In this document: one piece after another, positions 1-37,829 of the stretch | How the letters are laid out: each line of letters opens with the position of its first letter | Numbering within the stretch: the stretch's first letter is position 1 | Assembly: GCA_025355175.1 (NCBI GenBank) | Contig: JANYAF010000142.1 | Location: 1 to 37,829, forward strand | From: Deltaproteobacteria bacterium | GTDB taxonomy: Bacteria; Desulfobacterota; Syntrophia; Syntrophales; Smithellaceae | DNA: 37,829 bases | Direction: 5' to 3' | Notes under the pieces: generated by a model | Told to the model about the DNA's origin: nothing | Seen by the model: only the letters and a program-made list of their open reading frames with translations | The model's database searches: none | Position numbers and translations under genes: made by a program

Positions 1-2
1 GA

Positions 3-2000
3 AGTCTTGTCGTTCTCATAATATTGCCACTATCTTTACTGGCCACGTTCATTGTGATGAAACTGGTTGGCATCAGCGCAAATCTGATGTCGCTCGGCGG
101 CTTGGCGATTTCGATCGGAATGATCATCGACACGGCGATCATTCAGGTTGAGAATGTTCAACGGCATTTAAGTGAAGAGATGGGAAAGCATCCAAAATTA
201 TTGACAGTCCTTAAAGCCGTGATGGAGGTCAGAAAACCGAGCATCTTCGGTGAAATGATTATTGCCATCACGTTTATCCCGATTCTTTCCTTATCCGGAA
301 TTGAAGGGAAAATGTTCGGGCCGCTGGCTATCACTGTAACTTTGGCGCTTCTTTCATCATTGTTACTCTCTATATTCGTTGTTCCGGTTCTTTGCAGCCT
401 CTTTCTGAAACCACAGCCGGAAAAAGAAAGCTTCATCATGCGATATGCCAAGGAAGCTTATTTGCCGCTTCTGGAATATGCCATGAATAAGAAAAAGGTA
501 GTCTTAAGTATTGCCGGAGTTTTCCTGGTGATTTCTCTTTTTCTATTCACCCGATTAGGTACGGAGTTTATTCCTAAAATGGATGAAGGTTCATTTGACA
601 TGGATGTGGCGATGTTGCCCGGTGTTTCACTGGCGACAGCAATGGAAGTAAATCAACGCGCCGCTCAAAAACTGAAGCAGTTTGAGGAACTGGATGTCGT
701 GGTGTCGCGCACAGGACAAACCGGTGTTGCTTTAGATACCAGGGGCACGGATAAAACCGGGTATGTTGGTATATTCAAACCGAAGAGTGAGTGGAAACGG
801 GATATTTCGAAGGAAGAACTAACCAATGAAATGCGTAAGTCATTGGAGTCGATAGCGGGTATCAGTTTCGGATTCAGTCAGCCGATCCAGTGCAGAATTG
901 ATGAGCTTGTTGCCGGAACTCGCGCGCAACTGATCGTTAAACTGTTTGGCGAAGACATTGATGTGCTGAATAACAAGTCGGCTGAAATTACGAGAGTTTT
1001 TTCTTCTATCAAGGGTGGGACCGATTTGGCTACGGAAAAGGTGTCGGGGCAGCCCTACCTGACGGTCAATATCGACCGGTCAAAAATAGCACGATATGGC
1101 GTGAATATCAGTGATGTTCAGAGTGTCATTGAAATAGCGGTTGCCGGGAAATCGGCCTCCAAATTTTATGAAGAGAACCGGAGCTTTGATATAACCGTTC
1201 GTCTGCCGGAAGAAAAAAGAAATTCGCTTGACGCCATCAAAAACATCTTGGTCACCACAAAATCAGGAATGAATATACCGCTCGAGCAATTAGCCACTGT
1301 AAGCATGATTGAAGGGCCGGTTCAAATAAGCCGTCATGATGGAAATAGAAGAATCGGGATCGAGATGAATATCAGCGGCAGAGATATCGGCAGTTTTGTC
1401 GCAGAAGCAAAGCAAAAGATAAAAGAGCAAGTTAAGCTGCCGGCCGGATACTATCTTACCTGGGGCGGACAATTTGAAAATCAGCAGCGGGCGATGAATA
1501 AACTCATGATCATCGGACCTGTTGCCGTTGGACTTATCTTGCTTCTTCTGTTCGTTACGTTTCGATCGATCCGTCTGTCACTGTTGGTCATTTCCAACTT
1601 GCCTTTCGCGTTAATTGGAGGCGTCTTTGCTCTCTTTATATCCGGACAATATTTGTCTGTTCCGGCATCGGTGGGATTCATCGTCTTGTTCGGTGTTGCC
1701 GTTTTAAACGGTCTTGTGCTGGTTTCGCGCATCTCGCAGTTGCGCGAAGAAGGACTGGAATTACAAGAAGCAATCAGGAAGGGAAGTCTGGACAGGTTAC
1801 GCCCGGTATTGATGACCGCATCAATCGCCATTTTCAGCTTGATTCCGATGCTGCTCGCCAGGGGTATGGGTTCTGAAATTCAAAAACCATTGGCCACAGT
1901 CGTCGTGGGGGGATTGATTACTTCAACTTTACTTACACTGCTAATTATTCCAGCGGTTTACGGTTGGTTTGAAAAGAGAAAAGTTGAAGAAGAAATGTAA
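3..2000 (+). CDS. CzcA-like heavy-metal efflux RND transporter, 5' truncated by the window edge
   Basis: This is the C-terminal 660 or so residues of an inner-membrane RND pump of the heavy-metal efflux (HME) family, which exports divalent or monovalent metal ions by proton antiport together with a periplasmic adaptor and an outer-membrane channel. The reading frame is open from base 3, so the true start lies outside the window. A TM4-type segment with the HME signature (IDTAIIQVEN, Asp codon at 129-131) carries the proton-relay aspartate. It is followed by the C-terminal porter half (GTEFIPKMDEG) and a last bundle of hydrophobic helices ending near base 1960. It resembles CzcA more than the CusA at 5218, because the CusA methionines are not in their expected places. 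Its adaptor and channel genes would lie upstream. The exported metal cannot be read from this fragment. Confidence 0.9.
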   Translation, partial: SLVVLIILPLSLLATFIVMKLVGISANLMSLGGLAISIGMIIDTAIIQVENVQRHLSEEMGKHPKLLTVLKAVMEVRKPSIFGEMIIAITFIPILSLSGIEGKMFGPLAITVTLALLSSLLLSIFVVPVLCSLFLKPQPEKESFIMRYAKEAYLPLLEYAMNKKKVVLSIAGVFLVISLFLFTRLGTEFIPKMDEGSFDMDVAMLPGVSLATAMEVNQRAAQKLKQFEELDVVVSRTGQTGVALDTRGTDKTGYVGIFKPKSEWKRDISKEELTNEMRKSLESIAGISFGFSQPIQCRIDELVAGTRAQLIVKLFGEDIDVLNNKSAEITRVFSSIKGGTDLATEKVSGQPYLTVNIDRSKIARYGVNISDVQSVIEIAVAGKSASKFYEENRSFDITVRLPEEKRNSLDAIKNILVTTKSGMNIPLEQLATVSMIEGPVQISRHDGNRRIGIEMNISGRDIGSFVAEAKQKIKEQVKLPAGYYLTWGGQFENQQRAMNKLMIIGPVAVGLILLLLFVTFRSIRLSLLVISNLPFALIGGVFALFISGQYLSVPASVGFIVLFGVAVLNGLVLVSRISQLREEGLELQEAIRKGSLDRLRPVLMTASIAIFSLIPMLLARGMGSEIQKPLATVVVGGLITSTLLTLLIIPAVYGWFEKRKVEEEM

Positions 2001-2243
2001 ATACAATGTAAATACAAGGGTATAAGGATACCCCATACCACAATCAGCAAGGCTCGGCGTAGCCTATATTTCACCTATTCGCTATATTTATAATCGTGAG
2101 CTAGCCATGGCGTCGCTCACGTATCCCTTTTTACCTTCTCCTGTACCACTTCACACAATATCATCTTCATTTTTTCAATGATAAGAGATTTTCCTATTAA
2201 AGAAAATTTCCCTGCAATTCCCACTTTATTTGGGAAAAATTTC
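2001..2243. other. Intergenic region with small hairpins, no gene seen
   Basis: No reading frame with a ribosome site is visible. Two short dyads occur: GGGTAT/ATACCC at 2018-2033, and CGTGAGC/GCTCACG at 2095-2121, whose loop contains the palindrome GCCATGGC. The second is followed by a short pyrimidine and T stretch and could be a weak terminator for the upstream pump gene. The region becomes AT-rich towards the promoter at 2244. Confidence 0.4.
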
Positions 2244-2287
2244 TTGACAAACCCGATTGAATATTTACTATTGAAGTAATAGTAAAT
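2244..2287 (+). promoter_or_regulatory. Promoter overlapped by a perfect 10-bp-arm dyad (candidate operator of the cus-like operon)
   Basis: A consensus -35 box TTGACA (2244-2249) and a -10 box TACTAT (2266-2271) are 16 bp apart. A perfect inverted repeat, ATTTACTATT (2263-2272) and AATAGTAAAT (2278-2287) around GAAGT, covers the -10 box and the likely start point. That placement suits a repressor that blocks RNA polymerase, for example an ArsR-, TetR- or CopY-type metal sensor. It is not the MerR layout, where the dyad sits inside a 19-20 bp spacer. No regulator gene lies in the window. Promoter boxes and dyad are seen directly; the repressor is inferred. Confidence 0.7.
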
Positions 2288-2317
2288 TAAATTATCATTA
2301 AAAATGGAGGGCTAAAT

Positions 2318-2713
2318 ATGAAGAGACTGATTTTAATAGTAGCGGCAATGATTTTAGCGTTAAATGTCGGAGTTGCAGGAGCCAAAGACTATGAAATTTC
2401 AAAAAAAGCAGGCGATTTGAGCGTTCAGGTGAATATTGACAAGAATCCGCCCGTGACTGGTATAAACAAAATAGCTGTGGCGATCAAGGATGCGGCGGGC
2501 AAAACGGTAACGGATGCGACGGTGTCCATAGATTACGGCATGCCGGCGATGCCCGGAATGGGTGCCATGAATTATAAAACGGCAACTGCTCTAAAAGGTG
2601 AAAGTTATCAGGGAAAGCTTGATTTTTCCATGGCCGGTCCCTGGTTTATCAATATAAAAATCAGCCGCGCAGGTAAAATACAAACGGTAAAACTCAATGT
2701 TGATATCAAGTAG
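2318..2713 (+). CDS. YtkA-like periplasmic protein, first gene of the cus-like operon
   Basis: This 131-residue protein has a clear Sec signal peptide (MKRL, hydrophobic core, probable cleavage after AGA near residue 22). A single beta-sandwich domain of the YtkA/FixH-like type follows (conserved feel of VAIKDAAGKTV, VSIDYGMPAMPGMG and GPWFINIKI). The Met-Pro-rich loop around residues 74-83 (MPAMPGM) is the kind of site that binds Cu(I) or Ag(I). GGAGGG lies 7 bases before the ATG. The gene is first after the dyad promoter and overlaps the TolC-like gene by 17 bases, so it probably serves the efflux system as a periplasmic metal carrier or sensor. Family assignment rests on motifs and context, and the metal role is inferred. 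Confidence 0.7.
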   Translation: MKRLILIVAAMILALNVGVAGAKDYEISKKAGDLSVQVNIDKNPPVTGINKIAVAIKDAAGKTVTDATVSIDYGMPAMPGMGAMNYKTATALKGESYQGKLDFSMAGPWFINIKISRAGKIQTVKLNVDIK

Positions 2714-3971
2714 GTTCTTGAAGTTATGGCTTTTGTTTTCAGGTGTTTTTCTTCTTGCCGCTTCACCGGTCCATAGTGATCCGCTCTTGGGTGGTTTAAT
2801 CGACGAGGCGCTGAAAAACAGTCCTGAAATTCAGGCATCACAGGCCCGGATTGAGGCCGCCCGGCTGCGGATTCCTCAATCCGGCAGCCTGCCTGATCCG
2901 ATGTTCATGTTCGGCTATCAAAATGAGACTTTCGATCGCTATACTTACGGCGAGATGCAGGGCTCCCAGTGGATGTTTTCAGCGACACAGCAATTTCTAT
3001 TTCCGGGCAAGCGCAGGCTCAAAGAAGAAATGACAGCGCGGGACGCGGAGAGCTTGGAAGCCATGCATGAGCTTTTAAAGCTCAAAACCGTCGTACGGAT
3101 CAGAGAGCTTTATTATGATCTTTTTTTAGCCTACAAGAATATCGATCTGCTGAAAGAAAAGGGGGACTTGCTCGCTCGTATTGAAAGCCTGACTCTGGCG
3201 CGCTACACAGCCGGAAAAGCCATGCAGCAGGATGTCCTTATGGCGCAGACCGAAAAGTACATGTTGCTGGAAAAACAAGAAATGTTTCAACAAAAGATAC
3301 AGTCTTTGGAGGCCATGCTTTCATCAGTGGTCGGACGGTATAAAGGTCCCGCGCTTCCCCGGCCTTCAGAGCCGACGTATCAGCCCTTTCCCCTGGAAGT
3401 CAATGCCGCTATCGAGCAAGCGATGCAGCATTCCCCGGAGTTGAAATCGCGCAACAAGATGATCGAGGCCGCTAATTCCAGGCTGGCAATGGCGCAAAAA
3501 GAATACTACCCCGATTTTGCCTTAAGCGGCAGCTACTTCAACCGGACGGGTGAGTTTCCTGACATGTGGAGTGCCACGGCGACTATCAATATCCCGATTT
3601 ATTTTCAAACGAAACAAAAACCGGCAGTGGCGGAAGCCAGGGTCAATATCCATCAGGCCGGCCGGGAACTGGAAGTAACGCGGTTGATGATAGAAGCGGC
3701 GCTGCGTGATAACTATTCCATGCTTCGCCTGTCGGAGAGACTCATGGATTTGTATCAGAAAGGGCTCCTTCCAAAAAGCAGACAGGATATTGAGCAGGCG
3801 TTGACAGGGTATTCTACGGGAAGGACAGATGCCGTCAGTATTATTTCCCGCTTAAAAATATTGCTGGATTATGAAACGCTCTATTGGGGGCAACTTGTGG
3901 AAAGAGAAAAAGCTATTGCCCGTTTGCATGCTATTACGGCCGGGCAGGCCGTTGGAGGCGAAAAAAGATGA
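2697..3971 (+). CDS. TolC-family outer-membrane channel (CusC/CzcC-like)
   Basis: A 424-residue outer-membrane efflux protein, expected as a trimeric channel that receives metal from the CusBA complex. It has an N-terminal signal peptide (cleavage near VHS, residue 27) and no lipobox cysteine, so unlike E. coli CusC it is not a lipoprotein. Two repeats of long amphipathic helices are visible, each opened by the family pattern (EALKNSPEIQASQARIEAA near residues 18-36, and AIEQAMQHSPELKSRNKMIE in the second half). The ATG lies inside the end of the YtkA-like gene with no obvious Shine-Dalgarno, which suggests translational coupling. The stop overlaps the next ATG (ATGA). Exact start is moderately sure. 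Confidence 0.88.
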   Translation: MLISSRFLKLWLLFSGVFLLAASPVHSDPLLGGLIDEALKNSPEIQASQARIEAARLRIPQSGSLPDPMFMFGYQNETFDRYTYGEMQGSQWMFSATQQFLFPGKRRLKEEMTARDAESLEAMHELLKLKTVVRIRELYYDLFLAYKNIDLLKEKGDLLARIESLTLARYTAGKAMQQDVLMAQTEKYMLLEKQEMFQQKIQSLEAMLSSVVGRYKGPALPRPSEPTYQPFPLEVNAAIEQAMQHSPELKSRNKMIEAANSRLAMAQKEYYPDFALSGSYFNRTGEFPDMWSATATINIPIYFQTKQKPAVAEARVNIHQAGRELEVTRLMIEAALRDNYSMLRLSERLMDLYQKGLLPKSRQDIEQALTGYSTGRTDAVSIISRLKILLDYETLYWGQLVEREKAIARLHAITAGQAVGGEKR

Positions 3972-5200
3972 AAAAAGGGAGTAGCCGCTTGAGAAAACTG
4001 CTGAGTCCGTTGATTGCGGGATGCTTGGTGCTGATCATTGCGTCATCGATACAGGCTCAGGATCATTCGCAACATGGGCAGACGGCAGCCAAGATCGATA
4101 AAGCCAAACCCGCTGCTGCTCAACCAAAACAGCCGGTAGTGGAATCTCCTCGGGATATACCACAGGTGGAAATTTCAACCGAGCAGCAAAAACGCATCGG
4201 GGTGAAAACGGTCAAGGCAGATTTGCTGCCGATGAAAAAAATTATTCGGACGGTCGGGCGGGTGGAAGCCGATGAAAGCAGGCAGGCTACGGTTAATGCT
4301 AAAATCGAGGGATGGATTGAAAAGCTCTATGTGAATACGACGGGCGGTTACCTTAAAAAAGGGGCAAAGCTCGCGGAAATCTACAGCCCGGAACTTGTCG
4401 CGACCCAGCAGGAATTTCTGACGGCTTTGAAGTGGACGAAGGAAACGGCCGCAGGTCCCACAGACGGGAATAAGACGGCGGCGTCTGACTTAAATAAGAT
4501 GATGGCCAGGGACGCAGCGGCCACGCTTTCCGCTGCGCGCCAGCGATTGCTCTTGTGGGATATCTCTGCCAGCCAGATCAAACATATTGAGGAGACTGGA
4601 CAGCCGGTGAGGACGTTGACGCTATATGCGCCGGTTGCTGGTTATGTCACACAAAAAATGGTGGTCGCCGGGATGAGGATCATGCCGGGTGAAAAAATGT
4701 TTGATATAGTCGATCTCTCCAGTCTCTGGGTGATCGCTGATATTTACGAACATGAATTGCCGCTGATTAAAGTCGGAAACCAGGCGGTCGTCACACTGGC
4801 CTATCTTCCCGGTGTGGAGCTAACATCTCAAATCGATTATATTTATCCCAGCCTGTCGGCGGAAACACGGACGGTAAAAATACGCCTGAAGCTTGCCAAT
4901 CGCGGCTATCAATTAAAACCGCAAATGTTTGGCAATGTGGAAATCAAAATCAATCTGGGTCGTAAATTAGTGATCCCGGAATCCGCCGTGATGGATACGG
5001 GTAAGGCGATGGTCGCCTACGTTGATCTGGGCAATGGTTCCTTTGAACCTCGGGAAATCAAAACAGGGATCAGGACGGACGGATATGTTGAAGTGCTGCG
5101 TGGTTTGAAAAGTGGTGAAAGAGTCGTAGCGTCAGCTAATTTCCTGGTCGATTCGGAAGCACAACTCAAAGGGATCAAGCCCCTTTCTAACCCTAAATGA
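3968..5200 (+). CDS. cusB: CusB-like periplasmic adaptor (membrane fusion protein)
   Basis: A 410-residue adaptor linking the RND pump to the outer-membrane channel. The frame is open from 3884, but the ATG at 3968 is preferred because GGAGG stands at 3954-3958 and it gives the ATGA overlap with the TolC-like stop. After a signal anchor there is a His-rich stretch (DHSQHGQ), then the split lipoyl/barrel-sandwich halves (VNAKIEGWIEKLYV and LYAPVAGYVTQKMVVAGMRI) around a helical hairpin, then beta-barrel (LSSLWVIADIYEHELPLIKVG) and membrane-proximal domains (PESAVMDTGKAMVAYV). The small heavy-metal binding domain (CPMHP type) found in many CusB relatives is absent. The His-rich N-terminus may bind the metal instead. 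Confidence 0.88.
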   Translation: MKKGSSRLRKLLSPLIAGCLVLIIASSIQAQDHSQHGQTAAKIDKAKPAAAQPKQPVVESPRDIPQVEISTEQQKRIGVKTVKADLLPMKKIIRTVGRVEADESRQATVNAKIEGWIEKLYVNTTGGYLKKGAKLAEIYSPELVATQQEFLTALKWTKETAAGPTDGNKTAASDLNKMMARDAAATLSAARQRLLLWDISASQIKHIEETGQPVRTLTLYAPVAGYVTQKMVVAGMRIMPGEKMFDIVDLSSLWVIADIYEHELPLIKVGNQAVVTLAYLPGVELTSQIDYIYPSLSAETRTVKIRLKLANRGYQLKPQMFGNVEIKINLGRKLVIPESAVMDTGKAMVAYVDLGNGSFEPREIKTGIRTDGYVEVLRGLKSGERVVASANFLVDSEAQLKGIKPLSNPK

Positions 5201-5217
5201 AATGAAAAGGTCTTCCT

Positions 5218-8200
5218 GTGATCGCCAAAATAATCGAACTTTCCGCCCGGAATAAATTCGCAGTCTTTCTTGTAATGGCCGTGGCCATCCTCTGGGGTTA
5301 CTGGGCGCTCCAAAATACACCTCTCGATGCTCTTCCTGATTTGAGCGATACACAGGTGATCATTTATACAGAATGGACAGGACGCAGTCCTGATCTGGTG
5401 GAAGATCAGATCACCTATCCGATCACGTCCACACTGCTTGCAGCCCCTAAAGTACAGGCGGTGCGTGGATTTTCTTATTTGGGAAGCTCCTTCATTTACG
5501 TAATCTTTGAAGAGGGGACGAACATCTATTGGGCCAGAAGCCGTATTCTGGAATATCTTCAGGCCGTAAAGAACAAAATTCCTGCCGATGTCAATCCTGT
5601 TTTGGGTCCCGATGCCACAAGCCTGGGATGGGGCTTTTCTTACGCTGTCATTGATGAAACGGGAGGCCATGACCTTGCCGAACTGCGCAGCATTCAGGAC
5701 TATGTTATCAAACTTGGGTTGGAAAGCGTACCGGGCGTTTCCCAGGTGGCAAGCATCGGCGGCTTTGTCAAGCAGTACCAGATAACGATTGATCCCAACC
5801 GTCTGACTGCCTACAACATTCCCATTACAAAGGTCATGGAGGCTGTCCGCAAGAGCAACCGGGATGTGGAAGGGCGCGTCCTGGAGCTATCCGGCGTGGA
5901 ATACATGATCCGGGGGCGGGGATACATCAAGGGGCTGCAAGACTTAGAGGCTATCGCCGTGGGCGCGAACCCCGGTGGAACGCCAATCTATTTAAGGGAT
6001 GTGGCCCGTATCCAACTGGGGCCGGAAATCCGCAGAGGGCTTGCGGATCTGGATGGCCGGGGTGAAGTGGCCGGCGGGATTGTGGTTGTCCGTACCGGCG
6101 AAAATGTTTTGAATGTGATTGATCGGGTTAAAGAAAAGATCAATAAGAACATCGCGCCCAGTCTTCCCAAGGGGATGAAAATTGTCACCACCTATGACCG
6201 TTCAGATCTGATTCAAAAATCAATATCCACCCTTAAAGAAGAGATCATCAAGCTGGTCATCGCGGTGAGCGTGGTTTGTCTCATTTTCCTTTTTCATTTG
6301 CCCAGCGCTCTGGTGGTCATTCTGACCTTGCCCATTGCGATTATCATTTCTTTTATCTGCATGTATTACCTGGGCATCACCTCTAACATAATGAGCTTAA
6401 GCGGCATTGCCATTGCCATCGGCGCCATGGTGGATGCCTCCATCATCATGGTGGAAAACGCCCATAAAAAGCTTGAAGAATGGGAAGAAAAGGGCCGGCC
6501 GGGAAATCGCACCGATGTGATCATTGAGGCCGCCAAAGAGGTGGGGCCATCGCTTTTCTTTGCCCTGCTCGTTATCAGTGTTGGTTTTCTGGCTGTATTC
6601 ACCTTGCAGGGGCAGGCGGGAAGGCTCTTCAAGCCCTTGGCCTATACGAAGACCTTTGCCATGCTTTTTGCCTCTTTTCTGGCCATTACCCTGACTCCGG
6701 TGCTCATGACCGTTTTTCTCCGGGGGAAGATCCAGCCGGAAGATAAGAATCCCATCATCGTTTTCTTAGGCAAGATCTACAGACCCCGGGTTGCCTTTGC
6801 TCTGAAATATCCCAAGGCGGTTATTGCTGCGGCGTTAATCTTAATGGCATTGACCGTTTATCCGGTTATGAAACTGGGTACGGAATTCATGCCGCCCCTT
6901 TACGAAGGAACGCTATTTTATATGCCCGTCACAGTACCCGGGGCATCCGTGTCCGAAGTCGGAACGCTCCTCCAGATGCAGGATAGCATTCTGAAAAAAA
7001 TACCGGAGGTCGCCCAGGTCTTCGGCAAAGCCGGGCGGGCGGAAACGGCCACAGATCCGGCGCCGCTGGAAATGTTTGAAACAGTCATCAACATGAAAGA
7101 TGAATCACAATGGCGAAGGCAAAAGACATGGTATTCATCCTGGGCGCCGGAATGGCTGAAATCAATATTGCGGCATGTCAGTCCAGACAGTATTTCACCG
7201 GACCAAATAAAAGATGAGATGAACGACGCCCTGTCTATTCCCGGCGTTGCCAATTCCTTCACGATGCCCATCAAGGCCCGCATCGACATGCTGGCTACAG
7301 GCATCCGCACGCCCGTTGGAATCAAAATCCTGGGGCCGGATTTGGAAGAGATCGAAAAAATAGGTCTGGCTCTGGAGCATCACTTAAAAGACATCCCCGG
7401 AACAAGAAGCGTTTACGCGGAACGCGTGACGACGGGTTACTTCCTCGATGTCGCCATAAAAAGAGATGAGGCGGCAAGATACGGCCTCACTGTGGACGAT
7501 GTAGGCGAGGTGATCCAGACAGCCATTGGCGGCATGAACCTGACGGTGACCGTAGAGGGACGCGCGCGCTATCCCGTCAACATTCGCTATCCACGCAATT
7601 TGCGCAACGATGTGGAGCAACTCAAGCGGATCCTTGTGCCGGTCATGATGAATAATAACGCTGCGCCGTTGCCGGCTGTGTCGGGCGGTATGTCGAATGT
7701 GCCGCAGATTACGCAGATACCGCTGGGGACGGTGGCGGATTTCAAGATTGTGAAAGGTCCAACGGCAATCAAAAGCGAAGAAGGACTTCTCACCGCTTAT
7801 GTCTTCATTGACTTTTCCGGCCGTGACATGGGCAGCTTCGTGGAGGAGGCCAAGCAAAAAGCATCAACGCTGAAGATTCCCGAAGGCTATAGGCTTTCTT
7901 GGAGCGGGGAATATGAAAATCTGACAAAGACGCATGAACGGCTGAAGATGGTCATTCCTCTGACCCTTTTCATTATCTTCCTGATCCTTTACCTGAATAC
8001 GAGATCAACGGTCAAAACAATGATTGTGCTTCTGGCCGTTCCTTTTTCCCTTGTAGGGTCCTTCTGGTTTCTGTACCTGCTCAATTATAATATGAGCATT
8101 GCCGTCTGGGTGGGAATTATAGCGCTTGCCGGACTGGATGCGGAGACGGGGGTCATCATGCTCCTCTATCTGGATATTTCCCACGACCAGTGGAAGAAGG

Positions 8201-8460
8201 AAGGCAGGATGAACAACATTAACGACTTGAAGGACGCCATCATGCATGGCGCGGTAAAGAGGGTGAGACCGAAGTTGATGACCGTAGGGGTTATCCTCGC
8301 CGGTCTGATTCCCATTATGTTCAGCGATGGCGCCGGCTCTGATGTGATGAAGCGTATTGCCGCACCCATGATCGGTGGTGTGATAACATCGGAGATACTC
8401 GAACTTACCGTCTATCCGGCCATCTATCTGATTTGGAAGAGGCGGACGTTTCAAAAATAA
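5218..8460 (+). CDS. cusA: CusA-like Cu(I)/Ag(I) efflux RND transporter
   Basis: A full-length 1080-residue RND pump starting at GTG with AAAAGG upstream. The proton-relay aspartate of TM4 is present as D406 in AMVDASIIMVEN, matching CusA D405. The three methionines that form the E. coli CusA periplasmic metal site (M573, M623, M672) have clear counterparts at M569 (FYMPVT), M619 (LEMFET) and M691 (IDMLATG). This supports monovalent Cu/Ag as substrate rather than Zn/Co/Cd. About 20 extra residues (WYSSWAPEWLKSIL and following) sit between the second and third methionine. The gene ends the four-gene operon that begins at 2318. Confidence 0.93.
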   Translation: MIAKIIELSARNKFAVFLVMAVAILWGYWALQNTPLDALPDLSDTQVIIYTEWTGRSPDLVEDQITYPITSTLLAAPKVQAVRGFSYLGSSFIYVIFEEGTNIYWARSRILEYLQAVKNKIPADVNPVLGPDATSLGWGFSYAVIDETGGHDLAELRSIQDYVIKLGLESVPGVSQVASIGGFVKQYQITIDPNRLTAYNIPITKVMEAVRKSNRDVEGRVLELSGVEYMIRGRGYIKGLQDLEAIAVGANPGGTPIYLRDVARIQLGPEIRRGLADLDGRGEVAGGIVVVRTGENVLNVIDRVKEKINKNIAPSLPKGMKIVTTYDRSDLIQKSISTLKEEIIKLVIAVSVVCLIFLFHLPSALVVILTLPIAIIISFICMYYLGITSNIMSLSGIAIAIGAMVDASIIMVENAHKKLEEWEEKGRPGNRTDVIIEAAKEVGPSLFFALLVISVGFLAVFTLQGQAGRLFKPLAYTKTFAMLFASFLAITLTPVLMTVFLRGKIQPEDKNPIIVFLGKIYRPRVAFALKYPKAVIAAALILMALTVYPVMKLGTEFMPPLYEGTLFYMPVTVPGASVSEVGTLLQMQDSILKKIPEVAQVFGKAGRAETATDPAPLEMFETVINMKDESQWRRQKTWYSSWAPEWLKSILRHVSPDSISPDQIKDEMNDALSIPGVANSFTMPIKARIDMLATGIRTPVGIKILGPDLEEIEKIGLALEHHLKDIPGTRSVYAERVTTGYFLDVAIKRDEAARYGLTVDDVGEVIQTAIGGMNLTVTVEGRARYPVNIRYPRNLRNDVEQLKRILVPVMMNNNAAPLPAVSGGMSNVPQITQIPLGTVADFKIVKGPTAIKSEEGLLTAYVFIDFSGRDMGSFVEEAKQKASTLKIPEGYRLSWSGEYENLTKTHERLKMVIPLTLFIIFLILYLNTRSTVKTMIVLLAVPFSLVGSFWFLYLLNYNMSIAVWVGIIALAGLDAETGVIMLLYLDISHDQWKKEGRMNNINDLKDAIMHGAVKRVRPKLMTVGVILAGLIPIMFSDGAGSDVMKRIAAPMIGGVITSEILELTVYPAIYLIWKRRTFQK

Positions 8461-8622
8461 TCAGAAAATGTATGGGCATTGCCCTTGTCCTGTAGGAAAG
8501 CAATATCTCAATCAGACGATAGCCGCGCCGGATCCGGTTGCTTTTCTTTTGAGTGTGACGAGTGATTTGGCTGCCGCGGCTTTCGCTTTCTCTGGGTAAG
8601 CGCAGATTGAGAAAAAATTTTC
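8461..8622. other. Gap between cusA and the aro promoter
   Basis: No gene is seen. It contains a short dyad (GGGCATTGCCC, 8473-8483) and a self-complementary CCGGATCCGG inside AGCCGCG...CGCGGCT (about 8521-8581), followed by T-rich DNA. This may be a weak terminator for the cus operon, but no clean stem with a U-tract is present. Confidence 0.3.
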
Positions 8623-8651
8623 TTGACAAGCGGGAATCTCTCATTTATATA
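8623..8651 (+). promoter_or_regulatory. Promoter of the aromatic amino acid operon
   Basis: TTGACA at 8623-8628 is a perfect -35 box. TATATA at 8646-8651 lies 17 bp downstream and serves as the -10 box. Transcription should start near 8658, giving an untranslated leader of roughly 235 bases before aroF that contains the leader peptide and the attenuator hairpins. No operator dyad is evident around the boxes, so control is probably post-initiation. Confidence 0.8.
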
Positions 8652-8680
8652 GCACAACAATTAAAAGGACAGGTTTTTCG

Positions 8681-8776
8681 ATGAACAGACAGATCAACGC
8701 AAACAACAATATTTTCGGTTTCTGGTTTTATTACTATTATGCGTCGGTCTGCCTGTCGCTGAGGAGGACTTGGTAA
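8681..8776 (+). CDS. Leader peptide of the aro attenuator, 31 residues, rich in Phe/Trp/Tyr
   Basis: An ATG at 8681, preceded by AAAAGGA at 8663-8669, opens a 31-codon frame ending in TAA at 8774-8776. Residues 12-20 read FGFWFYYYY: three Phe, one Trp and four consecutive Tyr codons (8714-8740). Trp is also the last residue. Such a run of regulatory codons just downstream of a promoter and upstream of terminator hairpins is the hallmark of ribosome-mediated attenuation, as in the pheA, trp and his leaders of enterobacteria. Here all three aromatic amino acids would be sensed, which fits an operon for the shared chorismate pathway. The peptide probably has no function of its own. Confidence 0.87.
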   Translation: MNRQINANNNIFGFWFYYYYASVCLSLRRTW

Positions 8777-8794
8777 AGTAACATTCACCAAAAC

Positions 8795-8841
8795 AGCCAT
8801 GGGTAGATCGAAAGCAAGCTGCCCATGGCTTTTCCGTTTTT
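8795..8841 (+). terminator. Attenuator terminator 1
   Basis: A 12-bp stem AGCCATGGGTAG (8795-8806) and CTGCCCATGGCT (8819-8830), with one G-U pair and a 12-base loop, is followed by TTTTCCGTTTTT. It lies 18 bases after the leader-peptide stop codon. It is mutually exclusive with the long-range A-B duplex described for the attenuator. Confidence 0.75.
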
Positions 8842-8880
8842 AAAGGCCGTGGCGGCAAAAGCCATGGCCTTTTCTTATTT
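8842..8880 (+). terminator. Attenuator terminator 2
   Basis: A 12-bp stem AAAGGCCGTGGC (8842-8853) and GCCATGGCCTTT (8861-8872), with one G-U pair and loop GGCAAAA, ends in TTTTCTTATTT directly before the aroF ribosome site (AAGGGG, near 8881). Its 3' arm can instead pair with the 3' arm of terminator 1, so both hairpins may respond to the same signal. It might also help occlude the aroF start. Confidence 0.7.
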
Positions 8881-8894
8881 AAGGGGAATTTATT

Positions 8895-9905
8895 ATGATT
8901 ATTGTTATGAAAAGACACGCAACGGAGAAACAGATTGAAGATGTCGTCCAATGGATCGAGTCGGTGGGCTACAAGGCTCATCCGTCCAGTGGTGTGGAGC
9001 GTACCATCATCGGAGCGGTTGGCGACAACCGCGATAAAGCCGTGCTGAAATATGCGGAATCGCTGCCGGGTGTGGAGAAAACCATGCCGATTCTGAAGCC
9101 CTACAAACTGGCCAGCCGCGAATCTCACGAAGGTGATACCGTGATTAACGTCGGTTCCATCCAGATCGGCGGTCCGGAGTTTGTGGTGATAGCCGGCCCC
9201 TGCGCCATTGAGAGCGAGGAGCAATTACTGGAGAGCGCCTACATCGTTAAAAAAGGCGGCGGACAAATTTTAAGGGGCGGCGCCTTCAAACCGCGCACGT
9301 CGCCTTACAGCTTCCAGGGTATGGAAGAGGAAGGCCTGAAAGTTCTGGATTCCGTGAGCAAGAAAACCAATTTACCGACGGTGACCGAAGTGGTCGATCC
9401 GGCGGATGTGGACTTGGTGGAATCTTATGCCGACATGCTGCAAATCGGCGCGCGCAATGTGCAGAATTTCGCCCTGCTGAAAAAAGTTGGTCATGCGCGC
9501 AAGCCGGTGCTGCTCAAACGCGGGATGATGACGACGATTGAAGAGTTGCTCATGTCGGCGGAATACATTCTTTCGTCCGGCAATCCCAACGTCATTCTTT
9601 GTGAGCGCGGCATCCGCACTTTTGAAACCGCCACCCGCAATACGCTGGATATCAGCGCCGTGCCTGTGCTCAAAAGCCTGACACATCTGCCGGTGGTCGT
9701 CGATCCCAGTCACGCGGCCGGTAACTGGAAGTATGTTATTCCGCTTTCGCGCGCGGCTGTTGCCGTGGGAGCGGACGGTATTATTGTGGAGGTGCATCCC
9801 GAACCGGAAAAGGCGGTTTCCGACGGCGCACAGTCTCTGAAACCGGAAAAATTCTATCAGCTGATGGATGATGTGCGGGCGCTCTCCAAAGCGATACGCA
9901 AATAA
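8895..9905 (+). CDS. aroF: 3-deoxy-7-phosphoheptulonate (DAHP) synthase, type I-beta with N-terminal regulatory domain
   Basis: First enzyme of the shikimate pathway: phosphoenolpyruvate plus erythrose 4-phosphate to DAHP, cytosolic and metal dependent. The 336 residues align end to end with the Thermotoga maritima enzyme as I remember it. Residues 1-65 are the ferredoxin-like regulatory domain that binds Tyr/Phe in that enzyme ([18 protein letters not shown]). The barrel follows, with [20 protein letters not shown] and CERGIRTFE. The metal ligands C103, H273, E299 and D310 are one position shifted from Thermotoga C102, H272, E298 and D309. The gene is first in the operon, 14 bases after terminator 2, with AAGGGG as ribosome site. 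Expression is therefore controlled by attenuation and activity probably by allostery. Confidence 0.97.
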
Positions 9906-9920
9906 AACGATGGAGCGGAT

Positions 9921-11015
9921 ATGCGATCATTAAAAGTCAATCTCGATAAGAAAACGTTGTCATCTTATGAAATCAGTATCGGCAAGGGCATTCTGGACCG
10001 GATGATCCTGCTGATTGCGAAGAATAACAAGGCGGCGCGCTATGTCATCATCACCGACAGCCACGTCAACAGGCTCTATGGGCAGGCATTCCTCACGGCG
10101 TTTGCAGAGGCGGGTTTGAATGCATCCATTCTTGAAATTCCCGCAGGCGAGTCTTCCAAAAATATTTCGACGGTCATGGATATAGCCGGGAAACTCTTAG
10201 CTGCTGGCGCCGATCGGGGAACGGTGCTTATTGCGCTGGGCGGCGGGGTGGTGGGTGATCTGACGGGCTTTATCGCATCGATTTATATGCGCTCGGTTCC
10301 CTATATTCAGGTACCGACCACGCTTGTCGGTCAGGTGGACAGCAGTATTGGCGGGAAAACCGCCGTGGATCTGCCTCAGGGAAAGAATTTACTGGGGACG
10401 TTTTACCAGCCGCGCGCGGTATTCACGGATTTGAATTTTCTGGATACACTGCCTGAAAATGAATTTAATAACGGTCTGGCCGAGATCATCAAATATGGCA
10501 TCATCGAAGATGAAAAAATGTTCAAGTTCCTTGAAGAGAATATGGATGCCGTTAAAAACAGAGATTCTGGTCACTTGCTGAAAATCATCGAAACCTGTTG
10601 CCGCATTAAAAAATCGATTGTGGAGATCGATGAGCGTGAGCAGGGCCTGCGCAGGATTTTGAATTTCGGTCATACGCTGGGGCACGCTCTGGAAGCCGTT
10701 TCGGACTACACGTTGTCGCATGGAGAAGGCGTGGCGTTGGGCATGATTGCCGCAGCGCGGCTGTCGGTGAAAATGCATTATCTTTCGGAAGATGAATCGG
10801 CCCGTTTGGAAAAAGTCATCGCTGGGGCGGGTCTGCCGGTAAAGATTCCGGCGTCCTTTATTTCCGACGCGGTGATCACCCGTTTAAAAATGGACAAGAA
10901 AAAAAAGGACGACGTGATTCATTTTGTCCTGATCAAAAAAATAGGCATGCCTTTTGTCAACAGCAGTGTCAGTGAAAAACTGATCGGCGATGTTCTGGAG
11001 GAAATGAAAGCATGA
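9921..11015 (+). CDS. aroB: 3-dehydroquinate synthase
   Basis: Second shikimate step, converting DAHP to 3-dehydroquinate with NAD and a divalent metal. The 364 residues have the usual length and motifs: IPAGESSKN, the glycine-rich GGGVVGDLTGFIAS, the PTTLVGQVDSSIGGKT loop, the NGLAEIIKYG metal-site region and NFGHTLGHALEA with zinc-binding histidines, then HGEGVALGM. It starts 15 bases after aroF. Its end overlaps the pheA start by 4 bases (ATGA), which indicates translational coupling. Confidence 0.97.
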   Translation: MRSLKVNLDKKTLSSYEISIGKGILDRMILLIAKNNKAARYVIITDSHVNRLYGQAFLTAFAEAGLNASILEIPAGESSKNISTVMDIAGKLLAAGADRGTVLIALGGGVVGDLTGFIASIYMRSVPYIQVPTTLVGQVDSSIGGKTAVDLPQGKNLLGTFYQPRAVFTDLNFLDTLPENEFNNGLAEIIKYGIIEDEKMFKFLEENMDAVKNRDSGHLLKIIETCCRIKKSIVEIDEREQGLRRILNFGHTLGHALEAVSDYTLSHGEGVALGMIAAARLSVKMHYLSEDESARLEKVIAGAGLPVKIPASFISDAVITRLKMDKKKKDDVIHFVLIKKIGMPFVNSSVSEKLIGDVLEEMKA

Positions 11016-12091
11016 AGCTCTCTCTGGATGTGTTAAGAGAAGACATGAGAAAAAAAGACCGGGAGATTATCCGGTTGCTTAATGAGCGTTCGCAGATCTC
11101 CGTTCAGATCGGCAAGGTGAAGGGGCAGACCGGCCTTGAGGTTTATAATCCCGCTCAGGAAGCAAGAGTGTTCAATTATTTGCAGGAACTCAATGACGGG
11201 CCATTGTCGGGCCGCCAGGTAACGGCGATTTTCCGGGAAATCATTTCCGCGTCGCGCGATCTGCAAAAGCCCATGAACATAGCGTATCTGGGACCGGAGG
11301 CCTCTTTCAGCCATCAGGCTGCGCGCCTGCATTTCGGCACGTCCAGCCGTTTCTGGCCGCAGCAAGGGATCGCGCGCGTTTTCGACGAAGTGGAAAAGGG
11401 CGCCGTGGAATGGGGCGTCGTGCCCGTGGAAAATTCATTGGAAGGGTCGGTGAATGTGACGCTGGATCGGCTGGTTTTAACGCCCCTGAAAATTCAGGCT
11501 GAGATGTGCCTGCGCATCAGCCAGTGCCTGATCTCGCAGGCTAAAAGCATGAAAGGCATCAAAAATGTTTATTCGCACCCGCAGGGGCTGGCGCAGTGCC
11601 AGGCTTGGCTCAGAGCCCATTTGCCCAATGCCGTGTTGGGTGAGATGGAAAGCACGGCGGCAGCCGCGCAGATGGTGCGGGGAAAAAAGACAGCTGCGGC
11701 TATCGGCAGCGCGCTGGCTGCAGACACTTATGGATTAAATAGGCTCGCGGAGAGCATTGAGGACAATCCCTCCAACACGACGCGCTTTCTGGTTGTCGGC
11801 CGGGGTGAAGGGACATCCACGGGCGAGGATAAAACATCGATTATTTTTGCCACGCCGAATTTCCCGGGATCGCTGCATCGGGCGCTGGCGTCCTTCGCAA
11901 AACGAAAGATCAATCTGGCCAAGATCGAGTCGCATCCGGTCAAGGAACGAATGTGGGAATACCTTTTCTTTGTGGATATGATCGGCCATATGAACGACAA
12001 AGCCGTTAAAAACTGCATCAAGGCATTAAAAGATAAGACGGTTTATTTGAAAATTCTAGGCTCGTATCCCCAGGCCAAGGACGGACTATGA
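11012..12091 (+). CDS. pheA: Bifunctional chorismate mutase / prephenate dehydratase (P-protein)
   Basis: Takes chorismate through prephenate to phenylpyruvate, the committed Phe branch. Three domains are visible in 359 residues: an AroQ-type all-helical chorismate mutase (1-88, DREIIRLLNERSQISVQIGKVKG), prephenate dehydratase (about 92-270, from AYLGPEASFSHQAA to NTTRFLVVGRG with the catalytic Thr-Arg-Phe), and an ACT domain (about 275-355). The ACT domain keeps near-canonical Phe-binding motifs (PGSLHRAL, and ESHP in place of the usual ESRP), so feedback inhibition by Phe is likely. It overlaps both neighbours by 4 bases. Its position in the middle of the trunk genes makes one transcript carry trunk and branch enzymes together. 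Confidence 0.96.
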   Translation: MKLSLDVLREDMRKKDREIIRLLNERSQISVQIGKVKGQTGLEVYNPAQEARVFNYLQELNDGPLSGRQVTAIFREIISASRDLQKPMNIAYLGPEASFSHQAARLHFGTSSRFWPQQGIARVFDEVEKGAVEWGVVPVENSLEGSVNVTLDRLVLTPLKIQAEMCLRISQCLISQAKSMKGIKNVYSHPQGLAQCQAWLRAHLPNAVLGEMESTAAAAQMVRGKKTAAAIGSALAADTYGLNRLAESIEDNPSNTTRFLVVGRGEGTSTGEDKTSIIFATPNFPGSLHRALASFAKRKINLAKIESHPVKERMWEYLFFVDMIGHMNDKAVKNCIKALKDKTVYLKILGSYPQAKDGL

Positions 12092-13656
12092 TTTGCATAC
12101 CCATCACGGATGTGACGCATCAGGAAGCGCTGAGATCGGTTGAAAGAAGCGCCATGGCGGCTGATTTAATCGAGTTGCGCATGGATTTGATTGCGGATGG
12201 CGATTTGGATCAATTGATTGCCGCGGCCCGTCGCGTATCCGGGCGCATCAAAATTATTGTCACCTGCCGCAGGAAAGAAGAAGCCCTTTTGCCGCCTCCG
12301 CTCGATCAAGCGGTCCGGAAAAAAGGGATGACCAAAACGTCCAAGATGCGTTTACTCAAACAGGCGATTGAGCTTGGCGTGGAATTCATTGATATTGAAC
12401 TGGCCGAAGGAGACAGGGCCATTAAGCAGCTTCAATCTTTTTGCCGCCAACAAAAAAGCTCCACACGGATCATCGTTTCCTGGCATGACATTTCCAAAAC
12501 ACCGTCGCTTGGAACATTAAAAGAAATATTTCAGGCCTGCGCGCAAACCGGCGCTGATATTGTAAAGATAGTTCCTTATGCCCGGACCGCGGCGGACAAC
12601 TTGAAAGTGCCTGGCCTGATCGCCTACGCCAAAGCGCAGGATCGTAAAATTATTGCGATGTGTATGGGCGATCTGGGGCAAATCAGCCGGGCCATGGCGC
12701 TGGTTTGGGGAAGTTATCTGGGATTTGCCGTATTGCCGGGCGGCAAAAAATCAGCGCCCGGCCAGTTGACGCTCAACACGATGAGGGAATTCCAGCATCT
12801 GTTGCCAGGTCATCAACGCTCAATCCAATCAGGGCTTTTACCACCGGACACATTGAACTTTGTTCTCTTGGGGAATCCTGTCCGGCAGAGTCTCTCTCCG
12901 CTCATGCATAACAAGGCTCTGGAGGCGATGCAGATTGACGGACATTACAGCGCATTTTGCGTGAGTGATTTAGCCCAAGCGATGACCGGAATCCGGGGCA
13001 TGAATATTCGCGGCGCGTCCGTCACGATTCCGTTTAAAACGGCGGTGATGGACTATCTCGACGAGATTGACGCGGATGCCGTTGCTCTGGGCGCCGTCAA
13101 TACGATCGTGAGTGAGAGGGGACGGCTTGCCGGCTACAACACGGATTGGCTGGGATTGATGCAGGCGTTGGAAGATAAAATACCCGTCGCGGGGGAAACT
13201 TTTGTCATCATAGGCGCAGGCGGCGCGGCGCGTGCGGCGGCTTACGGCATCAAAAAAGAAGGCGGCCGGCCCATTATTGTCAACCGGACCCGGGACAAGG
13301 GGTGGGCGCTTGCGGCATGGCTTGATTGTCCGTTTTATCCGCTTTCGGCCATCGGCAAAATTCAAGCCCATGGTCTGATCAATGCCACGTCCGTCGGCAT
13401 GTATCCGCGGATTCATCAATCACCGGTTACCGCGGCGACACTGGCCAATTATCAGGTTGTGGTGGATGTGATTTACAATCCTTTGAAGACCAGGCTGCTT
13501 CGGGATGCTGAGGCGCAAGGACTCAAGATTCTTTCCGGATTGGAGATGTTTGTGCGCCAGGGCGCCGGGCAATTAAAATTATGGACGGGAAAGGACGCGC
13601 CTTTGGCGCTGATGAGAAAGACCGTTCGGGAAGGGTTGGAAACGCTTGAACCCTGA
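12088..13656 (+). CDS. aroDE: Fused 3-dehydroquinate dehydratase (type I) and shikimate dehydrogenase
   Basis: One 522-residue chain carries two consecutive steps: 3-dehydroquinate to 3-dehydroshikimate to shikimate. Residues 1-225 are type I AroD, with the Schiff-base lysine K160 (IVKIVPY) and the catalytic histidine H133 (SWHDISKTP). Residues 250-522 are AroE: the shikimate site SLSPLMHN (near 268), the catalytic lysine K317 in PFK, NTD at 351-353, the NADP fold GAGGAARA from 376, and NRT. This arrangement is the rule in plants and is also known in Chlamydia; most bacteria have separate genes. The fusion would couple the enzymes and prevent loss of dehydroshikimate. The frame is continuous through the linker at about 226-250. 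Confidence 0.95.
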   Translation: MICIPITDVTHQEALRSVERSAMAADLIELRMDLIADGDLDQLIAAARRVSGRIKIIVTCRRKEEALLPPPLDQAVRKKGMTKTSKMRLLKQAIELGVEFIDIELAEGDRAIKQLQSFCRQQKSSTRIIVSWHDISKTPSLGTLKEIFQACAQTGADIVKIVPYARTAADNLKVPGLIAYAKAQDRKIIAMCMGDLGQISRAMALVWGSYLGFAVLPGGKKSAPGQLTLNTMREFQHLLPGHQRSIQSGLLPPDTLNFVLLGNPVRQSLSPLMHNKALEAMQIDGHYSAFCVSDLAQAMTGIRGMNIRGASVTIPFKTAVMDYLDEIDADAVALGAVNTIVSERGRLAGYNTDWLGLMQALEDKIPVAGETFVIIGAGGAARAAAYGIKKEGGRPIIVNRTRDKGWALAAWLDCPFYPLSAIGKIQAHGLINATSVGMYPRIHQSPVTAATLANYQVVVDVIYNPLKTRLLRDAEAQGLKILSGLEMFVRQGAGQLKLWTGKDAPLALMRKTVREGLETLEP

Positions 13657-14902
13657 AATAGACATGCAAGACAATGTTGCAGCCGTTTACGTTCCCGGTT
13701 CGAAAAGTTTAACGCAAAGGGCGTTAATTGCCGCCGCGCTGGCGCAGGGACCGTCGTTGATCCGGCATGCGCTCGTGGCCGAAGACACCGGGCATTTGAT
13801 GGCCGGGTTGCAAGAACTGGGCGCCCGCATTGAGCCGGTTGCCGAAGGTTTTGCCGTCGTCGGCACCGGCGGAGTCATTACCAATAAATGCCATAAAATA
13901 TTTCTGGGAAATAACGGCACGGCGCTGCGGTTTCTCACGGCGCTGGTCTGTCTGGGACGAGGACGTTATGTGTTAACCGGCGAGGAACGCCTGTGCGAGA
14001 GGCCGGTCGGGCCCTTGGTTTCCACGCTTCAGGAGATGGGGGTTGCGATATCCTGCCGCAATAACTGTCCGCCGGTGGAGGTGACGGCCAACGGCCTCAA
14101 AGGCGGCCGGATCACTCTGACCGATATTGAAAGCTCCCAGTATGTATCCGCGCTGCTTTTATGCGGACCTTATACCGCCAAGGGCATTGAGTTGACTCTG
14201 GAAGGAAATATCGTTTCCACGCCGTATATTGATTTGACGATCGGCGTGATGAGTGATTTCGGCGCGAATATCATTCGCACAGGTAACCGGCACTATCTTG
14301 TTGGGACACAGCATATTTATTCCGGACGCGATTATTATGTGGAAGGGGACGCCTCCAGTGCTTCTTATTTTTTTCTGGCCGCCGCGCTCACGAAAAAACG
14401 AATCCGTGTTCATGGCGTTAAAAGAGAAAGCGTACAGGGAGATATCCGTCTGCTCACTATTCTGGAAAAACTCGGCTGCCGGATCACAGGCGGTGAGACC
14501 TGGGTGGAAGTATCCCGAAGGCAGGATCTTGCTTCGGGCGACATGATATTTGATATGGGTGATATGCCGGATATGGTCCCGACTCTCGGCGTTCTTGCCG
14601 CTTTCCGCAAAGGGCGGACAATGATCGTAAACGTTGCGCATTTAAGAATCAAGGAAAGCAATCGTCTGGCGGCGATGGCGACCGAGCTCAACCGGATCGG
14701 CATTCACGCATCCGAACTGCCGGACGGCCTGGTTATCGAGGGAGGAATCACGCGCCCTGCCGCCATCGAAACCTATAACGACCACCGGATTGCGATGAGT
14801 TTTGCCGTTGCGGGGCTGATGACGCCAGGACTTTCGATTGCTGATAAAAAGTGTGTGGATAAATCTTTCCCCGGTTTCTGGCAGGAGCTTAAAAAAATAT
14901 GA
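13646..14902 (+). CDS. aroA: 3-phosphoshikimate 1-carboxyvinyltransferase (EPSP synthase)
   Basis: Joins shikimate 3-phosphate and PEP to EPSP, the sixth shikimate step. The first possible start is TTG at 13646, overlapping aroDE by 11 bases; ATG at 13664 is an alternative. VPGSKSLTQRALIAAA holds the active-site lysine near residue 20, DMPDMVPTLGVLAAF the catalytic aspartate, and YNDHRIAMSFAVAG the C-terminal signature. At 88-96 the PEP/glyphosate loop reads GNNGTALRF, where the E. coli enzyme has GNAGTAMRP; a hydrophobic residue instead of that proline is known from class II and archaeal enzymes. Total length of 418 is normal. Confidence 0.95.
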   Translation: MNPEIDMQDNVAAVYVPGSKSLTQRALIAAALAQGPSLIRHALVAEDTGHLMAGLQELGARIEPVAEGFAVVGTGGVITNKCHKIFLGNNGTALRFLTALVCLGRGRYVLTGEERLCERPVGPLVSTLQEMGVAISCRNNCPPVEVTANGLKGGRITLTDIESSQYVSALLLCGPYTAKGIELTLEGNIVSTPYIDLTIGVMSDFGANIIRTGNRHYLVGTQHIYSGRDYYVEGDASSASYFFLAAALTKKRIRVHGVKRESVQGDIRLLTILEKLGCRITGGETWVEVSRRQDLASGDMIFDMGDMPDMVPTLGVLAAFRKGRTMIVNVAHLRIKESNRLAAMATELNRIGIHASELPDGLVIEGGITRPAAIETYNDHRIAMSFAVAGLMTPGLSIADKKCVDKSFPGFWQELKKI

Positions 14903-15468
14903 AAGTCATCATCATCGGCTATAGGGCAACCGGAAAGTCAACCGTAGGCTTGCTTCTGTCCAAAAAGCTTCAAATTCCGTTTGTGGATACCGATCAGTTG
15001 ATCGAGGATACGGCGGGCATGCCGATTAAAACATTGGTGGCCCGTCATGGTTGGGAGACATTCCGGGAAAAAGAAACAGAGGTGATTGCTTCGCTTTGCG
15101 ACGGAAATCTTTGTGTCGTGGCCACCGGTGGCGGCGCGATCCTATCCGGGGTAAACAGGGAGTTGTTGAAAAATATGGGAACCCTGATATATTTGAAAAC
15201 GCCTTTGCCTGATATTGTTGAGCGGCTGAAACAAGACGCGCAAGCCGAACAAGTCCGACCGCGATTTACATCCGGGAATCTTATGGAGGAGACGATTGCC
15301 GCATTGGAGGAGCGCATTCCCATCTATGAGTCGACTGCTGATTTTATGGTGGACACGAATGGCAAAAGTATTGCACGGGTCAGCGACGACATTTATCAGC
15401 ATTTGTTCGAAGCGGGTATTGTATCCGATATCAACGAAACGAAAAATATATTAAAAAATAAACTTTAG
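14899..15468 (+). CDS. aroK: Shikimate kinase
   Basis: Phosphorylates shikimate with ATP to shikimate 3-phosphate. The 189-residue P-loop kinase has a Walker A at residues 7-15 (GYRATGKST), the DTD shikimate-binding pair after it, FREKETEVI, and VATGGGAIL, all standard for AroK. The chain is slightly longer than the usual 170-175 residues, with a C-terminal tail after residue 175. Its ATG overlaps the aroA stop by 4 bases. Confidence 0.95.
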   Translation: MKVIIIGYRATGKSTVGLLLSKKLQIPFVDTDQLIEDTAGMPIKTLVARHGWETFREKETEVIASLCDGNLCVVATGGGAILSGVNRELLKNMGTLIYLKTPLPDIVERLKQDAQAEQVRPRFTSGNLMEETIAALEERIPIYESTADFMVDTNGKSIARVSDDIYQHLFEAGIVSDINETKNILKNKL

Positions 15469-15479
15469 CGGGAGAGTGT

Positions 15480-16547
15480 ATGGCGGGAAATACTATTGGC
15501 TGCGTGTTTTGCGTGACAACCTGGGGGGAGTCGCACGGCAACGCGACAGGCGCGGTGATCGACGGCTGCCCGGCCGGGATGGATCTGGCTGAGGCCGATA
15601 TTCAGCAGGCGTTGGACCGCCGCAAACCCTCAAAGGGGGCGGCCTCAACATCGCGCGTCGAAATAGACAGGGTGGAAATCCTGTCCGGTGTTTTTGAGGG
15701 AAAAACAACCGGCACGCCGATTGCGCTCCTTATCCGCAACATTGACGCCCGGCCGTCGAATTACGATGACCTGAAAGATGTTTTCCGCCCCGGGCACGGT
15801 GATTATACTTACTATAAAAAATATGGTGTCCGCGACTGGCGAGGGGGTGGACGTGCTTCTGGCCGGGAGACCGTCGCCCGCGTTGCCGCTGGAGCCGTCG
15901 CTCAAAAAGTGATTGCTGCCGCCGGTATGGAGGTGATCGCTTACACCAAAAGTATCGGCGGAATTGAGATCAATACCGCGAGCTTGATACCCAGTCAGGA
16001 TTTGAAAGCAAAAGTACGTCAGAGCACGCTGTATTGCCCTGATGATCAGGCTGCGGCGGCCATGGAAGAGCGGCTGGCCGCCGTCCGCAAGGAAGGCGAT
16101 ACGCTGGGCGGTGTGGTGGAGATCATCGTACGGGGGTGCCCTGCGGGTTTGGGCGAGCCGGTGTTCGATAAGATGGATGCGGATTTAGCAAAAGCCCTGA
16201 TGAGCATTGGAACGGTCAAGGCCGTGGAAACAGGCGACGGTTGCGTGGTGGCCGGGCAAAAAGGCTCCCAGGTCAACGACCCGATGGATGCCACAGATTT
16301 TAAAAAGAATTCCGCCGGAGGCATCCTGGCCGGCATTACCACCGGCCAGGATATCATTGTCCGGGTTTATTGCAAACCGATTCCGTCGATTTCACAAAAG
16401 CAGCAGACCACGGACATTCAGGGCAATCAGCGTTTCATCGAAATTCAGGGTCGTCATGATATCTGTGTCATTCCACGGATTGTGCCGGTGTGTGAAGCGA
16501 TGGTTTGTCTTGTGCTGGCCGACCACTGGCTTAGGCTAGGCAGATGA
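15480..16547 (+). CDS. aroC: Chorismate synthase
   Basis: Last trunk step, EPSP to chorismate, using reduced FMN. The 355 residues begin with MAGNTIGCVFCVTTWGESHG, the conserved N-terminal signature, followed by RRKPSKG-type and GRASGRETVARVAAGAVA motifs that line the FMN and EPSP site. GDGCVVAGQKGSQVND and GGILAGITTGQDI are in place near the C-terminus. It starts 11 bases after aroK with GGGAGAG as ribosome site, and its stop overlaps the tyrA ATG by 4 bases. Confidence 0.96.
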   Translation: MAGNTIGCVFCVTTWGESHGNATGAVIDGCPAGMDLAEADIQQALDRRKPSKGAASTSRVEIDRVEILSGVFEGKTTGTPIALLIRNIDARPSNYDDLKDVFRPGHGDYTYYKKYGVRDWRGGGRASGRETVARVAAGAVAQKVIAAAGMEVIAYTKSIGGIEINTASLIPSQDLKAKVRQSTLYCPDDQAAAAMEERLAAVRKEGDTLGGVVEIIVRGCPAGLGEPVFDKMDADLAKALMSIGTVKAVETGDGCVVAGQKGSQVNDPMDATDFKKNSAGGILAGITTGQDIIVRVYCKPIPSISQKQQTTDIQGNQRFIEIQGRHDICVIPRIVPVCEAMVCLVLADHWLRLGR

Positions 16548-17317
16548 AAAATATTACCGTAGGCATTATCGGCGGCACAAACGGCATGGGGCGCTGGCTG
16601 GCCGAACTGTTGGTTTTCGAAGGCTGTATCGTTCATGTCACCGGTAGAAAAACGGAGATGACCGCTGCGGACGTTGCTCGAATTGGTGATGTGGTTGTCG
16701 TATCCGTTCCGATTGCGGCAACAGCGGGTGTTATCGCCCAGGTCGGCCCGCTTGTGAAAAAAGGACAGGTGTTGATGGATTTGACATCATTGAAGAAAGA
16801 GCCGGTGGCGTTGATGCTGGCTCACTCCGAAGCCGAGGTGGTTGGCTGCCATCCGCTGTTCGGGCCGTCCGTCACAGAATCGGCGGGTCACAATATTGTT
16901 TTATGCCGGGGACGGGGCGACGCCTGGTATGCGTGGATTAAAAACATTTTTGAAAAAACCGGCTACCATGTTTTGGAAAGAACCCCTGCCGAGCACGACC
17001 GGATAATGACCATTGTGCAGGCCCTCAACCACCTCAATACCATCGCACTGGGCATGGCGATTGCCGAAACCGGAATCCCGCTTATGGAAGTGAATCAATT
17101 TTCCACGCCCATCTTTAAAACCAAAATGGACATTGTTAAAAAAGTATTCACCGAAAGCCCGGAGCTCTACGCCGACATTATCGCCGGAAATCGCGATAGG
17201 GACGATGTGCTTCGGACTTACGAACGGGTTGTCCTGAATATTCGCGACCTGGTTAAGGCGGGCGACGGCGCGAAGTTAAAGAGCGCCATGGAAGCCGCCG
17301 CAAAAAAATTATTCTGA
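16544..17317 (+). CDS. tyrA: Prephenate dehydrogenase
   Basis: Oxidises prephenate to 4-hydroxyphenylpyruvate, the Tyr branch. The 257-residue chain starts with a Rossmann fold (VGIIGGTNGMGRWLAELL, Gly-rich loop at 10-16), then VVVSVPIAAT, DLTSLKKEP and GCHPLFGPSV, the prephenate-binding histidine region of the TyrA family. It resembles the dehydrogenase half of E. coli TyrA rather than longer stand-alone enzymes. No chorismate mutase or ACT domain is attached, so prephenate must come from the PheA mutase. It is the last gene before the terminator at 17377. Confidence 0.93.
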   Translation: MKNITVGIIGGTNGMGRWLAELLVFEGCIVHVTGRKTEMTAADVARIGDVVVVSVPIAATAGVIAQVGPLVKKGQVLMDLTSLKKEPVALMLAHSEAEVVGCHPLFGPSVTESAGHNIVLCRGRGDAWYAWIKNIFEKTGYHVLERTPAEHDRIMTIVQALNHLNTIALGMAIAETGIPLMEVNQFSTPIFKTKMDIVKKVFTESPELYADIIAGNRDRDDVLRTYERVVLNIRDLVKAGDGAKLKSAMEAAAKKLF

Positions 17318-17376
17318 TACGGCCCCATTCCAATTCCAAATCACAGATGATCTTGCGGTGCTGAAAGAGACTGTAG

Positions 17377-17410
17377 GGCTCGCTCACCGAGCGAGCCGTT
17401 TGTTACTGTT
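17377..17410 (+). terminator. Rho-independent terminator of the aro operon
   Basis: A perfect 9-bp GC-rich stem, GGCTCGCTC (17377-17385) and GAGCGAGCC (17389-17397), with a 3-base loop, is followed by GTTTGTTACTGTT. It lies 60 bases after the tyrA stop. The T-tract is interrupted, but the stem is strong. Confidence 0.75.
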
Positions 17411-17510
17411 CGGTGATAACCTAACCACCTAATGCCCTGATCCCCTAAAGGGGACTCGAGGGTACACGAGGGTACACGAGGTGGCACGAGGTCACGCGAC
17501 AGCCCCTAGT
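17411..17510. repeat. Dispersed repeat copy A with short tandem units
   Basis: From 17412 to 17439 the DNA matches the stretch beginning at 19984 in about 25 of 28 bases (GGTGATAACCT, then ACCACCT, then ending CCTG). Both copies continue with an ACTCGAGG box. Copy A then holds imperfect 10-11 bp units (GGGTACACGA twice, GGTGGCACGA, GGTCACGCGA) up to about 17499. It looks like an expanding intergenic repeat, not a gene. The rest up to the sirtuin start at 17596 is AT-rich and probably contains that gene's promoter, but I cannot fix the boxes. Confidence 0.65.
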
Positions 17511-17595
17511 GAAATTTTTCTTTTTGATTTTTGAAGGAGTTAGTGTATTTTAAAAATTAAGTTAAGCATTTGAAAAACAGGAGCGTTCTGGGCCT

Positions 17596-18354
17596 ATGGA
17601 TGAAAAAATCAATAAAGTCGCGAATATGATCGCGAAAGCAAAAAAAGTTGTTGTCTTTACCGGTGCGGGCGTCAGCACAGAATCCGGCATTCCTGATTTT
17701 CGCGGTCCCGGCGGACTCTGGACAAAATATGATCCTGATGATTTCACCATCGACAAGTTTCTAGGATCCCATGCGACACGAAAAAAAATGTGGCAGCGTC
17801 TGCGCGAAGGCGGCTTGATGGAAGACGCGAAACCCAACGCGGCGCATTATGCCATTGTTGAACTGGAAAAGATGGGCAAGCTCAGCGCGCTGGTTACGCA
17901 GAATATCGATAACCTTCATCAAAAAGCAGGCAGCAATCCAGGCCTGATTCGGGAGTTGCACGGCAATATGCAGATGCTGGTTTGCCTGAACTGCCGCGAA
18001 CGTTACCCCATTGCCATTGTTAAGGAGCGGTATGCCGATTCCGATAATGTTCCGACCTGCGATCACTGCCGGGGTATCCTCAAGCCCGACGTCATTTTTT
18101 TCGGTGAGGCGCTGCCGCAGCAGACGCTGGCACAGGCTATGCGGGAGGCCGAGGCGTGCGATCTGATGATCGTCATCGGTTCTTCACTGTTTGTTTATCC
18201 TGCGGCCTACGTTCCGGTTCAAGCCAAGCAGGCAGGTGCGGATCTGGTGATCATCAATAGGGGTGCAACCGAACAGGATTCTTTGGCTGACGTGCGCATC
18301 GACGCCGCCGCAGGCGAGACGATGACGAAGATACTAAACAGGCTGAAAGCGTGA
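17596..18354 (+). CDS. NAD-dependent protein deacylase, sirtuin (Sir2/CobB family)
   Basis: Removes acyl groups from protein lysines, consuming NAD and releasing nicotinamide and O-acyl-ADP-ribose. All catalytic elements are present in 252 residues: GAGVSTESGIPDFRG (23-37) for NAD, QNIDNLH (102-108), catalytic H122, and a zinc ribbon of C130, C133, C155 and C158. GSSLFVYPAA and INRGATEQD close the Rossmann part. The Tyr-xx-Arg pair used for succinyl groups by CobB/SIRT5 is not evident after residue 59, so acetyl or other neutral acyl groups are more likely. AGGAG lies about 12 bases before the ATG. It stands near an HDAC-family gene. Confidence 0.94.
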   Translation: MDEKINKVANMIAKAKKVVVFTGAGVSTESGIPDFRGPGGLWTKYDPDDFTIDKFLGSHATRKKMWQRLREGGLMEDAKPNAAHYAIVELEKMGKLSALVTQNIDNLHQKAGSNPGLIRELHGNMQMLVCLNCRERYPIAIVKERYADSDNVPTCDHCRGILKPDVIFFGEALPQQTLAQAMREAEACDLMIVIGSSLFVYPAAYVPVQAKQAGADLVIINRGATEQDSLADVRIDAAAGETMTKILNRLKA

Positions 18355-18398
18355 AGCGTGAAGCGCGAATGACGAGATACGCTTCACGAGATACGAGG
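18355..18398. repeat. Hairpin and GTGAAGC heptamer repeats after the sirtuin gene
   Basis: CGTGAAGCG (18357-18365) and CGCTTCACG (18380-18388) form a 9-bp stem with a 14-base loop. GTGAAGC occurs in tandem from 18351, the first unit overlapping the sirtuin stop codon. There is no T-tract directly after the stem. GAGG at 18395-18398 serves as ribosome site for the next gene, so the hairpin could affect its translation. Confidence 0.5.
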
Positions 18399-18405
18399 TT
18401 TTTTT

Positions 18406-19170
18406 ATGTGCTTAATCCTTTTTGCTTACAATGTGCATCCGAGTTACCGGCTGATTCTGGCGGCCAATCGCGATGAGTTTTATGACCGGCCGTCCGCCCC
18501 TGCCGATTTCTGGATCAAACATCCACAGGTGCTGGCGGGACTCGATTTGAAGGAGAAGGGCACGTGGCTGGGCGTTACAAAAAAGGGAAAATTTTCAGCC
18601 ACTACCAATTATCGCGATCCGGCCACCTGGAAAGATCAGGCGCCTTCCCGTGGCAAACTGGTCAGCCGGTTTTTGACGGGTTCTTCCGGCGCCGGGCAAT
18701 ATTTGAAAAAAATATCCGCACAGACCTCGCAATACAACGGCTTCAATTTACTGCTGGGAGATGCAGACGAGCTTTTTGTTTACTCCAACCGGGGCGATGC
18801 ACAAAGACTTTCAGCCGGGATTTACGGGTTAAGTAATCGTCTGCTGGATACGCCCTGGCCAAAAGTAAAAAGAGGGAAAAAACTATTGAAAACGGCGCTT
18901 ACCAAAAAAGGAGACGAACTGGAAGAGTCGTTATTTGCCTTGCTTGCGGATCGCCATGTTCCGCCGGACAGCCAGTTGCCGGAAACCGGTGTAAATCCCG
19001 AATGGGAAAAGATATTGTCGCCGATGTTTATCGTGAGCCCCGTTTATGGCACTCGCTCTTCAACGATTTTGCTGATCGGGAAAAACAGAAGGATAAAATT
19101 TGTGGAAAAAGTATATAATGGCGAACCCCAACCCTGGGTGACAAGCCGTTTTTCATTTTTGCAGGAATAA
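18406..19170 (+). CDS. NRDE/TANGO2-family protein
   Basis: A 254-residue protein starting MCLILFAY, with the name-giving NRDE motif (AANRDEFYDRPS, residues 20-31) followed by GLDLKEKGTWLGVTKKGKFSATTNYRD. The N-terminal cysteine right after Met suggests an Ntn-hydrolase-like fold in which Cys2 becomes the nucleophile; that is an inference from the fold family. The human relative TANGO2 has been linked to heme or acyl-CoA handling, but no firm biochemical role is known for bacterial members. It sits between a sirtuin and an HDAC-like gene on the same strand and may share their transcript. Confidence 0.85.
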   Translation: MCLILFAYNVHPSYRLILAANRDEFYDRPSAPADFWIKHPQVLAGLDLKEKGTWLGVTKKGKFSATTNYRDPATWKDQAPSRGKLVSRFLTGSSGAGQYLKKISAQTSQYNGFNLLLGDADELFVYSNRGDAQRLSAGIYGLSNRLLDTPWPKVKRGKKLLKTALTKKGDELEESLFALLADRHVPPDSQLPETGVNPEWEKILSPMFIVSPVYGTRSSTILLIGKNRRIKFVEKVYNGEPQPWVTSRFSFLQE

Positions 19171-19189
19171 AAAACCAAGGAGGATAGTT

Positions 19190-19933
19190 ATGAAGGTTGT
19201 TTATTCCGAGGAATATAAACAGGTCTACTCCTATGATCCTGCGTCCAATCCCGGGAGAATTGAATCCGTAGAGTTTGCTCTGGCAGGGAAGGTCGATTAC
19301 ATCGAGCCGCAGCCGGCTTCGGAAGAAGATATTGCGGCTGTGCATACCCCAAGGCACATCGCCGAAATCCGGCGCGAAGGCGTCTATGACATTGCCGCGC
19401 TGGCCGCGGGCGGAGCGATTAAGGCTGCCGAGATCGGGCTTTCCGAACCCTGTTTTGCTGTGATCCGGCCACCCGGCCATCACGCCTCCGCCGATACCGC
19501 CTGGGGCTTCTGCTACTTCAACAACATGGCCATTGCGCTGATAAAGCTTAAAAAGACGGATAAAATCAACAAAGCTTTTATTCTGGATTTTGATCTGCAT
19601 GTGGGCGACGGCAATATCAATATCCTGAGCCCGAAAGGTTACGTGACGATTTTGAATCCCGGCGGCCAGGACCGCAATGAATATTTAAGAACCGTCAACA
19701 ACGCGCTCGAAAAGACGGACGCAGACATAATTGCCGTATCCGCCGGTTTTGACAATCATGAAAACGACTGGGGCGGGTTGCTCAAGACCGAGGATTACAC
19801 CTCTATGGGCAAACTTGTCCGGGATGTCGCCTGCCGCAATGCGGGCGGTTGTTTCGGCATTCTGGAAGGCGGCTACAATCACACTGTTCTAGGCAAGAAT
19901 GTTCTGGCCTTTATTGAGGGATTGGGCGCCTAA
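19190..19933 (+). CDS. Histone-deacetylase-superfamily amidohydrolase (short form)
   Basis: Zinc-dependent deacylase/amidohydrolase fold of the HDAC/AcuC/acetylpolyamine amidohydrolase superfamily. Visible are RPPGHHA (paired active-site histidines H97 and H98), WGFCYFNN, DFDLHVGDG (zinc ligands D135 and H137), SAGFDNH (ligand D188) and EGGYN with the catalytic Tyr229. At 247 residues it is shorter than typical members (300-370), with a compact N-terminus and C-terminus. AAGGAGG precedes the ATG. It lies 20 bases after the NRDE gene and converges on the polyferredoxin gene, with stop codons overlapping by 4 bases. Substrate unknown: protein lysine, polyamine or small amide are all possible. 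Confidence 0.9.
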   Translation: MKVVYSEEYKQVYSYDPASNPGRIESVEFALAGKVDYIEPQPASEEDIAAVHTPRHIAEIRREGVYDIAALAAGGAIKAAEIGLSEPCFAVIRPPGHHASADTAWGFCYFNNMAIALIKLKKTDKINKAFILDFDLHVGDGNINILSPKGYVTILNPGGQDRNEYLRTVNNALEKTDADIIAVSAGFDNHENDWGGLLKTEDYTSMGKLVRDVACRNAGGCFGILEGGYNHTVLGKNVLAFIEGLGA

Positions 19934-21519
19934 AAAGGAAAATCCTTATCGGGCGGCTTCTTTTGCTCGACCGCTTTTTCGGGGGTGATAACCTGACCAC
20001 CTGATGACCTGGGGGTCACTCGAGGCGGCGCGAGGTTATACGGATATTTTTCCGCTTTTTTATGAACCGCGTTGGTGTGGACGACGATGGATCGGGGCAC
20101 GGTAGGGCAGGCGAGTTGACACGCGCCGCAGCCGATGCAATATTGCTTGTCGATTTCCGGATAGAGAATATTTTCCTTGTCCACGAAACGGATAGCATGC
20201 GTCGGGCAGACTTCCCCGCAGGCGCCGCAATTATTATGATCGACGAAAACAACGCAAATATCTTTTAAAAGTTCGGCTTCGCCAATCTGCGTGATTTTTT
20301 TTTCATCAAGCGAAAGTGGCATGAGCGCGCCGGTGGGGCAAACCTTACAGCAGACGTTACACTCATAATCACAAAAACTTTTTTCATAATTCATTTTCGG
20401 TTGCAGCAAACCGGATACGCCGAAGTCCATAAAAGTAGGCGTCAGCACCTGCGTTGGGCAGATACTGACACATAGAGAACAGGCGGTGCAGGTCTCTATA
20501 AAGCGTGTTGTATTGAGAGAGCCGGGCGGCGTGACCGGCGGATTTGCCCTTGCGGAATTGGCGTCCAGAAACGCGCGAATGTTCGCGTTAAACGCTAAAA
20601 GACCGGCGGCAGACGCCGCGACACTTCCGATGATAAAACCACGGCGCGCCGGCGACCAGGTATCGATATTGGTTTGACTTTGTCTTCGTTGATAGCTGAT
20701 GGTGGCTTGGGAACAGGCATCAAGACAGTTAAAGCAGCCTACGCAGCGACTCATGTCAATGGAGGCGTTTTGCGGGTCAATGCACCCCGCCTTGCAGACA
20801 TTTTCACACCGCACACATTCGGAACAGGCTTTTTGGTTCAGCGTGAATTGAAAAATGGACACGCGCGATAGCAGTCCTAAAAGCGTTCCCACCGGACAAA
20901 CCGTATTGCAATATAGGCGGCCGCGTGTTGCGGCGAGATACAAAATCAGCAGGAAAAAGCCCGCCGTCACGGCCAAAACCGACAGGGGAATGGAAGCCGT
21001 CTGTTTCGGGTACCAGTAAAGATCAAAAGGCTTTAAGGCCATAATTCCCAGGTTGTAAGTCTGGATGATCAGCGGTTGAAGAAAATGCGCAAAAATTCTT
21101 CCTGTCAGAGAGTAAGGGTCAATCAGGCTGACCAGCGACAATGAACCGATCAATACCGCCACGACCGTTAAAGCCAGAAGCGTATAGCGCAGGCCGTTAT
21201 GGGGTTTGGAAAAAGAATGTTTGGGCTGCAGGCCGACCCGTCGCGATCCAGCCATCAGCAAATCCTGAAGCGTTCCCAGCGGGCACAGGAAGGAACAATA
21301 AACCCTGCCGAAGATCAGTGTAATCAGCACAATAAAGATCAAACCGGCAATGAACAATGCTTCCGGCTGTGTGATTGTTTGCATCAGAGCAGGGACAAAT
21401 TGAAAAGGCAGCAGGATGTCCGAAAGGCTGACGGACAATTTTTCCGGGCCCACAAACAGCAGGATAAACAAAATAAAGATGATACCGGACATGATCTTGC
21501 GTATCTTTATCAGCGTCAA
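19930..21519 (-). CDS. Membrane-bound polyferredoxin, NapH-like half fused to a NapG-like half
   Basis: A 529-residue iron-sulfur membrane protein. Hydrophobic segments near 10-25, 53-70, 112-133 and 178-197 form a NapH-type core with two CxxxCP motifs (C75/C79 and C204/C208), followed by two ferredoxin motifs (C232-C246 and C259-C269). Then comes SPARRGFIIGSVAASAAGLLAF (about 289-310), which looks like an embedded twin-arginine signal, and a second module with four cysteine clusters (C344-C354, C383-C394, C431-C438, C461-C471). NapG is a Tat-exported ferredoxin, so the chain reads as NapH plus NapG in one piece, probably passing quinol electrons to the periplasm. Start is TTG with GAGGAG eight bases upstream. 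The tail contains a dispersed repeat. Partner unknown. Confidence 0.85.
   Translation of the reverse strand: MTLIKIRKIMSGIIFILFILLFVGPEKLSVSLSDILLPFQFVPALMQTITQPEALFIAGLIFIVLITLIFGRVYCSFLCPLGTLQDLLMAGSRRVGLQPKHSFSKPHNGLRYTLLALTVVAVLIGSLSLVSLIDPYSLTGRIFAHFLQPLIIQTYNLGIMALKPFDLYWYPKQTASIPLSVLAVTAGFFLLILYLAATRGRLYCNTVCPVGTLLGLLSRVSIFQFTLNQKACSECVRCENVCKAGCIDPQNASIDMSRCVGCFNCLDACSQATISYQRRQSQTNIDTWSPARRGFIIGSVAASAAGLLAFNANIRAFLDANSARANPPVTPPGSLNTTRFIETCTACSLCVSICPTQVLTPTFMDFGVSGLLQPKMNYEKSFCDYECNVCCKVCPTGALMPLSLDEKKITQIGEAELLKDICVVFVDHNNCGACGEVCPTHAIRFVDKENILYPEIDKQYCIGCGACQLACPTVPRSIVVHTNAVHKKAEKYPYNLAPPRVTPRSSGGQVITPEKAVEQKKPPDKDFPF
19984..20035. repeat. Dispersed repeat copy B, inside the end of the polyferredoxin gene
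   Basis: GGTGATAACCT...ACCACCT...CCTG from 19984 matches copy A at 17412 with about three mismatches in 28 bases, and is followed by a GGTCACTCGAGG stretch also resembling copy A. It lies within the coding frame of the minus-strand polyferredoxin and encodes most of its Pro/Lys-rich tail (about residues 496-512). The repeat therefore appears to have been absorbed into the gene. Confidence 0.6.
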
Positions 21520-21559
21520 GGATTGCGCTCCTCATTTCAAAGTCAAATCCGCGCGAGGG

Positions 21560-21606
21560 TAGGGAACGGTCGCGACCACCCCTGCGGGTGGCAAGACCGT
21601 TCCCTA
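21560..21606. repeat. Perfect nested hairpin between the DUF362 and polyferredoxin genes
   Basis: TAGGGAACGGTC (21560-21571) and GACCGTTCCCTA (21595-21606) pair perfectly, with an inner CCACCC/GGGTGG stem (21576-21591). The outer arm includes the DUF362 stop codon. No T-tract follows on the minus strand, so this is more likely a REP-type element or an mRNA-stabilising or attenuating structure within the operon than a terminator. Confidence 0.6.
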
Positions 21607-22557
21607 CATGGCGAAAGTGACAATTTTCAGCTCTTTTAAGTTCATATTGCCGGTTTTCTGGGCATGGGCAATTTTGATGTAACCTATGTCTTCGGGTTCC
21701 TTCCCGAAAATTCTGACGGCTGCCGCGTCCACCGCCACAATATCCCTAGACATGAGCAGTGTCTTTTTCATCTGAATGTTGGCAGACTGAGGGTTGCTCG
21801 GGCCTGCGGGCCCTTGGCTCATCAGCACGCGGTAAGCGTCCACTATATTGAGATCGGGTTTGCGATACAGACAAAAATCCGCAATGCACTGATCCAGACC
21901 GGTCAGATGATATTCCATACGGTTTTTAACGATGCCCATCAGATTTTTCATGGCGATGGACAGATGCGCGGAGCTGTGATGCTTGAGCACCGGTGCATTG
22001 ATGAACACGTCGCAATCCAGAATCAGGCTGTGTACATCCGCCGTTTTCAGTTTCTTGCCGCCGGGAATCGTGACTTCGCGGTAACTGAAATCATCCACCG
22101 GCACAATGATGCCGCGTGCGGCTTTGGCCGCGTCCTCGATGCCACTCAGTTTATAGCAGTTCTTGGCGTTGCCGGAGGTGGGTGTCACCACGTTGTCGAA
22201 GACATAGACGCGTTTGGCGCCTGCCGTATAACAAGATTCAATGATGGTTTTGATAAGCAGTGGATTGGTGGTGGCGCCGATTTCCGGAACGCGTGGAAAA
22301 CCGATGTTGGGCTTGACGACAACCGTCTGCCCTTTTTTGACAAACTGTTCCATGCCGCCCATCAGTTCGATAGCTTTTTTGAACATGGCGTCCGGCTCGC
22401 CGTTTTTGACGGCGACCAGATCGGGAATCCCGGCAGGTTTTTCCTTTGCCAGGAGAAAATCCGGTTTGCCGAGAATAACCGCGCCACCCGCGATCAGACC
22501 GAGCGACAGACCTTTGGAAATTACTTCCCGCCGGTTGAATTTACGTGTGTCTGTCAT
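21604..22557 (-). CDS. DUF362-family protein with twin-arginine signal
   Basis: A 317-residue protein that starts with a Tat-type signal (NRREVISKGLSLGLIAGGAV, residues 8-27), so it should be folded with its cofactor before export. The DUF362 core is visible: VVVKPNIGFPRVPEIGATTNP, AGAKRVYVFDN, FINAPVLKHHSSAHLSIAMKNLMGIV and DAYRVLMSQGP. In other proteins this domain accompanies iron-sulfur domains. It has no ferredoxin motif of its own here, but the next gene supplies six clusters. AGGAGGT precedes the ATG. The MITE at 22608 ends about 50 bases upstream, so its promoter may lie in or be displaced by that element. Biochemical function unknown. Confidence 0.88.
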   Translation of the reverse strand: MTDTRKFNRREVISKGLSLGLIAGGAVILGKPDFLLAKEKPAGIPDLVAVKNGEPDAMFKKAIELMGGMEQFVKKGQTVVVKPNIGFPRVPEIGATTNPLLIKTIIESCYTAGAKRVYVFDNVVTPTSGNAKNCYKLSGIEDAAKAARGIIVPVDDFSYREVTIPGGKKLKTADVHSLILDCDVFINAPVLKHHSSAHLSIAMKNLMGIVKNRMEYHLTGLDQCIADFCLYRKPDLNIVDAYRVLMSQGPAGPSNPQSANIQMKKTLLMSRDIVAVDAAAVRIFGKEPEDIGYIKIAHAQKTGNMNLKELKIVTFAM

Positions 22558-22607
22558 ATTTACCTCCTGTTTATTGTGTCTTGACTAAGAAACAAACAAA
22601 ATATTTC

Positions 22608-22776
22608 GAGAGCTTTGCACAACCACATAAAACCAACAATTTTGTCATTCCCGTCTTGTGACCTGAAGGTTACGAAAGCGGGAATCCAGTTTTTTCAATT
22701 GCTTACTAGATTCCCGCTTTCGTAACCTTCAGGTTATTCGCGGGAATGACGAATAGAGAGGTTGTGCAAAGCTCTC
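22608..22776. mobile_element. 169-bp MITE-like element with 17-bp terminal inverted repeats and 5-bp target duplication
   Basis: GAGAGCTTTGCACAACC (22608-22624) is exactly complementary to 22760-22776. ATTTC stands directly outside both ends (22603-22607 and 22777-22781), a 5-bp target-site duplication. Inside, two further perfect inverted pairs are nested: GTCATTCCCG/CGGGAATGAC (22644-22653, 22741-22750) and a 26-base arm (22661-22686 with 22709-22734). No coding frame is present, so a transposase elsewhere in the genome must have moved it. It lies between the divergent DUF362 and Rho_N-like genes. Confidence 0.88.
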
Positions 22777-22888
22777 ATTTCGGTGTTTGAGAATTATAAG
22801 GAGAAAGTGATCAGGTGTCAATCAAAAGAGGATAGCAGGGGTGCCGTATACATTTTCATGACGGTGTGGAATTCCAACCCTTCCGGGG

Positions 22889-22917
22889 TTGAACTGTACC
22901 ATGGGTTGTGGTATAAA
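22889..22917 (+). promoter_or_regulatory. Promoter of the Rho_N-like gene
   Basis: TTGAAC (22889-22894) and TATAAA (22912-22917) are separated by exactly 17 bp, about 70 bases before the start codon. The stretch 22777-22888 between MITE and promoter shows nothing else I can support. Confidence 0.65.
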
Positions 22918-22986
22918 AAGACCGCTCACTTACTTTATGCATTGCAAGTTGATTCCCCAAATATAAAAAAAGGAGGTCTATGCGCG

Positions 22987-23346
22987 ATGTCAGAAGAAGC
23001 TCACAAAAAAGAACACGACGAAAAATATCTGGACAAGCTGACCATCAAGGAATTGCGGGAAATGGCCGCCGAGTTTCCCCATGAACGGGCGATTCACGAC
23101 ATGAAAAAGGAGGAAATCATCGCCTTTATCAAGGAAGTCAAGGGTATCAAGGACGACGGGCTCATCAAGAGAAAGAAACATATGGCTAAAATCAAAATAT
23201 CCAAGACCGAACTCAAGGCCAAAATCCGCGAACTGAAGGGTCTCCGGCTGCAGGCAATGGAAGTAAGCGAAACCGAAAAAGCTGTCTTGCTGCGACATCA
23301 GATCAGCAGACTGAAGAAGATATCACGCCGCGTCGCAGAAGCGTGA
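22987..23346 (+). CDS. Small basic protein with an N-terminal Rho_N/SAP-like motif
   Basis: A 119-residue, highly charged protein. The frame is open from 22762, but that start lies inside the MITE; the ATG at 22987 has AGGAGG at 22971-22976 and follows a good promoter. Residues 15-55 (LDKLTIKELREMAAEF...MKKEEIIAFI) match the helix-extended loop-helix pattern of the Rho N-terminal domain and related SAP/HeH motifs, which bind RNA or DNA. The remaining 60 residues are Lys/Arg-rich amphipathic helices, perhaps a coiled coil. No catalytic part of Rho is present. A nucleic-acid-binding role is inferred. A strong terminator follows at 23394. Confidence 0.7.
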   Translation: MSEEAHKKEHDEKYLDKLTIKELREMAAEFPHERAIHDMKKEEIIAFIKEVKGIKDDGLIKRKKHMAKIKISKTELKAKIRELKGLRLQAMEVSETEKAVLLRHQISRLKKISRRVAEA

Positions 23347-23393
23347 AGAAGTACGCTGTGAGGCTGAAGACTATAGACTGAAGGTTAAAAGGA

Positions 23394-23440
23394 AAGGGCA
23401 AGATGTTACACGCAACATCTTGTCCTTATTTTTTGTTTTC
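23394..23440 (+). terminator. Rho-independent terminator after the Rho_N-like gene
   Basis: Arms 23394-23407 and 23414-23427 (core GGGCAAGATGTT and AACATCTTGTCC) form a 14-bp stem with one G-U and loop ACACGC. ATTTTTTGTTTT follows. This is a canonical intrinsic terminator. Confidence 0.88.
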
Positions 23441-23480
23441 CCCTGAAAAATAATGAGCTTTTGTGAGTGGTAATAATTAA

Positions 23481-23672
23481 TATTCATTTGATTTTCAACG
23501 GGAATTTAGGTATGAAGCCTGTGGACGCTCACCAGCAAAAGATCTAAGTATAGAACTTCATGTAGATCACATCATTCCTTGGTCAAAAGGTGGACAGAAC
23601 ACAGCGGAAAATCTGCGCACACTTTGCTCCGATTGCAATTTAGGGAAATGTGTAACTATTGAAAATGCATAA
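23481..23672 (+). pseudogene. HNH endonuclease remnant, 5' part lost
   Basis: Reading from 23481 to TAA at 23670-23672 gives a C-terminal HNH fold: RYEACGRSPAKDL, ELHVDHIIPWSKGG, ENLRTLCSDCNLGK. The Asp-His pair, the Asn and the second Cys-x2-Cys of the HNH motif are intact. There is no start codon or ribosome site in this frame. A stop codon lies at the 5' end (23478-23480), and the first zinc knuckle has one cysteine where two are normal. It looks like the decayed end of a McrA-type nuclease, left after insertion or deletion. Confidence 0.72.
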
Positions 23673-23683
23673 CAAATAAATCA

Positions 23684-23709
23684 ACCGGACCCGCGTTCCG
23701 CGGGCCGGT
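23684..23709 (+). terminator. Strong GC hairpin after the HNH remnant
   Basis: ACCGG and CCCGCG (23684-23695, one bulged A) pair with CGCGGG and CCGGT (23699-23709) over a 3-base loop, followed by GATTATTTC. It is a plausible terminator, but the T-tract is poor. It also insulates the toxin-antitoxin promoter just downstream. Confidence 0.5.
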
Positions 23710-23735
23710 GATTATTTCATTCGCTATAAAAATAT

Positions 23736-23778
23736 TTGATGTTGTGACGTTTTAGTGCTATAGTTACGCAACGTCACA
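23736..23778 (+). promoter_or_regulatory. Promoter and operator of the toxin-antitoxin pair
   Basis: TTGATG (23736-23741) and TATAGT (23759-23764) are 17 bp apart. A perfect inverted repeat, TGTGACGTT (23743-23751) and AACGTCACA (23770-23778), brackets the -10 box and ends at the ribosome site AGGAGGT. This is the arrangement expected for autorepression by a ribbon-helix-helix antitoxin. Confidence 0.72.
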
Positions 23779-23790
23779 GGAGGTGATATT

Positions 23791-24024
23791 ATGGGAACAG
23801 CGGCAATGCGCGCAACAGTTTATTTAGATCCGGAATTGCACAAAGCATTACGATTGAAAGCGGTAGAGACCACGCAGTCAATCTCGAAACTTGTGAATGA
23901 CGCCATCAAAGAATCCCTTGCCGAGGACGCGGAAGATATTGCGGCTTTTGAGGCAAGAGCCAAAGAGCCATTGATTAGCTACGACGCGATGATCAAGAGG
24001 CTGAAAAAAGATGGCCGAATATAA
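23791..24024 (+). CDS. Ribbon-helix-helix antitoxin of a type II toxin-antitoxin pair
   Basis: A 77-residue protein. MRATVYLDPELHKALRLKAVETTQSISKLVNDAIKESL is a standard ribbon-helix-helix (CopG/Arc-like) DNA-binding domain: one beta strand and two helices. The acidic C-terminal half (AEDAEDIAAFEARAKEP) would wrap and neutralise the toxin. ATG at 23791 follows AGGAGGT; ATG at 23806 is possible. It overlaps the toxin gene by 14 bases, and the dyad at 23743-23778 is its likely binding site. Confidence 0.87.
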   Translation: MGTAAMRATVYLDPELHKALRLKAVETTQSISKLVNDAIKESLAEDAEDIAAFEARAKEPLISYDAMIKRLKKDGRI

Positions 24025-24268
24025 AATCTATTTTAAAGAATCTGTTGAAAAGGATTTCCGCGCAATACCAAAGAATGATCTACAGAAGATCATCCTTCGT
24101 ATTCAGGCTCTCGCAAGTGACCCGAGGCCGCCAGGCCACGAAAAACTCACAGGACAAGAAAGATATCGCGTCCGTCAAGGTCATTACAGAATAGTCTATT
24201 CTATTCACGATAAAGAATTCACGGTTTGGGTAGTAAAAGTTGGACATCGCAAAGATATCTACAGATGA
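24011..24268 (+). CDS. RelE/ParE-family toxin
   Basis: An 85-residue toxin of the RelE/ParE superfamily: YKIYFKESVEKDFRAIPKND, then HEKLTGQERYRVRQGHYRIVYSIHDKEFTVWVVKVGHRKDIYR. The latter carries the conserved Arg/His/Tyr pattern (RVRxGxYRIVY, VGHRxxxY) of RelE-type ribosome-dependent mRNA interferases. It is coded right after and overlapping the antitoxin, as usual for these operons. Whether it cuts mRNA (RelE) or targets gyrase (ParE) cannot be decided by eye, though the GHRKDIYR ending favours RelE. Confidence 0.9.
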   Translation: MAEYKIYFKESVEKDFRAIPKNDLQKIILRIQALASDPRPPGHEKLTGQERYRVRQGHYRIVYSIHDKEFTVWVVKVGHRKDIYR

Positions 24269-24311
24269 AGCGAACAAGAACATACAGTCGGCTAAAGCTT
24301 GCTGGGCTGCT

Positions 24312-24417
24312 CCGGATCAGCTTTTAGTCAGGCTGGTTACCGTGACAACCGCCACGGCAACCAGCTTGATCCGGAATATCTTTCAATCTTTGATTTTTCA
24401 TCCGGCATGCGCCGGAT
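24312..24417. repeat. Large nested palindromes in the 181-base gap between toxin and thiolase genes
   Basis: CCGGATC (24312-24318) pairs with GATCCGG (24368-24374); inside, GCTGGTT and CCGTG (24332-24344) pair with CACGG and AACCAGC (24353-24365). A second perfect palindrome, ATCCGGC/GCCGGAT, lies at 24400-24417. Neither ends in a T-tract on either strand, so these are not simple terminators. From 24424 a CTTCAGCCTTCAGTCTA stretch repeats, in reverse, a motif found after the Rho_N-like gene (23363-23384). No gene is seen from 24269 to 24449. Confidence 0.6.
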
Positions 24418-24449
24418 TCCGCTTCACCTTCAGCCTTCAGTCTATTCCC

Positions 24450-25703
24450 CTAAAGCATCTCAATCGCGGTCGCCATCGATACTCCGCCGCCACCGCACAG
24501 GGTGGCCAGTCCAAGGGTTTTGCCATGTTTTTGCATGGCATGGATAAGCGTAACCATGATTCTGCATCCGGTAGATCCAACCGGATGTCCAAGACCGATG
24601 CCGCTGCCGTTGATATTAGTAATTTCACGGTTTAAACCAAGTTCCTTTTCGCAACCGAGATACTGACCGGCAAATGCTTCATTGACTTCAATCAGATCAA
24701 AAGCATCCAAGGTAAGACGCGGGTCGTTTTTGAGCAGGTTTTTTACGGCTGGAACCGGGCTTAAACCCATCACGGAAGGATGGCACCCACCACGTCCGGA
24801 GGAACGTATCCTGGCGATTGGTTTCAATCCTAATTCCTTGGCTTTTTCGGCCGACATGATAATCATGGCTGAAGCGCCATCGTTAAGCCCGGAGGAGTTG
24901 CCGGCCGTAACCTTGCCAACCTTAGGGATAAATCCCGGTGGTAATGCCTGCAATTGTTCCATTGTTAATCCGGGACGGAAATGTTCATCTTTGTCGAAGA
25001 TGATGGGCGGTTTGCCTTTTTTCTGGGGGATCTCAATCGGCACGATCTCGTCCTTGAAGTCGCCATTTTTGGTGGCGCGCTCGACGTTGTTATGGCTGCG
25101 CAGGGCAACCTCATCCATTTCCTGGCGGCTGATGTTCAAAAGTTGGGCAATCAGTTCCGTGGTATGGCCCATGATATAGGGTTTGCCCTTTAAACTTTCG
25201 AAAGGCTGGCCTGATTTGACGGGACCATCGTCCCCCAACGGCATGACGTATGAGCCGCAATGTAATGCGCGGATCATGGAATCCACAAAAACACTGTCCT
25301 GAAGGCGGCAGCCCCAACGGGCGTCGAAATTTACATAGGGTGTGCCGGACATATGCTCAACGCCGCCGGCCAAAATGATGTCAGCCATATCGGCTTTGAT
25401 CATGGCCGCGCCGCTTAGTACGGCTTCCATGCCTGAAATACATACACGATTCAGCGTAACAGCGGTCACGCTTTCCGGAATACCGGCCAAAAGAGCTCCT
25501 ACACGAGCAACATTAAGTGTATTACAGGATTCAAGGCAGCAACCGAACCGGACATCATCAATCATGACCGGGTCTATTCCGGCACGTTTAACGGCCTCTT
25601 TCATGACAACAGCCGCAATGCGTGCTCCGATCATGTCCTTTAATGTACCCCCGAAAGTTCCTATGGCTGTCCTGCACGCTGATACAATAACCACATCTTT
25701 CAT
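24450..25703 (-). CDS. Thiolase (acetyl-CoA C-acyltransferase/acetyltransferase)
   Basis: A 417-residue thiolase, which cleaves 3-ketoacyl-CoA or condenses two acyl-CoAs. The nucleophile is C88 (NRVCISGMEA), with N341-EAF, H373 (GLGHPVG) and C403 (CGGGG) completing the active site. MKDVVIVSACRTAIGTFGG is the standard N-terminus. The loop before H373 reads NGSGIGLGHPVGSTGCR, whereas most family members have NGGAIALGHP, which may alter substrate choice. It lies 125 bases after the nitronate monooxygenase-like gene on the same strand, so they may form one operon. A role in fatty or aromatic acid oxidation, or in acetoacetyl-CoA metabolism, fits a syntroph but is inferred. Confidence 0.92.
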   Translation of the reverse strand: MKDVVIVSACRTAIGTFGGTLKDMIGARIAAVVMKEAVKRAGIDPVMIDDVRFGCCLESCNTLNVARVGALLAGIPESVTAVTLNRVCISGMEAVLSGAAMIKADMADIILAGGVEHMSGTPYVNFDARWGCRLQDSVFVDSMIRALHCGSYVMPLGDDGPVKSGQPFESLKGKPYIMGHTTELIAQLLNISRQEMDEVALRSHNNVERATKNGDFKDEIVPIEIPQKKGKPPIIFDKDEHFRPGLTMEQLQALPPGFIPKVGKVTAGNSSGLNDGASAMIIMSAEKAKELGLKPIARIRSSGRGGCHPSVMGLSPVPAVKNLLKNDPRLTLDAFDLIEVNEAFAGQYLGCEKELGLNREITNINGSGIGLGHPVGSTGCRIMVTLIHAMQKHGKTLGLATLCGGGGVSMATAIEML

Positions 25704-25724
25704 CGTATAATCTCCTTTTTAAGT

Positions 25725-25737
25725 GGAACGACGTTCC
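25725..25737. promoter_or_regulatory. Palindrome GGAACG-A-CGTTCC upstream of the thiolase
   Basis: A perfect 6-bp-arm dyad lies 22 bases before the thiolase ATG (minus strand), in the gap to the preceding gene. It could be a repressor site giving the thiolase control of its own, or chance. The gap (25704-25828) holds no gene. Confidence 0.35.
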
Positions 25738-25828
25738 TCGATTTACCGACCTACCCCCGATCATTGTACCAACATGCTAAGGGTTCGGCCATTTTGAGGG
25801 TTCCTACTCTATCCTGGATGAATAAAAG

Positions 25829-26941
25829 TTAGGCCAGTAATTTTGTCTGAACACTCCTGAGAATATTCTCGGCATCCTTGACGATAGACTGCACCATGTC
25901 GTTAACTTTAGGCATATCATTAATACGCTGCGCCGCTTCTCCGGCAGCCATCATCGCTTTTGTCTTGTCACCATCGCAAACGGCTTTGATGGATTCAATC
26001 TCAAATTGGATGAGAGACATATCAATCGTTGTATAATCGTCGGGGATTCCGAGAAAAACACCGGGCGATTTTTGCAACGTGTTTTTGGCGTGTTCGTCGC
26101 TGCGAGGATTTTTCAGCCAGCGGGCAGGTCCTACAAAACCACGGGCAACCAGCGTTCCACGGTCACCGGCAGCAACAACACCTTCCTTCCAGATCTGGTG
26201 GAAGTCGCTTTCCTGCGTTGCCAGAAAACGTGTTCCCATTTGCGCGCCGTCTGCGCCGAGAACCAGGGCTGCGGCCAGCGTCTTGCCGTCGCAGTATCCA
26301 CCGGCGCCTGCCACCAGGGTTTTATCGTCGGAAACCGCTTCGACTACGGCGGGCAGCAGAATCATCGAATGTACGGGCTCCCAGGAGGTATGGAATCCGC
26401 CTTCATGTCCGGAGGCCACAATGACATCCACGCCTGCCTTTTTACAACGCAAAGCTCCTTTCACGGAAGGAACAACATGCATCCAGATAAATCCCGCATT
26501 TTTAATCTTGTCCTTCCAACCGACCGGGTCACCGGCGGATGTGAAGATTACTTTAAAACACTTTTTCATGTCTGGATTCTCTTCACGAACCCGGATGGCC
26601 GTGTCTATCATGATATGCGAATACTTGACGAGTTCCGCCGACACCATAACGTTTATTCCGAATACGCCTCCTTTATCCTTGACTAAGCGATAGGTGCGTT
26701 TTAACAGCTTCTCCAGGACGGTGGCCATGTCATCCTCCCGGTTCGCTTCCGCAGTTTCCACAAAAGCATTGTAAATCCAAGGTTGATCGTCCTTGTTAAA
26801 AAGACCGCTCGTCGAAAGCAATCCCAGAACGCCTGCATTGGCCGAGGCCACGCAAAGGTTGTTGTTGCTGAATGGTCCCATGCCCGCCTGGATGATCGGG
26901 TATTTTGCTCCGGTTAACTCACACAATCTTGATTTAATCAT
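25829..26941 (-). CDS. Nitronate monooxygenase-like / FabK-like flavoenzyme
   Basis: A 370-residue FMN-binding TIM-barrel protein of the 2-nitropropane dioxygenase superfamily: GAKYPIIQAGMGPFSNNNL at the N-terminus, MHVVPSVKGALRCKKAGVDVIVASGHEGGFH in the middle, and VAGAGGYCDGKTLAAALVLGADGAQMGTRF for the phosphate-binding end. The superfamily includes nitronate monooxygenase and the enoyl-ACP reductase FabK. In a strict anaerobe an oxygenase is unlikely, so an acyl-CoA or enoyl reductase-type reaction linked to the neighbouring thiolase is a reasonable guess. GGAGGG precedes the ATG. Confidence 0.85.
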   Translation of the reverse strand: MIKSRLCELTGAKYPIIQAGMGPFSNNNLCVASANAGVLGLLSTSGLFNKDDQPWIYNAFVETAEANREDDMATVLEKLLKRTYRLVKDKGGVFGINVMVSAELVKYSHIMIDTAIRVREENPDMKKCFKVIFTSAGDPVGWKDKIKNAGFIWMHVVPSVKGALRCKKAGVDVIVASGHEGGFHTSWEPVHSMILLPAVVEAVSDDKTLVAGAGGYCDGKTLAAALVLGADGAQMGTRFLATQESDFHQIWKEGVVAAGDRGTLVARGFVGPARWLKNPRSDEHAKNTLQKSPGVFLGIPDDYTTIDMSLIQFEIESIKAVCDGDKTKAMMAAGEAAQRINDMPKVNDMVQSIVKDAENILRSVQTKLLA

Positions 26942-27005
26942 AATTATCCCTCCATTTAATTTTTGTTATGAAATTTCTTTTCGGATTTCCTATGCCGTAA
27001 GTATG

Positions 27006-27033
27006 AAAATATATCAATAAATAGTTTCGTCAA
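27006..27033 (-). promoter_or_regulatory. Candidate promoter of the nitronate monooxygenase-like gene
   Basis: On the minus strand TTGACG (27033-27028) and TATTTT (27011-27006) are 16 bp apart, about 65 bases before the start codon. A 14-bp AT-only palindrome (27039-27052) lies just upstream of the -35 box; in such AT-rich DNA it may be chance. Confidence 0.45.
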
Positions 27034-27107
27034 TGGATAATAATTAATTATTTAAATAGCAACTATGATGAAACCGTAAAAGACCCATGCCGTATTTCAC
27101 CTAATAT

Positions 27108-27140
27108 AAAAAGCCCGTTCCTCTCCGGAGCGGGCTTTTT
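27108..27140 (-). terminator. Bidirectional terminator after tRNA-Asn
   Basis: AAAAAGCCCG (27108-27117) and CGGGCTTTTT (27131-27140) form a 10-bp stem with an inner CTCCGGAG. It begins 5 bases after the tRNA CCA end on the minus strand. The A/T arms give a U-tract in both directions, although the only gene that needs it is the tRNA. Confidence 0.9.
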
Positions 27141-27144
27141 ATTC

Positions 27145-27220
27145 TGGCTCCCCAGCGCGGACTCGAACCACGGACATGGTGGTTAACAGCCACCCGCTCT
27201 ACCGACTGAGCTACTGGGGA
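27145..27220 (-). tRNA. tRNA-Asn (anticodon GTT)
   Basis: On the minus strand a full cloverleaf folds: acceptor TCCCCAG/CTGGGGA, D stem GCTC/GAGC, anticodon stem GGTGG/CCACC around CTGTTAA (anticodon GTT), T stem CGTGG/CCGCG with TTCGAGT loop, discriminator G and an encoded CCA. Length 76 with CCA. It stands alone, with its own promoter and terminator. Confidence 0.97.
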
Positions 27221-27305
27221 ACATATTTGATTTTCAAGGATTCTTCTTGCCTTTAGTCCGATAATTATAAACAGACTCAAGCTGCTAAAGAAAATTTTCA
27301 GCGGC

Positions 27306-27334
27306 TACATAATACAAGACGAGGCGGATGTCAA
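27306..27334 (-). promoter_or_regulatory. Promoter of tRNA-Asn
   Basis: On the minus strand TTGACA (27334-27329) and TATGTA (27311-27306) are exactly 17 bp apart. Transcription would start near 27299, giving a 5' leader of about 80 bases to be removed by RNase P. The spacer is GC-rich and no discriminator could be judged. Confidence 0.7.
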
Positions 27335-27440
27335 CAACTTCAATAAAATAATTACTGAAAGTAAGAAAGACCCAAATAAATTGAATTGCATGAGAAAATC
27401 AGTCGTCAAAACGATAATTTCAAAGAAATTCATCATTATC

Positions 27441-27469
27441 TTGCCTCAAAATCCGGGATGCGATATAAA
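27441..27469 (+). promoter_or_regulatory. Candidate promoter of the frhB-iorAB operon
   Basis: TTGCCT (27441-27446) and TATAAA (27464-27469) are 17 bp apart and end 27 bases before the ATG at 27496. This leaves a very short leader. The rest of 27335-27440 is AT-rich and shows no gene. Confidence 0.5.
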
Positions 27470-27495
27470 CGCAAATCTAAAATTTGGGAAGTCCG

Positions 27496-28653
27496 ATGAA
27501 CAAGAAGCCCGGCAGTCAGACAAAACTGAAAAAAGATGTTTTGGAACAAAGCCTTTGCACCGGCTGCGGGGCCTGTGTCAGTCTGTGTCCGTATCAGGTC
27601 GTTTACCATGACCGGACGGTTCAGCTCCATGACTGCGATCTGACTGACGGGAAATGCTACGCATTTTGCCCCCGGACGCCTGCCGACTACGGACAAATTC
27701 GGGAAAGTCTCTTTGATGTCAGTGAGGTAACGCCGGAAATCGGTGCGGTAAAAGGTTATTATTTATCGAGGGCTGCCGATCCTGCATTGCGTGCGAAAGC
27801 CCAGCATGGCGGCACGGTGACGGGCCTTCTGGAAGTCGCTATAGCTGAAGGCCTGATCGATTCCGCCATTGTCTCTTCACGTAACGAAGAATTGGAGCAA
27901 GAGGGCAGGCTGATTGAAGCTAAAAGTCAGTTGTGCGATTATGCGAAAAGCAAGTTTACGGTATCTCCTACAGTGGCCGCTTTCAACCGGCTGATGGGCG
28001 ACACGGTTAGAAAAGTCGGTGTTGTGGCGACGCCCTGTCAGGCGCTGGCGCTGGCAAAAATGAAGACGGCAGTAATAAGTAATGACAGTAAAATCAATCA
28101 ATTAAACCTGGTGATTGGTTTGTTTTGCGGTTGGACTCTATCGGTCGAAAGCTTTCACCGCTTGTTGCAGCAATATCAGATATCCCCTGAAGCGCTCACC
28201 GGCATGGATATTCCGGCGGGAAAAAATATTCTGGAACTTTACACGAACGAATCCGTGACGTCCGTGTCCATGGCCGAGGTGGACGCCTGTGTTCGGACGG
28301 CCTGTCACTATTGTATCGACAGTACGGCGGAGTTTGCCGATCTGTCCGTCGGCGCAGCGCGTTTCGGTGGTGACTGCGATGAGATGCGTGGCTGGAACCA
28401 GATCATTGTGCGATCGGAGCTTGGAAAACAGGTGATGGAACTGGCTGTTGACCGGGGCGCGCTGGAAATCAGGGAGGCCCCGGCGTCAGCCTTGCAGAAC
28501 CTGAAAAACGCGGCGGCGGAAAAAAAGAGAAAAGCATTAAAAAACATTATTGAGAAAAGCCGTTCGGTAAAAAATCTTTTGTATCTGAACAGCGACGATC
28601 CGGTCGTACGAAAATATTTGAGTATTGATAAGAAACGAAAAGGGAAATCATGA
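27496..28653 (+). CDS. FrhB/FdhB-family iron-sulfur flavoprotein
   Basis: A 385-residue relative of the beta subunit of coenzyme F420 hydrogenase/dehydrogenase. It begins with a ferredoxin-like motif (C21, C24, C27, C31) and a second cysteine set (C47, C54, C58). FrhB hallmarks follow: GGTVTGLLEVAIAEGLIDSAIV, VGVVATPCQALALAKMK, IGLFCGWTLSVESF and CHYCIDSTAEFADLSVGAARFGGD. FrhB proteins bind FAD and move electrons between iron-sulfur clusters and a soluble carrier. ATG at 27496 with GGGAAG upstream is preferred to TTG at 27484. The stop overlaps iorA by 4 bases, so it is probably a partner of IorAB, carrying electrons from pyruvate-type oxidation to an unknown acceptor. Whether the organism has F420 cannot be told here. 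Confidence 0.85.
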   Translation: MNKKPGSQTKLKKDVLEQSLCTGCGACVSLCPYQVVYHDRTVQLHDCDLTDGKCYAFCPRTPADYGQIRESLFDVSEVTPEIGAVKGYYLSRAADPALRAKAQHGGTVTGLLEVAIAEGLIDSAIVSSRNEELEQEGRLIEAKSQLCDYAKSKFTVSPTVAAFNRLMGDTVRKVGVVATPCQALALAKMKTAVISNDSKINQLNLVIGLFCGWTLSVESFHRLLQQYQISPEALTGMDIPAGKNILELYTNESVTSVSMAEVDACVRTACHYCIDSTAEFADLSVGAARFGGDCDEMRGWNQIIVRSELGKQVMELAVDRGALEIREAPASALQNLKNAAAEKKRKALKNIIEKSRSVKNLLYLNSDDPVVRKYLSIDKKRKGKS

Positions 28654-30590
28654 CCAAACTCTTGTCACCGGCCAAATCAAAGGTGTTATTTCTGGGCAAT
28701 GAAGCGATTGCGCGCGGTGCGCTGGAAGCAGGCGTTGCGGTGGCCACGGGCTATCCGGGGACGCCGTCATCCGAGGTGATCGAATCCCTGGCGCGTGTCG
28801 CCTCCGAACGAAACCTGTATGTGGAATGGTCGGTCAACGAAAAAGTGGCCCTCGAAGTGGCCGCCGCCGCGTCCTTTGCCGGCCTGCGTTCGATGGCTGT
28901 CATGAAACAAAACGGCGTGAATGTGGCATCGGATTTCCTTCTGCATTTGACCGCGTCGGGTACGCGTGGGGGGCTGGTGCTGGTTTCCTGCGAAGATCCG
29001 GGCGCGCTCTCCAGCGTCAATGAAGGGGAATCACGCTATTTTGCGCGGATGCTGGAAATGCCGCTTTTGGAACCGGCGGATTTTCAGGAAGCCAAAGACC
29101 TGACGAAGTGGGCGTTTGAATTATCGGAACAAATCGGCAATGTCGTGATGCTGCGATCGGTTACGCGTATGTCGCATGCGAGCGGCAATGTGATTTGTGG
29201 AAAATTGCCGATAAAAAGCGGGAAAGCTCACTTTGAATATGATGGATCGGTCATGGACTCGAGCCGCGGGCCGATGATCAGCACGCCGGTGGTGGCTAAA
29301 CATCTGCTGCATCAGAAAAAACTAAAAAATATCGAGGCGTTGTTTGAGAAAAGTCCTTTTAACCGGTATGTCGGCGCGGCGAAACCGGAGTTGCTTATGA
29401 TCACCAGCAGCGCCTGTTTCCTTTATGCCAAAGAAGCTGTCGAGATGCTGGGACTGCAAAAGCGTGTAGGGATTTTGAAACTGGGGACGACCTGGCCTCT
29501 GCCGCCTAAGCTGCTTGAAAAACACCTGCGCAAGAAGACGAAGATTCTGATTGTTGAAGAAGTGATGCCGTTTCTTGAAGAAAACGTGAAGGTTCTGGCT
29601 GCAGGTCTTGTGAACCGGATCGGCGTTAAAACATTCTTTGGTAAATACGATGAAACGCTGCCGTCCGTGGGCGAGCTCAATCCGGATATTGTCGCCGTCG
29701 CGCTGTGTCATATTTTGAAGGTAAAGCGCAAAACGCTTCCGGCTAACTATCTCAGCGACTCTCAGAAAGCAGTAGCGCTGATTCCCGCGCGCGAACAAAC
29801 GTTTTGCGCCGGGTGTCCGCACCGCGCGTCGTTCTGGAATATTCACAACGCCATCGCGCTCGACGGCCGTAAAGGTTTTGTTTGCGGAGACATCGGCTGT
29901 TATTCCATGGCAGCCCTGTCGCCCGCGACCGGCTATCACACGATGCCTACGCTCCATTCGATGGGCTCCGGTACAGGACTGGCGAGCGGCTTTGCCAAAC
30001 TGGCTCAGTTCGGCCTCGATCAACCGATTCTGACGGTTTGCGGGGATTCCACTTTTTATCATGCGGTGATTCCGGCGCTGATCAACGCGCAGCACAACCG
30101 CGCGGACATTACGTTTATTGTGCTGGACAATGCCGGTACGGCCATGACGGGATTTCAGCCACATCCGGGCCTCGCGATCAGTGCGATGAAAGAGGCGGTT
30201 CCCGCCGTGGACATAGCGGCGATTTGCTCCGCCATCGGCGCTAAAGTGGCGCTAAGCGATCCGTTTGACCTGAAGACGACCGGTAAAATTCTGACCTCGT
30301 TTCTGGCCGATAAAGGATTGCTCAAGGTGTTGATCCTGCGTCAGGCCTGCGCGCTCAGCCCCGAGAAAAAGGGAAAGAAAATATTTGACGTGAAGGTGAA
30401 CGAATTGTTGTGTCTGGGCGATGCGTGCGGCTGTAACCGCCTGTGCACGCGGATTTTCCGCTGTCCGGCGCTTACCTGGGACCGGACGACGAAGAAGGCG
30501 GTGGTCGATGAGGTTATCTGCGCCGGTTGTGGCGTGTGCGCCTCGATCTGTCCGCAGAATGCGATTGTTAAAACGGAGGCGGCACTCTGA
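28650..30590 (+). CDS. iorA: Indolepyruvate:ferredoxin oxidoreductase, alpha subunit
   Basis: Oxidises aryl 2-oxoacids (indolepyruvate, phenylpyruvate, 4-hydroxyphenylpyruvate) with CoA to aryl-acetyl-CoA, CO2 and reduced ferredoxin, or the reverse. The 646 residues show the pyrimidine-binding domain (GYPGTPSSEVIESL, EWSVNEKVALEVAAAAS, MKQNGVNVASDFL), the TPP/Mg2+ domain (FCAGCPHRASFWN, GDIGCYS near 413, GDSTFYHA near 466) and a C-terminal two-cluster ferredoxin domain (CGCNRLC, then CAGCGVCASICPQNAIV from 624). It overlaps frhB by 4 bases and is followed at once by iorB. Confidence 0.95.
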   Translation: MTKLLSPAKSKVLFLGNEAIARGALEAGVAVATGYPGTPSSEVIESLARVASERNLYVEWSVNEKVALEVAAAASFAGLRSMAVMKQNGVNVASDFLLHLTASGTRGGLVLVSCEDPGALSSVNEGESRYFARMLEMPLLEPADFQEAKDLTKWAFELSEQIGNVVMLRSVTRMSHASGNVICGKLPIKSGKAHFEYDGSVMDSSRGPMISTPVVAKHLLHQKKLKNIEALFEKSPFNRYVGAAKPELLMITSSACFLYAKEAVEMLGLQKRVGILKLGTTWPLPPKLLEKHLRKKTKILIVEEVMPFLEENVKVLAAGLVNRIGVKTFFGKYDETLPSVGELNPDIVAVALCHILKVKRKTLPANYLSDSQKAVALIPAREQTFCAGCPHRASFWNIHNAIALDGRKGFVCGDIGCYSMAALSPATGYHTMPTLHSMGSGTGLASGFAKLAQFGLDQPILTVCGDSTFYHAVIPALINAQHNRADITFIVLDNAGTAMTGFQPHPGLAISAMKEAVPAVDIAAICSAIGAKVALSDPFDLKTTGKILTSFLADKGLLKVLILRQACALSPEKKGKKIFDVKVNELLCLGDACGCNRLCTRIFRCPALTWDRTTKKAVVDEVICAGCGVCASICPQNAIVKTEAAL

Positions 30591-30591
30591 A

Positions 30592-31206
30592 ATGAAAAAG
30601 CAGCTCCTTTCAAATACAAAGAATCTGATTCTCACCGGCGTCGGCGGTCAGGGCAACGTCATGGCCTCAAGGACGCTGGCGGGCATGCTGGTGGATGCGG
30701 GCTATATCGTCACGATCGGCGAAACGTTCGGTATGTCACAGCGCGGCGGCTCAGTCATGAGTCATCTGCGTATTTCACCCGATTCGGTTAAAAGCCCGCA
30801 GATTCCCCGTGGTGGGGCGGATGTGATCGTGGCGCTTGAGCCACTTGAAGCGCTACGTGTCCTCACGGTTTACGGCAATCCGCAGGTCTGCGTGTTGTCC
30901 AATACACGACCCGTTTATCCCATCGGCGTGATCACAGGCGAGCTTTCCTATCCATCGGAAGAAAATATCCAGGTGGCGTTTCAGCGATTATCGAAAGCCT
31001 TCTGGAGCATTGATGCGACATCAGCGGCGCTTGCGCTTGGTAATCCCGTTTTGAGCAACATTGTGATGATCGGGGCACTGGCCAAAACCGGCCTTTTACC
31101 CATCGACCGCAGGATGTTTGAAAAAGAGATCAAAAAAACGCTTGCTGTGGATAAATGTGCCGTGAATTTAAAGGCATACGATGCCGGCGGCGAAATGATC
31201 AAATAA
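30592..31206 (+). CDS. iorB: Indolepyruvate:ferredoxin oxidoreductase, beta subunit
   Basis: A 204-residue gamma-type subunit of the 2-oxoacid:ferredoxin oxidoreductase family. NLILTGVGGQGNVMASRTLAGMLVDAG is its N-terminal signature, followed by GETFGMSQRGGSVMSHLRI and LEPLEALR. The frame is open from 30421, but ATG at 30592, with GGAGG at 30575-30579, gives the standard N-terminus and normal length. It begins 1 base after the iorA stop. Together with IorA it forms the alpha2beta2 enzyme. Confidence 0.95.
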   Translation: MKKQLLSNTKNLILTGVGGQGNVMASRTLAGMLVDAGYIVTIGETFGMSQRGGSVMSHLRISPDSVKSPQIPRGGADVIVALEPLEALRVLTVYGNPQVCVLSNTRPVYPIGVITGELSYPSEENIQVAFQRLSKAFWSIDATSAALALGNPVLSNIVMIGALAKTGLLPIDRRMFEKEIKKTLAVDKCAVNLKAYDAGGEMIK

Positions 31207-31209
31207 TGG

Positions 31210-31237
31210 TTGACGATCCGCCATAGAACCTTATATT
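31210..31237 (+). promoter_or_regulatory. Candidate promoter of the flavodiiron operon
   Basis: TTGACG (31210-31215) and TATATT (31232-31237) are 16 bp apart, directly after the iorB stop and about 33 bases before the GTG start. This would let the oxygen-defence genes be expressed independently of iorAB. Confidence 0.5.
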
Positions 31238-31270
31238 ACAACTCCTACATTATTGCCGAGGTGAAATTTC

Positions 31271-32479
31271 GTGGCGAATATTTATTCAGCGATTAAAGTG
31301 AGCAAACATGTTTACTGGGTGGGAGCCATTGACTGGTCGATCCGCGATTTCCACGATTACACCACGCCTCACGGCAGCACCTACAACGCCTACCTGGTGA
31401 TGGCGGACAAGATAACACTTATTGATACGGTCAAAGCGCCGTTTATGGATGAAATGATGGCACGGATCGCATCCGTAATTAATCCATCGAAGATTGACTA
31501 TATTGTTTCCAACCATTCCGAACAGGATCATTCCGGATGTGTTTTGGAGGTTATCGACCAGGTAAAACCGGGAAAGGTTTTTGCTTCCGTCATGGGCGTG
31601 AAAAATCTGAAAGACATTTTCCACTCCGATTACAACATTCAGCCCGTAAAAGACGGTGAAACACTCAGCCTGGGCAATATGGATTTGAAGTTTATGGAAA
31701 CCCGGATGATTCACTGGCCGGATTCCATGTTTTCGTATTTGCAAGAAGACGGTGTGCTGTTTTCGCAGGATGCTTTCGGTATGCACCTGGCGACACTGGA
31801 GCGTTTTGCCGATGAGCTGCCAGCCGATATGCTTGCATACGAAGCTGCAACTTACTATGCCAATATCGTGCTGCCTTATTCACCGGTCGTGCTTAAAGCG
31901 CTGGAAAAGGTAGCGGCAACCGGCTGGGCGATCAAAATTTTCGCGCCGGATCATGGGCCGGTCTGGAGAAAAGACCTCGGATTTATTATCGATCTTTATA
32001 AAAAGTGGGCCGAGCAGAAACCGGCCAACAAGGCGGTTGTCGTTTACGCGACGATGTGGCATTCGACGGAAATGATGGCCAGGGCGATTGCGGAATCGCT
32101 GGCGCGGGAAGGTGTTCGGGTGAAGCTTTTGTCTATGAATGATGTGCATCGCAGCGAAGTGGTTTATGAAGTGCTGGATGCGGGCGCGCTGATTGTTGGA
32201 TCGCCCACACTGAACAACAACATGCTGCCGCAGATGGCGGACGTCATGACCTATCTGAAAGGCTTGAAACCCGCTAATCTGATTGGTGCGGCTTTCGGTT
32301 CCTTCGGTTGGAGCGGCGAGTCGGTCAAGGATTTGGAGGGGATTCTCAAAGAGATGAAAGTGGATATCGTTGCCGAGACGATTTCCGTCAAGCATGTTCC
32401 GGCAAAGGACGTCCTCGAAAAATGTTCCGAACTGGGTAAGGTGATTGCAGTCGAATTGAAAAAAAGAATTTCCGGGTGA
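31271..32479 (+). CDS. Flavodiiron protein (A-type flavoprotein, FprA-like)
   Basis: A 402-residue oxygen or nitric oxide reductase of anaerobes, cytosolic. The metallo-beta-lactamase-like half carries the complete di-iron ligand set: H82, E84 and D86 (NHSEQDHSG), H148, D167 (SQDAFGMH) and H228 (DHGPVW). The flavodoxin half starts near residue 254 ([20 protein letters not shown]) and holds FMN ([20 protein letters not shown]). Electrons normally come from rubredoxin, which is the very next gene. GTG start with GAGGTGA upstream. It lacks the extra reductase domains of longer family members. Confidence 0.95.
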
Positions 32480-32507
32480 AATTTATAATTTTGCAAGGAG
32501 GATAAAA

Positions 32508-32666
32508 ATGAAGAAATATGTTTGCAGTGTGTGCGGTTATGAATATGATCCGGCCAAGGGAGATCCAGAAAGCGGCGTAGCGAAAGGCACGGAATTCAAG
32601 GATTTGCCGGAGGACTGGACCTGTCCGGTTTGCGGCGCAGACAAAAGTGAGTTTGTTCCAGCCTAA
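32508..32666 (+). CDS. Rubredoxin
   Basis: A 52-residue rubredoxin with the single iron bound by C6, C9, C39 and C42 ([12 protein letters not shown] and [13 protein letters not shown]). The length and spacing are canonical. AAGGAGG stands at 32496-32502 before the ATG. Placed between the flavodiiron protein and rubrerythrin genes, it is the natural electron donor to both. Confidence 0.97.
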
Positions 32667-32692
32667 ACCAACCATCCACAGGAGTTTGACGC

Positions 32693-33193
32693 ATGGACGA
32701 AAAAATTCGTGATGCCCTGCAGCAGGCCTATGTCGGCGAAGCCAAAGCCGTCCTGAGGCTTAAAATGTACGCCGACAAGGCGGACGCGGAAGGTTACAAA
32801 CAGATTGCGCGCCTGTTCCGCGTGATCGCGGTTTCCGAAGAGATCCACGGTATGCGAGCGCTCAGAGTGCTCAAGGAAATTAAAACAACGGAAGAAAATC
32901 TGGCCGTCAGTTTTGAATCGGAAAAGACGGTGGCAGAAATCGCCTACGACAGTTTTGTGAAAATGGCTGAGCAGGCAGGGGATAAACCGGCCCTTCTGCA
33001 TTTCAGCCAGAGTCGCGATGTGGAAGAAACGCACGCCAAGCTCTATAAACAGGCGATGAATCATTTCATGGAAGAGCGCGAAACGGTTTATCACGTTTGT
33101 AAAGTGTGCGGCTATGTGGCCGACGGCGAGCTGCCGGATGAATGTCCCGTCTGCGGCGCGAAAAAAGACCAGTTTACAACTTTCGATCAATAA
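32693..33193 (+). CDS. Rubrerythrin
   Basis: A 166-residue peroxidase of anaerobes that reduces hydrogen peroxide with rubredoxin electrons. The N-terminal four-helix di-iron domain shows the Glu/His pattern (GEAKAVLRLKMYADKA, AVSEEIHGMRALR, DVEETHAKLY). The C-terminal rubredoxin-like knuckle reads VCKVCGYVADGELPDECPVCG. ATG follows a CAGGAG ribosome site, 26 bases after rubredoxin. The module flavodiiron, rubredoxin, rubrerythrin removes both O2 and H2O2. Confidence 0.95.
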   Translation: MDEKIRDALQQAYVGEAKAVLRLKMYADKADAEGYKQIARLFRVIAVSEEIHGMRALRVLKEIKTTEENLAVSFESEKTVAEIAYDSFVKMAEQAGDKPALLHFSQSRDVEETHAKLYKQAMNHFMEERETVYHVCKVCGYVADGELPDECPVCGAKKDQFTTFDQ

Positions 33194-33244
33194 CGGGTTG
33201 TTTGTTGGGTCGGGATTTTCGAAAGACCAGATTGGAGAAAATAC

Positions 33245-34093
33245 ATGGCTGTCCGTCGCATTGCTCTGCTACTGCTGTTGCTTGTGTTTCTGGGGTTGCC
33301 GAAAATTTCGATAGGCGCGGAAAAGCCGTTGTGGGAATTGGGGATCGGCGGCGGATTCCTTCTGATGCCGGATTACCGCGGTTCTGATAAGACGCGGGCC
33401 TATCTATTGCCGTTTCCTTACGCAGTGTATCGTGGGGGAATCTTCAGGTTGGAAGATAAGAGAATTGCGGCAAGGATTTTCTCAACAGACCGGGTGACGC
33501 TCGATGCGAGCGGTTACGGCGCGGTGCCGGTGAAGAGCGATGACAACAGCGCACGCGCAGGCATGCCGGACCTTGATCCGACATTCGAGTTCGGCCCGGC
33601 GCTGCGCATCAAACTTTTGGACTCTAAAGAAAACAGATATCTCTTGAGTGTGGCGGTGCCGCTGCGCGCTGTATTTTCTACGGATTTTCGTTCTGTGCGG
33701 TATGAGGGTTGGGTGTTTGCCCCCAGATTAAATTTTGAAAGAGGCGATGTGATTCCCGGGGCGGGTTTATATCTGGGCGTCTCGGCCGGTCCTATGTTTG
33801 CTGATCGGGGCTACCATAAGTACTTCTATGAAGTCGAGCCGGTGTATGCCACGAACACGCGTCAGGCTTATACGTCGGGTGGAGGGTACAGCGGTTCGAC
33901 ACTGACGGTCGGTCTGGGAAAAAATTACAAACAGTTTATTTTTAAAACTTTTGTCAGCGCTGATTTTTTAAAGGGCGCCGTGTTTGAGGATAGTCCCCTT
34001 ACAAAGACACAAACATCCTGGATGGGCGGTTTCAGCATCACCTGGGTCTTTTTAAAATCGGCAAAGACTGTAGCGGATGAAAGCACACATTAA
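33245..34093 (+). CDS. MipA/OmpV-family outer-membrane protein
   Basis: A 282-residue predicted beta-barrel. The signal peptide (residues 1-25, cleaved after IGA) is followed by WELGIGGGFLLMPDYRGSDKTRAYLLPFPYAVYRGG, the opening typical of MipA/OmpV proteins. Alternating aromatic/hydrophobic strands follow, ending in a near-terminal GGFSITWVFLK strand; the final KSAKTVADESTH tail after it is unusual, because barrels normally end in an aromatic residue. The family's function (scaffold for murein enzymes, antibiotic or osmotic response) is not well established. GGAG precedes the ATG. Confidence 0.82.
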   Translation: MAVRRIALLLLLLVFLGLPKISIGAEKPLWELGIGGGFLLMPDYRGSDKTRAYLLPFPYAVYRGGIFRLEDKRIAARIFSTDRVTLDASGYGAVPVKSDDNSARAGMPDLDPTFEFGPALRIKLLDSKENRYLLSVAVPLRAVFSTDFRSVRYEGWVFAPRLNFERGDVIPGAGLYLGVSAGPMFADRGYHKYFYEVEPVYATNTRQAYTSGGGYSGSTLTVGLGKNYKQFIFKTFVSADFLKGAVFEDSPLTKTQTSWMGGFSITWVFLKSAKTVADESTH

Positions 34094-34125
34094 GTGTTAT
34101 GCAATTTGCTGATAAAGGAAAATTC

Positions 34126-34539
34126 ATGCTGGTTCTCCTGACACGTTGGCTCGTCATTACCGTGGCCATACTGCTTGCCTCCACGATTGTTCCCGGTATT
34201 CGGGTTGCGTCCCTGACAACAGCGATTATCGCCGCAGCCATTCTGGGGATCATTAATACTTTTTTGCGTCCTGTTTTGCTGATTCTTACACTGCCGTTGA
34301 CCATTTTGACGCTTGGAGTTTTCGCTTTCGTCCTCAACGCTCTCATGTTGCTTTTGGTGGCCTATTTTGTTCCGGGATTTGAGGTCAATGGTTTCTTTTC
34401 GGCGTTTCTGGGCGCTTTGATCATCAGCATCGTCAGCTGGATTGCCAACCGCTTTATCCAAACACCCAAGGGGAAACACAATCGCCAAAAGCCGGATTAC
34501 ATTGATCTGGAACGGGGGGATGACGGGAAATGGCGCTAG
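34126..34539 (+). CDS. Small four-helix membrane protein, YvlD / phage holin 4-like family
   Basis: A 137-residue integral membrane protein with four hydrophobic helices (about 3-20, 28-45, 48-75 and 85-105). The family signature is AAAILGIINTFLRPVLLILTLPLTILTLGVFAFVLNALML. The frame is open from an ATG at 34099, but only ATG 34126 has a ribosome site (AAAGGAA at 34114-34120). The C-terminus is charged and cytosolic. Its end overlaps mutS by 10 bases. Function unknown; Bacillus YvlD belongs to a cell-envelope stress operon. Confidence 0.8.
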   Translation: MLVLLTRWLVITVAILLASTIVPGIRVASLTTAIIAAAILGIINTFLRPVLLILTLPLTILTLGVFAFVLNALMLLLVAYFVPGFEVNGFFSAFLGALIISIVSWIANRFIQTPKGKHNRQKPDYIDLERGDDGKWR

Positions 34540-37154
34540 ATGCAACGCTCAATCTCACCCCCGCGATGAAACAGTATGTCGACATCAAGGGAAAATATCC
34601 CGACTGCATTTTGTTTTACCGCATGGGCGACTTCTATGAGATGTTTTTTGAAGACGCCCTGACAGCCGCACCCATTCTGGAAATTACGCTCACATCCCGC
34701 AATAAATCTAAAGATGATGCCGTGCCACTTTGCGGATTTCCCTATCATGCCGCCGCCGCTTATATTACCAAGCTTGTGGAAAAGGGGTTTAAGGTGGCCA
34801 TCTGCGAGCAAGTGGAAGACCCCAAAAACGCCAAGGGAATTGTCAAACGGGATGTCATTCGTGTGATCACGCCTGGTCTGGTGCTGGATGAGGAAAATCT
34901 GAAAGCCTCGGAAAACAATTACCTGGCTTGTATCAGTTCCGGACGCGACATGCTGGGACTGGCCTTTCTCGATATATCGACCGGCGAGTTTCAAATCGGC
35001 GAGTTCTCCAGTCGCGACGCACTCCTTTCCGCCATGAGTGGTCTGGATTTCAAGGAATTACTGATCAGCCATGCCTTTCCTGATCCGGTATTGAGAAAAA
35101 TGCTGGAGGCGCAAATGCCGGCTGGTTGCGTTAATGGTATCGACGAGTCCTGTTTTGAACCCAGACAAGCCGATGAGATACTGGATCAGGAGCTTGACGC
35201 CCAAGTTCTTACAAAATCAAAAATTAAAGATCGGTCAGCAGCTAAAATCGCTGCGGCCGTCATTTTGCGTTATGTCAATTCCACACAGATGATTCGCGCC
35301 TCTCATATTTCCGAAATCAGATGGTATTCACCGGAAAACTATTTGATCCTTGATGAGACAGCCCGCCGGAATCTGGAAATATTTTCGACCATTCAGGATA
35401 ATGCCCGCGCAGGCTCTCTTTTTTCCCTGATCAATGAGACGCTCACGCCGATGGGCGCCAGACGTTTGCGCTGGTGGATGGGCTATCCGCTGGTGCTGCC
35501 AGAAAGAATCCGCGGCCGGCTCGCAGCTGTTCATGAAATCAAGGATAACCACGCGGCGCGGTCCAATCTTCGCAAAACGCTTTCACGCATCTATGATCTG
35601 GAAAGATTAGCCGGACGCGTTGCGCTCAGAGTGGCGACGCCGCGCGATTTGCTCGCACTCAAATCGTCGTTGACTGTTTTGCCCCAGCTCCAATCCCTGC
35701 TGACCGATTGTACCGCGTCTGCTTTGGTTGCGATTCGCAAAGAGATGACCGACATGTCTGCTCTTGTGGATTTGCTTCACCGCGCGATTGTCGCTGATCC
35801 GCCGCCCCGTACCCAGGACGGAGGATTTATCGCTTCCGGTTTTGATGACGGACTTGATCAACTGCGCTCGATCAGCCGTGACGGGAAGCATTGGATTGCC
35901 CAGCTTGAGGCCAAGGAAAGGCAGTCCACGAGCATCAACTCGCTCAAGGTCGGATTTAATAACGTCTTCGGCTACTACATTGAAGTGACCAAGGCTAATG
36001 CCGGGTTGGTGCCGGACTCCTATGTGCGCAAACAGACGCTGGTCAATGCCGAGCGCTATATTAACCAGGAGTTGAAGGAGTTTGAACAGACGGTACTCAA
36101 CGCCGAAGAAAAAATCCGTGACCGCGAAAATGAACTTTTTAATACGTTGCGCGACGATCTGATGCAGTACGTTCCAGACATTCAATATAATGCTTTTCGT
36201 GTGGCCGAGCTCGATGCATTTTGCGCTCTGGCGGAAGTGGCCGAAAAATACGCCTATGCCTGTCCGGAAATCGATGAAGAAGACGTCATCAACATCAAAG
36301 ATGGACGCCATCCGGTGGTCGAAGCGGCTTTAAAAAAAGAAGGTTTTGTGCCCAACGATACTCTGCTGGATTTGCAGGGCAATCGACTGCTGGTGATTAC
36401 CGGGCCCAACATGGCCGGTAAATCCACTTACATCCGGCAGGTTGCTTTAATCGTGCTTTTGGCGCAGATGGGCAGTTTTGTGCCCGCAGTCCACGCCCGA
36501 ATCGGTGTGGTGGATAAAATTTTCACGCGTATCGGCGCGTCGGATAACCTGATGAAAGGCCAGAGCACCTTTATGGTGGAAATGATGGAAACGGCACGGA
36601 TTCTGACGAACGCGACGCCCCGCAGCCTGGTCATTCTCGATGAAGTGGGCAGAGGCACGTCGACGTTTGACGGGTTGAGTATTGCCTGGGCGGTGGCCGA
36701 ATACATTCACGATTTTTGCGGGCGGGGTATCCGCACCTTGTTTGCCACGCATTATCACCAGTTGACGGATCTGGCCGCGTCCAAAGAAGGAGCGAAAAAT
36801 TACAATATCGCCGTGAAGGAGTGGGGTGAAAAAATTATTTTCCTGCGCAAGATCATGGAAGGCGGAACGAGCCGTAGTTACGGTATCGAAGTGGCGCGGA
36901 TCGCCGGCGTGCCGCCCGATGTGATTGCCCGGGCCAAAGAAATACTGTGTAATCTGGAAAAAGGGGAGTTCGACGAGATCGGCATGCCTCGCATCGCTCG
37001 TGGTAAGAGTGCCTTGACACCGGAAAATCCGCAGTTGAATCTGTTTGTGGAAAGCGATGACGTCATTCTTGATGAACTGCGTCAGATCGATGTTTCCTCC
37101 ATGACGCCGCTTGCGGCGCTCAATAAACTAAGCGAGCTTAAAAGCAAATTATAA
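34530..37154 (+). CDS. mutS: DNA mismatch repair protein MutS
   Basis: A full-length 874-residue mismatch sensor and ATPase. The mismatch-reading Phe-x-Glu is F35-Y36-E37 (RMGDFYEMFFEDA). The connector, lever and clamp domains follow. The ATPase has Walker A at 625-633 (GPNMAGKST), ASDNLMKGQSTFMVEM, Walker B LVILDEVGRGTSTFDG and LFATHYHQL, and a C-terminal helix-turn-helix region. All residues expected of a functional MutS1 are present. No mutL is nearby in the window. It overlaps the preceding small membrane protein gene. Confidence 0.97.
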   Translation: MALDATLNLTPAMKQYVDIKGKYPDCILFYRMGDFYEMFFEDALTAAPILEITLTSRNKSKDDAVPLCGFPYHAAAAYITKLVEKGFKVAICEQVEDPKNAKGIVKRDVIRVITPGLVLDEENLKASENNYLACISSGRDMLGLAFLDISTGEFQIGEFSSRDALLSAMSGLDFKELLISHAFPDPVLRKMLEAQMPAGCVNGIDESCFEPRQADEILDQELDAQVLTKSKIKDRSAAKIAAAVILRYVNSTQMIRASHISEIRWYSPENYLILDETARRNLEIFSTIQDNARAGSLFSLINETLTPMGARRLRWWMGYPLVLPERIRGRLAAVHEIKDNHAARSNLRKTLSRIYDLERLAGRVALRVATPRDLLALKSSLTVLPQLQSLLTDCTASALVAIRKEMTDMSALVDLLHRAIVADPPPRTQDGGFIASGFDDGLDQLRSISRDGKHWIAQLEAKERQSTSINSLKVGFNNVFGYYIEVTKANAGLVPDSYVRKQTLVNAERYINQELKEFEQTVLNAEEKIRDRENELFNTLRDDLMQYVPDIQYNAFRVAELDAFCALAEVAEKYAYACPEIDEEDVINIKDGRHPVVEAALKKEGFVPNDTLLDLQGNRLLVITGPNMAGKSTYIRQVALIVLLAQMGSFVPAVHARIGVVDKIFTRIGASDNLMKGQSTFMVEMMETARILTNATPRSLVILDEVGRGTSTFDGLSIAWAVAEYIHDFCGRGIRTLFATHYHQLTDLAASKEGAKNYNIAVKEWGEKIIFLRKIMEGGTSRSYGIEVARIAGVPPDVIARAKEILCNLEKGEFDEIGMPRIARGKSALTPENPQLNLFVESDDVILDELRQIDVSSMTPLAALNKLSELKSKL

Positions 37155-37188
37155 CAAAATAATGACTTGTATCGGCAGGGGTATTTTC

Positions 37189-37785
37189 GTGCAGGCCTTT
37201 AAAACAATCATGTTGATTCTGGTGATGGTCTTGTTCGTCCTTGCGGCCGCGATATTTTACGCGCCGGGATTCTTGGTTTATTCGACAAACTACGCTAAAG
37301 CGGATGCCATCATTCTTTTGTTGGGACCAGATTTTAACGCTCGTCAGAGGCATGCCCTGGATTTGGTTAAAAGAGGGATGGCTGATTATCTCATTATTCC
37401 GGCATACAACAAAACGTATACCGTCGATCAGGGAACGATAAAGCCTTTACCCGGTAAAACGGACAAAAACAATATGAATGGAAAAAGTATCCCAGCCGCA
37501 CCTCGGTATTATGAAGATACACACCTGGAGCTAATTGCAGCAAAAAAGACAATGAAAATGTATGGACAAAAATCGGCAACATTCGTCAGTTCGCCCTATC
37601 ATATGCGCCGTATTCAAATCATGGTGGATAAAGAATTTGATCGTCATTTTGAAACTTATTTTTCACCGACCCCCTACGAGCCGGCTCCTCTCAACGTCTG
37701 GGAATTAAAGGCGTCCGACTGGAAAAAAATATGGAGAGAATACGTCAAGATTTTGTGGTTTATAATCTACTCCCCTTGGGCATAA
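37189..37785 (+). CDS. DUF218 / YdcF-like membrane-anchored protein
   Basis: A 198-residue protein with an N-terminal transmembrane anchor (FKTIMLILVMVLFVLAAAIFYAPG). It then has a DUF218-type domain: ADAIILLLGPDFNARQRHALDLVKRGMADYLIIP, ETH-like DTHLELIAAKKTMK, and SSPYHMRRIQIM, the usual HxxR motif. Relatives (ElyC, SanA, YdcF) act at the cell envelope. GTG at 37189 has CAGGGG seven bases upstream; ATG at 37162 in the same frame (207 residues) has no ribosome site. After it, 37786-37829 holds a 12-bp palindrome CCCGGATCCGGG (37806-37817) and no further gene. Confidence 0.75.
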   Translation: MQAFKTIMLILVMVLFVLAAAIFYAPGFLVYSTNYAKADAIILLLGPDFNARQRHALDLVKRGMADYLIIPAYNKTYTVDQGTIKPLPGKTDKNNMNGKSIPAAPRYYEDTHLELIAAKKTMKMYGQKSATFVSSPYHMRRIQIMVDKEFDRHFETYFSPTPYEPAPLNVWELKASDWKKIWREYVKILWFIIYSPWA

Positions 37786-37829
37786 CAGGATCCATTATCT
37801 TTCCCCCCGGATCCGGGCTTAGTTGTCCG

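Follow-up and report, generated by a model that had tools for sequence, protein, structure and literature searches.

How might one short leader peptide sense the supply of Phe, Trp and Tyr together, and could a single ribosome stall on it release two transcription terminators in a row? The region upstream of aroF in a Syntrophales genome, whose closest named relatives are Smithellaceae, raises this question, and we analysed it within a stretch of 37,829 nucleotides (the window) and across related genomes. We conclude that the aroF leader is very probably a ribosome-mediated transcription attenuator, and put at roughly 0.6 the probability of the full two-terminator relay, in which one stall at Phe, Trp or Tyr codons disarms both terminators. 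The evidence throughout is comparative and thermodynamic.

A conserved aromatic leader precedes the chorismate operon

The operon aroF-aroB-pheA-aroDE-aroA-aroK-aroC-tyrA encodes the entire chorismate trunk together with the Phe and Tyr branches, and its surroundings in the window are as follows:

5218-8460, plus strand: RND efflux gene, upstream of the leader
8623-8651, plus strand: promoter-like element read from the sequence, TTGACA (8623-8628), 17 nt, TATATA (8646-8651)
8665-8673, plus strand: Shine-Dalgarno-like sequence AAGGACAGG, 7 nt 5' of the leader ATG
8681-8776, plus strand: leader peptide ORF, 31 codons and a stop codon, MNRQINANNNIFGFWFYYYYASVCLSLRRTW, with homologous leaders in relatives
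8714-8740, plus strand: putative regulatory codons, FGFWFYYYY, residues 12-20 of the translation
8895-9905, plus strand: aroF, DAHP synthase (PRK08673 / DAHP_synth_Bsub), first gene of the operon
9921-17317, plus strand: aroB, pheA (chorismate mutase-prephenate dehydratase), aroDE, aroA, aroK, aroC and tyrA

The promoter-like element is absent from a strict consensus scan because its -10 hexamer ends in A; a TTGACA-like element lies at most 110 nt from where the leader begins in 78 of 96 relatives, compared with 19 of 96 shuffled sequences.

Translation of the ORF bears out the first-pass annotation, made from this DNA alone, which had described a 31-codon leader with FGFWFYYYY at residues 12-20. 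A comparable ORF, with eight of nine codons aromatic and all three residues present, occurs once in the real window and in none of 60 random windows (first-order Markov, same composition), and the fold of the leader region beats all 200 of 200 shuffles (z -4.65). Searching 155 Syntrophales genomes, we found AroF in 134 and examined 110 upstream regions, 101 of which, covering 21 of 21 families, carry a leader of the FGFWFYYYY type. This conservation shows that the leader is real and not a chance ORF; the nine aroF regions that lack it mostly fall at contig ends or an assembly gap, have a disrupted leader or belong to a paralogue. Codons for Phe, Trp and Tyr occur together in 87 of the 92 analysed leaders, and the remaining five contain Phe and Tyr only. 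These counts support the earlier proposal of a Phe/Trp/Tyr attenuator before the chorismate trunk, which also survived when we asked, in Syntrophales, whether homologous leaders keep the codon run and the pairing arms.

Within the leader ORF of the window, positions 8761-8769 (GAGGAGGAC) resemble a Shine-Dalgarno sequence and recur in much of Syntrophales.

Two terminators and the segments that compete for them

On either side of the aromatic codons, six RNA segments can be delimited, of which segments 3 and 4 form terminator 1 (T1) and segments 5 and 6 form terminator 2 (T2):

8668-8701, plus strand: segment 1, in two blocks around the leader start, the partner of segment 2 (16 pairs in the minimum free energy, MFE, fold)
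8741-8758, plus strand: segment 2 (core 8744-8756), within the leader ORF; its core GGUCUGCC is nearly invariant and pairs with segment 1 or 3
8795-8814, plus strand: segment 3, the T1 5' arm and a conserved loop half (GCCAUGGGUAGAUCG), delimited by comparison
8795-8830, plus strand: T1 (3:4), 12 bp, -20.4 kcal/mol, then TTTCCGTTTTT; 7 of 12 pairs changed on both sides
8818-8833, plus strand: segment 4, the 3' arm of T1 with the first part of the U tract, which co-evolves with segment 5
8842-8856, plus strand: segment 5, the T2 5' arm and a loop-side GGC, from comparison and folding
8842-8872, plus strand: T2 (5:6), 12 bp with a 7-nt loop, then TCTTATTT; segment 6 is 8861-8872; 6 of 10 pairs changed on both sides

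Across both hairpins, 14 of 23 pairs show changes on both sides, with 66 compensatory cells in the alignment against 19.4 in shuffles, none of which reached as high a count (0/500). RNAalifold predicts both hairpins from the same alignment, and exchanging arms between families gave p 0.003 for 3:4 and p 0.003 for 5:6. A recognisable T2 is present in 93 of 99 relatives and missing from six. Thus, the tandem terminators that had been proposed are supported by compensatory changes, with a corrected boundary, as the T2 3' arm had been placed at 8860-8867 and is in fact 8861-8872. At one locus of Syntrophales family f2 (L044), a T1-like hairpin lies before aroF and a leader ORF was not found, possibly marking a degenerate attenuator.

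The duplex between 8744-8756 and 8799-8811 is likewise confirmed as 13 consecutive pairs, four of them G-U, and as mutually exclusive with T1: the 2:3 antiterminator has a mean energy of -25.7 kcal/mol with segment 4 blocked, against a mean of -21.1 kcal/mol for T1, and 90.7% of its alignment cells are paired. Being nearly invariant, 2:3 yields little covariation (swap test p 0.06-0.08; antiterminator set only modestly above shuffles, 16/500), and its support lies in conservation and stability. We also considered whether segment 2 might pair locally with the downstream AGGAGGAC; this sequence is confined to part of Syntrophales.

Segment 1, which the first-pass annotation had overlooked, pairs with segment 2 in a way that is maintained between families while its position moves. 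In many families it is the start region itself (AUGGRCAGA), and in family f19 it can lie 5' of the start codon with the pairing still maintained. Segment 2 folds onto the leader-start region in the MFE structure of 81 of 92 relatives, and native 1:2 pairs are 1.8 kcal/mol better than between-family swaps (median p 0.003).

Segments 4 and 5 co-evolve

In the window, 8818-8833 and 8842-8856 can form a 15-bp hairpin (4:5), an alternative helix once 2:3 has formed. Across 19 Syntrophales families, native 4:5 partners beat swapped ones (p ~0.01), and the same holds for 50 loci from 25 other Desulfobacterota families, where the native helix surpasses the swapped ones by 2.6 kcal/mol (z -4.9, p 0.003). 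These tests take one random member per family, which reduces shared ancestry while some remains, and use arm boundaries defined by a script. The control pair 3:6 gave p 0.56 in Syntrophales and p 0.066 in the 25-family set, in which 3:5 gave p 0.48. A link between segments 2 and 5 was weak in the Syntrophales swap test (p 0.07) and was set aside.

Part of the 4:5 pairing is automatic because T1 and T2 share a GCC..GGC base. The core alone and the base side alone show no co-evolution in the Syntrophales family swap test; the signal there is thus carried only by the loop side, which lies outside the shared core. The comparison of aroF upstream regions of Syntrophales for compensatory changes, which had been suggested at the outset, supports T1, T2, 1:2 and the co-evolution of 4:5.

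A proposed relay from one stall to two terminators

Taken together, these segments suggest a model in which the sensed signal would be charged tRNA for Phe, Trp and Tyr, with six RNA segments passing it on to two intrinsic terminators in tandem. When Phe, Trp and Tyr are all plentiful, the ribosome would pass the aromatic codons and reach the stop codon, between segments 2 and 3, where it would separate the two and let 1:2 close behind it; T1 (3:4) and then T2 (5:6) would form and transcription would stop. If any of the three were short, the ribosome would stall between segments 1 and 2, segment 2 would capture segment 3, and the freed segment 4 would fold onto segment 5 once this is transcribed, so that 2:3 and 4:5 together would pre-empt both terminators and aroF with the rest of the chorismate operon would be transcribed. 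We infer the stalling, the direction of the response and its operation in vivo from this architecture.

The spacing of the leader is consistent with such a scheme. The first Trp, Tyr and Phe codons lie at median distances of 23, 29 and 32 nt upstream of segment 2, so a ribosome stalled at any of them should leave segment 2 free; one halted at the final Tyr codons would overlap it partially, and one at the first codon of each amino acid not at all. The stop codon falls 16 or 19 nt 3' of the 9-nt core of segment 2 in 82 of 92 relatives. The first-pass annotation had cautioned that a ribosome there sits between the antiterminator arms rather than on them, so that blocking would have to be steric. 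The position stands and the difficulty is answered by inference, as a ribosome at the stop codon would leave the co-evolving 1:2 helix (p ~0.003) free to close behind it.

Stage-wise folding of the window, in which the ribosome edge is assumed and polymerase footprint and tertiary effects are ignored, indicates how the order of synthesis might matter. Under a stalled ribosome, 2:3 (14 pairs, -26.0 kcal/mol) forms before segment 4 exists. At the end of T1 the MFE structure is T1 even with the ribosome stalled; once segment 5 exists, it is 2:3 with 4:5 (-51.5 kcal/mol); and at the end of T2, T1 with T2 wins at equilibrium (-55.1 kcal/mol). With the ribosome at the stop codon, or with none, T1 and then T2 form. 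Since T1, and later T1 with T2, are favoured at equilibrium in the window, control must be kinetic, as it is for other attenuators. The chain of 2:3 and 4:5 from the sensed segment to the last terminator thus combines a co-evolving 4:5 helix with an equilibrium at the T2 end that favours both terminators, and we regard the relay onto T2, including the kinetic success of 4:5 over T2, as plausible on these folding models.

Alternative readings

The alternative that weighs most is an ordinary single switch (1:2/2:3/3:4) followed by an unregulated, partly efficient back-up T2 that cuts basal readthrough, with the 4:5 complementarity a by-product of similar terminator stems. T2 is indeed only putatively regulated: at equilibrium it wins over 4:5 both in the window and in 53 of 87 relatives (4:5 is the more stable in the other 34), and the common stem base and the silent 4:5 core would fit this reading as well. 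What speaks against it is that the loop side, which no shared core explains, co-evolves (p 0.01), and that a T2 arising as a mere copy of T1 should give 3:6 a signal equal to that of 4:5, yet 3:6 falls short of it in both sets (p 0.56 and 0.066 against 0.01 and 0.003). Moreover, several families have a mispaired base in T1 that finds its partner in T2 (A with T in 11 of 15; p 0.03 in a family-level permutation). We therefore hold the back-up terminator to be a tentative possibility. A relay through segments 4 and 6, as the first-pass annotation had envisaged, is very improbable: the T1 3' arm does match 8860-8867 over 8 nt, but this is expected from the palindrome CCATGG carried by both stems, and the helix, with a mean of -10.0 kcal/mol compared with -17.3 kcal/mol for 4:5, is far weaker and shows no co-evolution in Syntrophales (median p ~0.5; 119/500 shuffles) or in the 25 other Desulfobacterota families (median p 0.11). 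The idea that one stall could disarm both terminators finds support, with 4:5 rather than 4:6 as the link.

Two further readings leave the codons or the operon out of the regulation. The strong conservation of V-C-P after the aromatic run might point to a TnaC-like nascent peptide, in which a conserved W...VCP stalls the ribosome on a free aromatic amino acid; however, these residues are encoded by the segment 2 core, whose RNA pairing with segments 1 and 3 accounts for their conservation, most members of the genus to which the window belongs have Leu in place of Pro, and the aromatic residues, though variable in number and order, are almost always of the same kinds, all of which makes peptide sensing quite improbable. 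Scarcely credible is the assignment of T1 and T2 to the RND efflux gene with an incidental leader ORF: the gene (5218-8460) does lie on the same strand, but the promoter-like element and the leader intervene, and both leader and terminators stay with aroF in 21 families. The two-terminator relay through 4:5 is the reading we carry forward.

Relation to known attenuators

The E. coli pheA and trp attenuators have one terminator, a leader stop codon near segment 2 and one sensed amino acid. The aroF leader shares their leader codon run and their 1:2, 2:3, 3:4 logic, and differs in its two terminators, in a stop codon 16-19 nt past the segment 2 core and in its three amino acids. The leader of E. 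coli ilvGMEDA responds to three (branched-chain) amino acids and has one terminator; it is alike in being a multivalent leader for one branched pathway, and unlike in that the aroF leader reads aromatic amino acids and precedes two terminators. Its example also makes the first-pass statement that known attenuators sense one or two amino acids too narrow. In the his attenuator, alternative pairings make up a chain, which the present segments recall: A:B, C:D and E:F are opposed to B:C and D:E. The his attenuator of E. coli and Salmonella also acts through the ribosome and has an additional hairpin that separates its pause hairpin from the terminator (PMC1183508). Only the last his hairpin is a terminator and one amino acid is sensed, whereas here a U tract follows both the middle and the last hairpin and the leader reads three amino acids. 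The study that describes the extra his hairpin also lists ilvGMEDA among attenuators and gives two low-leakage designs proposed from modelling, one of which places the stop codon well towards the 3' side of segment 2 (PMC1183508); the aroF leader sets its stop codon further in the same direction.

Searching the window against Rfam (Trp_leader, other leaders, T-box, riboswitches) gave no match at the gathering score and none meaningful up to E 10. The main comparative survey of attenuation, by Lopatovskaya and co-workers, is said in its follow-up paper to have outlined chains of RNA helices. The six-segment two-terminator layout was not described in the literature we searched, with an earlier mention in that survey (Lopatovskaya 2010, Mol Biol) being possible; the layout is probably new, and the type of control long known. 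For aroF leaders, the same search returned only Acholeplasma and Corynebacterium. In the parts of these reports available, the Acholeplasma leader uORFC-13-1 has one or more Phe codons and a single terminator stem (PMC8632094), and the C. glutamicum aroF leader contains Phe-Tyr-Phe, with only Phe and Tyr named (PMC4046766). Both resemble the present case as short aromatic leaders before a DAHP synthase gene for which attenuation was proposed; unlike here, tandem terminators, Trp codons or a segment relay are not described in those parts.

Distribution and related leaders

A covariance model of the two-terminator region matches 217 of 395 Desulfobacterota genomes, a figure that does not measure the frequency of the aroF element, as the model is biased towards tandem terminators and some of its matches precede other amino acid genes. 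Searching outside Syntrophales with the AroF protein only, we found an FWY-type leader at 18 of 26 further loci, 12 of the 18 with two terminators. The same leader type also occurs before AroG-type DAHP synthase and ADH synthase in other families, so that this control would precede three types of entry enzyme. We lean, by a little, towards a Desulfobacterota-wide class of relay attenuators with a five-helix chain before these three enzyme types. If the relay is true, one peptide would read a whole branched pathway, one stall would steer two terminators, and basal leakage would fall below that of a single terminator. The arrangement suggests how syntrophic and related bacteria control entry into aromatic synthesis, whatever the entry enzyme type, and the aroF leader provides an RNA signature with which such control could be annotated.

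Further leaders came to light in the same genome (G000). A separate leader, MKKIAVTLNLNSGWWWSLTGRISRR, precedes its trpE, and here too two terminators follow in tandem (contig C152, L222, ~598-780). On contig C169 (L223), the leader MKQYLFTQAVSFYFYFFSFIGFKVCLKVS with a single terminator precedes a gene resembling a branched-chain amino acid ABC transporter binding protein, whose uptake function is possibly controlled by aromatic amino acids. A leucine-rich leader, LLTLLLGLALLRLLLKAACPSF, and one terminator lie before leuA (contig C144, L228), and a valine-rich leader, RLLVVVVVLMGS, before an acetolactate synthase-like gene (contig C120, L224, minus strand). Attenuation may be a general mode of control for amino acid operons in this genome.

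Among other Desulfobacterota, two loci (L235, L252) combine a leader of the Trp type (GWWWCS, WRWWWP) with tandem terminators before an AroF-type DAHP synthase, which suggests DAHP synthase isoenzymes that each answer to a single amino acid. At four loci (L244, L249, L257 and L259), putative secreted transporter binding proteins are preceded by tandem terminators and a Tyr-rich leader (YYYYGYLRRSA and similar).

What the first reader, a model, noticed from the sequence alone, without database searches (positions are those of the whole stretch)
27496..31206. FrhB-like flavoprotein built into an indolepyruvate oxidoreductase operon
frhB, iorA and iorB overlap or abut. FrhB proteins pass electrons between iron-sulfur clusters and a soluble carrier through FAD. 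Joined to IorAB, it would link arylpyruvate oxidation or aryl-acetyl-CoA reductive carboxylation directly to another electron carrier, perhaps by flavin-based bifurcation. This is not the usual free-ferredoxin scheme for IorAB. The substrates are the products of the aro operon in this window, which hints at interconversion of aryl acids and aromatic amino acids.
Basis: partly seen in the sequence, partly recalled or inferred. Interest (0 to 1): 0.6.

Follow-up and report, generated by a model that had tools for sequence, protein, structure and literature searches.

The report
Keto-acid oxidoreductase with FrhB-type flavin subunit
A three-gene operon in a methane-zone bacterium pairs a keto-acid-oxidising enzyme with an iron-sulfur flavoprotein normally tied to the archaeal coenzyme F420, and because these bacteria appear not to make F420, the pairing probably sends the electrons to a different carrier than textbooks assume.

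Summary
In detail: frhB-like (27496-28653), iorA (28650-30590) and iorB (30592-31206) form an overlapping operon in a Smithellaceae (Syntrophales) MAG. It is not chance. In 297 genomes of the phylum, 64 of 86 IorA of this type have FrhB directly upstream, against 0 of 64 listed ordinary IorA. The IorA form their own clade, fall below NCBI's IOR_alpha cut-off that four ordinary copies pass, and carry a Cys-Gly-Cys insert in the electron-exit domain. The FrhB model matches, over its whole length, the zeta subunit that makes ethane-archaeal CO dehydrogenase F420-reducing (Z 46). Yet the hosts lack F420 biosynthesis markers. Best reading: a 2-oxoacid oxidoreductase wired through a dedicated FrhB subunit to a soluble two-electron carrier other than F420, most likely NAD(P). 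Complex and carrier are inferred, not shown. Bifurcation has no support. The aro-operon link has none either, and the substrate is unproven; neighbours in some lineages (2-hydroxyacid dehydrogenases, LarA racemases) suggest 2-hydroxyacid-derived oxoacids. I found no published description in ten searches of open papers.

The parts
27496..28653 (+). FrhB-like iron-sulfur flavoprotein subunit, 385 aa: N-terminal ferredoxin-like domain with seven invariant Cys, then FrhB domain with four invariant Cys and the FAD loops
   Evidence: PF04422, PF04432, Fer4; invariant C21 C24 C27 C31 C47 C54 C58 C181 C211 C270 C273 in 23 of 23 aligned rows; model pLDDT 88.5, best match 8riu_B Z 46 over 355 residues
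28650..30590 (+). IorA-like catalytic subunit (thiamine diphosphate 2-oxoacid oxidoreductase alpha), 646 aa
   Evidence: TPP_enzyme_C and POR_N; IOR_alpha 568.2 bits, cut-off 650.9; start overlaps the FrhB stop
30426..30434 (+). Cys-Gly-Cys insert (IorA residues 593-595) in the C-terminal ferredoxin domain, diagnostic of the FrhB-linked subfamily
   Evidence: 50 of 50 FrhB-linked rows, 4 of 4 nested FrhB-less rows, 0 of 3 deep-branching rows, 0 of 14 ordinary rows
30592..31206 (+). IorB-like gamma-domain subunit, 204 aa
   Evidence: PF01558; IOR_beta 153.4 bits, cut-off 205.8; found beside IorA in loci

Best explanation
FrhB, IorA and IorB are one enzyme. IorAB oxidises a 2-oxoacid with CoA on thiamine diphosphate (family knowledge); the electrons pass through the IorA clusters and its remodelled C-terminal ferredoxin domain into the N-terminal ferredoxin domain of FrhB, which sits where a free ferredoxin would dock (inferred from the Ca. 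Ethanoperedens CO dehydrogenase and Fwd complexes), then through the FrhB cluster to FAD, and leave as a hydride to a soluble two-electron carrier. As the hosts seem not to make F420, the carrier is most likely NAD(P)+ (my estimate 0.4, against all other acceptors together). Coupling to such a carrier would make the oxidation strongly downhill and nearly one-way (inference from textbook potentials). The subunit partnership and the absence of F420 markers are shown by sequence; complex formation, direction, substrate and carrier are inferred.
For: Linkage: 64 of 86 IorA of this type have FrhB directly upstream, 0 of 64 listed others; 56 of 59 genomes with this IorA have an FrhB match somewhere, 21 of 238 others. 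Own clade of 57 rows (50 with FrhB) apart from 14 ordinary rows. FrhB and IorA co-vary, Mantel r 0.81 over 50 loci, highest of 2000 permutations 0.18. CGC insert in the exit domain. FrhB fold equals ACDS-zeta 8riu_B over residues 5-383, Z 46, rmsd 2.3, 28% identity, and FwdI-type 8rja_E, Z 38.8, the two subunits shown to turn ferredoxin-linked enzymes to F420 (PMC11493965, passages). FAD loops of FrhB described in PMC3930138 (QxGG, PCQ; passages) are kept. No F420: CofE 1 of 56, CofH over cut-off 0 of 56. The same genome keeps an ordinary IOR (IOR_alpha 727.6 bits), so this one need not be the ferredoxin-linked copy. An FrhB-domain protein is encoded beside a cytoplasmic NADH-linked fumarate reductase in Pelotomaculum (PMC10308238, Discussion read).
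Against: No biochemistry. No NAD(P) site was identified, and the Pelotomaculum authors thought an extra NADH-oxidising subunit might be needed. At least eleven IorAB of this clade stand without an adjacent FrhB although the contig continues (L120, L121, L122, L141-L144, L155, L156, L158, L159), so IorAB may work without it or with an FrhB from elsewhere in the genome. NCBI's frhB equivalog cut-off is not reached (135 of 331.5 bits). F420 absence rests on two markers in draft genomes, and uptake from methanogen partners is not excluded.
Confidence: 0.6

Rival explanations
1. FrhB is a catalytic reductase of an organic substrate, like the chlorophyll reductases BciB and HCAR: electrons from 2-oxoacid oxidation are passed to FAD and used there on a small molecule, an internal Stickland-like couple.
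For: HCAR is among the structural matches (5dqr_D, Z 33.8); an frhB-annotated gene of Acaryochloris works as the 8-vinyl reductase BciB (PMC4836224, abstract and passages); explains FrhB without F420.
Against: Closest match is the carrier-reducing zeta subunit (Z 46 against 33.8); no conserved neighbour across the phylum that would supply or take such a substrate.
Confidence: 0.15
2. F420 is used after all, made by an unrecognised route or taken up from methanogen partners.
For: The nearest structures all use F420; Smithella lives beside methanogens (established knowledge).
Against: CofE in 1 of 56 genomes (that one with an in-frame stop in a MAG with 8% contamination) and CofH over cut-off in 0 of 56; the cassette occurs in many families of the phylum.
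Confidence: 0.12
3. Flavin-based bifurcation or confurcation: FrhB splits electrons between ferredoxin and a second acceptor.
For: A strongly exergonic couple would waste energy unless coupled (inference); the IorA exit domain is kept, so ferredoxin could still dock.
Against: One FAD site and no second conserved flavoprotein gene in the cassette; FrhB is not a known bifurcating family (established knowledge); the zeta precedent is a simple wire.
Confidence: 0.1
4. FrhB is a separate enzyme that merely shares the operon.
For: At least eleven clade IorAB lack an adjacent FrhB; in two genomes FrhB follows IorB instead (L114, L115).
Against: Specific to one IorA clade, co-varying sequences, paralogous cassettes matched.
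Confidence: 0.1

Closest known systems
F420-reducing CO dehydrogenase (ACDS zeta subunit, 8RIU) and Fwd complex (FwdI, 8RJA) of Ca. Ethanoperedens thermophilum
   Same: Extra FrhB-type subunit with N-terminal 2x[4Fe-4S] domain on an enzyme otherwise taken to be ferredoxin-linked; FrhB model matches zeta end to end
   Different: Different catalytic enzyme (2-oxoacid oxidoreductase); bacterial hosts without F420 markers
Indolepyruvate:ferredoxin oxidoreductase IorAB (TIGR03336, TIGR03334)
   Same: Same domain make-up and gene order iorA-iorB
   Different: Separate clade, below equivalog cut-offs, CGC insert in the exit domain, dedicated FrhB
NADH-dependent phenylglyoxylate dehydrogenase PadEFGHI (recalled; NCBIfam NF045762, NF045764 appear)
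   Same: A 2-oxoacid oxidoreductase given NAD by an extra flavoprotein subunit (recalled)
   Different: Window proteins score 23 of 700 and 45 of 300 bits; the Pad flavoprotein is of another family (recalled)
FrhB-domain protein PTH_1492 beside cytoplasmic fumarate reductase of Pelotomaculum (PMC10308238)
   Same: FrhB domain with a soluble redox enzyme in a syntrophic propionate oxidiser
   Different: Other catalytic partner; electrons flow from NADH to fumarate

Membership tests
FrhB family (PF04422/PF04432) | Both Pfam domains over cut-off | tested here: met
   PF04432 121.9 bits against 23.3, PF04422 47.6 against 22
FrhB family (PF04422/PF04432) | FAD loop QxGG and PCQ loop with cluster Cys | tested here: met
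   Q103, G105, P180, C181, Q182 invariant in 23 rows and G106 nearly so; loops from PMC3930138
F420-reducing FrhB (TIGR03289 equivalog) | Curated score cut-off | tested here: not met
   135.3 of 331.5 bits
F420-reducing FrhB (TIGR03289 equivalog) | Host makes F420 | tested here: not met
   CofE 1 of 56, CofH over cut-off 0 of 56 genomes, controls ring
Indolepyruvate:ferredoxin oxidoreductase (TIGR03336/TIGR03334 equivalogs) | Curated score cut-offs | tested here: not met
   568.2 of 650.9 and 153.4 of 205.8. Four ordinary alpha subunits tested pass; TIGR03334 is missed by the two ordinary beta subunits tested too, so it does not discriminate
Indolepyruvate:ferredoxin oxidoreductase (TIGR03336/TIGR03334 equivalogs) | Acts on arylpyruvates | not testable with these tools
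   No substrate data
2-oxoacid:acceptor oxidoreductase superfamily | POR_N, TPP_enzyme_C and POR domains | tested here: met
   All over cut-off
Zeta/FwdI-type FrhB adaptor subunit | Full-length fold with N-terminal ferredoxin domain | tested here: met
   8riu_B Z 46, 355 residues; 8rja_E Z 38.8
Zeta/FwdI-type FrhB adaptor subunit | Docks on the catalytic enzyme | not testable with these tools
Flavin-based electron bifurcating enzyme | Two acceptors of different potential | not testable with these tools
   Needs assays; no second acceptor module conserved in the cassette

The most novel reading that the evidence does not exclude
A phylum-wide subfamily of 2-oxoacid oxidoreductases has swapped free ferredoxin for an FrhB adaptor that works without F420, which would make FrhB a general plug-in that redirects low-potential enzymes to NAD(P) or another hydride carrier in bacteria.
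Probability: 0.4. Interest if true: 0.72.

Novelty: new variant of a known kind. Interest (0 to 1): 0.55.

Why it matters
Metabolic models of syntrophs and sulfate reducers usually book any IorAB as ferredoxin-reducing. If this subfamily reduces another carrier, the electron balance of keto-acid oxidation in these organisms changes, and so does its direction: a ferredoxin-linked IOR can also run as a carboxylase, one wired to NAD(P) hardly can. It would also extend the zeta/FwdI principle, so far described for an F420 archaeon, to bacteria without F420, and gives a concrete role to 'F420 hydrogenase beta subunit' genes in genomes where that name makes no sense.

Tried and rejected
Aro operon link: no aro gene (aroF, aroA, tyrA, pheA queries) within 10 kb of the cassette in 37 loci; the closest relatives' flanks stop short of where the window has it. 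NMO and thiolase neighbours: NMO at high identity only in the three nearest relatives, L022-L024, so not part of the system. Flavodiiron protein, rubrerythrin, MipA, holin-like gene and MutS downstream: conserved in Smithellaceae but not seen beside the cassettes of other families, so regarded as neighbours; my ORF calling was crude (long antisense ORFs displaced real genes, core lost in L094, L096, L098).

Substrate: 2-hydroxyacid dehydrogenase, Lut or LarA-type genes lie within 4.5 kb in 11 of 43 loci of this clade and 0 of 13 ordinary loci. This is post hoc, the rows are related and flanks differ, so it is a lead only. LarA homologues racemise many 2-hydroxyacids (PMC7583248, start of abstract in a listing only). 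Phenylpyruvate-induced IorA3B3 of Desulfococcus multivorans (PMC5109826, passages): contig G215:C1 has that chromosome's exact length, so I take it to be that genome (inference); it has three IorA hits with best E 2e-97, in the range of the ordinary type, and an FrhB away from them, so it is not evidence on this subfamily.

Plasmids: 6 records with IorA, all under 37% identity; not followed. TIGR02155 (phenylacetate-CoA ligase) has close but sub-cut-off matches in 11 of 12 genomes tested; uninformative. Promoter and terminator scan at chance level. The 45% identity line between IorA groups was set after seeing the list; the tree supports the split. The lower IorA list was cut by the tool, so '64' counts listed rows only.
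Full report
WHAT IS THERE. The window is contig C61 of a 2.9 Mb draft genome; its close relatives are Smithella, Smithellaceae and Syntrophaceae MAGs, so it is taken as a Smithellaceae bacterium. frhB (27496-28653), iorA (28650-30590) and iorB (30592-31206) overlap or abut. Pfam finds FrhB_FdhB N and C domains and an N-terminal 4Fe-4S domain in the first, the thiamine-diphosphate oxidoreductase domains in the second and the POR domain in the third. It is the only PF04432 match in the genome. The genome also holds an ordinary IorA at 39% identity which passes NCBI's IOR_alpha cut-off with 727.6 bits, whereas the window's copy does not, with 568.2 against 650.9.

HOW FIRM IS THE LINK. In public genomes the FrhB query brought 37 loci; in 33 iorA follows on the same strand, mostly within a few hundred bases, up to 1.8 kb in L044; three of the rest end at the contig edge and L058 holds only an FrhB fragment. 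In the family, 34 of 35 genomes have a match, two of them only fragments. In 297 genomes spread over the phylum, FrhB (E <= 1e-20) is in 77 and IorA (E <= 1e-60) in 231. Of the 150 IorA hits that the tool listed, 86 share 45% identity or more with the window's; 64 of these have FrhB directly upstream, none of the other 64 has. By genome, 56 of 59 with this IorA type have an FrhB match, against 21 of 238 without it.

Of the 22 without FrhB upstream, two have it just downstream (L114, L115) and some lie at contig edges (for example L157, L161, L163, L164). At least eleven stand alone on continuing contigs. Three of these (L141-L143) form the deepest branch of the clade and lack the Cys-Gly-Cys insert. 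The others keep the insert, and most of their genomes have FrhB elsewhere.

A tree of 71 IorA puts 57 rows, 50 of them with FrhB, on one side of a fully supported branch and 14 ordinary rows, none with FrhB, on the other; FrhB linkage needs five changes, against 18.3 in shuffles. Distances of FrhB and IorA correlate over 50 loci (r 0.81; highest of 2000 permutations 0.18), and in three genomes with two cassettes each FrhB is nearest to the partner of the matching IorA. Shared species history adds to that correlation; the paralogue comparison does not depend on it.

ANATOMY. FrhB has seven invariant Cys in the N-terminal domain and four in the FrhB domain. Seven is one short of two 4Fe-4S clusters; in Fsr a glutamate supplies a missing ligand (PMC10229431, passages), so two clusters remain plausible. 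The FAD-binding loops described for FrhB are kept. The model (pLDDT 88.5, pTM 0.91) matches the zeta subunit of Ca. Ethanoperedens CO dehydrogenase over 355 residues, Z 46, then FwdI-type 8rja_E, F420-dependent sulfite reductase, the chlorophyll reductase HCAR and hydrogenase FrhB. IorA keeps Cys386, 389, 417 and 567, and its C-terminal ferredoxin domain has nine invariant Cys, two of them in an insert that ordinary IorA lack.

HOW IT PROBABLY WORKS. In Ca. Ethanoperedens the zeta subunit and FwdI were shown to turn enzymes assumed to need ferredoxin into F420-reducing ones, the N-terminal domain serving as the bridge (PMC11493965, passages). The same module beside IorAB suggests the same wiring. 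But 55 of 56 genomes tested lack CofE and none has CofH over the cut-off; strong sub-cut-off CofH hits are probably the related menaquinone enzymes (recalled). So a carrier other than F420 is likely, NAD(P)+ first, at about 0.4 by my estimate. From textbook potentials such a coupling would favour oxidation over reductive carboxylation; that would suit two IORs in one cell with different jobs. Bifurcation is possible in principle but nothing here points to it.

SUBSTRATE. Arylpyruvates are suggested only by the family name, and the window's proteins lie outside the NCBI equivalogs. In 11 of 43 clade loci, against 0 of 13 ordinary ones, genes for 2-hydroxyacid oxidation or racemisation lie within 4.5 kb, for example a FAD-linked oxidase and a CCG protein directly before frhB in L093, L096 and L099 and LarA in L089. 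A route from 2-hydroxyacid to 2-oxoacid to acyl-CoA would fit, aryl-lactates among the candidates. In the window itself no such gene adjoins, and the aro operon (8895-17317) shows no conserved tie.

PRIOR WORK. Ten searches of the open library, five of them aimed at FrhB or F420 together with IOR (19, 23, 24, 49, 74), found no description of an FrhB-IorAB unit; subscription journals are mostly not in that library. I rate it a new variant of a known kind: known enzyme, known adaptor, new pairing in hosts where the adaptor's known coenzyme is missing.

Noticed in passing
window 31271-33193: Flavodiiron protein and rubrerythrin genes follow iorB and are conserved there in Smithellaceae (flavodiiron match in 25 of 37 loci); possible oxygen protection of the oxygen-sensitive enzyme, or just neighbours.
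   Followed up: partly
window 12088-13656: One 522-aa protein joins type I 3-dehydroquinate dehydratase (residues 1-235) and shikimate dehydrogenase (259-517) within the aro operon.
   Followed up: no
L057, L058: IorA match split into two pieces in L057 (possible frameshift), and only a fragment of FrhB at the contig start of L058.
   Followed up: no
L114, L115: Gene order iorA-iorB-frhB instead of frhB-iorA-iorB, followed by Lut-type genes.
   Followed up: partly
L141, L142, L143: Deep-branching relatives of this IorA clade without FrhB and without the CGC insert; in L143 followed by a GlcD/GlcF-type pair.
   Followed up: partly
L095, L145, L146, L147: FrhB-like genes without IorAB beside them, on long branches in the FrhB tree; function not looked into.
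   Followed up: no
FrhB model of window 27496-28653 against 9nez_B: Weak fold similarity of the FrhB domain to chain B of the Pyrococcus furiosus SHI complex (Z 10.8, 11% identity), whose companion entry is titled NADPH-bound.
   Followed up: no
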